NCBI GenBank assembly: GCA_003978485.1
Contig: QNZF01000025.1
Coordinates: 1 to 51,093, forward strand
DNA: 51,093 nucleotides
Reading direction: 5' to 3'
DNA from: Persephonella sp.
GTDB lineage: Bacteria; Aquificota; Aquificia; Aquificales; Hydrogenothermaceae
A program made the translations under genes and the position numbers. The notes under the pieces were generated by a model that made no database searches, was not told the origin of the DNA, and saw only the letters and a program-made list of their open reading frames with translations. Below, in pieces: positions 1 to 51,093 of the stretch (the first letter of the stretch is position 1; the number at the start of each line of letters is the position of its first letter).

Positions 1-64
1 GGTCAAAATCTGGTATTAGATTTTTCTTTAAGACTATAAACTCATCTTTTATTAATGTTTCCAA
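1..64 (-). CDS. Start of an unidentified protein, cut by the window edge
   Basis: An open frame on the minus strand begins with a TTG codon at 62-64. An AAGG ribosome-binding sequence lies about ten bases upstream, inside the last codons of the CNNM gene. It reads MetGluThrLeuIleLysAspGluPhe... for 21 codons and then leaves the window. The start overlaps or abuts the preceding stop codon, as expected for translational coupling with the CorC-type genes. No family can be recognised from so few residues, and the reality of the gene rests only on the open frame, the SD and its operon position. Confidence 0.35.
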   Translation of the reverse strand, partial: METLIKDEFIVLKKNLIPDFD

Positions 65-68
65 TAGA

Positions 69-1328
69 CTAACCTTGTTGATTATATATTTTTTCTATTG
101 ATACAACTTTAACTCTTTTATCGTCAACCTCTTCAACAGTAAATCTCAATTCTTCTATTTCTATACTTTCGTTTTTTTTCGGCATTCTACCGAGTGTATA
201 TATTATTAATCCTGCAACAGTTTGATATATACCTTTAGGAAGTTTAACTCCCATTAATGTTTCAACTTCCCTTATATCAATTCTACCGTCTACTTTAATT
301 TTATCTTTTGTAAATTTTTTTATAATCATCTCCTTTTCTTTCTCTTTTTTAAACTCGTCCCTTATGTCCCCCACTATTTCCTCTAAAACATCCTCTAAAG
401 TTGTTATTCCCATAGTAGCTCCCCTTTCATCAACGACCACTACCATATGGTCTCTATGCCTTTTAAAACCTTTCAGAACATTAGGTAAACTTGCAAATTC
501 AGGAACAAATCTTATCTTTTTTGCATATTTACTGATAGGATCTTCAGGGTTGGCATTTTTTAAATCGAAGGCTTTGACTACTTTCTCTATTGCATCAATC
601 CTTTTATTATAAATAGGTATACGAGAAAATCCTGTATCCTTTAAAATAGGTATAACATCTTTTACTTTTGATGAAATATCTACTGCAACAACATCAGACA
701 AAGGAACAACTATTTCACTTAATCTTCTCTGATTAAAAAGAAGAACATTAACTATTATTTTCTTTTGTAAATCTTCTATCTCCCCACCTTCAGTTATAAG
801 AATATCTATAAGCTCTTCCCTTGATAAAACTTTCTCTTCTTTACCTTTAATTCTAAATATGAAAAAAACTATTTTAGTTATTAATTTTGCCAAAGTTGTA
901 AGTGGGAAAAATAGTTTTCTAAAGAAATCTAGAATAGGAATTATAAAATATATAATTTTATCTGCATAATGTTGGAAAATACTTTTAGGAAGTATTTCTC
1001 CAAATAGTAATGTTATAACTATAATACTCTCTGCCAAAATCTCTTCTTTTGATTTTAAAATAAATATGTATTCTCCAACTTGATGTAAAAAGGATACAAA
1101 TATGGATGTTATACTTACTATACTTAAAGTTGTTCCTATTAAAGTCGTTGCTATATACTCGTCAAAATGTTTTTCTAATGCCTCATAGACCTTTTTAGCT
1201 CTTTTATCTCCCTCTTTAGCTAAATATTTTAACTTCGTTCTATTTATAGAGAATAAAGCCAATTCTGAACCTGAGAAAAATGCCTCTAAGATAAGGAAGA
1301 ATACTATCGCTATTATATAACTAATCAT
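69..1328 (-). CDS. CNNM/CorC (HlyC) family membrane protein, second of a tandem pair
   Basis: A 419-residue protein with the layout of the CNNM/CorC family: an N-terminal DUF21 membrane domain (about residues 1-160), a CBS-domain pair (about 195-330), and a C-terminal CorC_HlyC domain (about 340-410). The DUF21 motif FGEILPK is at 109-115. Family members are linked to Mg2+/Co2+ homeostasis and were once called haemolysins. The start overlaps the end of its upstream paralogue by 8 bp, so the two are probably co-translated. The paralogues share architecture but are clearly diverged, consistent with an old duplication and possibly a heteromeric complex (inference). Substrate cannot be read from sequence. 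Confidence 0.9.
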   Translation of the reverse strand: MISYIIAIVFFLILEAFFSGSELALFSINRTKLKYLAKEGDKRAKKVYEALEKHFDEYIATTLIGTTLSIVSITSIFVSFLHQVGEYIFILKSKEEILAESIIVITLLFGEILPKSIFQHYADKIIYFIIPILDFFRKLFFPLTTLAKLITKIVFFIFRIKGKEEKVLSREELIDILITEGGEIEDLQKKIIVNVLLFNQRRLSEIVVPLSDVVAVDISSKVKDVIPILKDTGFSRIPIYNKRIDAIEKVVKAFDLKNANPEDPISKYAKKIRFVPEFASLPNVLKGFKRHRDHMVVVVDERGATMGITTLEDVLEEIVGDIRDEFKKEKEKEMIIKKFTKDKIKVDGRIDIREVETLMGVKLPKGIYQTVAGLIIYTLGRMPKKNESIEIEELRFTVEEVDDKRVKVVSIEKIYNQQG

Positions 1329-2652
1329 TATCTACCTCGTTAGAATTATCCCTCCTCTCTATAATCACTTCAACAATCCTATTATTTTCCACTTTTTTTA
1401 TTTTAAATTTGAAATTTTTGTACTCTATTACTTCGTTTTCCACAGGTAATCTCTGTAGTAGGTATAAAATAAAACCTGCTACGGTATCAAAATCATAATC
1501 TTCAGGAAGTTCTATATTTAGCTTTTCCTGTAAAACTTCAACATCCAACTTTCCTGATACTTCCCATAAGTTATTATTAATCTTTTTAATGTGACCATTA
1601 TCATGGTCATTTTCCTCAGGTAATTCACCTACTATATACTCTAATATGTCTTGTAAAGTAATCAGTCCTACAACTGTTCCGTGCTCATCAATTACTATGG
1701 CAATATGTATCCTTTCCCTTTCAAATCTTTTTAATAACTCTAGAAGATTTGTAAACTCAGGTATAAAAATTGCTTCTTTTAAAAACTTTTCTATTTTTTC
1801 GTTATTATTTTCCAACTTTGCTAAAATAATGTCTTTTACATAAAGGATACCAACTATATTGTCTAAATTTTCCCTATAAACAGGTATTCTGCTGAACTCT
1901 ACATCTTTAATTCTTTCTAAAGCTTCAAACACTGTGATATTTACAGGTAAGGCAAATATATCTCTTCTCGGTGTCATTACTTCCGTTGCCTGTGTTTGAT
2001 GTAGTTGAGATGTTGCCTCTATAAATTCTTTTTCTTCTTCCGTAAAAATATTTTTATCAACCCCTATATTTATAATGGATATAATATCCTCAACAGATAA
2101 TTTCTGACTTTCAACAGGAAGCTCTAAACCTAGCTTTTTCAGTATATACTCTGAAAACTTCATAAATACAAATCTGAAAGGTGTTATCGCCAGATAAAAA
2201 ATATAAAAAGGTTTAGCTACAAAAAAGGCGTACCTTTCAGGATAATAACTTCCTACCGTTTTAGGTGTAATTTCTCCAAATGTTAAGATTAATACAGTCA
2301 TTATGAAAACACCTATAATTAGATACTCTGCACCAAATTTATCAATAATAATTTTTGACATTACGGCAGATGCAGTAATGTTTACAAGCTCATTACCTAT
2401 TAAAAATGTAATAACTAAACTTTTAGGATTAGACCTTAACTTTTCTATTATCTCTGCAGTTTTATTTCCCTTTTGTTTTAATCTTTTAATCTTTAAATAA
2501 TTTAATGAAAAGAATGAACTTTCTATTCCTGCAAAAAATGCAGATAGGAATAATAGAATTATTAAAATGATAAAACCGATTATTATTTCTGTATCTATCA
2601 GCTTAGATATATCTAAGGAATTAGACAAAATGGCAGTAAACCTCCCGTCCAT
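1321..2652 (-). CDS. CNNM/CorC (HlyC) family membrane protein, first of a tandem pair
   Basis: A 443-residue paralogue of the next gene: DUF21 transmembrane region with the motif FGEITPK, CBS pair, then a CorC_HlyC domain. Its membrane segment starts near residue 24 after a polar N-terminus. The ATG at 2650-2652 has no clear ribosome-binding site and overlaps the upstream ATPase gene by 32 bp. A TTG at 2626-2628 lies 12 bases after GGGAGG and would reduce the overlap to 8 bp, so the protein may really begin eight residues later. It likely acts in divalent-cation export or tolerance in the inner membrane (family knowledge). Confidence 0.88.
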   Translation of the reverse strand: MDGRFTAILSNSLDISKLIDTEIIIGFIILIILLFLSAFFAGIESSFFSLNYLKIKRLKQKGNKTAEIIEKLRSNPKSLVITFLIGNELVNITASAVMSKIIIDKFGAEYLIIGVFIMTVLILTFGEITPKTVGSYYPERYAFFVAKPFYIFYLAITPFRFVFMKFSEYILKKLGLELPVESQKLSVEDIISIINIGVDKNIFTEEEKEFIEATSQLHQTQATEVMTPRRDIFALPVNITVFEALERIKDVEFSRIPVYRENLDNIVGILYVKDIILAKLENNNEKIEKFLKEAIFIPEFTNLLELLKRFERERIHIAIVIDEHGTVVGLITLQDILEYIVGELPEENDHDNGHIKKINNNLWEVSGKLDVEVLQEKLNIELPEDYDFDTVAGFILYLLQRLPVENEVIEYKNFKFKIKKVENNRIVEVIIERRDNSNEVDND

Positions 2653-3568
2653 TGATATTTTTAATATCAGGTTCTACTTTACATCTGTCTTCCGCATACG
2701 GACATCTATGATAGAAAACACAACTATTTTGTATATCCTCTCTGAAAACTTCTTTAGGCAATTCTTTTTTATTCCTATCTTTAGGATGACTTACAGGTAA
2801 ACTAGCTATCAAAAGTTTTGTATAAGGATGTAATGGATAGTTTAAAATATCTGTCGTGTTTCCTTTTTCCATTATTTTTCCTCTGTATAGAACTATTAAT
2901 CTGTCGGATATATTCCCGACTACATTTAAATCATGGGTTATAAATAAAACAGATAGAGAATTTTCATTTTTAAGTTTTTTTATTAGATTTATTATCTGTA
3001 ACTGGGTAGATACGTCTAAGGCGGATGTCGGCTCATCAGCTACAATAAAATCAGGATTTAAAACTATAGCTCTAGCTATTGCTACCCTTTGTCTCTGTCC
3101 ACCTGATAACTCAAAAGGATACTTCTCTAAAAATGTTGTATCAAGACCAGCATTAATAATTGAGTTTTCTATAATATATCTTCTCAATTTTTTATCTATC
3201 TTATGAACTATCAAAGGTTCTTCCAATATTTCGTAAATTTTCATACGTGGATTTAATGAACTCCTAGGGTCTTGAAATATGATAGATGTTTCCTTTCTAA
3301 ACTTTTTCTCTTCTAGCTTTGTAAGTTTGTATAAATCTTTGCCTTTATAATAAATATCCCCATCGGTTTTTTTTATTAGTTTGAGTATTAACCTTCCGAT
3401 TGTTGATTTTCCACTACCACTTTCCCCAACTAAACCTAAAATCTCATTCCTAAAAACCTTAAAGGAGACCTTATTTACAGCATAAAAATACTCCTTCTTA
3501 AATAAACCTACATCTATTTTATATCTCTTTTCTAAATTTCGTATCTCAAACAGTAAGTTATCATCCAT
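2621..3568 (-). CDS. Oligopeptide/dipeptide ABC transporter ATP-binding protein (OppF/DppF type)
   Basis: A 315-residue ABC ATPase with Walker [10 protein letters not shown] (48-56), signature LSGGQRQR (154-161), Walker B IVADEP (175-180) and the H-loop THD (211-213). The C-terminal oligopeptide-transport extension carries four cysteines (283, 289, 296, 312). Cysteines in this extension have been linked to an iron-sulfur cluster in some Dpp/Opp ATPases. It would power peptide or possibly nickel uptake with permeases and a second ATPase, but none of those partners is adjacent: the operon continues instead into the CNNM pair. It is the first gene of the minus-strand run. Its ATG follows an AAGGAGAG-like SD at some distance. 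Confidence 0.88.
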
Positions 3569-3697
3569 TTCTTTACTTAAATTTACTCTCCTTCTTAAAT
3601 CTATCTATTCAGTTTTATTAAGAAGATTATTTTACACTATAATAAATTGCAAAGAATTTTAATATAAGCAAAAACATTCTAAAAATATATTAAAGAT

Positions 3698-4060
3698 ATG
3701 GCTGGGAAACATTATATTTTTGTTTATGGAACTTTAAGAAAAGGTTTTGGTAATCATTATCTTTTGGAAAATGCTAAGTTTATAGGTGAAGGTTTTACGA
3801 AAGAAAAATATAGCCTCTATGCAACAGGTATTCCATATGTAGTAAAAAAACCTTTAACTAAAATAAAAGGTGAACTGTATGAAGTTGATAATTTAACGTT
3901 GGAAGAAATAGACTACTTGGAAGGACATCCACATTTTTATGAAAGAGAATTAATAGATGTAATTGTAAACAATAAAATTTATAAAGCTTGGATATATTTT
4001 TATCCTGAACCTCGGGGGCATTTAATAAAATCTGGGGATTATAAAGATTATGAAGATTAG
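3698..4060 (+). CDS. Gamma-glutamylcyclotransferase / AIG2-like protein
   Basis: A compact 120-residue protein of the GGCT-like fold. The substrate-loop motif YGTLRKG is at residues 10-16. The acid expected to be catalytic is Glu75 in LEGHP, followed by the usual Tyr-x-Arg (Tyr81, Arg83). Family members cyclise gamma-glutamyl amines or peptides to 5-oxoproline, but the exact substrate varies. The gene is single, divergent from the ABC ATPase gene, and followed by 600 bp of decayed sequence. Length agrees with bacterial YtfP-like proteins. Confidence 0.85.
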   Translation: MAGKHYIFVYGTLRKGFGNHYLLENAKFIGEGFTKEKYSLYATGIPYVVKKPLTKIKGELYEVDNLTLEEIDYLEGHPHFYERELIDVIVNNKIYKAWIYFYPEPRGHLIKSGDYKDYED

Positions 4061-4207
4061 TAAGGTTTTACATACTTTCAAATTTTGTGGGGTCTTATTT
4101 AAGTGAACAAAATCTATTTTTTTTCTTGATGTCTTTATATTTTCAATCTCTTCCTTATGCTTTTTTACCATTATATGCTTTATTCCCTATTACCTCATAT
4201 TTCTCCA

Positions 4208-4483
4208 CTAATTACCTAAACCAATAACTCTTTTTATATCTTCCCTCAAATCCTTCTTTTTCATGCTTAATTCCCTTCCTATATCATTATTAGTTTCCTC
4301 TCTTTTTCCATTGTCCTTATTAACATTACCAATATCTCTAAAAATTCTCTTAAAAATCTATAAACTCTTTTTATTAACTTTCGTTTTTTGCTTACGGATA
4401 CTTCTAAATTTTTAAATTCTGCTAAATTTTTGAGGAATTCTGATAGAATATAGTGTAGTTTTAATAGAGATGTTATTTTTCAC
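4208..4483 (-). pseudogene. Frameshifted coding remnant of unknown origin
   Basis: On the minus strand a GTG with a GAGG-like SD (start near 4483) begins a frame reading VKNNISIKTTLYSI. The same sequence then continues in a second frame for more than 50 codons, ending at a TAG near 4279. That stretch is lysine-rich and amphipathic, including KRVYRFLREFLEILVML. A third frame resumes up to the TAG at 4208-4210 (ending KRVIGLGN). The open pieces join only through frameshifts, so this looks like a dead gene, perhaps from an insertion sequence (inference). The remainder of the gap, 4061-4207 and 4484-4600, is AT-rich and shows no gene. Confidence 0.4.
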
Positions 4484-4692
4484 CTCTTATTTAGGTTTTT
4501 TCTTTTTTTATTTCTAATTCAAGGTATTTATCTCTTCCTTTTTATGTCCAAAAACATTAAACTAATATTTTAATCCAATGATTGTACAAATTGAAAAACA
4601 AGATATTAAATTTTGAAATACATTTCACTTAATTTTCACATTCAACCTTCATAATTAATAAAAAATAAAGGTAAAGGTAAAGGAGAGGCAAA

Positions 4693-5535
4693 ATGAAAAC
4701 TAAGAATGAGCAATCAACTTTAAATCTATATATACAACATATGGCTGAACATTCCTTATTAACCCCTGAGGAAGAAAAAGAATTGGCAATAAGGGCTAAG
4801 CAAGGTGATAAAGAAGCTTTAAAAAAGTTAGTTGAAGGTAATTTAAGATTTGTTATAAATGTTGCTAAAAATTTCACAGGTTGGGGAGTTCCATTAACAG
4901 ATTTAATAGCTGCTGGGAATTTAGGTTTAATTGAAGCGGCAAAAAGATTTGACCCAGACAAAGATGTTAAGTTTATATCTTACGCTGTTTGGTGGATAAG
5001 ACAGGCTATTATGCAAACAATATTTCAACAAACTGGGGCTGTTAGAATACCTGTTAAAGAATCATTATTTATAAACAAAGTTAAAGAAGCATATGAAAGA
5101 TTGAAGGAAAAACTTAAAAGAGAACCTACAATTGAGGAGATAGCAGAAGAGGTTGACGCAAGTCCAAGAAAGGTTAAAACTGCTCTACAGATAGTCAGAA
5201 CTCCTATATCTTTTGACCAACCTATAGGAGATGAAGAGGAAGATTTAACACTACTTGATTTAGTTTCAAAAACTGGAACTGAAGATGTAGAAAAGGAAGT
5301 TGTTGAAGAAGCATTAAACAAAGAAATTGAGAGATTATTAACAGTATTAGATGAAAGGGAAAGAACTATAATAGAAGAGAGATTTGGATTGAATGGTAAA
5401 GAACCAAAAACTTTAAATGAAGTTGGAGAAAAGTTAGGAATTTCAAGGGAAAGAGTTAGACAATTAGAACAAAGGGCTTTAAAGAAGTTAAGAAATCTTG
5501 CTATGAAAAGACACTTAAAAGATTTCTTGAGCTAA
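4693..5535 (+). CDS. RNA polymerase sigma-70 family factor, short (RpoD/RpoS-like)
   Basis: At 280 residues it holds regions 1.2, 2, 3 and 4 of a sigma-70 factor but lacks the long region 1.1 and spacer of a primary sigma. Region 2 contains DLIAAGNLGLIEAAKRF and the region 2.4 segment ending in WWIRQAI. Region 4.2 has the helix-turn-helix TLNEVGEKLGISRERVRQLEQ. Its length resembles RpoS-like or group 2 factors, or a stripped-down alternative sigma, rather than the housekeeping RpoD. The ATG follows AAAGGAGAGG. A weak candidate promoter, TTGAAA (4591) with TGAAAT 17 bp downstream, lies upstream. It is convergent with nuoE, 7 bp away. Confidence 0.85.
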   Translation: MKTKNEQSTLNLYIQHMAEHSLLTPEEEKELAIRAKQGDKEALKKLVEGNLRFVINVAKNFTGWGVPLTDLIAAGNLGLIEAAKRFDPDKDVKFISYAVWWIRQAIMQTIFQQTGAVRIPVKESLFINKVKEAYERLKEKLKREPTIEEIAEEVDASPRKVKTALQIVRTPISFDQPIGDEEEDLTLLDLVSKTGTEDVEKEVVEEALNKEIERLLTVLDERERTIIEERFGLNGKEPKTLNEVGEKLGISRERVRQLEQRALKKLRNLAMKRHLKDFLS

Positions 5536-5542
5536 TCTTCTC

Positions 5543-6025
5543 CTATTTATACTTTTCTAATATTTTTTTTAATTCTTCTTCATCTAAACTGCTACCATCG
5601 TATAAATCATTATCAATTAGAAATGCAGGTGCTATTGCACAACTACCGATACATTCTACTAACTCTATATACCATCTACCGTCTGGACTGTTTTTTCCAA
5701 TATCCGCTCCTGTTAACTCTTTTATCTTATCCAACAAAGATTGATAGTTGGCTAAATGGCAAGGTAGATTTCTACATATTCTTATATGATGTCTTGCGTT
5801 TTTTTTGTATCTAAACATATCGTAAAAACTTGCTATACCTTCTATATGGCTTAATGGAATTTGAAGATAGTCTGACAATTCCTCCAAAGATTTATACGGT
5901 ATATCCCTATACTTTTCTAAAATCTCGTGTAAAGAAGGAATTATTGCTTGCTCCTTGTATGGAAATTTATTTAGATAACTATCTATTTTTTCTATTAAAT
6001 CATTTGTTAGATACTCATATTTCAT
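5543..6025 (-). CDS. nuoE: NADH-quinone oxidoreductase subunit E (24 kDa, 2Fe-2S)
   Basis: A 160-residue thioredoxin-like ferredoxin. The four cysteine ligands match NuoE: C84-x4-C89 (CRNLPC) and C125-x3-C129 (CIGSC). The helical N-terminal part contains the usual IPSLHEILEKY and IPLSHIEGIASFYDMF segments. NuoE normally sits beside the FMN-binding NuoF to pass electrons from NAD(P)H into complex I or a related hydrogenase or dehydrogenase. Here neither nuoF nor any other nuo gene is next to it, since gatB follows upstream after about 100 bp. It may serve a remote partner. Confidence 0.88.
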   Translation of the reverse strand: MKYEYLTNDLIEKIDSYLNKFPYKEQAIIPSLHEILEKYRDIPYKSLEELSDYLQIPLSHIEGIASFYDMFRYKKNARHHIRICRNLPCHLANYQSLLDKIKELTGADIGKNSPDGRWYIELVECIGSCAIAPAFLIDNDLYDGSSLDEEELKKILEKYK

Positions 6026-6131
6026 TAATTTAGCCTCTAAATTTAAAAAGTAAATTTATCCAAAATTATATCAAAATAAGATGTATTTAATTGGTAAGAT
6101 TTTTCAAAGAATAAGAAAGGAAAAGAAAGAA

Positions 6132-7556
6132 TTAGCCTAATATCTCATTTAATATTTTATTTACAACCTTTGGATTTGCTTTTCCTTTTGTAGCTTTCAT
6201 TACCTGACCTACAAAAAAGCCCATTATTTTTTTATTACCATTCTTATACTTTTCAACCTCTTTAGGATGTTTTGCTATTATCTCTTCAATAATTTTTCTT
6301 ATTTCTCCTTCATCTGAAACCTGTTTTAGTCCTTTTTCTTCAACTATCTGTTTAGGAGATTTTGAAGTTTTAAACACTTCTTCAAAAACCTGTTTAGCTA
6401 TCTTAGTTGATATATCTCCTTTATCTATAAGCTCAACTAGTTCTGCTATATGGCTAGGTTTTACTGGACTGTCTGATATATGTATATTTTCCTCGTTTAA
6501 TTTACCTAACAACTCGTTAATTATCCAATTGGCAATAGATTTTGGAGATTTTGAATAGATTGAAACTGCCTCTTCAAAATATTTTGCCCTGTCCTTGTCT
6601 GCAACTAAAACATCAGCGTCGTAATCTGTTAGATTTAACTCATTAACATACCTTTTAGCCTTATCATCTGGTAGCTCTGGAAGAGAATTTTTTATTTTTT
6701 CTATATACTCCTTAGTTATTCTAACTGGTATAAGGTCAGGGTCTGGAAAGTATCTATAATCGTGTGCTTCTTCCTTGGTTCTCATACTAAATGTTTTACC
6801 TGATTTTTCATCAAACAGTCTAGTTTCTTGAATAATTTCCCCACCTTTCCTTAAGATTTTCGCCTGTCTCTCTATCTCATACTCTATAGCTTTTTGAACA
6901 AATCTAAAGGAGTTTATATTTTTTATCTCAACTTTGGTTCCAAATTTATCACTACCTTTAGGTCTTAATGATATATTAACATCACACCTTAACTGTCCCT
7001 TCTCCATATCTGCATCAGATACGCCTATATACCTCATTATATTTCTCAGTTTTTCTAAATATAATCTAGCTCCAAGCCCTGAGCGTATATCTGGCTCTGA
7101 TACTATCTCCATTAACGGCGTTCCTGCTCTATTTAAATCTACATATGAATACTTACCTTTATGTATGGTTTTACCTGCGTCCTCTTCCATATGTAATCTA
7201 TGAATTCTTATTCTTTCAACTTTACCGTCTATATTAATATCTATATAACCGTTTGTAGCTAAAGGTTTGTCATACTGGGATATTTGATAACCTTTTGGTA
7301 AATCTGGATAAAAATAGTTTTTTCTTGCAAAGACAGACAATAAATGAACTTCACAGTTTAAAGCTAAAGACGCCTTTATTGCATACTCTAAAGCCTTTTT
7401 ATTTAATACAGGTAAACTTCCGGGCATTCCTAAACATACTGGACAAACATTACTGTTCGGTTCAGCTCCAAACTCAACTTTACAACCACAAAAACATTTA
7501 GTTTCCGTTGACATCTGGACGTGTACTTCCAAACCGATAACTGGTTCAAACTCCAT
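6132..7556 (-). CDS. gatB: Aspartyl/glutamyl-tRNA(Asn/Gln) amidotransferase subunit B
   Basis: About 474 residues beginning MEFEPVIGLEVHVQM, the canonical GatB N-terminus, with the CxCG...CPVCLGMPG zinc-binding cysteines near residues 20-42. The catalytic-domain segments LNRAGTPLMEIVSEPD and DYRYFPDPDL are present, as are the C-terminal helical/YqeY tail and the final NPKVVNKILNEIL. The ATG at 7554-7556 is preferred; a TTG four codons upstream is also in frame. GatCAB converts Glu-tRNA(Gln) and Asp-tRNA(Asn) to the amidated forms in bacteria lacking GlnRS or AsnRS. Its tRNA-Gln substrate and a YqeY protein also lie in this window, but gatA and gatC do not. Confidence 0.97.
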   Translation of the reverse strand: MEFEPVIGLEVHVQMSTETKCFCGCKVEFGAEPNSNVCPVCLGMPGSLPVLNKKALEYAIKASLALNCEVHLLSVFARKNYFYPDLPKGYQISQYDKPLATNGYIDINIDGKVERIRIHRLHMEEDAGKTIHKGKYSYVDLNRAGTPLMEIVSEPDIRSGLGARLYLEKLRNIMRYIGVSDADMEKGQLRCDVNISLRPKGSDKFGTKVEIKNINSFRFVQKAIEYEIERQAKILRKGGEIIQETRLFDEKSGKTFSMRTKEEAHDYRYFPDPDLIPVRITKEYIEKIKNSLPELPDDKAKRYVNELNLTDYDADVLVADKDRAKYFEEAVSIYSKSPKSIANWIINELLGKLNEENIHISDSPVKPSHIAELVELIDKGDISTKIAKQVFEEVFKTSKSPKQIVEEKGLKQVSDEGEIRKIIEEIIAKHPKEVEKYKNGNKKIMGFFVGQVMKATKGKANPKVVNKILNEILG

Positions 7557-7629
7557 TTTATACCCCAATAATCTAAATTTTTCTTAAAAATTCTACACAA
7601 TTTAAATTTTTTAATCCAATGGAAGATAT

Positions 7630-8856
7630 TTATTTTTCTATCTCGTCTATAAAATGTCCTAAAACTTCCTTTTTTGTTTTTAGATAACAGACGTTATACG
7701 GATTAGGTTTTGTTATTATAGGAACTCTCTCCACTATTTCCAATCCAAATCCCTCTAAAGCAACTATCTTTCTAGGATTATTTGTCATCAATTTCATCTT
7801 TCTAACGCCTATATCAAGTAAAATTTGAGCACCTGTTCCAAAATCTCTTAAATCAGCGTTAAAGCCTAATCTGTGGTTAGCCTCTACTGTATCGTAGCCA
7901 TCTTCCTGTAGTTTGTAAGCTTTTATCTTGTTTATAATTCCTATTCCCCTTCCTTCGTGTCCTCTCATATATACTAAAACTCCCTTTCCTTCCTCTGCTA
8001 TCTTTCGTAGTGCCAAATGTAGTTGAGATTGACAATCACACCTTAAAGAACCAAAAACATCTCCCGTTAAACATTCTGAATGAACTCTAACTAAAACAGG
8101 CTCATTCTCCTTAATCTCTCCCATAACTAAAGCAATATGCTCGGAATTATCTAGAGTGTTTCTATAACCTAGTATTCTGAATGTGCCATATTTAGTAGGG
8201 AGATTTGCCTCTGCTTCTTTTACAACAAATTTTTCCCTCTTTAATCTGTATTGGACTAGGTCTGCAATTGTTATAATTTTCAAGTTATGTTTTTTTGCGA
8301 ACTTCATTAAATCAGGTAATCTTGCCATCGTTCCATCTTCTTTCATTATTTCACATATAACACCTGCAGGATACAGACCTGCTAATCTTGCTAAATCAAC
8401 TGACGCTTCAGTGTGTCCTGTTCTCTCTAAAACACCCCCTTTTCTTGCCCTTAACGGAAAAATATGTCCCGGTCTTACAAAATCGGACGGTTTAGCGTCA
8501 GGGCTTACAGCTAATCTTATTGTTATAGCTCTATCGTAGGCAGATATACCTGTAGTTGTCCCATATTTAGGATGGGCATCTATAGACACACAAAAGGCAG
8601 TTCCTTTAGGGTCGGTATTCCTTGCAGTCATTAATGGTAAATCTAACTCTTCACATCTTTCAGGTAGTAGAGATAAACAGATTAAGCCCCTTCCTTCTTT
8701 AGCCATAAAGTTAATTATTTCAGGGCTAACCTTTTCAGCGGCAACAACCAAGTCCCCCTCATTTTCTCTGTCAGGGTCATCAACTACTATTACCATCTTT
8801 CCATTTTTTATATCTTCTATAGCCTCTTCTATTGTGTTAAATTTAAATTCTTCCAT
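7630..8856 (-). CDS. ribBA: Bifunctional 3,4-dihydroxy-2-butanone-4-phosphate synthase / GTP cyclohydrolase II
   Basis: A 408-residue fusion of two riboflavin-pathway enzymes. The N-terminal RibB half (about 1-200) has [16 protein letters not shown] and [15 protein letters not shown]. The C-terminal RibA half (about 205-400) has the zinc ligands in [17 protein letters not shown] and the GHEGRGIGI loop. It makes both riboflavin precursors, from ribulose 5-phosphate and GTP. The ATG at 8854-8856 is chosen because AGAGGTG precedes it by seven bases; an upstream in-frame TTG is less likely. No FMN riboswitch is visible in the short leader. No other rib gene is nearby. Confidence 0.97.
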
Positions 8857-9042
8857 TTTTACACCTCTCAATTTTTTTTACAGATTTTATCAAAAATTGA
8901 GTAACACTAAAGTGTAATAAAGATAATATAAAGACATTTAGGCAGTTAAATTTATATTCCAATTAAAATTTTTTTCAATTTAAAATATTCTTCAAAAATG
9001 ATGTAGTATTATTAAAAGTAAGAGAGTGTAAGGAGAAATAGA

Positions 9043-10173
9043 ATGGCAAGGTATATAAGATTTTTACTCTTAATTTTTCCTATATATTTTTTAGTTAGTT
9101 GTTCAGGAAGTAAATACGCATACGAAAAGGGAAATCTTTCATTGAAGGAGTTAGAAACGGTAGTTAGTAATGTTAGTATAGACAGATATTCATACTTATT
9201 GGGAGATATAAAAGAAAAAAAGGGAAATGATGGAATTTATGAAGTAAAGATACTATGTAAAACATTCTGTCCAAATTCTGAAACAGCATTAAATCAATTT
9301 GTAAAAAAGTTTTATAAAATATACTGTGTCTACGGAGACGGTAAACCTATAACTAAGGAAGAAATAGTTAAACTACCTGAAAAGATAAAAAAAGAAGAAG
9401 ATTATTGGAAAGCTATAATATTTAAGCTCCAAAATTTAAAACTGCCTGAGTATTATAAAAACAAGTATATAGAGAAAGCTAAAAAGAGAGAATTACCTAT
9501 CCTTTTACCTATATCTAGAATTTATCAAGTTTATACACCTGTAAACTGCTCTATAGTTAAGAGAAATCTAATATTCTTTGTAAAACCTGCAGAGATAGAT
9601 AAAGAAACTTACGATGAATATATTAATATTAATTATATAAAAACCTATGAAGTTATTGACGCATACGCAGAGAAGTTAGTTAAAAAGATTGAAGAGGAGA
9701 TAAAGAAACAGATTGAAAAGGACAAGAGAACATTTGTTTGGGTATCTACAGAGTATGATTATGTAAAAGATGGATTGGTTTTAAAACATTTTTTAGCAAA
9801 ACCTGAGATGGAAAGGATAAGTATAGAGTTTACTTTGGAAAATCCTACAAATGAGAAAAAAATCTTTAATCTTACAGACTTAATGTTCGAAAAGGACGGT
9901 CAGACCTATCCTGTAGTATATCTGGATGAAAATGGAGAGATAAAAGGAGTAAGTTTAAAAGGTGGATGTAAGTATATAGGTAATAATAAGATAGAGATAG
10001 AACCTTATAAAAAATGTTTTATCCAATACGGCGGTAAACTTTGGGCTAAAGGTGTAATTATTCCGGGGGTGAAGGATTTAGACGGAGGGATTTTAAAAAT
10101 AAGTGGTTATAATATTGGTTTAAGAAAGAAAAGTATGTATTATTTAAAATCGGCAGGTATTTATTGGAAATAA
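9043..10173 (+). CDS. Predicted lipoprotein of unknown function
   Basis: A 376-residue protein with a type II signal peptide: a basic start, a hydrophobic stretch and the lipobox LVSC (Cys20), so the mature protein should be membrane-anchored. The mature part is charged and lysine/glutamate rich. Four further cysteines occur before residue 180 (84, 88, 104, 171), and a helix near 205-230 is followed by a beta-rich C-terminal half. No catalytic motif or known domain is recognised. SD AAGGAG lies seven bases before the ATG. It stands upstream of a toxin-antitoxin pair and an outer-membrane barrel gene in an accessory-looking stretch. Confidence 0.8.
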   Translation: MARYIRFLLLIFPIYFLVSCSGSKYAYEKGNLSLKELETVVSNVSIDRYSYLLGDIKEKKGNDGIYEVKILCKTFCPNSETALNQFVKKFYKIYCVYGDGKPITKEEIVKLPEKIKKEEDYWKAIIFKLQNLKLPEYYKNKYIEKAKKRELPILLPISRIYQVYTPVNCSIVKRNLIFFVKPAEIDKETYDEYININYIKTYEVIDAYAEKLVKKIEEEIKKQIEKDKRTFVWVSTEYDYVKDGLVLKHFLAKPEMERISIEFTLENPTNEKKIFNLTDLMFEKDGQTYPVVYLDENGEIKGVSLKGGCKYIGNNKIEIEPYKKCFIQYGGKLWAKGVIIPGVKDLDGGILKISGYNIGLRKKSMYYLKSAGIYWK

Positions 10174-10195
10174 TTTTTTATAGAGGTGTTATATT

Positions 10196-10390
10196 ATGAA
10201 GGAAATTGATTTAAGTATTTTACCTGAAGAAGCTCAAAAAGAATTAATAGAGTTTTACGAATACTTGGTTGAAAAATATAAAAGAAAAGGTCAAATTAAT
10301 GAATATAATACAAAGATTATAGAGAAACTGCTTCCAAAGTCAGTTGGAAGCTTTGAGCCGATAAAACGAGAGGATTTGTATGGCAGATAA
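10196..10390 (+). CDS. Putative antitoxin of a VapBC-type pair (DUF2281-like)
   Basis: A 64-residue charged protein. It begins with a segment like DUF2281 antitoxins (LPEEAQKELIEFYEYLVEKYK) and ends in a flexible, charged tail (SVGSFEPIKREDLYGR) of the kind that binds a PIN toxin. It overlaps the PIN-domain gene by 11 bp, which supports coupled translation of antitoxin then toxin. GAGGTG precedes the ATG by seven bases. The family call is based on appearance and partner rather than a search. Confidence 0.7.
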   Translation: MKEIDLSILPEEAQKELIEFYEYLVEKYKRKGQINEYNTKIIEKLLPKSVGSFEPIKREDLYGR

Positions 10391-10793
10391 AAATAGAATA
10401 TTTGTAGATACTAATATATGGTTATATGCCTTTATGGAAGGTAAAAGTGAAAAGGTTATAAAATCTCGCCAAATCTTATCAAAGGGAACAGTAATATTAA
10501 GTTCTCAAGTTTTAAATGAGATATGCATAAACTTAATAAAAAAGGCAAGATATACTGAAGAAAATTTACAGATATTAATTGTAAATATAAGTAATCATTT
10601 TAAAGTTGTTCCTGTTAACTCTGATACTATACTTCAAGCTTCTTTTATAAGAGAAAAGATGGATATTGATTATTGGGATAGTTTAATAATATCTTCTGCG
10701 TTAATTAACGATTGTAAAGTTTTATACAGTGATATACTTCCACATAACATAACGGTAGAGGGAAAACTTAAGATAATAAATCCTTTCGTTTAG
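10380..10793 (+). CDS. PIN-domain ribonuclease toxin (VapC-like)
   Basis: A 137-residue PIN domain. The acidic catalytic residues expected of VapC are visible: Asp10 in FVDTNIWLYA, Glu47 in VLNEICINL, Asp100 in DYWDSLIISSA and Asp118 in LYSDIL. VapC toxins are Mg2+-dependent RNases that often cut tRNA or rRNA and are held inactive by the antitoxin encoded just upstream (family knowledge). Length is normal and all four acids are present, so the toxin appears intact. Confidence 0.85.
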   Translation: MADKNRIFVDTNIWLYAFMEGKSEKVIKSRQILSKGTVILSSQVLNEICINLIKKARYTEENLQILIVNISNHFKVVPVNSDTILQASFIREKMDIDYWDSLIISSALINDCKVLYSDILPHNITVEGKLKIINPFV

Positions 10794-10892
10794 CTTTGAT
10801 TATATAGTTATAATAATCATCTTTTCTATCAATAAAATAATTTCTGTTATATAATCTTTAATCAGTAATAAAGTAAGAAGGGGCAAAACATA

Positions 10893-11762
10893 ATGAAAAA
10901 ATATATCCTTTCATTCTTAACGGCTACATCTTTAGCAACATTAGTTTATGCAACACCTATTAAATACTCAGCTTCAGTGTATGGAACAGGCTTAAGCTAT
11001 GATAAGTCTTTAATAAAGGATAACGGTTATGTTGTAGGTGTTTACGGATATATGGGCATAGGCTACTACCATTCCTTAGAAATAGGATTAGATTACACAC
11101 ATATAAACTATAAAAATAATAATCCAGATTTAGACCAGACAGATTTGACGTTTGTATACACTAATTATTACTTTACTAAAACAAAATTAAGAATGGGTTT
11201 CCATTATATAGACAGTGATGATAAGCTATCAGACGGTGGGTACACTGTAATACTAGGTGCTTACAGATATGAACCTTACAAGTGGAATATAGGAACAGAT
11301 TTATTTTACTCACATTACAACGATTATATAAATCTTAATGGCTCTAAAGGGTTAGACGTTTATCAGATAACACCAAGAATAGGATTTTATTTTGGAAATT
11401 ATTATAAATATGGTAGCTTTTATGCAGAGTTATCAGGTACTTATATAAATCATTCTGATGATGTAGGTTTTGGGAAAAGCTTTTCATCTGTTGAAGGTAG
11501 CTTAAGTTATTTTATAAAAAATTACTCTTTTACTCTATCAGCTTGGAGTGGTGAACGGAGTTTTATGGTAGATAAAGGTGGTTTTGTTGTTTTCAATCTT
11601 AGGGAAAAATATAAATATGGTGTATCTCTAAAAGGTGGAATGTCTTTAAATAAAAATCTAGGATTATCAGCATCTGTTGATTACCAAAAATTTGAGGAGA
11701 TAGGAAATCCTAATGATGTTAAAATTCTTACTTATATGGTTAACTTAGGATATTCATTTTAA
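10893..11762 (+). CDS. Predicted outer-membrane beta-barrel protein
   Basis: A 289-residue protein with a classical signal peptide (MKKYILSFLTATSLATLVYA). The mature sequence is dominated by alternating aromatic/hydrophobic strands rich in Tyr and Gly and ends in a terminal Phe (VNLGYSF), the usual outer-membrane barrel signature. About 12-14 strands are plausible, but the substrate is unknown. SD AGAAGGGG precedes the ATG, and a perfect TATAAT lies at 10850-10855 without a clear -35. It is followed 13 bp later by a TPR protein gene, so the two may form a unit. Confidence 0.75.
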   Translation: MKKYILSFLTATSLATLVYATPIKYSASVYGTGLSYDKSLIKDNGYVVGVYGYMGIGYYHSLEIGLDYTHINYKNNNPDLDQTDLTFVYTNYYFTKTKLRMGFHYIDSDDKLSDGGYTVILGAYRYEPYKWNIGTDLFYSHYNDYINLNGSKGLDVYQITPRIGFYFGNYYKYGSFYAELSGTYINHSDDVGFGKSFSSVEGSLSYFIKNYSFTLSAWSGERSFMVDKGGFVVFNLREKYKYGVSLKGGMSLNKNLGLSASVDYQKFEEIGNPNDVKILTYMVNLGYSF

Positions 11763-11775
11763 AAATTGAAATGTT

Positions 11776-12411
11776 ATGAGAAAAAAGCTTATTTTTTTTC
11801 TCTTTCTTTTTATATATTTAATAACTTCAAAATCCTTCGCTATTACATTTCAAGATATAAAAAATGCTTATTATAATTCCTATAAGTATGAAATGGCAGG
11901 TAATTATAAAGATGCTATTCGCTCATTGATGATTGTTTACTCAAACTATCCTAATGGTTATACTGTAAACCTAAGATTAGGATGGTTATATTACCTAAAC
12001 AAAAATTATTCAAACTCAACATTCCATTATAAAAAAGCTCTTCAAGTTATACCTTACTCAATAGAGGCAAAGTTAGGGCTAACTTTACCACTTTTAGCAC
12101 AAGGGAAGTATAGTTCTGTAGAGAATATATGCTACCAAATACTAAACCAAGATTTTTACAATTACTTTGGGAATTTAAGATTAGTTTATGTTTTAAAATT
12201 AGAGGGTAAATACGATTTAGCGGAAAAGATAATAAATAAGATGTTATACATATATCCAACAGATACTAAATTTTTAATTGAGTTAGGCATCATTAAATTT
12301 AAAACAGGTAAATTAAAAGATGCAAAAAAAATTTTCAATGATGTTTTAATTTTAGACCCAGAAAATATAACTGCAAAAAGTTATTTAGAAAAAATACAAA
12401 AAAAACGTTAA
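11776..12411 (+). CDS. Secreted TPR-repeat protein
   Basis: A 211-residue protein with a signal peptide (hydrophobic core at residues 5-18, probable cleavage after SFA) followed by about four tetratricopeptide repeats. Examples are YTVNLRLGWLYYLNKNYSNS and TKFLIELGIIKFKTGKLKDA, with the terminal ILDPENITAKSYLEKIQ. TPRs mediate protein-protein contacts, here presumably in the periplasm. It directly follows the outer-membrane barrel gene and may work with it (inference). Its TAA overlaps the stop codon of the convergent CvpA gene. Confidence 0.8.
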   Translation: MRKKLIFFLFLFIYLITSKSFAITFQDIKNAYYNSYKYEMAGNYKDAIRSLMIVYSNYPNGYTVNLRLGWLYYLNKNYSNSTFHYKKALQVIPYSIEAKLGLTLPLLAQGKYSSVENICYQILNQDFYNYFGNLRLVYVLKLEGKYDLAEKIINKMLYIYPTDTKFLIELGIIKFKTGKLKDAKKIFNDVLILDPENITAKSYLEKIQKKR

Positions 12412-12860
12412 CTACCGTAAGGAGCTTTTACCAAATCCCTTAATAAGGTTATTATATCAGACTGTGAAGTTAACTCGTTTAAAATCTCATATTCTGATGA
12501 ATATTTAACTAAGGCAAACAGTATAAAAATATATATAACTATTCCTAAAAAACCACCTATAATTCTGTCTATGAACCTAAATTTAGGATTTTCTTCTACC
12601 TTATCTTTTACAAGTATTTTTACTGTCAATGATATAAAGAAGAAAATAAGAAATATAACAAATGCGGTAAGTATCTCAACAATAGTTGTATTAAGTTTTA
12701 GATAACCATTTATAAAATGGGCTATCGGTTTAAAAAATAACATAGACATATATATTCCTAAGATAATACCTATAAATCTAACAATATTTGCAAAAAGTCC
12801 ATAATAAAAACCAAAAATAAGTAAATATACAAAAAGAAGAATTAAAATAAAATCTAACAT
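12408..12860 (-). CDS. CvpA family membrane protein
   Basis: A 150-residue protein with four predicted transmembrane helices. It carries the CvpA-type pattern FGFYYGLFANIVRFIGIILGIYMS in the first hairpin and a glycine-rich IGGFLGIVIYIFIL near residue 102. CvpA was named for colicin V production but is widespread and of unclear biochemical role. It lies 54 bp downstream of the YqeY gene on the same strand. Its TAA shares three bases with the stop codon of the convergent TPR gene. Confidence 0.8.
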   Translation of the reverse strand: MLDFILILLFVYLLIFGFYYGLFANIVRFIGIILGIYMSMLFFKPIAHFINGYLKLNTTIVEILTAFVIFLIFFFISLTVKILVKDKVEENPKFRFIDRIIGGFLGIVIYIFILFALVKYSSEYEILNELTSQSDIITLLRDLVKAPYGS

Positions 12861-12914
12861 CTTCTATCCTTTTTATACTAAAGTTTAATCATTTTCAATT
12901 ATCTGCCAAAATTT

Positions 12915-13364
12915 TTATGTTTCAAGCCTTTTCCTAACAATTTCACTGACAACTTTTCCATCAGCTCTACCTTTAACTCTATCTAAAACGACTTTCATTA
13001 CCTTTCCCATATCTTTTAAAGAAGTTGCTCCAACTTCATTTATACACTCATCTACAATTTTTTCCAATTCTTCCTTTGAAAACTGTTTAGGTAAAAATTC
13101 TAAAACAATATTAAGTTCCTTCTCTTCTTTTTCAACTAAATCCTGTCTATTTGCTTTTTTATACTGTTCAATTGCATCTTTTCTCTGTTTAGCATACCTC
13201 TGTATTATTTTAATAATATCGTCATCTGTTAATTCTCTTTTTTTATCAATTTGTTCCTTTTTTATTTCAGAAATTAACATTCTTATAACAGATAATCTCT
13301 CTTTATTCTTTGATTTTAAAGCTTCTTTCATTTCATTTTGAAGTCTATTTAAAAGCTCAGACAT
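12915..13364 (-). CDS. GatB/YqeY domain protein
   Basis: A 149-residue YqeY-type protein: helical N-terminal half (LLNRLQNEMKEALKSKNKERLSVIRMLISEIK) and C-terminal domain ending MKVVLDRVKGRADGKVVSEIVRKRL, homologous to the tRNA-binding tail of GatB. Stand-alone YqeY proteins are thought to assist amidotransferase or tRNA handling, but the role is not settled. An AAAGGAGG SD precedes the ATG. It sits just downstream of the tRNA cluster and is probably expressed separately from it, with the repeat block in between. Confidence 0.92.
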   Translation of the reverse strand: MSELLNRLQNEMKEALKSKNKERLSVIRMLISEIKKEQIDKKRELTDDDIIKIIQRYAKQRKDAIEQYKKANRQDLVEKEEKELNIVLEFLPKQFSKEELEKIVDECINEVGATSLKDMGKVMKVVLDRVKGRADGKVVSEIVRKRLET

Positions 13365-13498
13365 ATTAAAACCTCCTTTTCTAAAATATAATTGAGAATA
13401 ATTATAACAATATTAAAATTCTAACTAAGGTCATTAATTTATATTTCTCATTACTTCTAATCTAAATCTAAATTTAAAAGATATGTAAGATTAATAAA

Positions 13499-13752
13499 GT
13501 TAAATTAACATAAACCCGGAAATTATCTAAGTGTTAATTTAATTAGACGTAATTTTATAACTTTTTGACTTTATCTAACTATCACTTCAGTTAAAATTCT
13601 TTATATTAGTCTAGAATAAATTAACTGAACTTAATTTCCGAGTTAGTATTAAATCAACAATTGAAGAATAATCCTAATAATATCAAAGCTGTTAACTAAA
13701 GAGCTTAATTATAGAGGCTTGTAAATTTTTAAAGATTAAGTGTTGATTTAAC
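13499..13752. repeat. Block of imperfect inverted repeats, possible MITE-like element
   Basis: This 418-bp gap between the YqeY gene and tRNA-Glu holds no gene but is strongly structured. The ends are GTTAAATTAACA (13499-13510) and TGTTGATTTAAC (13741-13752), a 12-bp inverted pair with one mismatch; a direct copy lies at 13648-13659. Inside, 13499-13565 and the reverse complement of 13595-13658 align along their length. The exact blocks are CGGAAATTA (13517-13525 with 13632-13640), GTTAATTTA and TAGAC. TAAGTGTTRATTTA occurs at 13528-13541 and 13737-13750. No clear target-site duplication is seen. It may be a miniature element or a large hairpin RNA. Confidence 0.5.
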
Positions 13753-13782
13753 AAAAAGATAAATAAGAAGTAATTTTATTTA

Positions 13783-13857
<75 letters not shown>

Positions 13858-13862
13858 AGTAG

Positions 13863-13942
13863 TGAGCCGTCCGGGGGTCGAACCCGGGACCACCGGTTTA
13901 AAAGACCGGTGCTCTACCAACTGAGCACTGAGCTAACGGCTC
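13863..13942 (-). tRNA. tRNA-Lys (UUU) with a 7-nt duplication in the D-arm
   Basis: Acceptor GAGCCGT pairs with ACGGCTC, anticodon arm CCGGT-CTTTTAA-ACCGG gives UUU, and the T-arm and discriminator A are normal. The gene is 80 nt before CCA instead of 73 because GCTCAGT occurs twice in tandem before TGGTAGAGC. The D-stem can pair GAGC with either GCTC copy, giving a 15-nt D-loop or a 9-nt acceptor/D-stem joint. CCA is not encoded. It lies between tRNA-Leu and tRNA-Glu. Confidence 0.9.
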
Positions 13943-13955
13943 AAAATATTATTAG

Positions 13956-14042
13956 TGGTGCGAGAGGCGGGAGTCGAACCCGCACGGCCATTCGGCCAAG
14001 GGATTTTAAGTCCCTCGCGTCTGCCAGTTCCGCCACTCTCGC
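13956..14042 (-). tRNA. tRNA-Leu (UAA), CCA encoded
   Basis: Class II tRNA on the minus strand. Acceptor GCGAGAG pairs with CTCTCGC, the anticodon arm AGGGA-CTTAAAA-TCCCT gives UAA, and the variable arm is long (TTGGCCGAATGGCCG). The discriminator is A, followed by an encoded CCA at 13956-13958, unlike its three neighbours in the cluster. Confidence 0.96.
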
Positions 14043-14090
14043 AAAGCACTAGCTATTTTAACAAACTTTTTATCTAATTTCAACATTTAA

Positions 14091-14179
14091 CGGAGAGGGA
14101 GGGATTCGAACCCTCGGAGCGGGGTAAACCGCTCAACTCCTTAGCAGGGAGCCGCCTTCGACCGCTCGGCCACCTCTCC
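14091..14179 (-). tRNA. tRNA-Ser (GCU)
   Basis: Class II tRNA: acceptor GGAGAGG pairs with CCTCTCC, the anticodon loop CTGCTAA gives GCU, and there is a long paired variable arm (GAGCGG...CCGCTC). The discriminator is G and CCA is not encoded. It is the first gene of the tRNA operon, close to its promoter. Confidence 0.96.
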
Positions 14180-14190
14180 AAGCTTATATA

Positions 14191-14219
14191 AATATATATT
14201 AAATACCATTTTATCTCAA
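14191..14219 (-). promoter_or_regulatory. Promoter of the tRNA-Ser-Leu-Lys-Glu operon
   Basis: On the minus strand, -35 TTGAGA (14214-14219) and -10 TATATT (14191-14196) are separated by exactly 17 bp. The -10 lies 11 nt before the tRNA-Ser 5' end, so the primary transcript would have almost no leader. It matches a sigma-70-type consensus well. Confidence 0.65.
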
Positions 14220-14305
14220 GTGTTTTTTCCTTATCAATAAAATTAATTTCATTATTGGCAATAACATTTATAACCTATTCTTTATCATAGAAATATAAAT
14301 AAAAT

Positions 14306-14334
14306 TTGACAATATTTTACTAAAGTTATATATT
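14306..14334 (+). promoter_or_regulatory. Promoter of the dnaJ-hspR operon
   Basis: A perfect -35 TTGACA (14306-14311), a 17-bp spacer and -10 TATATT (14329-14334) stand about 50 bp before the dnaJ start. The complete HAIR operator normally used by HspR (paired CTTGAGT/ACTCAAG) is not seen. Only a CTCAAGT half-site at 14215-14221 is present, and it belongs to the divergent tRNA promoter. Confidence 0.7.
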
Positions 14335-14382
14335 AAATTTTGCTAAAAATCTTAAAAAACAACTTTCGCAAAGAGGTATATA

Positions 14383-15534
14383 ATGCCAACTAAAAAGGAT
14401 TATTACGAAATACTTGGGGTTAGTAGAAACGCTACACAGGAAGAGATAAAAAAGGCTTACCGTAGATTAGCAAGGAAGTATCATCCAGATTTAAACCCCG
14501 GAAATAAAGAAGCAGAAGAAAAATTTAAAGAAATAAGTGAAGCTTATCAAGTTTTATCTGACCCAGAAAAAAGAAAAATGTATGATACCTTTGGTCATGC
14601 CGCTTTTGGTGGTGAAAGTGAAGATTTTGGAGGAACCGGTTTTGGAGGTTTTGGAAAAGGGGGATTTGGTATAAATATAGATGATATTTTAAGGGATTTA
14701 TTTGAATTTAGGGATATAGAAGACATATTCGGTAGAAGAACACAAAGGGAAAGTGGTAGAAGAAAAGAGTATAGGGCAGAAAGAGGAGAAGATATATATC
14801 AAACCGTATCAATATCTTTAGAAGATGCTTATAAAGGAACTACTTTATCTATAGAAGTTCCTAGATATGTTATTTGTGATAAATGTGCTGGTACAGGTGT
14901 AAAACCGGGAAGTACACCGAGAGCATGTCCAACCTGTGGAGGAACAGGTCAGGTAACGTATAGACAAGGTTTTATTCATATTACCCAAATCTGTCCAAAA
15001 TGTAATGGAACAGGTGTTATAAGTGAACCTTGTGATAAATGTAATGGTAGAGGTTTAGTTTTAAAAACTGAAACTGTAAAAATAAGAATACCACCGGGGG
15101 TTGACAATGGAACAAAATTGAGAGTTCCCGGTAAAGGTCATAGTGGTAGGTTTGGAGGAAAAAATGGTGACTTATGGATAATAGTAAATATAAAACCTCA
15201 TAATCTGTTTGAGAGAAAAGGAGATAATTTATATATAAAAGCTAATATTACAGTTGCAGAGGCTATAAAGGGAACAAAGTTAGAAATACCCCTTTTAGAT
15301 GGCGGATATACTGAAGTTGATGTTAAACCGGGAACTCAAAGTGGAGATATTATTAGAGTTTACGGTAAAGGTATGCCAAAACTAAAATCTAGCGGTTATG
15401 GAGATTTAATGGTTGTCATAAATGTTAAAATACCTTCCATTTATGAATTATCAAGAACTGGAAAAAAAGCAGTTGAAGAATTAGAAAAAGAATTATCTAT
15501 ATCTAATAGGTTTGAAAAACCTGAAAATAAATAA
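14383..15534 (+). CDS. dnaJ: Chaperone protein DnaJ
   Basis: A 383-residue type I J-protein: J-domain with the HPD motif (about 34-36), Gly/Phe linker ([14 protein letters not shown]), four CxxCxGxG zinc repeats ([32 protein letters not shown], about 165-225), and a C-terminal substrate-binding region. It stimulates DnaK ATPase during folding of stressed proteins. The ATG follows AAGAGG. It heads a cluster with hspR (8 bp downstream), a common heat-shock arrangement, although dnaK and grpE are not here. Confidence 0.98.
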
Positions 15535-15542
15535 TTGAAGAG

Positions 15543-15980
15543 GTGGGAAGTATGAAGGAAAGGAAAAAGGATAAAAAAGAGCCTTTATATATGATAGGTG
15601 CAGTTTCTAGGATGTTTAATATACATCCACAAACTTTAAGGCTTTATGAAAGGGAAGGTTTATTAACACCATCTAGAACAGAGGGAAAGACAAGATTATA
15701 TTCTCAGGAAGATATAGAAAAACTTGAGTTTATACTGTTTTTAACTAGGGAATTGGGAATAAATTTAGCAGGTGTAGATGCAATACTAAGAATGAAAGAA
15801 CAAATGGAACAGATGCAAAAACAGATAGAGTATTTACTTGAGTTTATAAGAGAAGAATTAATGAGAAGATACGCAGGAAATCCTGAAGAACAGAAAAATG
15901 CTTTAATGAGAATACCAAAGGTTGAAATAATAAAACTTGAAGAGTATATTTACACAAACTATAAAAAAGACGAGGAGTAA
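15543..15980 (+). CDS. hspR: MerR-family heat-shock repressor, HspR-like
   Basis: A 145-residue protein with a MerR winged helix near residues 16-55, containing MIGAVSRMFNIHPQTLRLYEREGLL and RLYSQEDIEKLEFI. A coiled-coil dimerisation helix follows (about 85-115). No metal- or ligand-binding cysteines are present, which fits HspR rather than metal-sensing MerR proteins. HspR represses dnaK/dnaJ/clpB operons in several lineages with DnaK as co-repressor (family knowledge). Its position right after dnaJ supports autoregulation. AGGTGGG SD. Confidence 0.88.
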   Translation: MGSMKERKKDKKEPLYMIGAVSRMFNIHPQTLRLYEREGLLTPSRTEGKTRLYSQEDIEKLEFILFLTRELGINLAGVDAILRMKEQMEQMQKQIEYLLEFIREELMRRYAGNPEEQKNALMRIPKVEIIKLEEYIYTNYKKDEE

Positions 15981-15992
15981 GGTAAAGATAAA

Positions 15993-16391
15993 ATGCTACA
16001 TTATCTAGAAGTTATAACCCAAAAGAGAACACATTTTGAAGATATTACAGATGCTATTAAAGAAATAGTAAAAGAGGAAGGAGTTAAAGACGGTATATGT
16101 TGTATTTACGTTCCGCACACAACAGCAGGAGTTTTTATTAATGAAAATGCAGACCCAGATGTAAAATGGGATATAGAACAGACTTTAGAAAAACTTGTTC
16201 CCTGGGTTGCCGATTACAAACATATAGAAGGTAATGCAGCGGCTCATATAAAATCAATATTAACAGGTAATTCTATTTTTATACCTATAAAGAATGGGAA
16301 GTTGTTATTGGGGACGTGGCAAGGTATATTCTTTGCAGAGTTTGATGGACCTAGAGATAGGAAGGTAATAGTTAAAATAATAGAAGGTTAA
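15993..16391 (+). CDS. YjbQ/UPF0047 family protein
   Basis: A 132-residue YjbQ-fold protein with the family motifs [21 protein letters not shown] (about 38-58), [13 protein letters not shown] and the C-terminal [15 protein letters not shown]. The conserved His and Asp residues form a putative metal site. E. coli YjbQ has weak thiamine-phosphate synthase activity, but the general role is unclear. It is 12 bp after hspR and 6 bp before the next gene, so it is probably part of the dnaJ operon. Confidence 0.88.
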
Positions 16392-16397
16392 TCCAAA

Positions 16398-17282
16398 TTG
16401 AAAGTAAAAATAGCCCAAATTCAACATAGAGCATTTAAAAATCCAGAAGAAAACCATAGGAAAGTTTTAGAATTTATTGAGGAAGCAGGGAAAAAAGGAG
16501 TTAATATTGTTTCTACTCAAGAACTTTATAAAACTGAATACTTTTGTCAAGTGGAAGATTGGGAAAATTTTAAGTATGCAGAACCGATAAATGAAAATAA
16601 TCAAACTATAAAAGATTTATCTAAATTAGCTAAAAAATATAGATTGGTAATAATTGCTAGTCTTTTTGAAAAAAGGGCTAAAGGAGTTTATCATAATACA
16701 GCTGTTGTAATAGGAACAGATGGTCGCCTAATTGGTAAGTATAGAAAAATGCATATACCAGATGACCCTCATTTTTATGAAAAGTTTTATTTTACAGAGG
16801 GAGATTTAGGTTATCAGGTTTTCAAAACTGAGTATGGAAATATAGGAGTTTTAATATGTTGGGATCAGTGGTTTCCTGAAGCGGCAAGAATAATAGCCCT
16901 TAAGGGTGCAGATATGATTTTTTATCCTACAGCAATAGGTTGGTTACCTGAAGAAAAGAAAGAGTTTGGAGATAGTCAATATAATGCTTGGGAGACTGTT
17001 CAAAGGGGGCACGCTGTAGCTAACGGATGTTTTGTTATAACTACAAACAGAGTAGGGTTTGAAAAATCCCCAGATGGAAACAGTGGAATACAGTTTTGGG
17101 GACAGAGTTTTACAATAAACACTTATGGAGAGATTATAAATAAGGCTTCAGTAGATAGAGAAGAATTATTAATAACAGAGATAGATTTAAAAGAAATAGA
17201 AGAAACTAGAAAAGTATGGCCATTTTTTAGAGATAGGAGAGTTTGTTCTTATGAAGAAATAAAGAAAAAATGGATAGATTAA
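16398..17282 (+). CDS. aguB: Nitrilase-superfamily amidohydrolase, probable N-carbamoylputrescine amidase
   Basis: A 294-residue carbon-nitrogen hydrolase with the Glu-Lys-Cys triad: Glu42 in STQELYKTEYFCQ, Lys117 in YRKMHIPDDPHFYEK, and Cys154 in VLICWDQWFPEAARI. These sequence blocks match N-carbamoylputrescine amidases, which release putrescine, CO2 and ammonia in the agmatine route to polyamines. Thermophiles depend on polyamines, which fits. The start codon is TTG at 16398, 6 bp after the YjbQ gene. Substrate is inferred from motif similarity, and other nitrilase substrates are possible. No agmatine deiminase gene is beside it. Confidence 0.85.
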   Translation: MKVKIAQIQHRAFKNPEENHRKVLEFIEEAGKKGVNIVSTQELYKTEYFCQVEDWENFKYAEPINENNQTIKDLSKLAKKYRLVIIASLFEKRAKGVYHNTAVVIGTDGRLIGKYRKMHIPDDPHFYEKFYFTEGDLGYQVFKTEYGNIGVLICWDQWFPEAARIIALKGADMIFYPTAIGWLPEEKKEFGDSQYNAWETVQRGHAVANGCFVITTNRVGFEKSPDGNSGIQFWGQSFTINTYGEIINKASVDREELLITEIDLKEIEETRKVWPFFRDRRVCSYEEIKKKWID

Positions 17283-17286
17283 ATTT

Positions 17287-17631
17287 TTAATTGCCACATT
17301 CCTCTTTTATATTATTGTATATTTCATCTTCGCCCATACAAGCTTTAAAACAAACTAAAGAAGCTCTTTTTGCCAATTCTAGGAATGCTTCGTCAGTTGC
17401 TTTATACTCTTCAACTGTAACTTTAAAAATTTCAACAGATAATTCGTTACATCCAGATTTGTCTTTAAATATATTGAGCCTTTGTGAAGCTTCAAAACAG
17501 GTTTCATAAGACTTTTCCAAGATTTTACAAGCGATTTTTTGATATTTAAGTTGTAAATCAGATATTGATTGGGCAAAAGATATGTTTGAGAAGATTAAAC
17601 CTAAGACCCCTATTTTTACTTTTCTTAACAT
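17287..17631 (-). CDS. Secreted six-cysteine protein, second of a tandem pair
   Basis: A 114-residue protein with a signal peptide (probable cleavage after SFA, residue 20) and six cysteines, all in the mature part: 35, 45, 61, 94, 98, 112. The spacing (10, 16, 33, 4, 14) matches its upstream neighbour almost exactly. Both also share CN-x-LS after the third cysteine and CF-x-ACM around the fourth and fifth. No CxxCH haem motif or known domain is present. The paralogues probably form disulfide-stabilised helical proteins in the periplasm or outside the cell (inference). The gap to the upstream paralogue is only 9 bp. Confidence 0.75.
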   Translation of the reverse strand: MLRKVKIGVLGLIFSNISFAQSISDLQLKYQKIACKILEKSYETCFEASQRLNIFKDKSGCNELSVEIFKVTVEEYKATDEAFLELAKRASLVCFKACMGEDEIYNNIKEECGN

Positions 17632-17640
17632 ATTACCTCC

Positions 17641-17964
17641 TTATTCACATAAAATTTTTTTTATTGTTTTAAAACTATTCCCCTCTTCCATACAGGCTTC
17701 AAAGCAAATTTCCCCTGCGATTTTTCCTATATTTTTAGCTTTAAGGGAATTTTTTTGGAAGAGGGAATTAAAATATATAACTGTGTCAATTGATAAATTA
17801 TTACAATACAAAGCCTTTTTTGTTAAATTTTTATATTTTAAATCCTTTTTACAGCTATTGTAAACATTAGAAAGAAAATTACATATATCATTTGGAAAAT
17901 CTTTTGAGTAAGAAGTTGAAAGGGTGATTAGAGAAAGTATTATTATTTTTATTATTTTTTTCAT
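17641..17964 (-). CDS. Secreted six-cysteine protein, first of a tandem pair
   Basis: A 107-residue protein starting MKKIIKIIILSLITLSTSYS, a signal peptide, with six mature cysteines. Their spacing (10, 16, 33, 4, 15) equals that of the downstream paralogue apart from the last interval. The ATG at 17962-17964 is preferred over an in-frame GTG two codons upstream because AGGGG precedes it by five bases. Function is unknown. The pair lies between a DUF2914-type protein gene, on the same strand, and the convergent amidohydrolase gene. Confidence 0.72.
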   Translation of the reverse strand: MKKIIKIIILSLITLSTSYSKDFPNDICNFLSNVYNSCKKDLKYKNLTKKALYCNNLSIDTVIYFNSLFQKNSLKAKNIGKIAGEICFEACMEEGNSFKTIKKILCE

Positions 17965-18030
17965 AAACACCCCTATTTTTTTATTTTAGAAAATTATAGG
18001 AATGGAAAGTGAAAAAATGATGAAATTCCC

Positions 18031-18747
18031 TTAAGATTGGAATTTCTTATAAATTAGATATACGCTTGGGAAAAAAATAACATAAAAAGCTATTAAAAGG
18101 AGTAAATAAAAGTTTTTAGATATGAAATCTTTATTATCTTTTTTTAAATTTTCGCTATTAATGTTCAATTGATTAATCTTAAGTTTATTTTCTTTATCTG
18201 AATTATCTATATCTTTTACAGTATTATTTTTAATGTTAACATTAAAATTAGATTTAATCGTTAAATCTTTCTTTTCCAATTTTTCGTTATCTTTTTCGGT
18301 ATTTGTCTCATTAATATTCAACGTTATATCATTTTCTCCTTTAACTACCTTAAATTTGACTTCGGCTATCTTACTTTTATTTTCGTCTAAAAGTTCAACC
18401 CGCCAGTTGCCTACATCATTATTACTTATTCTTTTAAAACTCCAAGTTCTATAAGTTGAATACCTTATATTAAGCTTTACTTCAAAAACTTTTTTGTCGT
18501 TTTTATACCAAACATGGTAAATATAAGTCGGTGTTTTATCAGCTTTTACTTTAGTAAAGCAGTAAATCTTATCTATATCTGTCTTGAATACATTAGACAC
18601 ATTAACAGGTTGTCTGTTAACAACATCCTCTGAACAAACAAATTTTAATATTTTAATCTCTGAAGCTGAGGTTGTATTTATAAAAATAACTAAAAATAAA
18701 ATCTGCAATTTTATTATATTTTTTATATGCCCCAAAGCCCCAATCAC
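18031..18747 (-). CDS. DUF2914-like periplasmic domain protein with C-terminal membrane anchor
   Basis: A 238-residue protein: a signal-like hydrophobic N-terminus (about residues 12-28), a beta-rich domain (30-135) with DUF2914-like features, and an Asn/Lys-rich linker (140-212). A C-terminal transmembrane helix (about 213-232) follows. The DUF2914-like features are two cysteines (38 and 58), KIYCFTKVKA, HVWYKND and the closing GNWRVELLDENKSKIAEVKF. The start is a GTG at 18745-18747. The low-complexity linker suggests the folded domain reaches into the periplasm from an inner-membrane anchor. Function is unknown. Confidence 0.7.
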   Translation of the reverse strand: MIGALGHIKNIIKLQILFLVIFINTTSASEIKILKFVCSEDVVNRQPVNVSNVFKTDIDKIYCFTKVKADKTPTYIYHVWYKNDKKVFEVKLNIRYSTYRTWSFKRISNNDVGNWRVELLDENKSKIAEVKFKVVKGENDITLNINETNTEKDNEKLEKKDLTIKSNFNVNIKNNTVKDIDNSDKENKLKINQLNINSENLKKDNKDFISKNFYLLLLIAFYVIFFPSVYLIYKKFQS

Positions 18748-18864
18748 TCTATCTTTTCTATTTTATATATCTTTAATATAAAGTAGAAAAAATTGTAAAT
18801 CTATATAAAATTTCATTTAATGTAATATAATCAAATATAACAAACAAAAAATTTGAGTTAATTC

Positions 18865-19797
18865 ATGAAGATATTAGTTTACGGTTTAGGTGCTATAGGA
18901 ATAACCTTTGCAACATTTTTAAAAGAAAGTGGAAATATTGTTTTTGGTAAAGTTAAAGAAAAAAACTTTCCTAGAAAGCTTTATGTTAATGGAATATGGG
19001 GAAAGCATTCTGCAGAACTGGATAAAATATCTTCAGACATATTAGATTTTAAAAATGAAGAAATAGATTTAATAATTCTTTCTGTGAAGGCTTATAACAC
19101 AGAAGAAGCTTTAAAAGATATAAAGCAAATTATAAGAAACGATACTATTCTTTTGTTAACACAGAATGGTTACGGCAATTATGAATTAGCAGTCAAATAT
19201 ATAGGAAAGGAAAGAACTTTACTTAGTAGAGTTATCTTTGGAGCTAAGGTTGTTGAAAAAGGTAAAGTAAACATTACTGTTAATGCAGATGATGTTATAA
19301 TTGGTCAACCAGATAGAGCTATTCCTGAAGATAAAATTAAAGCTATAGTTAATATTATAAGAAAATCTGGAATTCCTGCTTCTTATTCACCAGATGTTTA
19401 TAAGATATTATGGGATAAGATTATCTATAACTGTGCTTTAAATCCATTGGGAGCTATTCTAGGTTGTAGTTATGGAGATTTAGCAGATAATGAGTATACC
19501 AAGAAAATAATGAGTAAAATTGTTGAGGAAATTTTTAAGATAACTAAGGCATATAAAATAGAATTGAATTGGGAAAATCCACAAGATTACTTAAACTTTT
19601 TCTATAAAGAACTTATTCCTCCAACACGAGAACATTATCCGTCTATGTTTTACGACATACAAACAGGTAAAAGAACAGAAATTGATGCTTTAAATGGGGC
19701 AATTGTAAAATTGGCTAAAGCTAAAAACTTAGAAACACCTACAAATGAGTTAATAACAAATTTAATAAAATTTAAAGAGAAAATAAATAGAGGTTAA
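18865..19797 (+). CDS. panE: 2-dehydropantoate 2-reductase
   Basis: A 310-residue ketopantoate reductase with the N-terminal nucleotide-binding motif GLGAIG (7-12) and LLTQNGYGN at about 98. The catalytic region ILWDKIIYNCALNPLGAI near 188 contains the conserved lysine, and a C-terminal PSMFYDIQTGKRTEIDALNG block follows. It reduces 2-dehydropantoate to pantoate with NADPH for coenzyme A synthesis. A perfect TATAAT lies upstream without a good -35. It is followed after 4 bp by a DUF190 gene, so the two are likely co-transcribed. Confidence 0.93.
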   Translation: MKILVYGLGAIGITFATFLKESGNIVFGKVKEKNFPRKLYVNGIWGKHSAELDKISSDILDFKNEEIDLIILSVKAYNTEEALKDIKQIIRNDTILLLTQNGYGNYELAVKYIGKERTLLSRVIFGAKVVEKGKVNITVNADDVIIGQPDRAIPEDKIKAIVNIIRKSGIPASYSPDVYKILWDKIIYNCALNPLGAILGCSYGDLADNEYTKKIMSKIVEEIFKITKAYKIELNWENPQDYLNFFYKELIPPTREHYPSMFYDIQTGKRTEIDALNGAIVKLAKAKNLETPTNELITNLIKFKEKINRG

Positions 19798-19801
19798 TAG
19801 T

Positions 19802-20128
19802 GTGGAGAATGAGTATAAACTTTTAAGGATATTTTTAAGTGAAAAAAAGAGAATAGATGGAAAATTAGCATATAAATATATTGTTGATTTTTTAAGAAAG
19901 AATAAGATAGCAGGAGCAACTGTTTTACGTGGAATTTTAGGCTACGGTTCATCTTTTCAAGTTCACTCTGCATCTATCTTAACTTTATCTGAAGATTTAC
20001 CTATAGTTATAGAAGTTGTAGATAAAAAGGAAAAATTGGACAAAATTATTCCACAAATAAAAGAGCTTTTAGACGGTAAAGGTATGATAACAATTGAAAA
20101 AATAGAGATAATATATCCGGAGATTTAG
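19802..20128 (+). CDS. DUF190 (PII-like) family protein
   Basis: A 108-residue protein of the DUF190 family. It shows KLLRIFLSEKKRIDGKLAYKYIVDFLRKN, the turn AGATVLRGILGYGS and LSEDLPIVIEVVDKKEKL, as in other members that adopt a PII-like ferredoxin fold. GTG start at 19802. Family members sometimes accompany CrcB/fluoride channels or transporters; here it directly follows panE, so the partner is unclear. Confidence 0.9.
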   Translation: MENEYKLLRIFLSEKKRIDGKLAYKYIVDFLRKNKIAGATVLRGILGYGSSFQVHSASILTLSEDLPIVIEVVDKKEKLDKIIPQIKELLDGKGMITIEKIEIIYPEI

Positions 20129-20135
20129 TAAATTT

Positions 20136-21764
20136 CTATTCTTTCTTCTTTTTGATTACAGATGAGCTGGAATAAGCCTTATTGATTAAAATAATTCCTA
20201 TAACTATAACAAGTAGTATAAAACCTCTTGCAAACCAACCATTTATATTTTGTGGAATAATTTTAGAAGGTAATTCTGTTATTGTCCACCAAGTAAGAAG
20301 GAATATTAAAAATAAAGGAGATACATAAGCCAAAATGTAATAAAAGATTTTAGGTACTTTTATCTCTGCATATCTGTTTAATTCATCCCAAGCATATTTA
20401 GGTGTTTCTAGTATAAACAGTTTCAATTTTTCACCTAATGGTAAGCCTTCTACTTTCTTTAAAACTTCATCTTTACCTAAAAGCCATACAAATGTGATAG
20501 CTTCTAGAAGGGCAAATATAACAAGTGAAAATGTTCCTACCCAAAAGTCTAACTCATCTAGGAAACCTTTAAGGAATATTGGAAGATGGGCAGATACAAA
20601 TAGGAATATTCCTGTATAAAAAACAGCCTTTTCTCTAGATAAATCTAACTCGTCCTCTAAAAATGCAATCACAGGTTGAGCTAAAGCAACTGATGATGTT
20701 ATTCCTGCAAAGAATAGTAATAAAAACCATAAAAAACCGAAGAAACTTCCGTAAGGTGTGTTAGAAAATATTGCAGGTAGAGCTATAAAACCTAAATCAA
20801 ACGCACCTTTTGAAGCTATAAACTGTGTTCCTGCCACACCGAAGAATATAACAGACGCAGTTATAGCTATAGAGCCACCAAGTATAACCTCTGCAAACTC
20901 GTTAACTGAAGCAGAGGCTAAACCGTTTAAGACAACATCGCTTTTAGGTTTAAGATAGGAAGCATAGGTTAAAATAGCACCAAAACCAATACTTAATGTA
21001 AAGAATATCTGTCCTGCCGCCGCAATCCATACCTTCGGTTCAGATAAAGCAGATAAATCAGGGTTCCATAAAAACCCTAAACCATCTAACAGATTTCTAC
21101 CACTACCATCAGGGGCAGTTAAAGTAAACACTCTAATCATAAGGACAATAGCCATTATAAATATTAAAGGCATAGCAATCTTTGCTATCTTCTCAATACC
21201 TGCAGAAACCCCTTTATACAGTATGTAGAAGTTAAGAAAGAGAGTTATTAAGAAAAATATATATGTTGTTATAGGTACAGAATAAAAAAGTTCATTTTTA
21301 CTGTTTGCCCCTATTATATTAAAGAGCATATCTGAAAAAGGTTTTAAATACTCTTTTACATTATGAATATTTGATGGATGGGGTACATTATCTATAAGAT
21401 GATAGAAAGAGTATATTAAAGTCCAAGCTTCAATGTAAGTATAGTAAACAACTACTACTAAAGGTATTAAAACCCCTAATATTCCTACATATCTACCTAT
21501 TCTATTTTTCCATATTAATCCAAAAACTCCGACTGCAGTTCCATGTCCTCTTTCTCCGCCGTACCTACCTAATGCCCACTCAACCCATACTAAAGGTATA
21601 CCTAGAAGTATAAAAGAAATCATATAAGGTATCATAAAAGCACCGCCACCATTATCTGCCGCTTGGACAGGAAACCTTAAAAAATTTCCTAATCCTATAG
21701 CATTACCTGCAACTGCTAAAATTAGTCCTAATCTAGAACCCCATTGTTCTCTTTGATGTACCAT
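20136..21764 (-). CDS. Neurotransmitter:sodium symporter (SNF) family transporter
   Basis: A 542-residue membrane protein with about 12 helices. It starts with the SNF-family signature QWGSRLGLILAVAGNAIGLGNFLRFPVQ (unwound TM1 and sodium site) and has GGGAFMIPYMISFILLGIPLVWVEW in TM2. TM6, near IFFTLSIGFGAILTYASYL, also fits. Bacterial members move amino acids with sodium; the specific substrate is not deducible. It is a single gene convergent with DUF190 (7 bp apart). Confidence 0.92.
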   Translation of the reverse strand: MVHQREQWGSRLGLILAVAGNAIGLGNFLRFPVQAADNGGGAFMIPYMISFILLGIPLVWVEWALGRYGGERGHGTAVGVFGLIWKNRIGRYVGILGVLIPLVVVVYYTYIEAWTLIYSFYHLIDNVPHPSNIHNVKEYLKPFSDMLFNIIGANSKNELFYSVPITTYIFFLITLFLNFYILYKGVSAGIEKIAKIAMPLIFIMAIVLMIRVFTLTAPDGSGRNLLDGLGFLWNPDLSALSEPKVWIAAAGQIFFTLSIGFGAILTYASYLKPKSDVVLNGLASASVNEFAEVILGGSIAITASVIFFGVAGTQFIASKGAFDLGFIALPAIFSNTPYGSFFGFLWFLLLFFAGITSSVALAQPVIAFLEDELDLSREKAVFYTGIFLFVSAHLPIFLKGFLDELDFWVGTFSLVIFALLEAITFVWLLGKDEVLKKVEGLPLGEKLKLFILETPKYAWDELNRYAEIKVPKIFYYILAYVSPLFLIFLLTWWTITELPSKIIPQNINGWFARGFILLVIVIGIILINKAYSSSSVIKKKKE

Positions 21765-21967
21765 TTAAAAACTCCACCTAAAGATTGTGTACATATTTCT
21801 TTATTTAAAAATTTTAAATTTTATACGAATTAATTTTAAATTCAAAGCTAAACTAAAGCAAAGGAATAAGATTAACATATTGGAGAAATTGATAAATTAT
21901 CTTAACTTTTTTCTTATATTAATTAATTTGAGAAAGATGAAAATTTTATAAAAATCAGGAGGTAGAC

Positions 21968-22972
21968 ATGAGTTTACTTGGGAAAATATTAGTTAGAAAA
22001 AAAGAGGAACTTGAAGAAAACAGTATAGGAAGGGAAAACTTAGGAATTCATCCTTTAGTTTCTATAAAAAGAAGGTATAAAGAGGCTAAAGATTATATCC
22101 TAATAGTCTCAGCAACTATATTTTTAGGAACAGTTATGGGGGTTTTAGCAAAATTTGTTATAAATGACAAAAATTTTGAAGAAAAAAAGGAGGTTTATAT
22201 AACAAAAATTTCACAGAAAAATGAAAATTTTATGAAAAATATTGACAATTTAGAAAAAAAGCAAAAATTAGAAAACATAAATAAAGGGAAAGATGAAGAA
22301 AAATTGGTAAATCAAAAGAAAATTTTATCTAAAACTGAACAAAATAAGGCAATTGAGACAAAAATTGTCAATAAAGATGTTTTAGATGAGAAAAAAGTTT
22401 TAGTTAAAAAAATATTGGATAAAGCTAGGATTAAGGAGCTTTCAGGAGATTTGGAAGAGGCATTAATAATGTATAAAAAGGCTTGGGTATTAGATAGGAA
22501 TAATTTAGATATTTTGTTTAAATTAGCAGTTTTAAACTTTAAACTTGGAAATTTTAAAAATTCTATAAAGTATGCACAGGAAGTTTTAAAAATAAAAAAA
22601 GACTTTATGCCTGCAATACTATTACTTGGTAAAGCTTACGACAAACTGGGAGATACCTCTAAGGCTTTAACAATTTTAGAAGAGGCTTACTTTTACTATC
22701 CTGAGAATAAAGATTTAGTTGAATTATTAGCTAGGCTTTACGAAAAACAAGGAGACTATCTGGTAGCTAAAGATTACTATGAAGTTTTAGCAAATATGGG
22801 ATATATAGAGGGGGATTTAGGTTTAGCAAAAATATATGAAAAATTGGGGGATAGAAAGAAAGCTTACAAATATTACAAAAAGGTTTACGAAAACCCTAAC
22901 ATAACAGAAGAATTAAGGGCAAAAATTGAGCAAAAATTAATTTCTTTAGAGGATAACGATGAAGGTATTTGA
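21968..22972 (+). CDS. Membrane-anchored TPR-repeat protein
   Basis: A 334-residue protein with a charged cytoplasmic N-terminus (1-40), one transmembrane segment (about 42-65), and a long Lys/Glu/Asn-rich stretch (68-145). Four to five TPR motifs follow (about 150-325), for example DLEEALIMYKKAWVLDRNN and AILLLGKAYDKLGDTSKAL. Topology suggests the TPRs face the periplasm. The SD AGGAGG precedes the ATG. The end overlaps the following NtrC-like gene by 14 bp, so they are translated together and probably act together. No enzyme motif is seen. Confidence 0.82.
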   Translation: MSLLGKILVRKKEELEENSIGRENLGIHPLVSIKRRYKEAKDYILIVSATIFLGTVMGVLAKFVINDKNFEEKKEVYITKISQKNENFMKNIDNLEKKQKLENINKGKDEEKLVNQKKILSKTEQNKAIETKIVNKDVLDEKKVLVKKILDKARIKELSGDLEEALIMYKKAWVLDRNNLDILFKLAVLNFKLGNFKNSIKYAQEVLKIKKDFMPAILLLGKAYDKLGDTSKALTILEEAYFYYPENKDLVELLARLYEKQGDYLVAKDYYEVLANMGYIEGDLGLAKIYEKLGDRKKAYKYYKKVYENPNITEELRAKIEQKLISLEDNDEGI

Positions 22973-24209
22973 AGAAAGCTTTAGCTTACTAATAAATAAA
23001 AATCTTTTTATACAGTGGATTAATGAAGATTTTGCTTACTATCTAGGATATACAAAGGACGACCTAATAGGTAAATCTGCGTCTTACATAATCGATACTA
23101 ATGTTTTAAACAATATAAACTTATCAAAAGTATTTGGAAAGGTTAAGGATAGTGCTAATAACTCCTACAGTGGAACATTCTTAATATCACGAATATTAGA
23201 TAGGCATGGAGAATTAAAGGGATACTTTATACAGTTTATACTTGAAAGTGGAGAGTTAAATAAAGAGGACTTTTTTATCTTCTCTACGAACAATCAAAAT
23301 ATGAAAAAGGTTTTAGACAAAGCCCTACTGGTAGCACAGTCTAACATACCAATACTAATAATAGGTGAAACAGGGACAGGAAAAACAAGCTTAGCAAAAT
23401 TTATCCATATAAACAGTGGTAGTGGAGCTTTTCCGTTGGTATCTGTTAATTTGCCTTCATTAAGTGAAGAAAAATTTGACATAGAAATGTTTGGATACGA
23501 AAAAGGAGCTTTTATAGGAGCTAACTATTCTAAAGTAGGTAAAGTTGAGCTTGCAAACAACGGAACTTTACTCTTAGAGAATGTAGACGAGGCATCAACA
23601 CCTGTACAATCAAAACTATCATCATTTTTAGAAAATATGGAATATGAAAAGTTAGGTAGTAATAAACTGAAAAGAGTTAATATTAGAGTTATCTCTACTT
23701 CCTCTAAAGATTTATTAGAAAAAATCAAAGATAAAAAGTTTAAACTTGAGCTTTACTATAAATTGGCAGTAATAAAACTTGAGATACCACCTTTAAGGGA
23801 AAGAAGGGAAGATATTCCCACCCTTGTAAATAAGTTTTTATCACAGAGAAATAAACAGATAAAACCAAGGGCTTTAAAATATCTAATGGAACAGGAATGG
23901 TACGGAAACTTAAGAGAACTTTTCTCTGTTTTAGAAAGTGCAGTAATACTATCTAAAAACGATTTTATAGATATTCAACACATAACAGACCAGTTTTACA
24001 CTTTTAAAGAGATAACTTCCACTAAAGAAGAGATAACAGAGCCTAAACTTTCGGAAGAAAAATTATTTAATGAAAAGGAAAGAATAAAAATAGCTTTAAG
24101 GAAAACAAATGGAAATAGAAAGAGAGCGGCAGAGCTTTTAGGAATAAGCGTCCCAACACTTTGGAGAAAAATGAAGAAGTATAATCTTTTAGAGGAGTTT
24201 AAGAAATAA
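22959..24209 (+). CDS. NtrC-like protein (PAS, AAA+, Fis-type HTH) with altered sigma-54 motifs
   Basis: A 416-residue protein: a PAS-like sensor domain (about 5-95), a sigma-54-activator-type AAA+ domain (about 110-340) and a Fis-type HTH (388-409, RAAELLGISVPTLWRKMKKY). Walker A is intact (GETGTGKT, 136-143), and the arginine-finger region PPLRERREDI (277-286) is normal. The sigma-54-contacting loop reads GAFIGA (183-188) instead of GAFTGA. The Walker B segment reads LLLEN (204-208) instead of a hydrophobic run ending Asp-Glu. ATPase and sigma-54 remodelling may therefore be impaired, leaving a DNA-binding regulator. It follows a membrane TPR protein with overlap. Confidence 0.85.
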   Translation: MKVFEESFSLLINKNLFIQWINEDFAYYLGYTKDDLIGKSASYIIDTNVLNNINLSKVFGKVKDSANNSYSGTFLISRILDRHGELKGYFIQFILESGELNKEDFFIFSTNNQNMKKVLDKALLVAQSNIPILIIGETGTGKTSLAKFIHINSGSGAFPLVSVNLPSLSEEKFDIEMFGYEKGAFIGANYSKVGKVELANNGTLLLENVDEASTPVQSKLSSFLENMEYEKLGSNKLKRVNIRVISTSSKDLLEKIKDKKFKLELYYKLAVIKLEIPPLRERREDIPTLVNKFLSQRNKQIKPRALKYLMEQEWYGNLRELFSVLESAVILSKNDFIDIQHITDQFYTFKEITSTKEEITEPKLSEEKLFNEKERIKIALRKTNGNRKRAAELLGISVPTLWRKMKKYNLLEEFKK

Positions 24210-24218
24210 TTGGTCTAT

Positions 24219-24648
24219 CTATACACCTAAAAAGGTCTCAAATTTTGATACAGTTTGATAAATAGTGTCATTACATCTGTATATCTTTCTTCTCTCCAGA
24301 TTAGTTTTAAGCAATGACTTAAACTCTCTTACTAATACATTAACCATAATTTTAGCTATGTCTGAACCAGTTTGCATCTGCTATAAGCTTATCAACAGGT
24401 TTTTGTATGTTTTTTATTTTTTTATTTTCAAAATGTAGTTTTTCTTTACCTTTAATGTATCTTTCTAAAAAGTTAACAGATATTTAGATTAGTTTTTTTA
24501 AATCTTAGAGTTTTTTAGAGGCTTTTTATAATTTGTTAACTGCTGATTTTTTACTTATTTGAACGCCTAAGGTTAGTGTTATACTATCCACTGTTTAGCC
24601 TTTCTCAAATAGTACGAGTATATAACCAAGTAAACAGAATAAACTCAC
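24219..24648 (-). pseudogene. Decayed transposase-like gene
   Basis: One minus-strand frame starting from a GTG at 24646-24648 stays protein-like for about 100 codons although it holds four in-frame TAA stops. It includes GYILVLFEKG, the HTH-like TVDSITLTLGVQISKKSAV, and NFLERYIKGKEKLHFENKK. After a frameshift it continues SDIAKIMVNVLVREFKSLL, and after another it reads ERYTDVMTLFIKLYQNLRPF. The closing in-frame stop is at 24219-24221. This pattern fits a long-dead insertion-sequence transposase of unidentified family. No flanking inverted repeats were recognised. The rest of this gap (24210-24754) holds only the metK leader. Confidence 0.5.
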
Positions 24649-24754
24649 CTATTTAAAAATATTTTTCATCTAATATTTGCTTTATATTTTTTTGATTGAT
24701 TTATAATAAAATGAATTAGAAAAATTTTTATTGTTAATGTCAAGGAGGTTTTTA

Positions 24755-25957
24755 ATGGCAAATATACAGATAGGCAAATTAGAGTTTCAAAAAGTATCTG
24801 AACAACCTGTTGAAATAGTTGAAAGAAAGGGAGTAGGACATCCTGATACTATATGTGATGCGTTAGCTGAGGAGCTATCAATAGCTTTGTCTGAGATGTA
24901 TAGGGAAGAATGTGGAGCTATAATGCATCATAACGTTGATAAAGCTTTACTGATTGGCGGAATTGCTGAACCACAGTTTAAAGGAGGAAAGATTATATCT
25001 CCAATAGAAGTGTATTTAACAGGTAGAGCTATAAATGAGATTAATGGAAAGAGACTTCCTGTTGAAGAGTTGGCTATTGAGACAGCACATAAATGGTTAA
25101 AGGATAACATCCCAAATTTAGATATAACAAATCATATAGTTATTTATCCTAAGCTTAAACCGGGAAGTAAAGATTTGGTAGAGCTTTTTGAAAGATTTCA
25201 ATTAAAAGGTGAGATACCTTTGGCTAACGATACATCTTTCGGAACAGGTTATGCACCTTTTGATGATACAGAAAATATAGTTTACACACTGGAGAGAAAA
25301 CTTAACGATAAAGAGTTTAAAAAGGAGCATCCATACGTTGGAGAAGACATAAAAATAATGGGTGTTAGGAATGGGAATAACATAAGAATAACTATAGCTA
25401 TGGCATTTGTTGATAAATATGTTGAGAATTTAGATGATTATTTAGAGAAGAAAAACAAGATTTTAAATATTGCCTATGAAATAGCAAATAGCCTAACGGA
25501 TAGAGAAGTTAATATCTTTTTAAACACTGCAGATGAACCTGAAAATAATTCTGTTTATATAACAGTTACTGGCACTTCCGCTGAGGCTGGAGATGACGGT
25601 CAGGTTGGTAGAGGAAATAGAGTTAATGGTTTGATAACACCTTACAGACCTATGAGTTTAGAGGCGGCGGCAGGGAAAAATCCTGTTTCACATATAGGTA
25701 AAATATACAATACTGCCGCTATGGATATGGCAGAGAGAATTGTAAATGAAGTTGAGGAAGTTGAAGAGGCTTACGTTTATTTGGTAAGTCAAATAGGTAA
25801 ACCAATAACAGAGCCACAGGTTTGTGATGTTAAATTAAGAACAAATAAAGATATTAAAGGAATAGAAGATATTGTTAAAAAGATAGCACAAGAAGAAATT
25901 GATAAACTACCACAAACTTGGCAGAAGTTCTTAAAAAGACATTTCAGATTATATTAA
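24755..25957 (+). CDS. S-adenosylmethionine synthetase, archaeal type
   Basis: A 400-residue archaeal-type methionine adenosyltransferase, distinct from bacterial MetK. Motifs include VERKGVGHPDTICDALAEE near the N-terminus, LANDTSFGTGYAPFDDTE, GTSAEAGDDGQVGRGNRVNGLITPYRP, and AGKNPVSHIGKIYNTAA. It makes SAM from methionine and ATP. The ATG at 24755 is chosen because AAGGAGG lies six bases upstream; earlier in-frame starts (TTG at 24731) precede that SD. A TATAAT at 24702-24707 is a probable -10. No SAM riboswitch is apparent. Archaeal-type enzymes are known from Aquificales and some other bacteria. Confidence 0.95.
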   Translation: MANIQIGKLEFQKVSEQPVEIVERKGVGHPDTICDALAEELSIALSEMYREECGAIMHHNVDKALLIGGIAEPQFKGGKIISPIEVYLTGRAINEINGKRLPVEELAIETAHKWLKDNIPNLDITNHIVIYPKLKPGSKDLVELFERFQLKGEIPLANDTSFGTGYAPFDDTENIVYTLERKLNDKEFKKEHPYVGEDIKIMGVRNGNNIRITIAMAFVDKYVENLDDYLEKKNKILNIAYEIANSLTDREVNIFLNTADEPENNSVYITVTGTSAEAGDDGQVGRGNRVNGLITPYRPMSLEAAAGKNPVSHIGKIYNTAAMDMAERIVNEVEEVEEAYVYLVSQIGKPITEPQVCDVKLRTNKDIKGIEDIVKKIAQEEIDKLPQTWQKFLKRHFRLY

Positions 25958-26076
25958 ATTTCTCTTTTCTCTTACCTTTTTAAATCTTTTTACTTTAAAA
26001 CAGTTCCTACATTTTTGTAGATTAGCTTTTTAGATTAAAATAAGAAGTAAATCTTATATCTTTATAAGGATGGAAA

Positions 26077-26319
26077 ATGTTATTTAAAGTGTTATGGGAA
26101 AGTTTTTCTGTAGCTTTACTTTTATATGGGTCATATCTAATTTATGTTTTTATTTGGTTTTCAATATACAAAATTTTAAAAATTGATATTTTTACATCCA
26201 AAATTATAAGTGGTTCTATAGTAAATGCAATTCTCCTATTCTCATTTACAAAATGGTTAATTAAAAAAGTTAAAGAATTGAAGGAGAAAAGAAAAGATGA
26301 AAATATCGGAGAAGCTTAA
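26077..26319 (+). CDS. Small two-helix membrane protein
   Basis: An 80-residue hydrophobic protein with two predicted transmembrane segments (about 8-33 and 43-62) and a basic C-terminal tail ([13 protein letters not shown]). No family is recognised. The ATG follows AAGGATGGAAA. Its 3' end overlaps the start of metF by 23 bp, and metF's ribosome-binding site (AAGGAG) lies inside it, so the two genes are probably translationally coupled. Confidence 0.6.
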
Positions 26320-27187
26320 AAATGTAAAAACAAGCATATCCTTTGAGTTTTTTCCACCTAAAACTGAAGAAGGGGAAAAGAATTTATTAAAGACTGTAAA
26401 AGATTTGGAAAATTTAAATCCTACATTTGTATCAATAACTTATGGAGCAGGTGGTAGCACAAGGGACAGGACTAAAAGAATTGTAGAGAAATTGGCAAAG
26501 GATACAGATTTAACTGTAATGGCACATTTAACCTGTATTGGACATACAGAAAAAGAAATAAAAGAGATTTTAGACTATTATAAAAATATAGGTATAAGAA
26601 ATATATTAGCTTTAAGGGGAGATATTCCTTTAGAGAAATTAAAAGAAGGTTATAAAGAAGAGGAAATATTTAAAAGCTGTAAACATGCAAATGAGCTAGT
26701 TAGCTTTATAAGGGATAATTACAAGGACTGGTTTAGTATAGGTGTTGCAGTCTATCCTGAAGGTCATCCTGAAAGTCCAAATCTGGAAAGGGATGTTTAC
26801 TACTTTAAGAAAAAAGTGGAAGCAGGTGCAGATTTTGGTATTACTCAGATGTTTTTTGACAACAATTATTTTTATAAATATATGGAACTCTTAGATAAGG
26901 AAGGTATAAAAATTCCTATAATTGCAGGTATTATGCCAATAACAAATTTTAAACAGATAAGAAAGTTTGCCTTAATGTGTGGAGCTACAATACCTGAAAG
27001 TTTAATAAAAAAACTGGAAAAGTATGAAAACAGTCCTGAGGAAACTGAGAAAATAGGTATAGAGTTTGCTGTAGAACAATGTATAGATTTATTAAAAAAT
27101 GGTGTGAAAGGTTTACATTTTTATACATTAAACAAATCAAAGGCAACTTTACAAATTTATAACTCAATTAAACATCTATTAGATTAA
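26297..27187 (+). CDS. metF: 5,10-methylenetetrahydrofolate reductase
   Basis: A 296-residue MTHFR catalytic domain: [17 protein letters not shown] (folate/FAD region with the catalytic Glu), [40 protein letters not shown], and [19 protein letters not shown]. It reduces methylene-THF to methyl-THF for methionine synthesis and also fits one-carbon or acetyl-CoA metabolism. Just 9 bp separate it from the corA gene. With metK and mtnD it gives a methionine-cycle theme to this window. Confidence 0.97.
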
Positions 27188-27196
27188 GGATACTTA

Positions 27197-28162
27197 ATGA
27201 TTAAGGTTATTTATAGAGATGTTAATGAAGTAAAGATTAAAGTTTTAAAAAAGGAAGACTTTAGGGAAATCTTAAAAATACAAAATATTTTATGGATAGA
27301 TGTAGTTAACTCTGATTATGAGGAGATTAAGCTTTTAGCGGCGTATTTAAATATTAAAATTCCATCAAAAGAAGAAGTTGAGGAGATAGAAATATCTTCA
27401 AGATACTGGGAAGAAAAGGACTATATAAAGATAAATACCTATTTTTTAATAGAAGAAAAAACACAAGATTTAAGTATTAATTTTGTTGAAAATGAGAGTA
27501 TTACCTTTATATTGAGGCGAAATATTCTTATTAGTGTTAGATATAAAGAACTGACAACTTTTAATGAAGTTTTAAAAAAAGTGATAATTAATCCAAAAAT
27601 GTATAAAAACGGTCTTTACATATTTGCAGATATTCTGTCTATAAGAATAGATAAGGATGCAGATTTTTTAGAAAAGTTAACTAAAGAAATATCTAAACTT
27701 AGTAAATATACAATTGCAGGTGTTGATATTACAGAGGAAATTATAGAGACAATTTCGTCTTATGAAGAAATAAATATGACAATAAGAGAAAATCTGATAG
27801 ATAAACAAAGGGTTTTGTCTTCTCTGTTAAAAAGCTATCAGATACCAAATGAATTAAAAGAAGAGTTTAGAATAATGATTAAAGATGTGGCATCTCTAAT
27901 TAATTATACCTCTTTTAATTTTGATAAATTAACATATTTACAAAACACATTTTTAGGTTTAATAAATCTAAAGCAGAACCGTATTATTAAAGTTTTAACT
28001 GTTATCTCTGTTCTGTTCGCACCTGCAACACTTATAGCAAGTATATTTGGAATGAATTTCCCTATACCATTTGGTGAAAGTGTTTACAGTTTCTTTTTCG
28101 CAGTATTGTTAATCTTAATCTCAATGTTATTTGCATATTTATACTTTAAGAAGTTAAATTAA
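27197..28162 (+). CDS. corA: CorA-family divalent cation transporter
   Basis: A 321-residue protein with a large N-terminal cytoplasmic domain, a long helix (about 180-260), and two C-terminal transmembrane helices. The GMN selectivity motif in SIFGMNFPIPFGE lies at the end of the first helix. CorA pentamers import Mg2+ or Co2+/Ni2+. The short loop after GMN reads FPIPFGES rather than the typical MPE-rich one, which may alter selectivity (inference). Gene order metF-corA-hemD suggests one transcript. Confidence 0.93.
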   Translation: MIKVIYRDVNEVKIKVLKKEDFREILKIQNILWIDVVNSDYEEIKLLAAYLNIKIPSKEEVEEIEISSRYWEEKDYIKINTYFLIEEKTQDLSINFVENESITFILRRNILISVRYKELTTFNEVLKKVIINPKMYKNGLYIFADILSIRIDKDADFLEKLTKEISKLSKYTIAGVDITEEIIETISSYEEINMTIRENLIDKQRVLSSLLKSYQIPNELKEEFRIMIKDVASLINYTSFNFDKLTYLQNTFLGLINLKQNRIIKVLTVISVLFAPATLIASIFGMNFPIPFGESVYSFFFAVLLILISMLFAYLYFKKLN

Positions 28163-28193
28163 GAGGGAAAATTACTGATGGATTTTGTAAAAA

Positions 28194-28919
28194 ATGGATA
28201 AAATTTTAATAACAAGGGAGTATGAGGATAGCAAAAGGCTTAGAGATAGATTAAAGGCTTTAGGATATTTTCCTATCATATTTCCAACGATAAAGACTGT
28301 CCCGTTGGAATTTAATACAGAAAATATGACAGATTATGATGTTTATATTTTCGGTAGTAGAAAGGGAGTTAAATATTTTTTCGAAAAAATTAAAGATTTA
28401 AACAGTTTTAAAGATAAAAAATTTATAGCAGTTGGAGAAAAAACAGCAAGTGAATTGAGAAAGTTAGGTTTTTCAGATGTGTTAATACCTGACGAATACA
28501 ACTCTTTAGGGGTTTTAAAATTAATAAAGGATAACTGGCAGTATTTTAAAGATAAAAAGATAATATTTCCAAAATCTAAAATTGGTGTTGATTTATTGGA
28601 GAAAAATCTACCTAACGTTAAACCTATTTATGTATATAACACTGTATTTAACAAACCTGACAATATTAGGAACGTTGAGGATTTATTAAAAAGAAAAGAA
28701 ATATCTATAACTATCTTTACAAGTCCTTCAACCTTTCTAGGTTTTAAAAACATTTTTAAATATAACTGGAAAAATTATTTAGAAAATACAAATATTATAT
28801 CTATAGGAAAAACAACTTATAAAAAACTAAAGAAAGAAAATCTAAATAAAATTTTTATTCCTGAAAAGGCAACAGAGGAAGAAATTATAAAATTAATAGA
28901 AAAAATAAGTTTGTCCTAG
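28194..28919 (+). CDS. hemD: Uroporphyrinogen-III synthase
   Basis: A 241-residue protein with the weakly conserved HemD fold: ITREYEDSKRLRDRLKALGYFPIIFPTIKT at the start and FGSRKGVKYFF. KFIAVGEKTASELRKLGF marks one lobe, and TIFTSPSTFLGFKNIF plus IISIGKTTYKKLKKENL mark the second. It closes hydroxymethylbilane to uroporphyrinogen III for haem, sirohaem and cobalamin. HemD is poorly conserved in general, so the motif pattern carries the call. It lies 31 bp after corA. Confidence 0.9.
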   Translation: MDKILITREYEDSKRLRDRLKALGYFPIIFPTIKTVPLEFNTENMTDYDVYIFGSRKGVKYFFEKIKDLNSFKDKKFIAVGEKTASELRKLGFSDVLIPDEYNSLGVLKLIKDNWQYFKDKKIIFPKSKIGVDLLEKNLPNVKPIYVYNTVFNKPDNIRNVEDLLKRKEISITIFTSPSTFLGFKNIFKYNWKNYLENTNIISIGKTTYKKLKKENLNKIFIPEKATEEEIIKLIEKISLS

Positions 28920-28978
28920 TAAATTGTTTTAAAATTAATATGCTTTTAATAATTAAGTTATAAGCTTAGGAGGAATTA

Positions 28979-30019
28979 ATGTTCGGTGGGTCTTTATTTG
29001 GAATGTTTTCAAGTGATATAGGAATAGATTTAGGTACTGCTAACACCTTAGTTTTTGTAAAGGGAAAAGGTATTGTATTCTCTGAACCTTCAATAGTTGC
29101 AGTTGATAAATCTACAAATAAAGTTTTTGCAGTTGGTGAGGAAGCTAAAGCTATGGTCGGAAAAACTCCTGAAACGATAGAGGTAGTTAGACCGTTAAAA
29201 GACGGTGTTATAGCAGATTTTGAAATAACTCAAGAAATGTTAAAACATTTTATAAGAAAAGTTCATAACAATATGATGTTATCAAATATATTTAAACCTA
29301 GACCACGAGTAATAATTGGTGTCCCTTCCGGTATAACTACTGTGGAAAAGCGGGCAGTTATAGATGCAGCAAGGCAGGCAGGGGCGAGGAGTGTTTATCT
29401 TATTGCAGAACCTATGGCAGCAGCTATTGGAGCAGGATTACCTATACAGTCTCCCGGTGGTAATATGATAGTTGATATAGGGGGAGGTACATCAGAAATA
29501 GCGGTAATATCTCTATCAGGTATGGTTTTATCCACTTCAATAAGAATTGCAGGTGATGAGATAAACGCTGCAATTATACAGTATTTGAAGAGACAACATC
29601 ATCTTTTAATAGGTGAACAAACTGCAGAAAAGATAAAAATACAGTTAGCATCAGTATATCCTACGGAAAAGGATAATGAAAGTATGGAGATTAGAGGTAG
29701 GGACATGACCGGAATGCCTAAGAGTATAACTATAACTGGAAAGGAGATAAGACACGCTATAGAAGATGTTGTTGTTAATATTGTAAACGCGGTTAGAAGT
29801 GCTTTAGAAAGGACGCCACCTGAATTGGCAGCTGATATTGTGGAAAGGGGTATTGTTTTAGCAGGAGGAGGTTCCCTAATATACGGTTTAGATTTAAGGT
29901 TAAAGGAAGAGACAAAACTACCTGTTTACTACTGTGATGACCCTTTAACTGCAGTTGCTAGAGGTATAGGAAAGGCATTAAACGATATTGAGTTAATTAA
30001 AAGAGTATCTATAAAATAG
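28979..30019 (+). CDS. mreB: Rod shape-determining protein MreB
   Basis: A 346-residue actin-like ATPase with phosphate-1 IGIDLGTANTLVFVKGKGIV, connect-1 VIADFEITQEMLKHFI, and phosphate-2 NMIVDIGGGTSEIAVIS. The adenosine motif GIVLAGGGSLIYGLD is also present, and residues after Leu5 fit the N-terminal membrane-binding patch. MreB directs lateral cell-wall synthesis in rod cells. The SD AGGAGG precedes the ATG by six bases. The usual mreC/mreD neighbours are not present; instead a small coiled-coil protein and a YihY protein follow. Confidence 0.98.
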   Translation: MFGGSLFGMFSSDIGIDLGTANTLVFVKGKGIVFSEPSIVAVDKSTNKVFAVGEEAKAMVGKTPETIEVVRPLKDGVIADFEITQEMLKHFIRKVHNNMMLSNIFKPRPRVIIGVPSGITTVEKRAVIDAARQAGARSVYLIAEPMAAAIGAGLPIQSPGGNMIVDIGGGTSEIAVISLSGMVLSTSIRIAGDEINAAIIQYLKRQHHLLIGEQTAEKIKIQLASVYPTEKDNESMEIRGRDMTGMPKSITITGKEIRHAIEDVVVNIVNAVRSALERTPPELAADIVERGIVLAGGGSLIYGLDLRLKEETKLPVYYCDDPLTAVARGIGKALNDIELIKRVSIK

Positions 30020-30088
30020 ATTTGTTTTAAATATTTTTATAATTTATAATCAGATTTGTAAATTTTTCATAAATGAGGAGGTAATCTT

Positions 30089-30391
30089 ATGAGAAATAAA
30101 TTTTTTACTATGTTGTTAGGTGCAACACTTGGTGGTATTACAGCTTATATAATTGTAAAGAGAAATGAAGAGTTGAAAAACAGAATTGCTATTCTACAGG
30201 AAAAATTGAAATCTGCACAGTTTACAGGTAAGATTAAAGGAACTTTAGATGAAATTTTAAACAAATTAAATAAAGTAAGTGAAGAAAGTGTAAAATCTCC
30301 ATCTGTAAGCAATGAAGAAAGAGAAAGAATTTTAAGGGAAGTTGAAGAAAAGGTAGAAAAGTTAGAGGAATTAATAAATAAAGAAACATAA
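30089..30391 (+). CDS. Small membrane-anchored coiled-coil protein
   Basis: A 100-residue protein with an N-terminal transmembrane helix (about 5-22, MLLGATLGGITAYIIV) and a charged coiled coil (about 25-95) rich in Glu and Lys. It resembles YtxH-like proteins in general layout but no family can be assigned. SD GAGGAGG precedes the ATG. It sits between mreB and the YihY gene, with only 5 bp before the latter, which hints at an envelope role. Confidence 0.65.
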   Translation: MRNKFFTMLLGATLGGITAYIIVKRNEELKNRIAILQEKLKSAQFTGKIKGTLDEILNKLNKVSEESVKSPSVSNEERERILREVEEKVEKLEELINKET

Positions 30392-30396
30392 CTTAG

Positions 30397-31293
30397 TTGA
30401 GATTTACCATCTTTTCATACTTATTTAATTCAACAGATAGGTTAGTTCACAGATTTTTTAAATATTCCTTTTTTTCCTTAATAGATTTTTTTAAGTATGG
30501 CTTTGGCTATCACGCAGCAGCTATAACATTTTTTACTTTAATGTCTTTAGTTCCTTTCTTTATGGTAATGACTGTTATTGCATCCTATATATTAAACTTA
30601 AATCCTGACCTTTTAGTTAAACTTGTTCATAGATTTTTCCCGTCAATAACTCAAAAGTTTATAGACTTTATTCTGGTTTTATCAAATAAAAGAGCTATAT
30701 TCGGTATAGCAGGATTTCTGATTGCCTTCTTTTTTTCCACAAATATATTTACAGCCATGTATACAGCATTTGGCTATATTTTTGAAAATAAAACCAGTTT
30801 TACAAAGTCAACATTTATAAGACTGTTCGCAATACCTGTTTTTATACTAATTTTAATTATTCTGTATGTCTCAAATCTATTTCTATCAACAGCTTTAGAT
30901 ATTATCACATCCTTTTCTTTATGGAAGTATTTAGAAAAATTTATGGGAAATTTACATTTAAATCTTATTCTTGAGATAATAACAAATGTATCCCGGGTAA
31001 TCCAAGTTTTAACTTACTTTATTATGGTATTTTTTATATACAAATTCTTAACGCCAAGTAAAAGTCTAACCTATAGGGAGATTTTTATAACTAGCATAGT
31101 AATATCTTTTATTCTATATATATTAAAAACTTTATTTGCAATTTATATAATCTTTTCCTCAAAAACTAATCCAATTTACGGTTCTTTAAGTGGTATTTTT
31201 GCATTTTTAGCTTGGCTATATGTAAGCTACGGTACAATCCTATTTGGTGGTCGTATTTTATACTATTTTGAAAAAGACGCTTTAAAGTTATGA
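30397..31293 (+). CDS. YihY/virulence factor BrkB family membrane protein
   Basis: A 298-residue protein with six predicted transmembrane helices and the YihY motif YHAAAITFFTLMSLVPFFMVM (residues 39-59). The C-terminal FAFLAWLYVSYGTILFGG is also typical. Members were wrongly labelled RNase BN; their role in the inner membrane is unresolved. The start codon is TTG at 30397. It is probably part of the mreB transcript. Confidence 0.9.
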   Translation: MRFTIFSYLFNSTDRLVHRFFKYSFFSLIDFFKYGFGYHAAAITFFTLMSLVPFFMVMTVIASYILNLNPDLLVKLVHRFFPSITQKFIDFILVLSNKRAIFGIAGFLIAFFFSTNIFTAMYTAFGYIFENKTSFTKSTFIRLFAIPVFILILIILYVSNLFLSTALDIITSFSLWKYLEKFMGNLHLNLILEIITNVSRVIQVLTYFIMVFFIYKFLTPSKSLTYREIFITSIVISFILYILKTLFAIYIIFSSKTNPIYGSLSGIFAFLAWLYVSYGTILFGGRILYYFEKDALKL

Positions 31294-31368
31294 AGTTTTG
31301 TAATTTTCAAATATACAATTAATATATGCTAAAATCTAATATCATTATAAAAAATCTAATTAAAGCAA

Positions 31369-32202
31369 ATGGATAATATCTTTTTAGAACAAAAGCTTAA
31401 AAAGTTCTTACTTGAAGATATAGGAATAAAGGATATTACAACAGATAATCTAGATATAGACAGAAAAGTTAAAGGTTACTTTGTAGCAAAAGATAACGGA
31501 ATTTTAGCAGGTATAGAATTTGCAATAAAAATTTTTAAAATTTTAGATAAAGATTTAGAAATAATCAGTTTTAAACCTGATGGTTCTAAAATAGAAAAAG
31601 GAGAGATTATTTTAGAAATATTAGGAAGTGGTAAAGCTCTACTGAAAGGTGAAAGAACAGCATTAAATATAGTTCAAAGACTGTCCGGTATAGCTACTTT
31701 AACAAATAAATATGTTAGACAGTTAGAGGGAACAAAAACTAAACTTTTAGACACAAGGAAAACAACGCCAAGTTTTAGATATTTTGAAAAATATGCGGTA
31801 AAAGTTGGTGGCGGTCATAACCATAGATTTGCCCTTTACGATATGGTTATGATAAAGGACAATCATATAAAATTTGTAGGTTCTATAAAGGAAGCAGTTA
31901 GACAGATTAAGTCTAAAGTATCTCCTATGGTTAAAATAGAAGTTGAGGTATCAAATATTGATGAGTTAATGGAGGCTTTAGATACGGAAGTTGATATTAT
32001 TATGCTTGACAATATGACTTTAGAAGAAATGGAAAAGGCAGTTAAAATTGTAAATGGTAAAGTTAAGTTAGAAGCATCAGGTAATATTACACTTGATAAT
32101 ATTAAGGATGTTGCTTTAACAGGTGTTGATTATATATCAACAGGAGCTACAATACATTCATCTAAATGGTTAGATATATCTATGAGAATAGACATTATAT
32201 AA
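31369..32202 (+). CDS. nadC: Nicotinate-nucleotide pyrophosphorylase (carboxylating)
   Basis: A 277-residue quinolinate phosphoribosyltransferase: KGERTALNIVQRLSGIATLT, LLDTRKTTPSFRYFEKYAVKVGGGHNHRFALYDMVMIKDNH, and the C-terminal KLEASGNITLDNI with VDYISTGATIHS. These carry the quinolinate and PRPP contacts. It makes nicotinate mononucleotide in de novo NAD synthesis. It precedes ispE by 13 bp, so nadC-ispE-tRNA-Gln-tRNA-Gly probably form one transcript. Confidence 0.97.
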   Translation: MDNIFLEQKLKKFLLEDIGIKDITTDNLDIDRKVKGYFVAKDNGILAGIEFAIKIFKILDKDLEIISFKPDGSKIEKGEIILEILGSGKALLKGERTALNIVQRLSGIATLTNKYVRQLEGTKTKLLDTRKTTPSFRYFEKYAVKVGGGHNHRFALYDMVMIKDNHIKFVGSIKEAVRQIKSKVSPMVKIEVEVSNIDELMEALDTEVDIIMLDNMTLEEMEKAVKIVNGKVKLEASGNITLDNIKDVALTGVDYISTGATIHSSKWLDISMRIDII

Positions 32203-32215
32203 AAGAGGTATAAAA

Positions 32216-33040
32216 ATGAAAGTTTTATTTTCACCGGCAAAGATAAACTTAGGTCTATGGATTGTAGGTAAAAGACCGGACGGTTATCACAACATTTTTA
32301 CTATATATCATACTGTAGATTTTGGAGATAAGATTTACTTAAAAAAAACCACAAGATTAAGGGTTTCAACATCTTCACCTATAGTTCCTAACGATGAGGA
32401 AAATATAGTTTATAAAGCCCTTAAAAAATTTGAAGAGTTCACAGGTATAGAACCTGACTATGAGGTTTTTATAGAAAAAAATATTCCTGTAGGTGGTGGT
32501 TTAGGTGGAGGCAGTTCAAATGCGGCTACTGTTTTAAAGGCAGTAAATGAATTGGAAGGTAATATACTATCCAAAGAAGAACTATTTAAATTGGCATCAA
32601 CATTGGGGGCAGATGTTCCTTTCTTTTTAAAAGGTGGTTGTGCAGTTGGAGAGGGAATAGGAGATAATCTAAAATTTTTAAATAAAAGTTTTGATAAGGA
32701 TATTTTTATTATTTATCCAAATATACCTATTTCTACAAGAAAAATTTACAGTCTGGTAAGGGATGATATATTGACAAAAAGAGATGAAATCCCTATAATA
32801 TCTAAATTGGAAGCGGATTTGGAAGACTGGCTACCTTACTTAGAGAATAGGTTAGGAGATTTAGCAAAAGAAAAGTACCCGATACTAAAGGAAGTTTTGA
32901 ATACACTTGAGTTTTTAGGGTATAAGGGATATATATCAGGAAGTGGTAGCAGTATCTTTGCGTTTGGTAAACCCAGTCAAAAAATAGAGATTATATGTAA
33001 GGCTAAAGGTTGGAAATTGATAAAAACTAGGTTAAAATAG
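32216..33040 (+). CDS. ispE: 4-diphosphocytidyl-2-C-methyl-D-erythritol kinase
   Basis: A 274-residue GHMP kinase with SPAKINLGLWIVGKRPDGYH at the N-terminus, the ATP loop PVGGGLGGGSSNAA, LGADVPFFLKGGCAVGEGIG, and the C-terminal GYISGSGSSIFAF. It phosphorylates CDP-ME in the MEP pathway to isoprenoids. SD AGAGG precedes the ATG. tRNA-Gln starts 13 bp after the stop codon, leaving no room for a terminator or promoter. Confidence 0.97.
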   Translation: MKVLFSPAKINLGLWIVGKRPDGYHNIFTIYHTVDFGDKIYLKKTTRLRVSTSSPIVPNDEENIVYKALKKFEEFTGIEPDYEVFIEKNIPVGGGLGGGSSNAATVLKAVNELEGNILSKEELFKLASTLGADVPFFLKGGCAVGEGIGDNLKFLNKSFDKDIFIIYPNIPISTRKIYSLVRDDILTKRDEIPIISKLEADLEDWLPYLENRLGDLAKEKYPILKEVLNTLEFLGYKGYISGSGSSIFAFGKPSQKIEIICKAKGWKLIKTRLK

Positions 33041-33053
33041 ATATGTATGTTGT

Positions 33054-33129
33054 TGGGGAGTAGTTCAGCTGGCAGAACACCGGTCTTTGGAACCGGGTGT
33101 CGCAGGTTCGAGTCCTGCCTCCCCAGCCA
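33054..33129 (+). tRNA. tRNA-Gln (UUG), CCA encoded
   Basis: Acceptor TGGGGAG pairs with CTCCCCA, the anticodon arm CCGGT-CTTTGGA-ACCGG gives UUG, and the T-arm is GCAGG-TTCGAGT-CCTGC. The discriminator is G followed by an encoded CCA. In an organism with GatCAB and no GlnRS this tRNA is first charged with Glu and then amidated. It begins 13 bp after ispE. Confidence 0.97.
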
Positions 33130-33139
33130 TAGCCGATAT

Positions 33140-33215
33140 GCGAGCGTAGCTCAGTTGGTAGAGCACTTCCTTGCCAAGGAAGGGGTCGCGGGTTCAAGTC
33201 CCGTCGCTCGCTCCA
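33140..33215 (+). tRNA. tRNA-Gly (GCC), CCA encoded
   Basis: Acceptor GCGAGCG pairs with CGCTCGC, anticodon arm CTTCC-TTGCCAA-GGAAG gives GCC, and the T-arm is GCGGG-TTCAAGT-CCCGT. The discriminator is T (U), followed by an encoded CCA. It lies 10 bp after tRNA-Gln in the same transcript. Confidence 0.97.
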
Positions 33216-33408
33216 TATAATCATTTTATAATCAATTTATCCAAAATTATTTTTATAAGTTAACAGTGTCTACAATTTCTCAATTAAATAATTAAAATTT
33301 TCTATTTTTTAGTCTATTTCTATATTTGAACAAATCTATTTTAATAGTGATATTAGTTAATAAAAATAACAGTAAAACTTTTAAAGCTTAAAATGAAGGT
33401 AAAAAAAG

Positions 33409-34512
33409 TTAAAATTTTATACCTTCCTTTTCTAATAAAGTTTTCATCTGATTTGCTATATTTCTTATTTCCCATTGGGCATGTTCGTCAGTTCTTTTAA
33501 GAATAAAATCTTTTATCCATTTTAATGTTCCAGATACAACTATCGTGGTTTTTCTACCATGTGGTAGTATAAACCTTCCATCTTCTCTTTTAATCTTACA
33601 TTTATAAACTGAGTAGTCGTATAAAACTTCAGATAAACTATCAAATATTTTAAATAAATCTTTTAAAAGTAAATTTTCCTTCTTTAATTCATCAATTTTT
33701 CTACTTAAAGATTTTAGTATCTTTTCACTCATTTCAGATTTAGAGTAGTTTATTCTTTCCAATTCTTTATAAAAATTATTAAAAACTTTTTCTAAGCTTT
33801 CCTTTAAAACTTCTTCATTTTCCAATCTACAGTCTGAATTTTTAACTGATGGGGGAACAATAAACTGATTTTCATCTTCTTTAACATATCTTTGACTTCT
33901 CTGTGAAAAGTTTAAAGATGTATGTCTAACTAATTGATGTGTACAAACTCTAGATATATTATCTATATAGAAAACTGCATATCCGTCGTAATCCTTTATT
34001 AATCCTATTAAAGTTGTGTTTTCTAAACTTCCTAAAGGTTTTACAGGTATATCATACTTAACCATCTCTTTAAAGGCGTTGAAGTATTCTCTTTCATCAT
34101 ACTGTAATAAATCTTCCAAATAATGCCTTAATGAAACACCTATCACCGTTGGATATTCAGGATTGTACTCAGATTTAAAATGTGTGGCAGATATTTTTAA
34201 TGCCAATATTTTTGCTTTTTCATTCTTTGGCAGACTTAAAAATTCTTTTTCTAAATATTTATTAATTAATTCTTCATCTAATTCTGTTAAATCTTTATAT
34301 GCAAAAGAGTGTGAAAACACACTAAAATGTTTATAATTACCAAGTTTAGACAAAAATTTAGCTCTATCTTCTTTTGAAACAACTCTTGGGTCATTTAATA
34401 AGTAGTCTAATCCACCAGATGAATAACAGGTTCTAGCACCTAATGCAGTAAATGGTATACTCTTCTTAAAATCTTTCAGCTTAAATATTTCATTTATAAA
34501 AATCTTTTTCAA
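33409..34512 (-). CDS. ThyX-like flavin-dependent thymidylate synthase, unusually long
   Basis: At 367 residues it is well above the usual 220-250 of ThyX. The core is recognisable: GARTCYSSGG (25-34) and HFSVFSHSFAY (62-72) fit the N-terminal block. RHTSLNFSQRSQRY (196-209) is the ThyX motif (RHR-x7-S) with Thr replacing the third Arg. LPHGRKTTIVVSGTLKWIKDF and DEHAQWEIRNIA (342-353) match the C-terminal block. About 120 residues are inserted between the two substrate-binding blocks and another helical stretch follows the motif. It would methylate dUMP using FAD and methylene-THF. Whether it is active or specialised is not settled. Confidence 0.8.
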   Translation of the reverse strand: MKKIFINEIFKLKDFKKSIPFTALGARTCYSSGGLDYLLNDPRVVSKEDRAKFLSKLGNYKHFSVFSHSFAYKDLTELDEELINKYLEKEFLSLPKNEKAKILALKISATHFKSEYNPEYPTVIGVSLRHYLEDLLQYDEREYFNAFKEMVKYDIPVKPLGSLENTTLIGLIKDYDGYAVFYIDNISRVCTHQLVRHTSLNFSQRSQRYVKEDENQFIVPPSVKNSDCRLENEEVLKESLEKVFNNFYKELERINYSKSEMSEKILKSLSRKIDELKKENLLLKDLFKIFDSLSEVLYDYSVYKCKIKREDGRFILPHGRKTTIVVSGTLKWIKDFILKRTDEHAQWEIRNIANQMKTLLEKEGIKF

Positions 34513-34811
34513 GTTAAATCCCCTTAAAAATTTTTTTTATTATTTTATATTTAATAGTTAAATAGATTAAAACAAAAAACTATATAATGAGGAATTTAGT
34601 TAAATTAAATTTTTTTTTAAGGTTTAGAGAATATTTATACAAAGTAGAAAGAACTTAATCTTTGGAAAGATTTAGAATAATTATTAAAAACAAATTTATT
34701 TCTTCTTTTTTCATATTTATTTTATCTCTTTTTTTAATTATAAAAGAATAAAAAAATTATCTCTTTAAGATTTAATTTTTTATTTTCCAGTTTTCATTGT
34801 TAAAATTTAAA
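34513..34811. other. AT-rich divergent intergenic region without a recognisable gene
   Basis: About 300 bp of extremely AT-rich sequence between the ThyX-like gene and the DUF2231 gene. It contains homopolymer runs and the presumed thyX promoter on the minus strand. A 23-codon open frame after a TATAAT-like stretch (34588-34659) is the only peptide candidate, and no tRNA, repeat array or strong hairpin is apparent. Confidence 0.5.
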
Positions 34812-34841
34812 TTGAAAATATACTAGCACATTTAGTATGAT
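34812..34841 (+). promoter_or_regulatory. Candidate sigma-70 promoter of the DUF2231 gene
   Basis: TTGAAA (34812-34817), an 18-bp spacer and TATGAT (34836-34841) match the -35 and -10 consensus at five of six bases each. They lie about 47 bp before the preferred start of the DUF2231 gene. Confidence 0.5.
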
Positions 34842-34887
34842 TAACTATAATTATAATATAAAAATATAAAAAATGAGGCAAAATAAG

Positions 34888-35367
34888 ATGGAGTTTTTAG
34901 GAAACTTACATCCTCCAATAGTTCATTTTGCAGTAGCTTTAGTAATAATAAGTGTAATATTTGATGTGTTAGGTGTTGTTTTAAAGAAAGACAGTCTTAA
35001 AAATGCTGGATATTGGACTTTGTTAGTTGGTGCTTTGGCTGTAATTGGTGCATTTATTACAGGTCATCAAGCTGAAGAAATGGTGGAAAAGTTTATAGAA
35101 GGAACCGAAGCTTATAAAAGATTAGAGATATATGAAACTATAGGAACTGTGGTGTTAGTAGCTGTTTTAATACAAATTGCATTTAGATTATTTATAGCTA
35201 AAAAGGATGACATAAGGCTTACAGGTATTTATCTAATCTTAGGTTTAATAGTTATTTCTATTGTAGCTTTACAGGGAAGAATTGGTGGAAAGATAGTTTA
35301 TGAATTTGGAGTTGGTGTTAAACCTGTAATGGAAAATATGACTGAATTAAAGGAGAAAAATAAATAA
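34888..35367 (+). CDS. DUF2231 family membrane protein
   Basis: About 159 residues with four transmembrane helices. The family signature LHPPIVHFAVALVIIS opens the first helix, and GAFITGHQAEEMV follows the second. His residues in LHPPIVH and GHQAE are conserved and may bind haem or metal (inference from the family). The ATG at 34888 is preferred over 34873 because GAGG lies nine bases upstream of it, within the first codons of the longer frame. Function is unknown. It is convergent with the helicase gene, 5 bp away. Confidence 0.85.
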   Translation: MEFLGNLHPPIVHFAVALVIISVIFDVLGVVLKKDSLKNAGYWTLLVGALAVIGAFITGHQAEEMVEKFIEGTEAYKRLEIYETIGTVVLVAVLIQIAFRLFIAKKDDIRLTGIYLILGLIVISIVALQGRIGGKIVYEFGVGVKPVMENMTELKEKNK

Positions 35368-35372
35368 GAAAT

Positions 35373-36533
35373 TTATGAAAAATTTATCTTTCTCTTAGAA
35401 TTTTTACTAAAGTTTATATTGAAATCTATTAGCTTAATTTTACCTTTTGTTATTTTAGATATTTTTATAACTGTCTGTTTTTCGGAATTGGTGGCAAAGG
35501 ATATAGCTATTCCTTCCTTTCCTGCCCTTCCAGTTCTACCTATTCTATGGATATAGCTTTCTACGTTATTAGGGAGTTTATAATTATAAACAATCTCAAC
35601 ATCTTTTATATCTAATCCCCTTGAGGCAACATCAGTTGCAATAAGTATATTTATATTATTCTCTTTAAAATCTTTTAATACCTGCTCTCTCTTCCTCTGT
35701 GAAAAATCTCCATGTATAGCACCAACTTTAAAATCATTTTTCTTTAAAAGTTTATACAACTCATCAACATTCTTTTTAGTCTCTGTAAATATAATAGCCT
35801 TTTTATCTGAATGTTTATTCAACAGCTCTTTTAATTTGGAAAATCTTGAGAACTCATTAACTTTAAACAGATACTGTTTAATCTTATCAACAACAACTTC
35901 TTCAGGTTTAACCTTTACAATTTTAAAGTTATCCTTTAAAAACTCCTTAGCCAAAGCCATTATACTGTTAGGAATTGTTGCAGAGAATAGTAAAATCTGT
36001 TTTTCTTCAGGTAATTTAGAATAGATATATCTAATATCGTCTATAAATCCCATATCTAACATTCTGTCAGCTTCATCTAAAACAAATATCTTAATTTTAT
36101 CTAGCCTTAAAACACCTCTATCTATCAAGTCTTTAACTCTTCCCGGAGTTCCAACTACAATTTGATTTTTCTTGTTCTTTAAAAAATTAATCTGTCTATC
36201 TATTGAAGTTCCACCGTAAACTGCTAGAGTAAAAATTCCTCTGTTTCTACTTATCTTTTTTATTTCTTCAGATACCTGTAAAGCTAACTCTCTCGTAGGT
36301 GTTAAGATTAAAGCTTGTGGGTCTTTGTCCTTGGGATTTATTTTCTCTACTATTGGAATTCCAAACGCTAAAGTTTTTCCTGTTCCTGTTTGAGCTTGTC
36401 CTAACAAGTTATGATTTTCCATAATTAAAGGAATGGATTTTTCCTGAATTTCAGTAGGTTTTTCGTATCCTAAATTTTGTAAAGAACTTAACATTTTCTT
36501 TGATAAATTTAAATCTTTGAAACTAATTGACAT
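35373..36533 (-). CDS. DEAD-box ATP-dependent RNA helicase
   Basis: A 386-residue two-lobe helicase with the full motif set: Q-motif (GYEKPTEIQ), AQTGTGKT, PTREL, GTPGR, DEAD, SAT, ATDVASRGLD and HRIGRTGRAG. A short basic tail lacks the RNA-binding domain of DeaD/CsdA, so it is closer to minimal RhlE/CshA-type enzymes. It unwinds RNA during ribosome assembly or mRNA decay, often induced by cold. The ATG follows AAAAAGGAG. The 138-bp leader holds two small hairpins. Confidence 0.95.
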   Translation of the reverse strand: MSISFKDLNLSKKMLSSLQNLGYEKPTEIQEKSIPLIMENHNLLGQAQTGTGKTLAFGIPIVEKINPKDKDPQALILTPTRELALQVSEEIKKISRNRGIFTLAVYGGTSIDRQINFLKNKKNQIVVGTPGRVKDLIDRGVLRLDKIKIFVLDEADRMLDMGFIDDIRYIYSKLPEEKQILLFSATIPNSIMALAKEFLKDNFKIVKVKPEEVVVDKIKQYLFKVNEFSRFSKLKELLNKHSDKKAIIFTETKKNVDELYKLLKKNDFKVGAIHGDFSQRKREQVLKDFKENNINILIATDVASRGLDIKDVEIVYNYKLPNNVESYIHRIGRTGRAGKEGIAISFATNSEKQTVIKISKITKGKIKLIDFNINFSKNSKRKINFS

Positions 36534-36554
36534 AAATTATCTCCTTTTTAATCG

Positions 36555-36639
36555 GTTGGAGCTTAACCAACACTGAGAAACCTAGAGATTTATATTTTAA
36601 GGCTTTTAACTTTCAGTATTGGTAGTAAAGCCCAACATT
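36555..36639 (-). promoter_or_regulatory. Structured 5' leader of the DEAD-box helicase gene
   Basis: Reading toward the helicase, a TTGG...CCAA hairpin (arms 36632-36635 and 36619-36622) is flanked by the weaker outer AGT/ACT pairing. A stable GTTGG-TTAAGCT-CCAAC hairpin (36555-36571) follows, ending some 20 nt before the start codon with AAGGAG between. Both stems use the same TTGG/CCAA core, so alternative pairing is possible. This could be a thermosensitive or self-regulated leader (inference); no known riboswitch class is recognised. Confidence 0.35.
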
Positions 36640-36671
36640 ACTTTTTTAATTTAGCTTTAATGATTATAACA

Positions 36672-37160
36672 TTAATTTTTAGTTTTGGAAGTTTTATATT
36701 TTTCCAAAGCCCGATTTAAGAATTTTTTAAAACTTTCTTCAGTTATTGCACCAAATATTATTACAAGTTTTTTTCCTTCAGGTGTAATAATGTAAGTTGT
36801 AGGTGTTCCTCCAACAGGAAATCTGACAAAGTTTACATTATTATTTGTGTATATAGGAAATATAGGGTCTGATAAATCCCCTTTTGGACTATCTATCACT
36901 ATTCCTATTATTTGAAACTTATCTCTATATTCAGGAGAAGATATAACTTTCTTCATTATAGGTATCTCTTTCATACAGGATACACAGGAGTAAGCTAAAA
37001 AATTAACCACTATAAGTTTATCTTCAGGTAATGGAATAGGATTACCATTTTTATCAACTAAAATGTATTTAGAAAGATTTTTTGTTTTGCTTTCTTCAGT
37101 TTTGTTATTACAACTTACAATAAAAATGAAAAAAAGAAGGAAGATTAATACTTTTCTCAT
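36672..37160 (-). CDS. Thioredoxin-fold (TlpA/ResA-like) lipoprotein
   Basis: A 162-residue protein with lipobox IVSC (Cys17) after a hydrophobic signal and a thioredoxin-like fold. The active-site CVSC (59-62, in AYSCVSCMKEIP) and the cis-proline GGTPTTYIITPEG (118-130) are visible. Lipid-anchored TlpA/ResA-like proteins reduce disulfides or assist cytochrome c maturation outside the membrane. It follows mtnD by 2 bp, so the two share an mRNA, although no functional link is obvious. Confidence 0.85.
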   Translation of the reverse strand: MRKVLIFLLFFIFIVSCNNKTEESKTKNLSKYILVDKNGNPIPLPEDKLIVVNFLAYSCVSCMKEIPIMKKVISSPEYRDKFQIIGIVIDSPKGDLSDPIFPIYTNNNVNFVRFPVGGTPTTYIITPEGKKLVIIFGAITEESFKKFLNRALEKYKTSKTKN

Positions 37161-37162
37161 AT

Positions 37163-37702
37163 CTAATCCTTCATAGTAGCCTTCTCATTTTCGTTATATA
37201 TAGCTTCCCAGCCTTCAGGAGTTTTAAAAACTCTTATACATTTTATTTTCCTGTTTTCATCAAGTTCAAACCAATGTCTAGCACCTGCAGGGACAACTAT
37301 CAAATCTCCAGCTCCAACATGTACTTCCACAACTTCGCCATCTATTTTTATTGGAAATATTCCACTGCCATCTACTACAAATCTAACCTCATCATCTATA
37401 TGATGGTGTTCTCTTTTAAACTTCTCCAGTAAAGCATCTAAATTAGGTGTTTTGTCGGAAAGTATAACAATATCTTCAGTTATATAACCTTTCTCTTTTT
37501 TTAATTTTTCTAACTCTTCTCTATAAGCTTCAATTATTGCCTTCTCTTCTTCTTCTGATAACTCGTAATTTTTCCTTAAATCCTCAGGAAGTCTTTCTAC
37601 TCCCCATCTATCAAAAACAACACCGTATTTGTTCAAAAATTCTTTTATCTCTTTATCATCTTCTATAACCTTTCCAGAATTTCTAAAAACAAGTTTTGCC
37701 AT
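37163..37702 (-). CDS. mtnD: Acireductone dioxygenase
   Basis: A 179-residue cupin enzyme of methionine salvage. The metal ligands are His99, His101 and Glu105 in REHHHIDDEVRFVVDG, plus His143 in PAGARHWFELDE. With Fe it yields the methionine precursor 2-keto-4-methylthiobutyrate, and with Ni an off-pathway product. The N-terminal segment AIIEAYREELEKLKKEKGY and the late RVFKTPEGWEAIY are typical. SD GGAGG precedes the ATG by several bases. Other mtn genes are not in the window. Confidence 0.95.
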   Translation of the reverse strand: MAKLVFRNSGKVIEDDKEIKEFLNKYGVVFDRWGVERLPEDLRKNYELSEEEEKAIIEAYREELEKLKKEKGYITEDIVILSDKTPNLDALLEKFKREHHHIDDEVRFVVDGSGIFPIKIDGEVVEVHVGAGDLIVVPAGARHWFELDENRKIKCIRVFKTPEGWEAIYNENEKATMKD

Positions 37703-37814
37703 CTTAAACCTCCGTATTTTTATTTGATTACGATTTTAAATTAATAAAATTGCATATTACAACTATTATATTGTAAATTTAGTGGTGAAGATTAAATCTT
37801 GGAAGGATTTTAAA

Positions 37815-38396
37815 ATGGAAGATTTAACAATCCTTTTACAAAATCATTGGTTATTAATCCTTTTAATCTTAATTATCCTGTTTGCAATTTGGAAGTTTGT
37901 AAACATCTATAACTCAATTATCGTTGCTGAGAATGAAATAGACAATATGAAAGGTGCTATAGACAGTTTACTAAAAATGAAGTTTAACCTAATTGATAAC
38001 TTAGTAAATATTGTAAAAGGTTATATGAAATATGAAAGGGAAACCTTAGAAAAAATAGTAAGATTACGGAATAAAGTAGATAAAGAAAAGGATTTTATAA
38101 AGAGAAATGAAATAGACAGAGAAATAAATCCTTATTTAAGGACACTTTTTATACAGGTAGAGAACTATCCAGAGTTAAAGGCAAATCAAAATGTTTTAGA
38201 TTTACAAAGAACTCTATACGATATAGAAAGTCAGATTGCTGCTGCAAGAAGAGGGTATAACGATGCGATAGTTAACTACAACAATATTATAGAGACCTTT
38301 CCATCTAATATTGTGGCAAATATGTTTAACTTTAAACCTAAGAAAGTATTCAGACTAGATGAGAGTAGAGATGAAAATATATATATCACCCTTTAA
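37815..38396 (+). CDS. LemA family protein
   Basis: About 193 residues: an N-terminal transmembrane helix (LLILLILIILFAIWKFV), then a LemA helical bundle with VAENEIDNMKGAIDSLLKMKFNLIDNLVNIVKGYMKYERET (the family uses v..r.q...e..l..R..li.nLv). The end has YNDAIVNYNNIIETFPSNIVANMFNFKPKKVF. The ATG at 37815 is favoured because GGAAGG lies nine bases upstream; an in-frame GTG at 37782 would add 11 residues. It is followed after 20 bp by a DUF3137-like membrane protein, a pairing seen elsewhere for LemA. Confidence 0.93.
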   Translation: MEDLTILLQNHWLLILLILIILFAIWKFVNIYNSIIVAENEIDNMKGAIDSLLKMKFNLIDNLVNIVKGYMKYERETLEKIVRLRNKVDKEKDFIKRNEIDREINPYLRTLFIQVENYPELKANQNVLDLQRTLYDIESQIAAARRGYNDAIVNYNNIIETFPSNIVANMFNFKPKKVFRLDESRDENIYITL

Positions 38397-38416
38397 AAAT
38401 TTTTAGGTAGTTTGTT

Positions 38417-39868
38417 ATGGCTGAAACAAATGATTTTAACCTTGATAGTCTCAAAGATTTATACTGTAAATATTTAAAAGGAGAGGTTAGATACAAAAAA
38501 AGTATATTTTTTGCTGTTATATTTTTTTTGTTAGCTATATTATCATTTGTCTTAAATATTAACTCATTTTACGAGGATATTAGAAAAATACTTCTATTTT
38601 TTTATGAAGATGATAGTATATTTGCAGTAATACTCCTTATTGTGTTAGCTATTTTAATTGCAATATATGCTATTTTTAAAGAGAAATTATCTTTATCTCA
38701 AAGTATATTTTTACCTTTATCAAGTATTCTATTTTTCTTGCCTGTAATCGTAGCCAGCACTTATTTGGGTCTTATTGGGCTTAGTTTAATGATTTTTATA
38801 CTAATATCTATATTTTTCTTTATTTTAGGTATAGATATAGAACCTGAAGAAAAATTACTCTTTATAATTAAAATTTTCGGAGAAATAACACAGTTTATAT
38901 TAGTTATTTTTATAAAGTTAGCGAATTATATAGCCTTTATTTTAATTTATATAATAGATTTTATACATCAGAACTGGATTTATTTAACAATAACTTTTTC
39001 AATTCTAAGCTTTTTTAACCTATATAAGATGTTTAAAAATGAAAATAATTATAAGGAATTAATTTATAAAAAAATTATAACTCCACTTACCAAAGTATAC
39101 GGATGTAATATAACGAAAACAGGATTAGACAAAAAAGTAGTAAAAGATTGTGAAATAATAGAGTATACAGATAAAGTTAATATATACAAGGAAAGTTGTA
39201 GTTGTATAGTAAAAGAGTATTATATAGTTAGTACAAGAAATAAAATAAGCTCAATTAACAATGATTTTGAGTTCAGTTTTGTTAAAGTAGAGTTCAAAAC
39301 GGATGTTTATGATTGTAATACAGATAAAGATTGCACTCCTCCTGACAAAGAAGAAAGGATTACATTTGAAGGTATTCTGTATCATTTAGAGCTAAATAAA
39401 GAATTAACTAAGCTAGATATTGAGTTTATAATAAAAAATGTGTTTTTTGAGAATATAAATAAAGAAAACCTAATTAAGGTAGATTATCCTAAGTTTAATG
39501 AATTTTTAGCTTTGGAAGTATACTATAAAAATCAAGCTGGAAGTAAAACGGATTTAATAATAGAAGCTAAAAGGATTTTTAATCCATACATCGCAGAAAA
39601 AATATTAGATATATTCTATATTTTCAAATTTTCCAAATTGAGAATATATAAAAAAGATTTATATATGACAATAAATGAAAGAGAAATTTTATTTCCTTAC
39701 GAATATCATGATGAAGGTTTGAAAATATGTAAAGAACATTTAGATTTATTAATCTATTTAATGAATTTTAAATACTATCTATTAGAAATATTGCATCAAA
39801 AACAGCCCAATAATTACAGATTTTTTGTTAATGAAAATTCAAAGCTTGTGGATTTTGCAAGATTTTAA
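38417..39868 (+). CDS. DUF3137-like multi-helix membrane protein, partner of LemA
   Basis: A 483-residue protein: a short soluble N-terminus, about seven transmembrane helices (roughly 24-210), and a large soluble domain (215-483). The soluble domain resembles DUF3137 in KVDYPKFNEFLALEVYY, the IEAKRIFNPYIAEKILDIF block (equivalent to the 'ARYILTP' motif) and LYMTINEREILFPYEY. FEGILYHLELNKEL matches the 'FxGlf' motif. It carries a cysteine-rich insert with CSC at about 258-260 and DCNTDKDC at about 300-307. DUF3137 usually has two membrane helices, so seven is unusual. Role unknown. Confidence 0.65.
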   Translation: MAETNDFNLDSLKDLYCKYLKGEVRYKKSIFFAVIFFLLAILSFVLNINSFYEDIRKILLFFYEDDSIFAVILLIVLAILIAIYAIFKEKLSLSQSIFLPLSSILFFLPVIVASTYLGLIGLSLMIFILISIFFFILGIDIEPEEKLLFIIKIFGEITQFILVIFIKLANYIAFILIYIIDFIHQNWIYLTITFSILSFFNLYKMFKNENNYKELIYKKIITPLTKVYGCNITKTGLDKKVVKDCEIIEYTDKVNIYKESCSCIVKEYYIVSTRNKISSINNDFEFSFVKVEFKTDVYDCNTDKDCTPPDKEERITFEGILYHLELNKELTKLDIEFIIKNVFFENINKENLIKVDYPKFNEFLALEVYYKNQAGSKTDLIIEAKRIFNPYIAEKILDIFYIFKFSKLRIYKKDLYMTINEREILFPYEYHDEGLKICKEHLDLLIYLMNFKYYLLEILHQKQPNNYRFFVNENSKLVDFARF

Positions 39869-39915
39869 ATTTGAATAATTTTTAAAAATAAAAAAAAAGA
39901 AAAAAAGGGAAAAGA

Positions 39916-42153
39916 TTATATACTGTCTATTATTCTGTTGAATGTTTCACTAGGTCTCATAGCTTTTGTAGTTTTTTCGTCGTCAGGATGATAGTATCCA
40001 CCTATGTCTTTAGGAGAACCTTCAGTTGCTTTAATCTCCTCAAGTATTTTTTCTTCGTTAGCTTTTAACTCTGCGTAAACTTTAGCAAATTTTTCTGCCA
40101 ATTCTTTATCTTCAGTTTGTTCTGCTAAAGCTTCAGCCCAGTACATAGCTAAGTAGAAGTGAGAACCTCTAGTATCTAACTGACCAACTTTTCTCTTAGG
40201 TGTTTTATCGTTGTCTAGATATTTAGCTATAGCCTTTGATAAAGCATCTGCCACTATATCAATTCTTGGATTGTCTTTATTGTGAAGAGCCTTTAATTGT
40301 TTTTTAGCAAGTTTTAAAGCTTCAACAAATGCTAAAAACTCTCCTAAACTATCCCATCTTAAGTGTCCTTCTTTTACAAACTGTTCTACGTGTTTAGGTG
40401 CTGAACCACCTGCTCCAGTTTCAAATACACCACCACCATTTATTAGAGGAACAATAGATAATGATCTTGCAGATGTACCAACTTCTATTATTGGGAATAG
40501 GTCAGTTAAATAATCCCTTAAAACGTTTCCGGTTGCTCCTATTGTATTTTCTCCATTTCTAAATCTAGCTAAAGTGTATTTCATAGCGTCTTGAGGAGCT
40601 TTTATATAAATCTCCAATCCTTCTATATCATATTTAGGTAATTCTTCTTTAACTTTTTCTATTAAGTTTTTGTCGTGAGCTCTGTATTCATCCAACCAGA
40701 AAACAACAGGGTATCCTGTTTCTTTAGCTCTGTTTATCGCTAATTTAATCCAATCTCTTATTGCTATATCTTTAGTTATGCAACTTCTCCATATATCTCC
40801 TTCGTTTACACAATGTTCTATTAATACATTACCATCTTCATCAACAACTTTTATTTTTCCATCTGCAGGTGGGAAAAATGTTTTGTCGTGAGAGCCGTAT
40901 TCTTCAGCCTTCATTGCCATCAATCCGACGTTTTGAACAGTACCGATTTTTGTAGGGTCAAACTGTCCTCTAGCTTTTATATCTTCAACTATCTCTTTAT
41001 ACATAGTTGCATAACTTCTGTCTGGAATACATAAAACTGTGTCATCTGTCTCACCATCAGGTCCCCAACCTTGTAGACCGTTTTTAATAACTGCCGGTAC
41101 AGATGCGTCAATGATAACGTCGTTAGGTCTGTGTAAGTTTGTAATTCCCTTATCACTGTCAACCATATACATTCTTGGTCTTTTAGCGTAAATTTCCTCT
41201 AAAGTTTTCTTTATAGCTTTTTGCTTATCTTCAGGTAATTTAGATAATTTATTTTCTAAATCTATTAAACCGTTATTTGGATTAAACCCTATCTCTTCTA
41301 ACTCTTTTCCATGTTTTTCAAACAGTTCTTTATAGTAAACCCTTATAGCATCTCCAAATATGACAGGGTCAGATACTCTCATCATTGTAGCTTTAACGTG
41401 TAGAGAGAATAAAATATCGTCTTCTTTAGCCCTGTCTATAACTTCTGCAAAGTATTCTCTTAGCTTTTCTCTATCCATATAAGTACCATCAACAACATCA
41501 CCTTGCCCAACTTCAACTTCTTTTAGAACAGTTTGGTTTCCATTCTCATCTTCAAAGATATATTTGATTTTAGTATCTTTTTGGATAATAACAGATTTTT
41601 CATTTTCGTAGAAATCACCAGATTTCATATGTGCAACATGGGATTTTGAGCTAGGCTTAACTTCTTTTAATCTGTGTGGATGTTTTTTTGCATACTCTTT
41701 AACAACCTCCGCTAATCTTCTGTCAGAGTTTCCTTGTCTTAAAACCGGGTTAACTACCGAACCTACACATTTCATATACCTTTCTCTTATTTCTTTTTCT
41801 TCTTCTGTTTTTGGTTCTTCTGGAAAGTCTGGCAGTGGATAACCTTGTTCCTGTAATTCTTTAATCGTAGCTATTAACTGTGGAAGGGATGCAGATATGT
41901 TAGGAAGCTTCATTATATTTGCTTCAGGTTTCCATACAAGTTCACCTAAATATGCTAAATCGTCGTTAACTCTTTTGTCTTCAGGTAAGATGTCAGAAAA
42001 CTGTGCTAATACTCTACCTGCTAAAGAAATATCCCTAACTTCAATCTCTACATCTGCGTCTTTAGTAAAAGCTTTCATTATTGGTAATAGAGAATAACTT
42101 GCCAACTGCGGTGCTTCATCAACCTTTGTCCATATAATTTTAGCCTTCGCCAT
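39916..42153 (-). CDS. icd: Isocitrate dehydrogenase (NADP+), monomeric type
   Basis: A 745-residue monomeric IDH, as shown by length and sequence: [21 protein letters not shown] at the start, [46 protein letters not shown], and the C-terminal [21 protein letters not shown]. It interconverts isocitrate and 2-oxoglutarate; in an autotroph using the reductive TCA cycle it would run in the carboxylating direction (inference). The ATG at 42151-42153 follows AAGGAGG by eight bases; a further ATG nine codons upstream is less likely. Confidence 0.96.
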
Positions 42154-42294
42154 ACGGTAAACCTCCTTACAATTTCTCATAAATATTTTGGATTAATTAT
42201 TATACATAAAAAATCAAACAGTGTTTTAAAAATTTCGTTCAATTGTATAAGAGACTAAATTTAATATTTAGTAGAAAATTGATAAAAAATTTGA

Positions 42295-42323
42295 TTGATA
42301 TTTTATAAATTTTTGTATATAAT
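42295..42323 (+). promoter_or_regulatory. Promoter of the peroxiredoxin gene
   Basis: TTGATA (42295-42300) and a perfect TATAAT (42318-42323) are separated by 17 bp, 34 bp before the start codon. The leader is short and carries a GGGAGG ribosome-binding site. No operator palindrome is obvious. Confidence 0.65.
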
Positions 42324-42356
42324 TATTTAAAATAAATTAAAAAGGGAGGTATTAAA

Positions 42357-43028
42357 ATGGAAGAAGTAAGCAGATTTCCTCTTATAGGTGAGGAATTTCC
42401 AAAATTAACTGTAAAAACAACTCAAGGAGTTAAAACTTTACCTGATGACTATAAAGGGAAATGGTTCGTTTTATTCAGCCATCCTGCAGATTTTACACCA
42501 GTTTGTACAACTGAGTTTGTAGCATTTCAAATGAAAAAGGAAGAGTTTGATAAATTAAATTGTGAATTAATTGGTTTATCAATTGACCAAGTGTTCTCAC
42601 ATATTAAATGGATTGAATGGATTAAGGAAAACAGAGGATATGAAATCACTTTTCCAATTATAGCTGACGATATGGGTGAAGTAGCTAAAAGACTAGGTAT
42701 GATACATCCTAAAAAGGGAACGAACACAGTTAGAGCTGTATTTATAGTTGATGATAAAGGAATAGTAAGAGCTATACTTTACTATCCTCAAGAAGTAGGA
42801 AGAAATATAAATGAAATATTAAGAACTGTAAAAGCTTTACAAACAAGTGATAAGTATGGTGTTGCAACTCCTGCTAATTGGCCAGAAAATCCAGTGTTAA
42901 AAGACAGAGTTATAATACCACCTGCTACATCTATCCAAGAAAAAGAGGAAAGATTGGAAAGAGCTAAGAAAGGTGAAATTGAATGTTTTGATTGGTGGTT
43001 CTGCCATAAATCTTTAGATGAAAAATAA
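42357..43028 (+). CDS. Peroxiredoxin (Prx6/archaeal-type)
   Basis: A 223-residue peroxidase. The peroxidatic Cys50 is in [13 protein letters not shown]; two C-terminal cysteines (210 and 216, in CFDWWFC) match the three-cysteine archaeal-type enzymes, where the resolving cysteine lies in that tail. Conserved [15 protein letters not shown] and YYPQEVGRN support the family. It reduces H2O2 and organic peroxides, useful in a microaerophilic thermophile. It has its own strong promoter and is divergent from icd. Confidence 0.95.
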
Positions 43029-43097
43029 AATTATTCTTTCTTTTTTCCTTTTTTCTATTAAACTATGGGAGATAAACTTTCAGTTTAAATTTTTAAG

Positions 43098-43634
43098 GTG
43101 AAAAACAAAATATCTGAAGAAAAAGCTTTTACTCTTTTAGAGTTAATAGTAGTTATAACTTTATTGTCCGTTTTATTTGCACTTATAGGCTTTACATTTA
43201 TAAAAAATATAGAAGGTAGCATTTATACATCTGAAAAGATATATAGTGCTGTTAAAGAAATATCCGTATACAACCAGTTAGAAAAACAGATTTTTTCTAA
43301 AAAAACTACTAATAAAAATATATCAATTCTTTTGTCAGAGAACAGACTTTCCTTTTATACAGGTTATCCTATATTCTACACAGGATTTGTTAGAGCTGAG
43401 TATGTAATACAGGAAGAAGATAATAAAAAGGTATTAATTTATGAAGAATTTCCGTATATAGATGGGCAACTTGGAACAGAAGGATTAAAAAAGGTTAACT
43501 TAGGAAAGTTTGATAATCTGTCTATAGAAGTAATTAAAGACAGAAAAGTTTATAAAAGCTATAAAAATAAAGATTTCCCAGATTTAATAAAAATAGAAAT
43601 TGATAACAATATTTATTATATAAAAGCTAAATAA
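43098..43634 (+). CDS. Type IV prepilin-like protein (pseudopilin)
   Basis: A 178-residue protein with a class III prepilin leader: EEKA^FTLLELIVVITLLS, cleavage expected after Ala10, N-methyl-Phe11 and the conserved Glu at +5. One hydrophobic helix (about 11-33) is followed by a soluble beta-rich domain. The start is GTG at 43098. It probably belongs to a type IV pilus or type II secretion system, or a DNA-uptake pseudopilus. No other pilin gene adjoins it; the PilB-type ATPase gene is about 1.3 kb away on the other strand. Confidence 0.85.
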   Translation: MKNKISEEKAFTLLELIVVITLLSVLFALIGFTFIKNIEGSIYTSEKIYSAVKEISVYNQLEKQIFSKKTTNKNISILLSENRLSFYTGYPIFYTGFVRAEYVIQEEDNKKVLIYEEFPYIDGQLGTEGLKKVNLGKFDNLSIEVIKDRKVYKSYKNKDFPDLIKIEIDNNIYYIKAK

Positions 43635-43638
43635 AAAG

Positions 43639-44715
43639 TTATCTTTTTTTCTTACCACAGGCTTCCTTTAGACCAGCTTTACATAGATATTGCATAATAT
43701 CGTTTCTAACACCATAATCTTTTGCTAAATTTAAATAGTATATTGCTTTATTAGGGTTTTTATTGAATATTTCTCCCTTCATAAAAAGCAAAGATAAACT
43801 TAAACAGCCTGAACCGTCTTTTAAATCACAACCTTTTTTCAAATAGCATATTGAATTTATACTCTGTTTTTTTCCATAAAAGATTATTCCAGATAGAGAA
43901 CAACCTTTTCCAGAATTGAGGTTATCACAAGCATACTTAAAATATTTTAAAGCTTTAATTTTGTCTTTCTTTACTCCTTTACCAGAGTAATAAATATAAC
44001 CGATATATAAACAAGCGTTTTCTATATCTAAATAACAACTTTTATCAAGATAATTTAATGCTTTATCTATATTTTTACTATCCTTTAAATATATCTTTGC
44101 TAATAAATAACAACCTTTAGTATATTTTAAATTACAACTTTTACCTAAAAATTTTTCAGCATTTATATAATCATTTTTCTTATAGTGTAGAGCACCTAAA
44201 TCAAAGCAAGCTTTCGGATATTCCAATTCACAGGCTTTTAATAGATGATTGAGGGATGATTTTTTATCAATATATGCAAGCTTATAACAACTTACTGAAT
44301 TATTTAAATCACAACCTTTAGAATAATATTCTATAGCTTTATCTTTATTATCTAGCTTTGAATAATAATCTCCCAATATTAAACAGGATGTTGCTATACC
44401 ATTTTTACACTCGTTAGATAGTAAAAAAAGACCCTTTTTTAAAAACTGCTGATTATCAGTTATACGGAAGGCTTTTAAACAACTGTATCCGCATTCCTGT
44501 TTACATAAATAATTTAGTAAATAATTATTACTCTCTTTTGTTTCAATTAGATAATCATTGCATTTCTGTATAAATGTCTTTTTGTCAATAGACATATAAT
44601 TAATTTTTATATCTTCTTTTACTATTTCTGATTTTTTTATTATTTTAGATTTACTTACCTCACCACAGGAAAAAGTTAATAAGATAGCTAAAAACAGTAT
44701 AAAAATTCTAAACAT
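43639..44715 (-). CDS. Sel1-repeat, cysteine-rich lipoprotein (Hcp-like)
   Basis: A 358-residue protein with lipobox LTFSC (Cys17) and about eight Sel1-like repeats. Most repeats carry a Cys pair at matching positions (for example ACELEYPKACFDLGALHY, SCNLKYTKGCYLLAKIY, GCDLKDGSGCLSLSLLF). This is the disulfide-locked pattern of Helicobacter-type Hcp proteins. It would be an exported protein-binding scaffold. Function in this organism is unknown. It is convergent with the prepilin gene, 4 bp away. Confidence 0.85.
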   Translation of the reverse strand: MFRIFILFLAILLTFSCGEVSKSKIIKKSEIVKEDIKINYMSIDKKTFIQKCNDYLIETKESNNYLLNYLCKQECGYSCLKAFRITDNQQFLKKGLFLLSNECKNGIATSCLILGDYYSKLDNKDKAIEYYSKGCDLNNSVSCYKLAYIDKKSSLNHLLKACELEYPKACFDLGALHYKKNDYINAEKFLGKSCNLKYTKGCYLLAKIYLKDSKNIDKALNYLDKSCYLDIENACLYIGYIYYSGKGVKKDKIKALKYFKYACDNLNSGKGCSLSGIIFYGKKQSINSICYLKKGCDLKDGSGCLSLSLLFMKGEIFNKNPNKAIYYLNLAKDYGVRNDIMQYLCKAGLKEACGKKKR

Positions 44716-44886
44716 AATATTTAAACCTCTGTTGATAAATTTAAACTAAATTATACCAATAGAAAACTGCTAAAAATTGTAAGTATTTTAAGGGTTTGTT
44801 GAATATTAAATTTTTTATTTAACAAAAACAATTCAAAGTGATGTGAATTTTTCCAATATGAAAGAAAAGATATAAAAGAGAAAAGT

Positions 44887-46614
44887 TTATTTCATAAGAA
44901 CCCTTTCAACTTCTGCTAAATCTGTTAATCCTTTCTTCACTTTTAAAAGACCACTTTGATATAGTGTTCTCATTCCTTTTTTTACAGCTAATTCTTTTAA
45001 TTGGGAAGCGTTAGCTCCATTCAATATAGCCTTTCTTATATCATCATCAACCTCTAAAATCTCATGGACAGCTGTCCTTCCTTTATATCCAGTTTTATTA
45101 CATTTTTCACAACCTTTAGGATTATGTATATAAAATTTACCTTCCTCTATATCTTTATCAGAAAACCCTAAACCTTTCCAAAATTCAGGTGGATAGGGAG
45201 CAGGTTGTTTACAGTTATTACATAACTTTCTTATTAACCTTTGAGCTAATATTAGGTTAACAGCTGTTCCAACTAAAAATTCCTCAACACCTATATCTAT
45301 CAATCTAGTAATAGATGATGGAGCGTCATTTGTGTGTAATGTGGAGAAAACTAAGTGACCAGTTAAAGCAGCCTTAATTGCAATCTCCGCCGTTTCCCTA
45401 TCCCTAATCTCTCCAACGAGTATAATATCAGGGTCTTGTCTTAAAAACGCCCTTAACGCAACTGCAAATGTTAATCCTATTTCTTCCCTAACCTGAACCT
45501 GATTAATGCCCGGTATAGCAACTTCAACAGGGTCTTCAGCTGTAGATATATTTACATCTTCCTTATTTCTTTCCATTAAAGCAGTGTATAAAGTAGTCGT
45601 TTTACCTGAACCTGTTGGACCTGTAACTAAAACCATTCCCCAAGGACTATATATAGCTTTCCTTATCTTCTTTAAATCATCTTCTTCAAATCCTAAATCT
45701 TCCAGTTTAAGACCTAAGTATGCCTGAGCATCCTGTATTCTCATAACGATTTTTTCACCGTAAACTGTAGGTAAAGTTGAAACCCTTAGGTCTATCGGTT
45801 TTCCTTCTATCTTTATTCTTATCCTTCCATCCTGTGGAATTCTCTTTTCTGCTATATCTAGATTAGCCATTATTTTATATCTTGCCACTAGAGCGTCTTT
45901 TATAGCCGTTGGAAATCTTTGGACAGTCCTTAATATACCGTCAATTCTATACCTAATTCTCACTTCCTTTTCAAAAGGTTCTATATGTATGTCGGAAGCA
46001 CCCATTTTTACAGCATTAACAATGATTAGTCTGGAAGCTTTTACTATAGGAGCTTCTTCTGCTTCAGCTTCTAATTCTTCTGCCGTTTCTTCTTCTTCCT
46101 TTGTCTCTTCTTCCTCAACCTCAACTCCCAAATCTATACCTTCTAAAATCTCAGATGCTGATGTTTGGGTAGCTAACTCGTTAAGTAAATCCATTATTTC
46201 AGATAAAGTTGCTACATAAATCTCCATATTATTAAAACCGATAAATTTTAGATATTGATTAATCTCTTTATCTACAGGATTAAAAGCTGCAATTATTACT
46301 TTACCACCCGTATAATCTAAAGGAACAAATTTTTTCTTCATCATATATGAATAGGATATTTTATTTAGAGCTTCATTCTCTTTATTTAAAGGTAAATCAG
46401 CAGGATTGTAAGGTTTTAAGCCAAAATATTTAACAAAAAACTCTTTTATCTTTTCTTCATCAATAATTCCATGGTCAATTAAATCTTCAAGAAGCTGTGT
46501 AAACTCTCTATCCTTTATATCGCCTATTTCTTTTAATTTTTCTGGTTTAACTAAACCATTTTGAATTAATAACTTTAAAAAGGCTAAGGTTTTCTTTTGA
46601 TTTTCAACACTCAT
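44887..46614 (-). CDS. pilB: Type IV pilus / type II secretion assembly ATPase (PilB/GspE)
   Basis: A 575-residue hexameric ATPase: N-terminal GspE-N domain (about 10-150), acidic linker (165-187), and catalytic domain. The catalytic domain carries Walker A GPTGSGKTT (332-340), Asp box near 360, Walker B LRQDPDIILVGEIRD (391-405) and His box TGHLVFSTLHTN (418-429). The zinc cysteines are C465/C468 and C502/C505. It powers pilus extension or secretion. PilB is favoured over GspE by general resemblance only. pilC, pilT and other partners are not adjacent. Confidence 0.93.
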   Translation of the reverse strand: MSVENQKKTLAFLKLLIQNGLVKPEKLKEIGDIKDREFTQLLEDLIDHGIIDEEKIKEFFVKYFGLKPYNPADLPLNKENEALNKISYSYMMKKKFVPLDYTGGKVIIAAFNPVDKEINQYLKFIGFNNMEIYVATLSEIMDLLNELATQTSASEILEGIDLGVEVEEEETKEEEETAEELEAEAEEAPIVKASRLIIVNAVKMGASDIHIEPFEKEVRIRYRIDGILRTVQRFPTAIKDALVARYKIMANLDIAEKRIPQDGRIRIKIEGKPIDLRVSTLPTVYGEKIVMRIQDAQAYLGLKLEDLGFEEDDLKKIRKAIYSPWGMVLVTGPTGSGKTTTLYTALMERNKEDVNISTAEDPVEVAIPGINQVQVREEIGLTFAVALRAFLRQDPDIILVGEIRDRETAEIAIKAALTGHLVFSTLHTNDAPSSITRLIDIGVEEFLVGTAVNLILAQRLIRKLCNNCKQPAPYPPEFWKGLGFSDKDIEEGKFYIHNPKGCEKCNKTGYKGRTAVHEILEVDDDIRKAILNGANASQLKELAVKKGMRTLYQSGLLKVKKGLTDLAEVERVLMK

Positions 46615-46709
46615 TTTTAAACATCCTATACAACCTAATTTTGCTAATATTATAAAACTTTTCTATTAGTTTTAATTATATTTTGTTTCTTTATTTCAAA
46701 AATCTATTA

Positions 46710-46738
46710 TTGAGTAATAAAAGTTAATAATTTACAAT
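46710..46738 (+). promoter_or_regulatory. Promoter of the ino1-mqnD gene cluster
   Basis: TTGAGT (46710-46715), a 17-bp spacer and TACAAT (46733-46738) stand about 45 bp before the inositol-phosphate synthase start. Confidence 0.5.
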
Positions 46739-46782
46739 GAAATGTAAAAATTTTTTACTGTTAATATTAGGGAGGTTTTAAT

Positions 46783-47892
46783 TTGTCTGATAAAAAAGTT
46801 AGGGTTGCTATAGCTGGAGTTGGAAACTGTGCCAGTTCATTAATACAGGGTATTTTCTATTATAAAGAAAAAAAAGATATAGATGTTAGCGGTTTAATGC
46901 ATGAGGATATTGGAGGTTATAAACCTTGGGATTTGGAGATAGTAGCAGCTTGGGATATAGATGCAAGGAAGGTTGGTTATGATGTAGCGGAAGCAATATT
47001 TAATCCGCCAAACTGTACTGCAGTATTTAAAAGGGATATACCAAAGCTAAATGTAAAGGTAAGAAAGGGAAAAGTTTTAGATGGCTATCCTGAACATATG
47101 AAAAATTATCCGCCTGAAAATGCTTTCGTTTTGTCTGATGATAGGGAAGATAGTTTAGATACTGTTGTTAAAGTCTTAGTAGAGAGTAAGGCTGATGTGT
47201 TAATAAACTACGTTCCTGTTGGAGCAGAAAAGGCGGCAAGATTTTACGCCGAGGCATGCTTAAAGGCAGGAGTTTCTTTTATAAACTGTATGCCAACTTT
47301 CATAGTTTCAGATGAGGAATGGGCAAAAAAGTTTGAGGTAGAGGGAATTCCAGTTATAGGTGATGATATAAAATCTCAGGTTGGAGCAACAATAACACAC
47401 AGAGTTTTAACTCAACTTTTACTAGATAGAGGTGTAAAAATAGACAGAACTTATCAATTAAATGTTGGTGGAAATACAGATTTTTTAAATATGTTGGAAA
47501 GAACTAGACTAGCAACTAAGAAAAAATCAAAAACTGAGGCTGTTTCTTCTTTAATTCCATATCAGATGGATAGCAGAAACATACATATAGGTCCTTCAGA
47601 CTATGTTCCATGGTTAAAGGATAGAAAAGTAGCATTTATAAGAATAGAGGGAAGGCTTTTTGGTGATGTTCCTATGCATTTGGAGTTAAGGTTAGATGTT
47701 GAAGACTCTCCAAATAGTGCAGGTGTTGCTATAGATGCTATAAGATGTGCAAAACTTGCTAGAGACAGAGGTATAGGAGGGGCTTTATATTCAATATCTG
47801 CTTACACAATGAAACATCCACCTATACAATATCCAGATTGGAAAGCTAAACAGATGGTTGAAGAATTTATTTTAGGACAGAGGGAGAGATAA
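46783..47892 (+). CDS. myo-Inositol-1-phosphate (inositol-3-phosphate) synthase
   Basis: A 369-residue enzyme of the prokaryotic Ino1 type. It has the NAD-binding [16 protein letters not shown] at the N-terminus, [24 protein letters not shown], and [21 protein letters not shown], with the active-site region [14 protein letters not shown]. It converts glucose 6-phosphate to inositol phosphate, used for inositol lipids or for the thermoprotective solute di-myo-inositol phosphate in hyperthermophiles (which use applies here is unknown). The start codon is TTG at 46783, preceded by GGGAGG. mqnD follows after 1 bp. Confidence 0.93.
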
Positions 47893-47893
47893 A

Positions 47894-48736
47894 ATGGAGA
47901 AAAAAGTTATAAGGGTTGCCCACAGCCCAGACAGTGATGATGCATTCATGTTTTATGCTATAAACGAAAACAAAATAGATACTAAAGGTTATGAGTTTAT
48001 AGATGTTCTATCTGATATAGAAACATTAAATAGAGAAGCTTTAAAGGGAACATACGAAGTAAGTGCAATATCAATTCATGCATTTCCATACGTTGCAGAT
48101 AAATACGCTTTACTATCAAGTGGTGCAAGTATGGGGGACAACTATGGTCCTATGGTTGTAGCAAAAGAGGAAATATCTCCAGAAGATTTGATTAACAAAA
48201 AAATAGCTGTTCCCGGTACGTTAACCTCTGCATTTTTGTCATTATCCTTGTATTTAGGAACAAATAAATTTAATTATGAAGTGATAAACTTTGACGAGAT
48301 TATATCTGCAGTAAAGGAAGGTAAAGTTGACGCAGGTTTAATAATTCACGAAGGACAGTTAACTTACTCAGATGAAGGGCTTAAATGTATAGTTGATTTA
48401 GGTAAATGGTGGTATAAAAAAACGGAAGGGCTACCTTTACCTTTAGGTGGGAATGTTATAAGAAAAGATTTAGGGGAAAAAGTTATTAAAGATGTATCTG
48501 AGATTTTAAGGGAAAGTATTAAATATTCCATTGAGCATAGAGAAGAAGCTGTTGAATATGCTTTAAAGTTTGCTAGAGGTATGGATAAAGAAAAAGCAGA
48601 TAAATTTATAGGTATGTATGTAAATGATTTAACAATTGATTATGGAGAAAGGGGAAGAAAAGCTGTAAAATTATTTTTAGAGGAAGCGTATAAAAAAGGT
48701 TTTATAGATAAACTACCAGAAATCCAGTTTGTCTAA
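47894..48736 (+). CDS. mqnD: 1,4-dihydroxy-6-naphthoate synthase, futalosine menaquinone pathway
   Basis: A 280-residue MqnD: HSPDSDDAFMFYAI at 10-23, ISIHAFPYVADKYALLSSGASMGDNYGPMVV, VDAGLIIHEGQLTY, and GLPLPLGGNVIRKDLG. The fold is a periplasmic-binding-protein type, but there is no signal peptide, as expected for this cytoplasmic enzyme. It performs a late step of menaquinone synthesis via futalosine, found in Aquificales, Epsilonproteobacteria and others. It is 1 bp after the ino1-like gene, so the two are translationally linked. Confidence 0.93.
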   Translation: MEKKVIRVAHSPDSDDAFMFYAINENKIDTKGYEFIDVLSDIETLNREALKGTYEVSAISIHAFPYVADKYALLSSGASMGDNYGPMVVAKEEISPEDLINKKIAVPGTLTSAFLSLSLYLGTNKFNYEVINFDEIISAVKEGKVDAGLIIHEGQLTYSDEGLKCIVDLGKWWYKKTEGLPLPLGGNVIRKDLGEKVIKDVSEILRESIKYSIEHREEAVEYALKFARGMDKEKADKFIGMYVNDLTIDYGERGRKAVKLFLEEAYKKGFIDKLPEIQFV

Positions 48737-48757
48737 ACTTTTAAAAGAGGTATAAAG

Positions 48758-49303
48758 ATGAAAATCGTTTTACTTGACGACGATAAGGAAACATATGAGG
48801 TACTTCAGGAAGTAGCTAAACTAAGTGGTTCTGAAATCATTCAGGTTACAAATATAAAAGAAGCTAAAAATATAATAGATAGTGAAGAAGATATAGACGG
48901 TATTGTTGCAGAAAAGAGAGTTAATAATATGCCAACTTGGGAGATTTTGTCCTATTTAAAAAAGAAAGATAAACATATAGAAGTACCTTTTATCCTGTTA
49001 ACCAGTGAAATAACTCCGGAGGAAAAGGAATTTTTTGAGTATATGGGAGTTACTGCTATACTTGAAAAACCGTTTAATCCACTTGAAGTCTTTATGGATA
49101 TTGTAGAGCATCTTAGAAATGTTAAAGGTGAAGATTATGTTAAAGAAAGACTAGAAGGAGAAGAAGATTTATTAAAATTAAAGGAAAAGCTACAGGTTAA
49201 AGGTAAAGGAGAAGTCCCTGTTAAGAAAGATGAAAAATCAGAAAGTATACTTGATGTTTTAAAAAGATTTATAGAATTCTTCAAAAAAATATTAAAGATA
49301 TAG
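48758..49303 (+). CDS. Receiver-domain protein lacking the phosphoacceptor aspartate
   Basis: A 181-residue protein: a CheY-like receiver (1-125) followed by a charged linker and a basic amphipathic helix (155-181), without a DNA-binding domain. The acidic pocket Asp7-Asp8-Asp9, Thr82 and Lys104 are present. The beta-3 position that normally holds the phosphorylated Asp reads Glu52 (DGIVAEKRVNN). A Glu there often mimics or removes phosphorylation, so it may act as a constitutive adaptor (inference). It is 21 bp downstream of mqnD. No histidine kinase is nearby. Confidence 0.85.
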   Translation: MKIVLLDDDKETYEVLQEVAKLSGSEIIQVTNIKEAKNIIDSEEDIDGIVAEKRVNNMPTWEILSYLKKKDKHIEVPFILLTSEITPEEKEFFEYMGVTAILEKPFNPLEVFMDIVEHLRNVKGEDYVKERLEGEEDLLKLKEKLQVKGKGEVPVKKDEKSESILDVLKRFIEFFKKILKI

Positions 49304-49318
49304 TTTTTTTCTTTTTAT

Positions 49319-49804
49319 TTATAAACCAAGTAAAAAAGCCACTTCTTCTGCTGATTTCCCTTCCAAGAGGTAATTTAAAGCCTGTAAACCTTTTTCATCT
49401 AAGGCAATATACAAAGCTTTATTTCCTGTCTGGAATGGAACTACTAAAATTGGTACACGCCAAGTTTGAATAAATCTTTTCCAATCAGGTTTAAAATTAA
49501 TCATCATAAGTTGTGCATCTTTCAGTCTTCCAATTAAATAACTTACCAATGCGAACATATATTTAGCTTCCATTATCTTGTCGGAAGCTTTAGCTAATTC
49601 TTTCCTAGAGCCTTTGTAATCACCATCAATATACTTGTTAAAACCTTCTATAAATGCCTTTTCCTCCTCAGGTAAATCTAAAAAATACTCAAAAGGCACT
49701 TCCATATATGTTTCCGCATTATCAAAATCAAACAGTTCTGCAACTTGAGTTTTAACTTTACTTGGATGTCCTTTATAAATAAAAATTTTGGGTTCTTTAG
49801 TCAT
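49319..49804 (-). CDS. Protein of unknown function
   Basis: A 161-residue soluble protein, not recognised. The middle (about 50-110) is helical and resembles a single TPR-like pair (IEGFNKYIDGDYKGSRKELAK...FALVSYLIGRLKDAQ). A beta-rich stretch with WRVPILVVPFQTGNKALYIAL follows, and a final helix resembles an HTH-like end (GKSAEEVAFLLGL). It has no signal peptide or cysteine. It is divergent from the GTPase gene and convergent with the receiver gene, so its role could relate to either. Confidence 0.7.
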   Translation of the reverse strand: MTKEPKIFIYKGHPSKVKTQVAELFDFDNAETYMEVPFEYFLDLPEEEKAFIEGFNKYIDGDYKGSRKELAKASDKIMEAKYMFALVSYLIGRLKDAQLMMINFKPDWKRFIQTWRVPILVVPFQTGNKALYIALDEKGLQALNYLLEGKSAEEVAFLLGL

Positions 49805-50023
49805 TTAAAGCTCCATAACATATTTAAGATTTAAGATATTAATTATAAGTTAAATATAACTTTCAGATTTTAATTAAAATCATAAAAATTTTTCGCTTGC
49901 TTTTACTTAAAACTTTTGCACTACCATTCATTTATATAATAAAATATAAAAGTGATACTTCCATATAAATCTTTAGAAATATAGGTTTAAAATATATAAA
50001 ACAAAAATTGGAGTTAATAATAA

Positions 50024-50569
50024 ATGGCTAATTTAAAAATAGTTGTAGGTGGTCATTTTGGTGCAGGTAAAACAACACTTATAAAAGGCATAAGCCATGT
50101 TAGACCTGTTTTAACTGAAGCTAAACTATCAGGATTGGGAGACGATAAAGAGTACTACCCTAATAAAACAACCACAACAGTTGGGGCAGAGTGGGGAAAA
50201 CTCAGTATAGGAAATTTAGCTCTTCATATGTTCGGTATTCCCGGTCAATCTAGATTTTCTTTTATATGGGATAGTATTGGCGTAGGAACAAAAGGATATA
50301 TATTTTTAATAGATAGCACCAAGCCTGAATTATGGGAAGATACAATGGAACAGATAGATTTTTTTATGGAGAGACATCCTGCTCCTTTCATAATTGCGGC
50401 AAATAAGCAAGATTTACCAGATGCAAAAAGTTTAGACGAAATAAAAAAAGCTTTTGGTGATTATAATGTTCCAATTATTTTAATATCAGCTTTGAAAAAT
50501 ATTAATACACAAGAGTTGATAAAAAAACTTTTAGAGGAAATGGTGAAACATGGAAAACAAACTAAATGA
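50024..50569 (+). CDS. Small Ras-like GTPase (MglA/COG2229 type)
   Basis: A 181-residue GTPase: P-loop GHFGAGKTT (10-18), switch I with a Thr run (TTTT, 49-52), and G3 as FGIPGQ (70-75), where the usual Asp is replaced as in many COG2229 proteins. G4 is NKQD (126-129) and G5 is SAL. Members of this group act in polarity, motility or signalling switches regulated by roadblock proteins. The next two genes are longin/roadblock-like and overlap it (20 bp and 23 bp), supporting a regulated GTPase module. Confidence 0.88.
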   Translation: MANLKIVVGGHFGAGKTTLIKGISHVRPVLTEAKLSGLGDDKEYYPNKTTTTVGAEWGKLSIGNLALHMFGIPGQSRFSFIWDSIGVGTKGYIFLIDSTKPELWEDTMEQIDFFMERHPAPFIIAANKQDLPDAKSLDEIKKAFGDYNVPIILISALKNINTQELIKKLLEEMVKHGKQTK

Positions 50570-50933
50570 GTACAAAGATTTAATTGATGGTTTATTTATA
50601 TTAAGTTCTGAAGGTATGATGTTAGAAGGATATTTACCCAGTGGTTGGACAGAAGAAAATGTTTATTTTGGTATTTTCCCAATTATCAACATCTTAAAAA
50701 ATATCTCAAAAGATACATTTGCTGACATTACAGAGGCAGAAGACTACACAATGGTTATAACCACACCTGACACAGAAGTATTTATATGTGTAATTGGTAA
50801 TAAAAAGAAGGCACCTTTAGGATTTTTACTAACTACCATCCAAGAGATTTACTCTGCTTATTTAGAAAAGTATGGTAGTAAAAAAGAAAATATAGAGGAG
50901 ATTATAGAAAGATGGAGAACGAACTTATCTTAA
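50550..50933 (+). CDS. Roadblock/LC7 or longin-like protein
   Basis: A 127-residue protein with the layout of a small alpha/beta roadblock-type domain: LIDGLFILSSEGMMLEGYLP, a central helix IFPIINILKNISK, YTMVITTPDTEVFICVIGN strands, and a final long helix. No catalytic motif is visible. By analogy with MglB it may control the GTPase encoded immediately upstream, whose 3' end it overlaps. Family assignment is from pattern and context rather than a search. Confidence 0.6.
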   Translation: MENKLNEYKDLIDGLFILSSEGMMLEGYLPSGWTEENVYFGIFPIINILKNISKDTFADITEAEDYTMVITTPDTEVFICVIGNKKKAPLGFLLTTIQEIYSAYLEKYGSKKENIEEIIERWRTNLS

Positions 50934-51093
50934 GTGATTTTGTAAAAGATAACGTTAATCTATTCTTTGTTGCCGATAAGTTTGGGAACATTTTAGAAGA
51001 GGTTCACATACACCATTCACCTAATGAATTAAGAAGATTTGAAGAAATCTTACCGATAATATTATATCAAGTTAAATCAGCAGTTCTATCAAC
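50911..51093 (+). CDS. Second roadblock/LC7-like protein, cut by the window edge
   Basis: An ATG at 50911 opens a frame that runs 61 codons to the end of the window. It reads like a roadblock domain start: LFFVADKFGNILEEVHIHH, then RRFEEILPIILYQVKSAVLS. It overlaps the preceding roadblock-like gene by 23 bp and no start is needed further downstream. It resembles the first roadblock-like gene in general layout, which suggests a heterodimeric partner for the GTPase (inference). Confidence 0.5.

Follow-up and report, generated by a model that had tools for sequence, protein, structure and literature searches.

The gene at positions 22959-24209 of the DNA analysed here (the window, a stretch of 51,093 nucleotides) probably encodes a former sigma-54 activator that became uncoupled from sigma-54 in its genus and was kept as a DNA-binding regulator. 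Activators of this type normally spend ATP to turn on one class of promoters. To judge from alignments with its relatives, this bEBP-like protein has lost the residues that serve sigma-54 contact, ATP hydrolysis and signalling between subunits, and retains the P-loop, sensor II, the PAS-like domain and the helix-turn-helix (HTH). The source genome, a 1.16 Mb draft that is 78.6% complete, belongs to a genus of hot-vent bacteria of the Hydrogenothermaceae designated g1. The features to which the text refers are the following:

21968..22972, + strand: TPR protein, 334 aa, with a cytoplasmic tail (predicted) of about 42 aa carrying IHPL, one TM helix (aa 43-61) and the TPR domain
22959..22972, + strand: overlap of the TPR and bEBP genes, 14 nt
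22959..24209, + strand: bEBP-like regulator, 416 aa, with PAS-like domain, AAA+ domain of the sigma-54 interaction type, lid and Fis-type HTH
22959..23246, + strand: N-terminal PAS-like domain, aa 1-96 (PAS_9 match of 23.6 bits, under its Pfam cut-off of 27; confident alpha/beta fold in the AlphaFold model)
23364..23387, + strand: Walker A GETGTGKT, aa 136-143, kept
23505..23522, + strand: loop L1, GAFIGA, aa 183-188, with Ile at the Thr186 position
23568..23582, + strand: degenerate Walker B LLLEN, aa 204-208, canonical in all orthologues elsewhere and in both congeners
23691..23705, + strand: sensor I ISTSS, aa 245-249, without the Asn
23739..23762, + strand: arginine-finger segment FKLELYYK, aa 261-268, with Lys in place of both Arg (K262, K268)
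23904..23921, + strand: sensor II GNLREL, aa 316-321, kept
24072..24182, + strand: Fis-type HTH, aa 372-408 (HTH_8), with none of 19 invariant positions changed

The product is a one-component NtrC-type protein in which Pfam recognizes Sigma54_activat (159.7 bits), AAA_lid_14 (63.4 bits) and HTH_8 (56 bits, for a cut-off of 22). An earlier note, made from the bare sequence, had described it as an NtrC-type protein with a GAFIGA motif, an intact P-loop and an intact HTH, and this part of the description holds. The AlphaFold model has a mean pLDDT of 87.5, with the AAA+ blocks mostly above 90, and the nearest solved structures are the AAA+ domains of FleQ, NtrC1, FlrC, LuxO, PspF and VpsR (Z 25-29). 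Among proteins of solved structure, Aquifex aeolicus NtrC1 comes nearest in sequence (E 5.7e-59; structures 4l4u, 1ny5 and 3m0e); it has the AAA+ domain and the Fis HTH in common with the window protein, but differs from it in its canonical motor residues and receiver domain. Between the gene and the next one downstream lie some 500 nt devoid of any large ORF (24212-24700), possibly a decayed gene, for which a search of the genome for a second copy returned nothing beyond one 38-base match. In both congeners the gene following the bEBP (L035:10579-11196 and L033:907-1524) encodes a possibly pilin-like protein of 205 aa whose N-terminal segment is hydrophobic; no gene of this kind adjoins the window bEBP, and the G002 copy gave no Pfam match.

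The changes in the AAA+ domain affect several elements of the motor. Loop L1 has its full length and was altered by substitution. The earlier note considered the Walker B acids replaced, which is right for the catalytic Glu, now Asn (E208N), and less so for the other acid, which is kept in type as a conservative change of Asp to Glu. It also held the arginine-finger region to be intact; in fact, the FRxDL(Y/F)YR of other genera reads FKLELYYK here, with neither Arg left, and the change of sensor I from ISATN to ISTSS had been overlooked. By structural alignments, which give a numbering offset of 100, the positions concerned correspond to T86, E108, R162 and R168 of PspF, the last being the arginine finger that equals R299 of NtrC1 (PMC7175178). 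At Walker B, the GAT GAG/GAA of the orthologues is GAG AAT in the window, so that two neighbouring in-frame codons differ by several bases. Sequencing error or frameshift was ruled out as an origin by these in-frame codon changes, by the open frame and by the losses common to the congeners.

Orthologues of the regulator (matches at E <= 1e-75) were found in 16 of 41 Hydrogenothermaceae genomes, representing five of ten genera. All 13 from the four genera other than g1 carry GAFTGA, LFLDE, ISATN and FRxDL(Y/F)YR. All three g1 species in the comparison (the window genome, G001 and G002) lack the GAFTGA Thr (replaced by Ile, Ala and Ala, the congener loops reading GAFAGA and GAFAGV), the sensor I Asn (ISTSS in each) and the second finger Arg. 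The losses of Walker B and of the first finger Arg are confined to the window copy, one of the three, Walker B being LLFDE in both congeners. The question raised earlier of whether the changes are fixed among orthologues is thus answered in favour of fixation for the Thr, absent from all three g1 species, and against it for Walker B. Normal orthologues in the same organism group had been named as a sign of local mutation or sequencing error; they do occur in other genera, but not in g1, and the in-frame codons exclude the error. The glutamate-switch pair was affected differently within the genus: in the window copy the Glu is replaced (E208N) and Asn164 retained, whereas in the congeners it is the Asn that is replaced (N164R) and the Glu that remains, so that the switch appears from these alignments to be broken by two routes.

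Such a change in the loop stands apart from the bEBP background examined. From 99 other bEBP loci, fetched by similarity and therefore no census, 92 yielded 95 full AAA+ segments, in which the fourth position of GAFTGA is Thr or Ser in 87 cases; the remaining eight, all from Clostridia, have no L1 loop, and not one of the 95 has Thr replaced by a nonpolar residue in an intact loop. The other full-length bEBP segments of g1 (seven, from eight loci) keep Walker B, the sensor I Asn and both Arg, with GAFTGA in six and GAFSGA in one. Published surveys report GAFTGA in its exact form for 25 of 37 EBPs of Desulfovibrio vulgaris and 355 of 490 of Clostridiales (PMC4641369, PMC6615313), and about 110 minor deviations among some 5000 EBPs, often Pro in place of Thr/Ser (PMC3162934). 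The loop-less clostridial proteins (L109-L114, L120, L124) have mostly lost the Walker A lysine, and their HTH region aligns. They resemble the window protein in being degenerate AAA+ proteins of the same superfamily with an aligned HTH, but form a separate lineage in which loop L1 is missing and Walker A often lost. A different situation was observed in seven genomes of f3/g12 (G038, G040, G042, G044, G046, G048 and G050), where the sigma-54 DNA-binding domain is absent in every case and the bEBP query gave weak-to-moderate matches (best E 1e-34 to 1e-39), which may represent either bEBP descendants that do without sigma-54 or AAA+ proteins of another kind.

Regulators with a comparable history have been described. 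Like the window protein, the NtrC proteins of Rhodobacter capsulatus and Caulobacter and HupR have bEBP ancestry and have lost sigma-54 contact, and their action at sigma-70 promoters is reported or inferred (PMC10274813; for HupR PMC3162934). Among published models R. capsulatus NtrC comes closest: it works with sigma-70, and for its action ATP has to be bound but need not be hydrolysed (PMC10274813). In it and in Caulobacter NtrC, however, the loop is deleted, and both are two-component response regulators (PMC10274813), while the window protein has a full-length loop with point changes, a PAS-like N-terminus and a TPR partner, and has lost catalytic residues as well. TyrR and DhaR of E. coli and VpsR of V. 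cholerae likewise combine descent from sigma-54 activators with a defective GAFTGA, and are sigma-70 or probable sigma-70 regulators (PMC3162934); the VpsR structure superimposes on the window model with Z 25.4 and an rmsd of 3.2 A over 237 residues. These three differ in having a small deletion in GAFTGA instead of a substitution and other input domains, and the portion of the source that was available mentions no tie to a TPR gene (PMC3162934).

The decayed protein would still fold as an AAA+ domain and might bind ATP without useful hydrolysis, the nucleotide-bound domain serving as an assembly or ligand-binding scaffold and not as a motor. The HTH would bind DNA at ancestral sites and regulation would take place at ordinary sigma-70-type promoters, with the protein acting as a repressor or contact activator in the manner reported for R. 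capsulatus NtrC, and the membrane TPR protein may set the activity of the regulator or be its target. A non-classical use of the AAA+ ring, already contemplated in the earlier note, fits the evidence. Against an uncoupled regulator stands the fact that no DNA site or target promoter came to light, neither the sigma-70-type nor the sigma-54 scan pointing to a nearby target. Sigma-70-like sites around the TPR-bEBP pair are at chance level (15 found, 14.9 expected), the upstream DNA of the three g1 species is AT-rich with no clear common operator by eye, and scanning 17 neighbourhood sequences under relaxed criteria detected no sigma-54 promoter ahead of the TPR-bEBP unit.

The input to the regulator may be sought in the TPR gene, whose overlap with the bEBP gene was correctly pointed out in the earlier note together with its membrane anchor. 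The protein (TPR_8, 58.7 bits in Pfam) shows a single hydropathy peak, of 2.18 at aa 43-61, placed after a basic tail, from which an N-in topology with a periplasmic TPR domain is predicted; its structural model, built from one sequence, is fair (pLDDT 77.7). Linkage to the regulator is conserved in the relatives. The TPR gene lies directly upstream of the bEBP gene in 15 of the 16 genomes that have the latter, that is, in all 15 that can be tested, the two genes either overlapping by 14 or 4 nt or lying 2-4 nt apart. The bEBP gene of the sixteenth genome (G005) is preceded by just 43 nt of contig, and a TPR gene of the same type is found near the end of another contig. Among the 17 neighbourhood sequences inspected for a wider conserved context that might hint at targets, only a SIS-domain gene (Pfam SIS_2; 8/17), which we take to be gmhA-like, and an MFS gene (3/17) recur. 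In three g9 genomes (G017, G025 and G031; loci L042, L043 and L045) a tmRNA-like sequence was seen by eye just upstream of the SIS-domain, TPR and bEBP genes. A literature search covering titles and the beginnings of abstracts returned no description of the TPR-bEBP pair of Hydrogenothermaceae.

The TPR gene has a wider distribution than its partner. Its profile matches 31 of the 41 genomes at E <= 1e-12, and 13 loci were fetched as having no adjoining bEBP orthologue (nine from g8, three from g5 and that of G005), a set from which weaker matches in G026, G035 and G064 were left out. The bEBP gene is absent near the TPR gene in all 12 g8 and g5 loci; in nine of nine g8 loci and two of three g5 loci the next gene is a convergent SIS-domain gene, which leaves no room for a bEBP, whereas in G004 the bEBP gene sits between the TPR and SIS-domain genes. 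Loci with and without a bEBP alike, these 12 included, preserve the [IV][HN]P[LF] motif of the tail, which was consequently rejected as a bEBP-specific contact.

Membrane-linked control of the regulator by the TPR protein is plausible. In its more explicit form, the periplasmic TPR domain would sense the state of the envelope and the cytoplasmic tail would hold or release the regulator, a tentative proposal that concerns the input and is compatible with uncoupling from sigma-54. The constant upstream position of the TPR gene, the lack of any testable bEBP orthologue without it, the predicted topology and the conserved tail motif all speak for such an arrangement; on the other hand, adjacency alone fits co-regulation equally, and the persistence of gene and motif in two genera without an adjoining bEBP weakens the periplasm-to-DNA route suggested in the earlier note, which stays unproven. 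A more elaborate version, which we regard as doubtful, would see in g1 a motor-to-non-motor conversion under way: sigma-54 contact, sensor I and the second Arg would have been lost before the genus split, its sub-lineages would then have broken opposite halves of the glutamate switch, and the nucleotide-bound AAA+ domain would have become a scaffold loaded or released by the membrane TPR protein, giving a membrane-to-promoter switch that needs neither ATP hydrolysis nor sigma-54.

Another possibility is that the bEBP gene no longer matters and is heading for loss. On the rpoB tree of 26 genomes, which does not include the window assembly (it has no rpoB) and whose support values are as printed after re-rooting, g8 groups with g4 inside the bEBP-bearing clade, so that loss in g8 is simpler than several gains. 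With the bEBP wholly gone in g8, decay in g1 could be a step in the same direction, and the three g1 genomes, two of which are incomplete, are small (1.1-1.4 Mb). The distribution of changes speaks against this course. Where all 13 outgroup orthologues agree on a residue, the window copy departs from it at 47/114 positions in the AAA+ domain, 6/27 in the lid, 2/9 in the PAS-like domain and 0/19 in the HTH (AAA+ versus HTH, Fisher p = 0.00015), and with a fixed topology in which g1 contributes 3 of 16 taxa, its share of the tree length is 58% for the AAA+ core, 27% for the lid, 15% for PAS and 6% for the HTH. Such a concentration in the AAA+ core is not expected from loss of function of the whole gene. 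Identity between the window copy and G002 is 65% in the AAA+ core, 74% in the PAS region and 91% in the HTH. In six of seven pairs compared outside g1, the AAA+ core (85-98%) exceeds the other two parts in conservation, the seventh (G012/G018) having 98% in the HTH versus 96% in the AAA+ core.

General fast evolution of g1, a genus with a long rpoB branch (0.168), was rejected as the cause, because in a canonical bEBP from the same three species no part is better conserved than the AAA+ core (91-92%, versus 80-83% in the HTH and 73-74% in the N-terminal domain), the corresponding values for the decayed protein being 62-65% in the AAA+ core and 91% in the HTH. This opposite pattern indicates that the AAA+ decay reflects neither general fast evolution nor pseudogene decay. 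In addition, the frame is open in all three species, and the closest pair (G001 and G002) has a dN/dS of 0.05-0.10 with an HTH identical over 45 residues, dN/dS between the window copy and its congeners being rough since dS is there about 1.8, near saturation. By these measures the gene is under purifying selection and not a pseudogene, and its terminal decay is unlikely.

The sigma factor itself is available to the organism: the presence of rpoN, which the earlier note had proposed to verify, was established on contig C14 of the window genome, with both the DNA-binding and the activator-interacting domains, so that loss of sigma-54 does not explain the motif losses. The gene was also found in G001, and not in G002, a genome 69% complete. 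A strict scan of the window genome gave 13 sites resembling -24/-12 elements versus two for a reversed control pattern. In the one-contig g9 genome G025, the sigma-54 DNA-binding domain is represented by no more than a fragment of 24 residues, lying in a frame of 36 aa (C1:393910-393981); the TPR-linked bEBP of this genome keeps GAFTGA, and its rpoN may be broken or frameshifted.

With regard to the biochemistry, PspF E108Q is defective in hydrolysis and yet remodels sigma-54 complexes, in a manner that requires the GAFTGA motif (PMC4132715), which means that the Walker B change alone is no proof of lost activation. That the window protein is still a sigma-54 activator with unusual motifs is nevertheless highly improbable, for although PspF E108Q, the tolerance reported for some GAFTGA variants (PMC4641369, PMC6615313), the presence of rpoN and the excess of sigma-54-like sites can be cited in its favour, PspF T86A impairs remodelling (PMC4132715), a nonpolar residue in place of the Thr has no counterpart in the background set, and the one protein combines changes of the Thr, of the Asn in sensor I, of the two finger Arg and of the glutamate switch. 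Considering the Thr, sensor I and Arg losses together, activation of sigma-54 by it would be very unlikely.

In summary, the kind of event recorded here is already known, several sigma-70 regulators being thought to derive from sigma-54 activators, although the named cases are end points in which the loop has been deleted or altered (PMC10274813, PMC3162934). At the level of sequence, the uncoupling in g1 appears real, well supported and specific to this lineage. Part of its value lies in the conserved TPR-bEBP gene pair of the Hydrogenothermaceae. A single family presents side by side the intact regulator (g3, g4, g7 and g9), a form decayed by point changes with a frozen HTH (g1) and its absence (g8 and probably g5), a series that makes the order of the losses testable with natural homologues, as well as the question of which AAA+ functions remain needed after sigma-54 has been abandoned.
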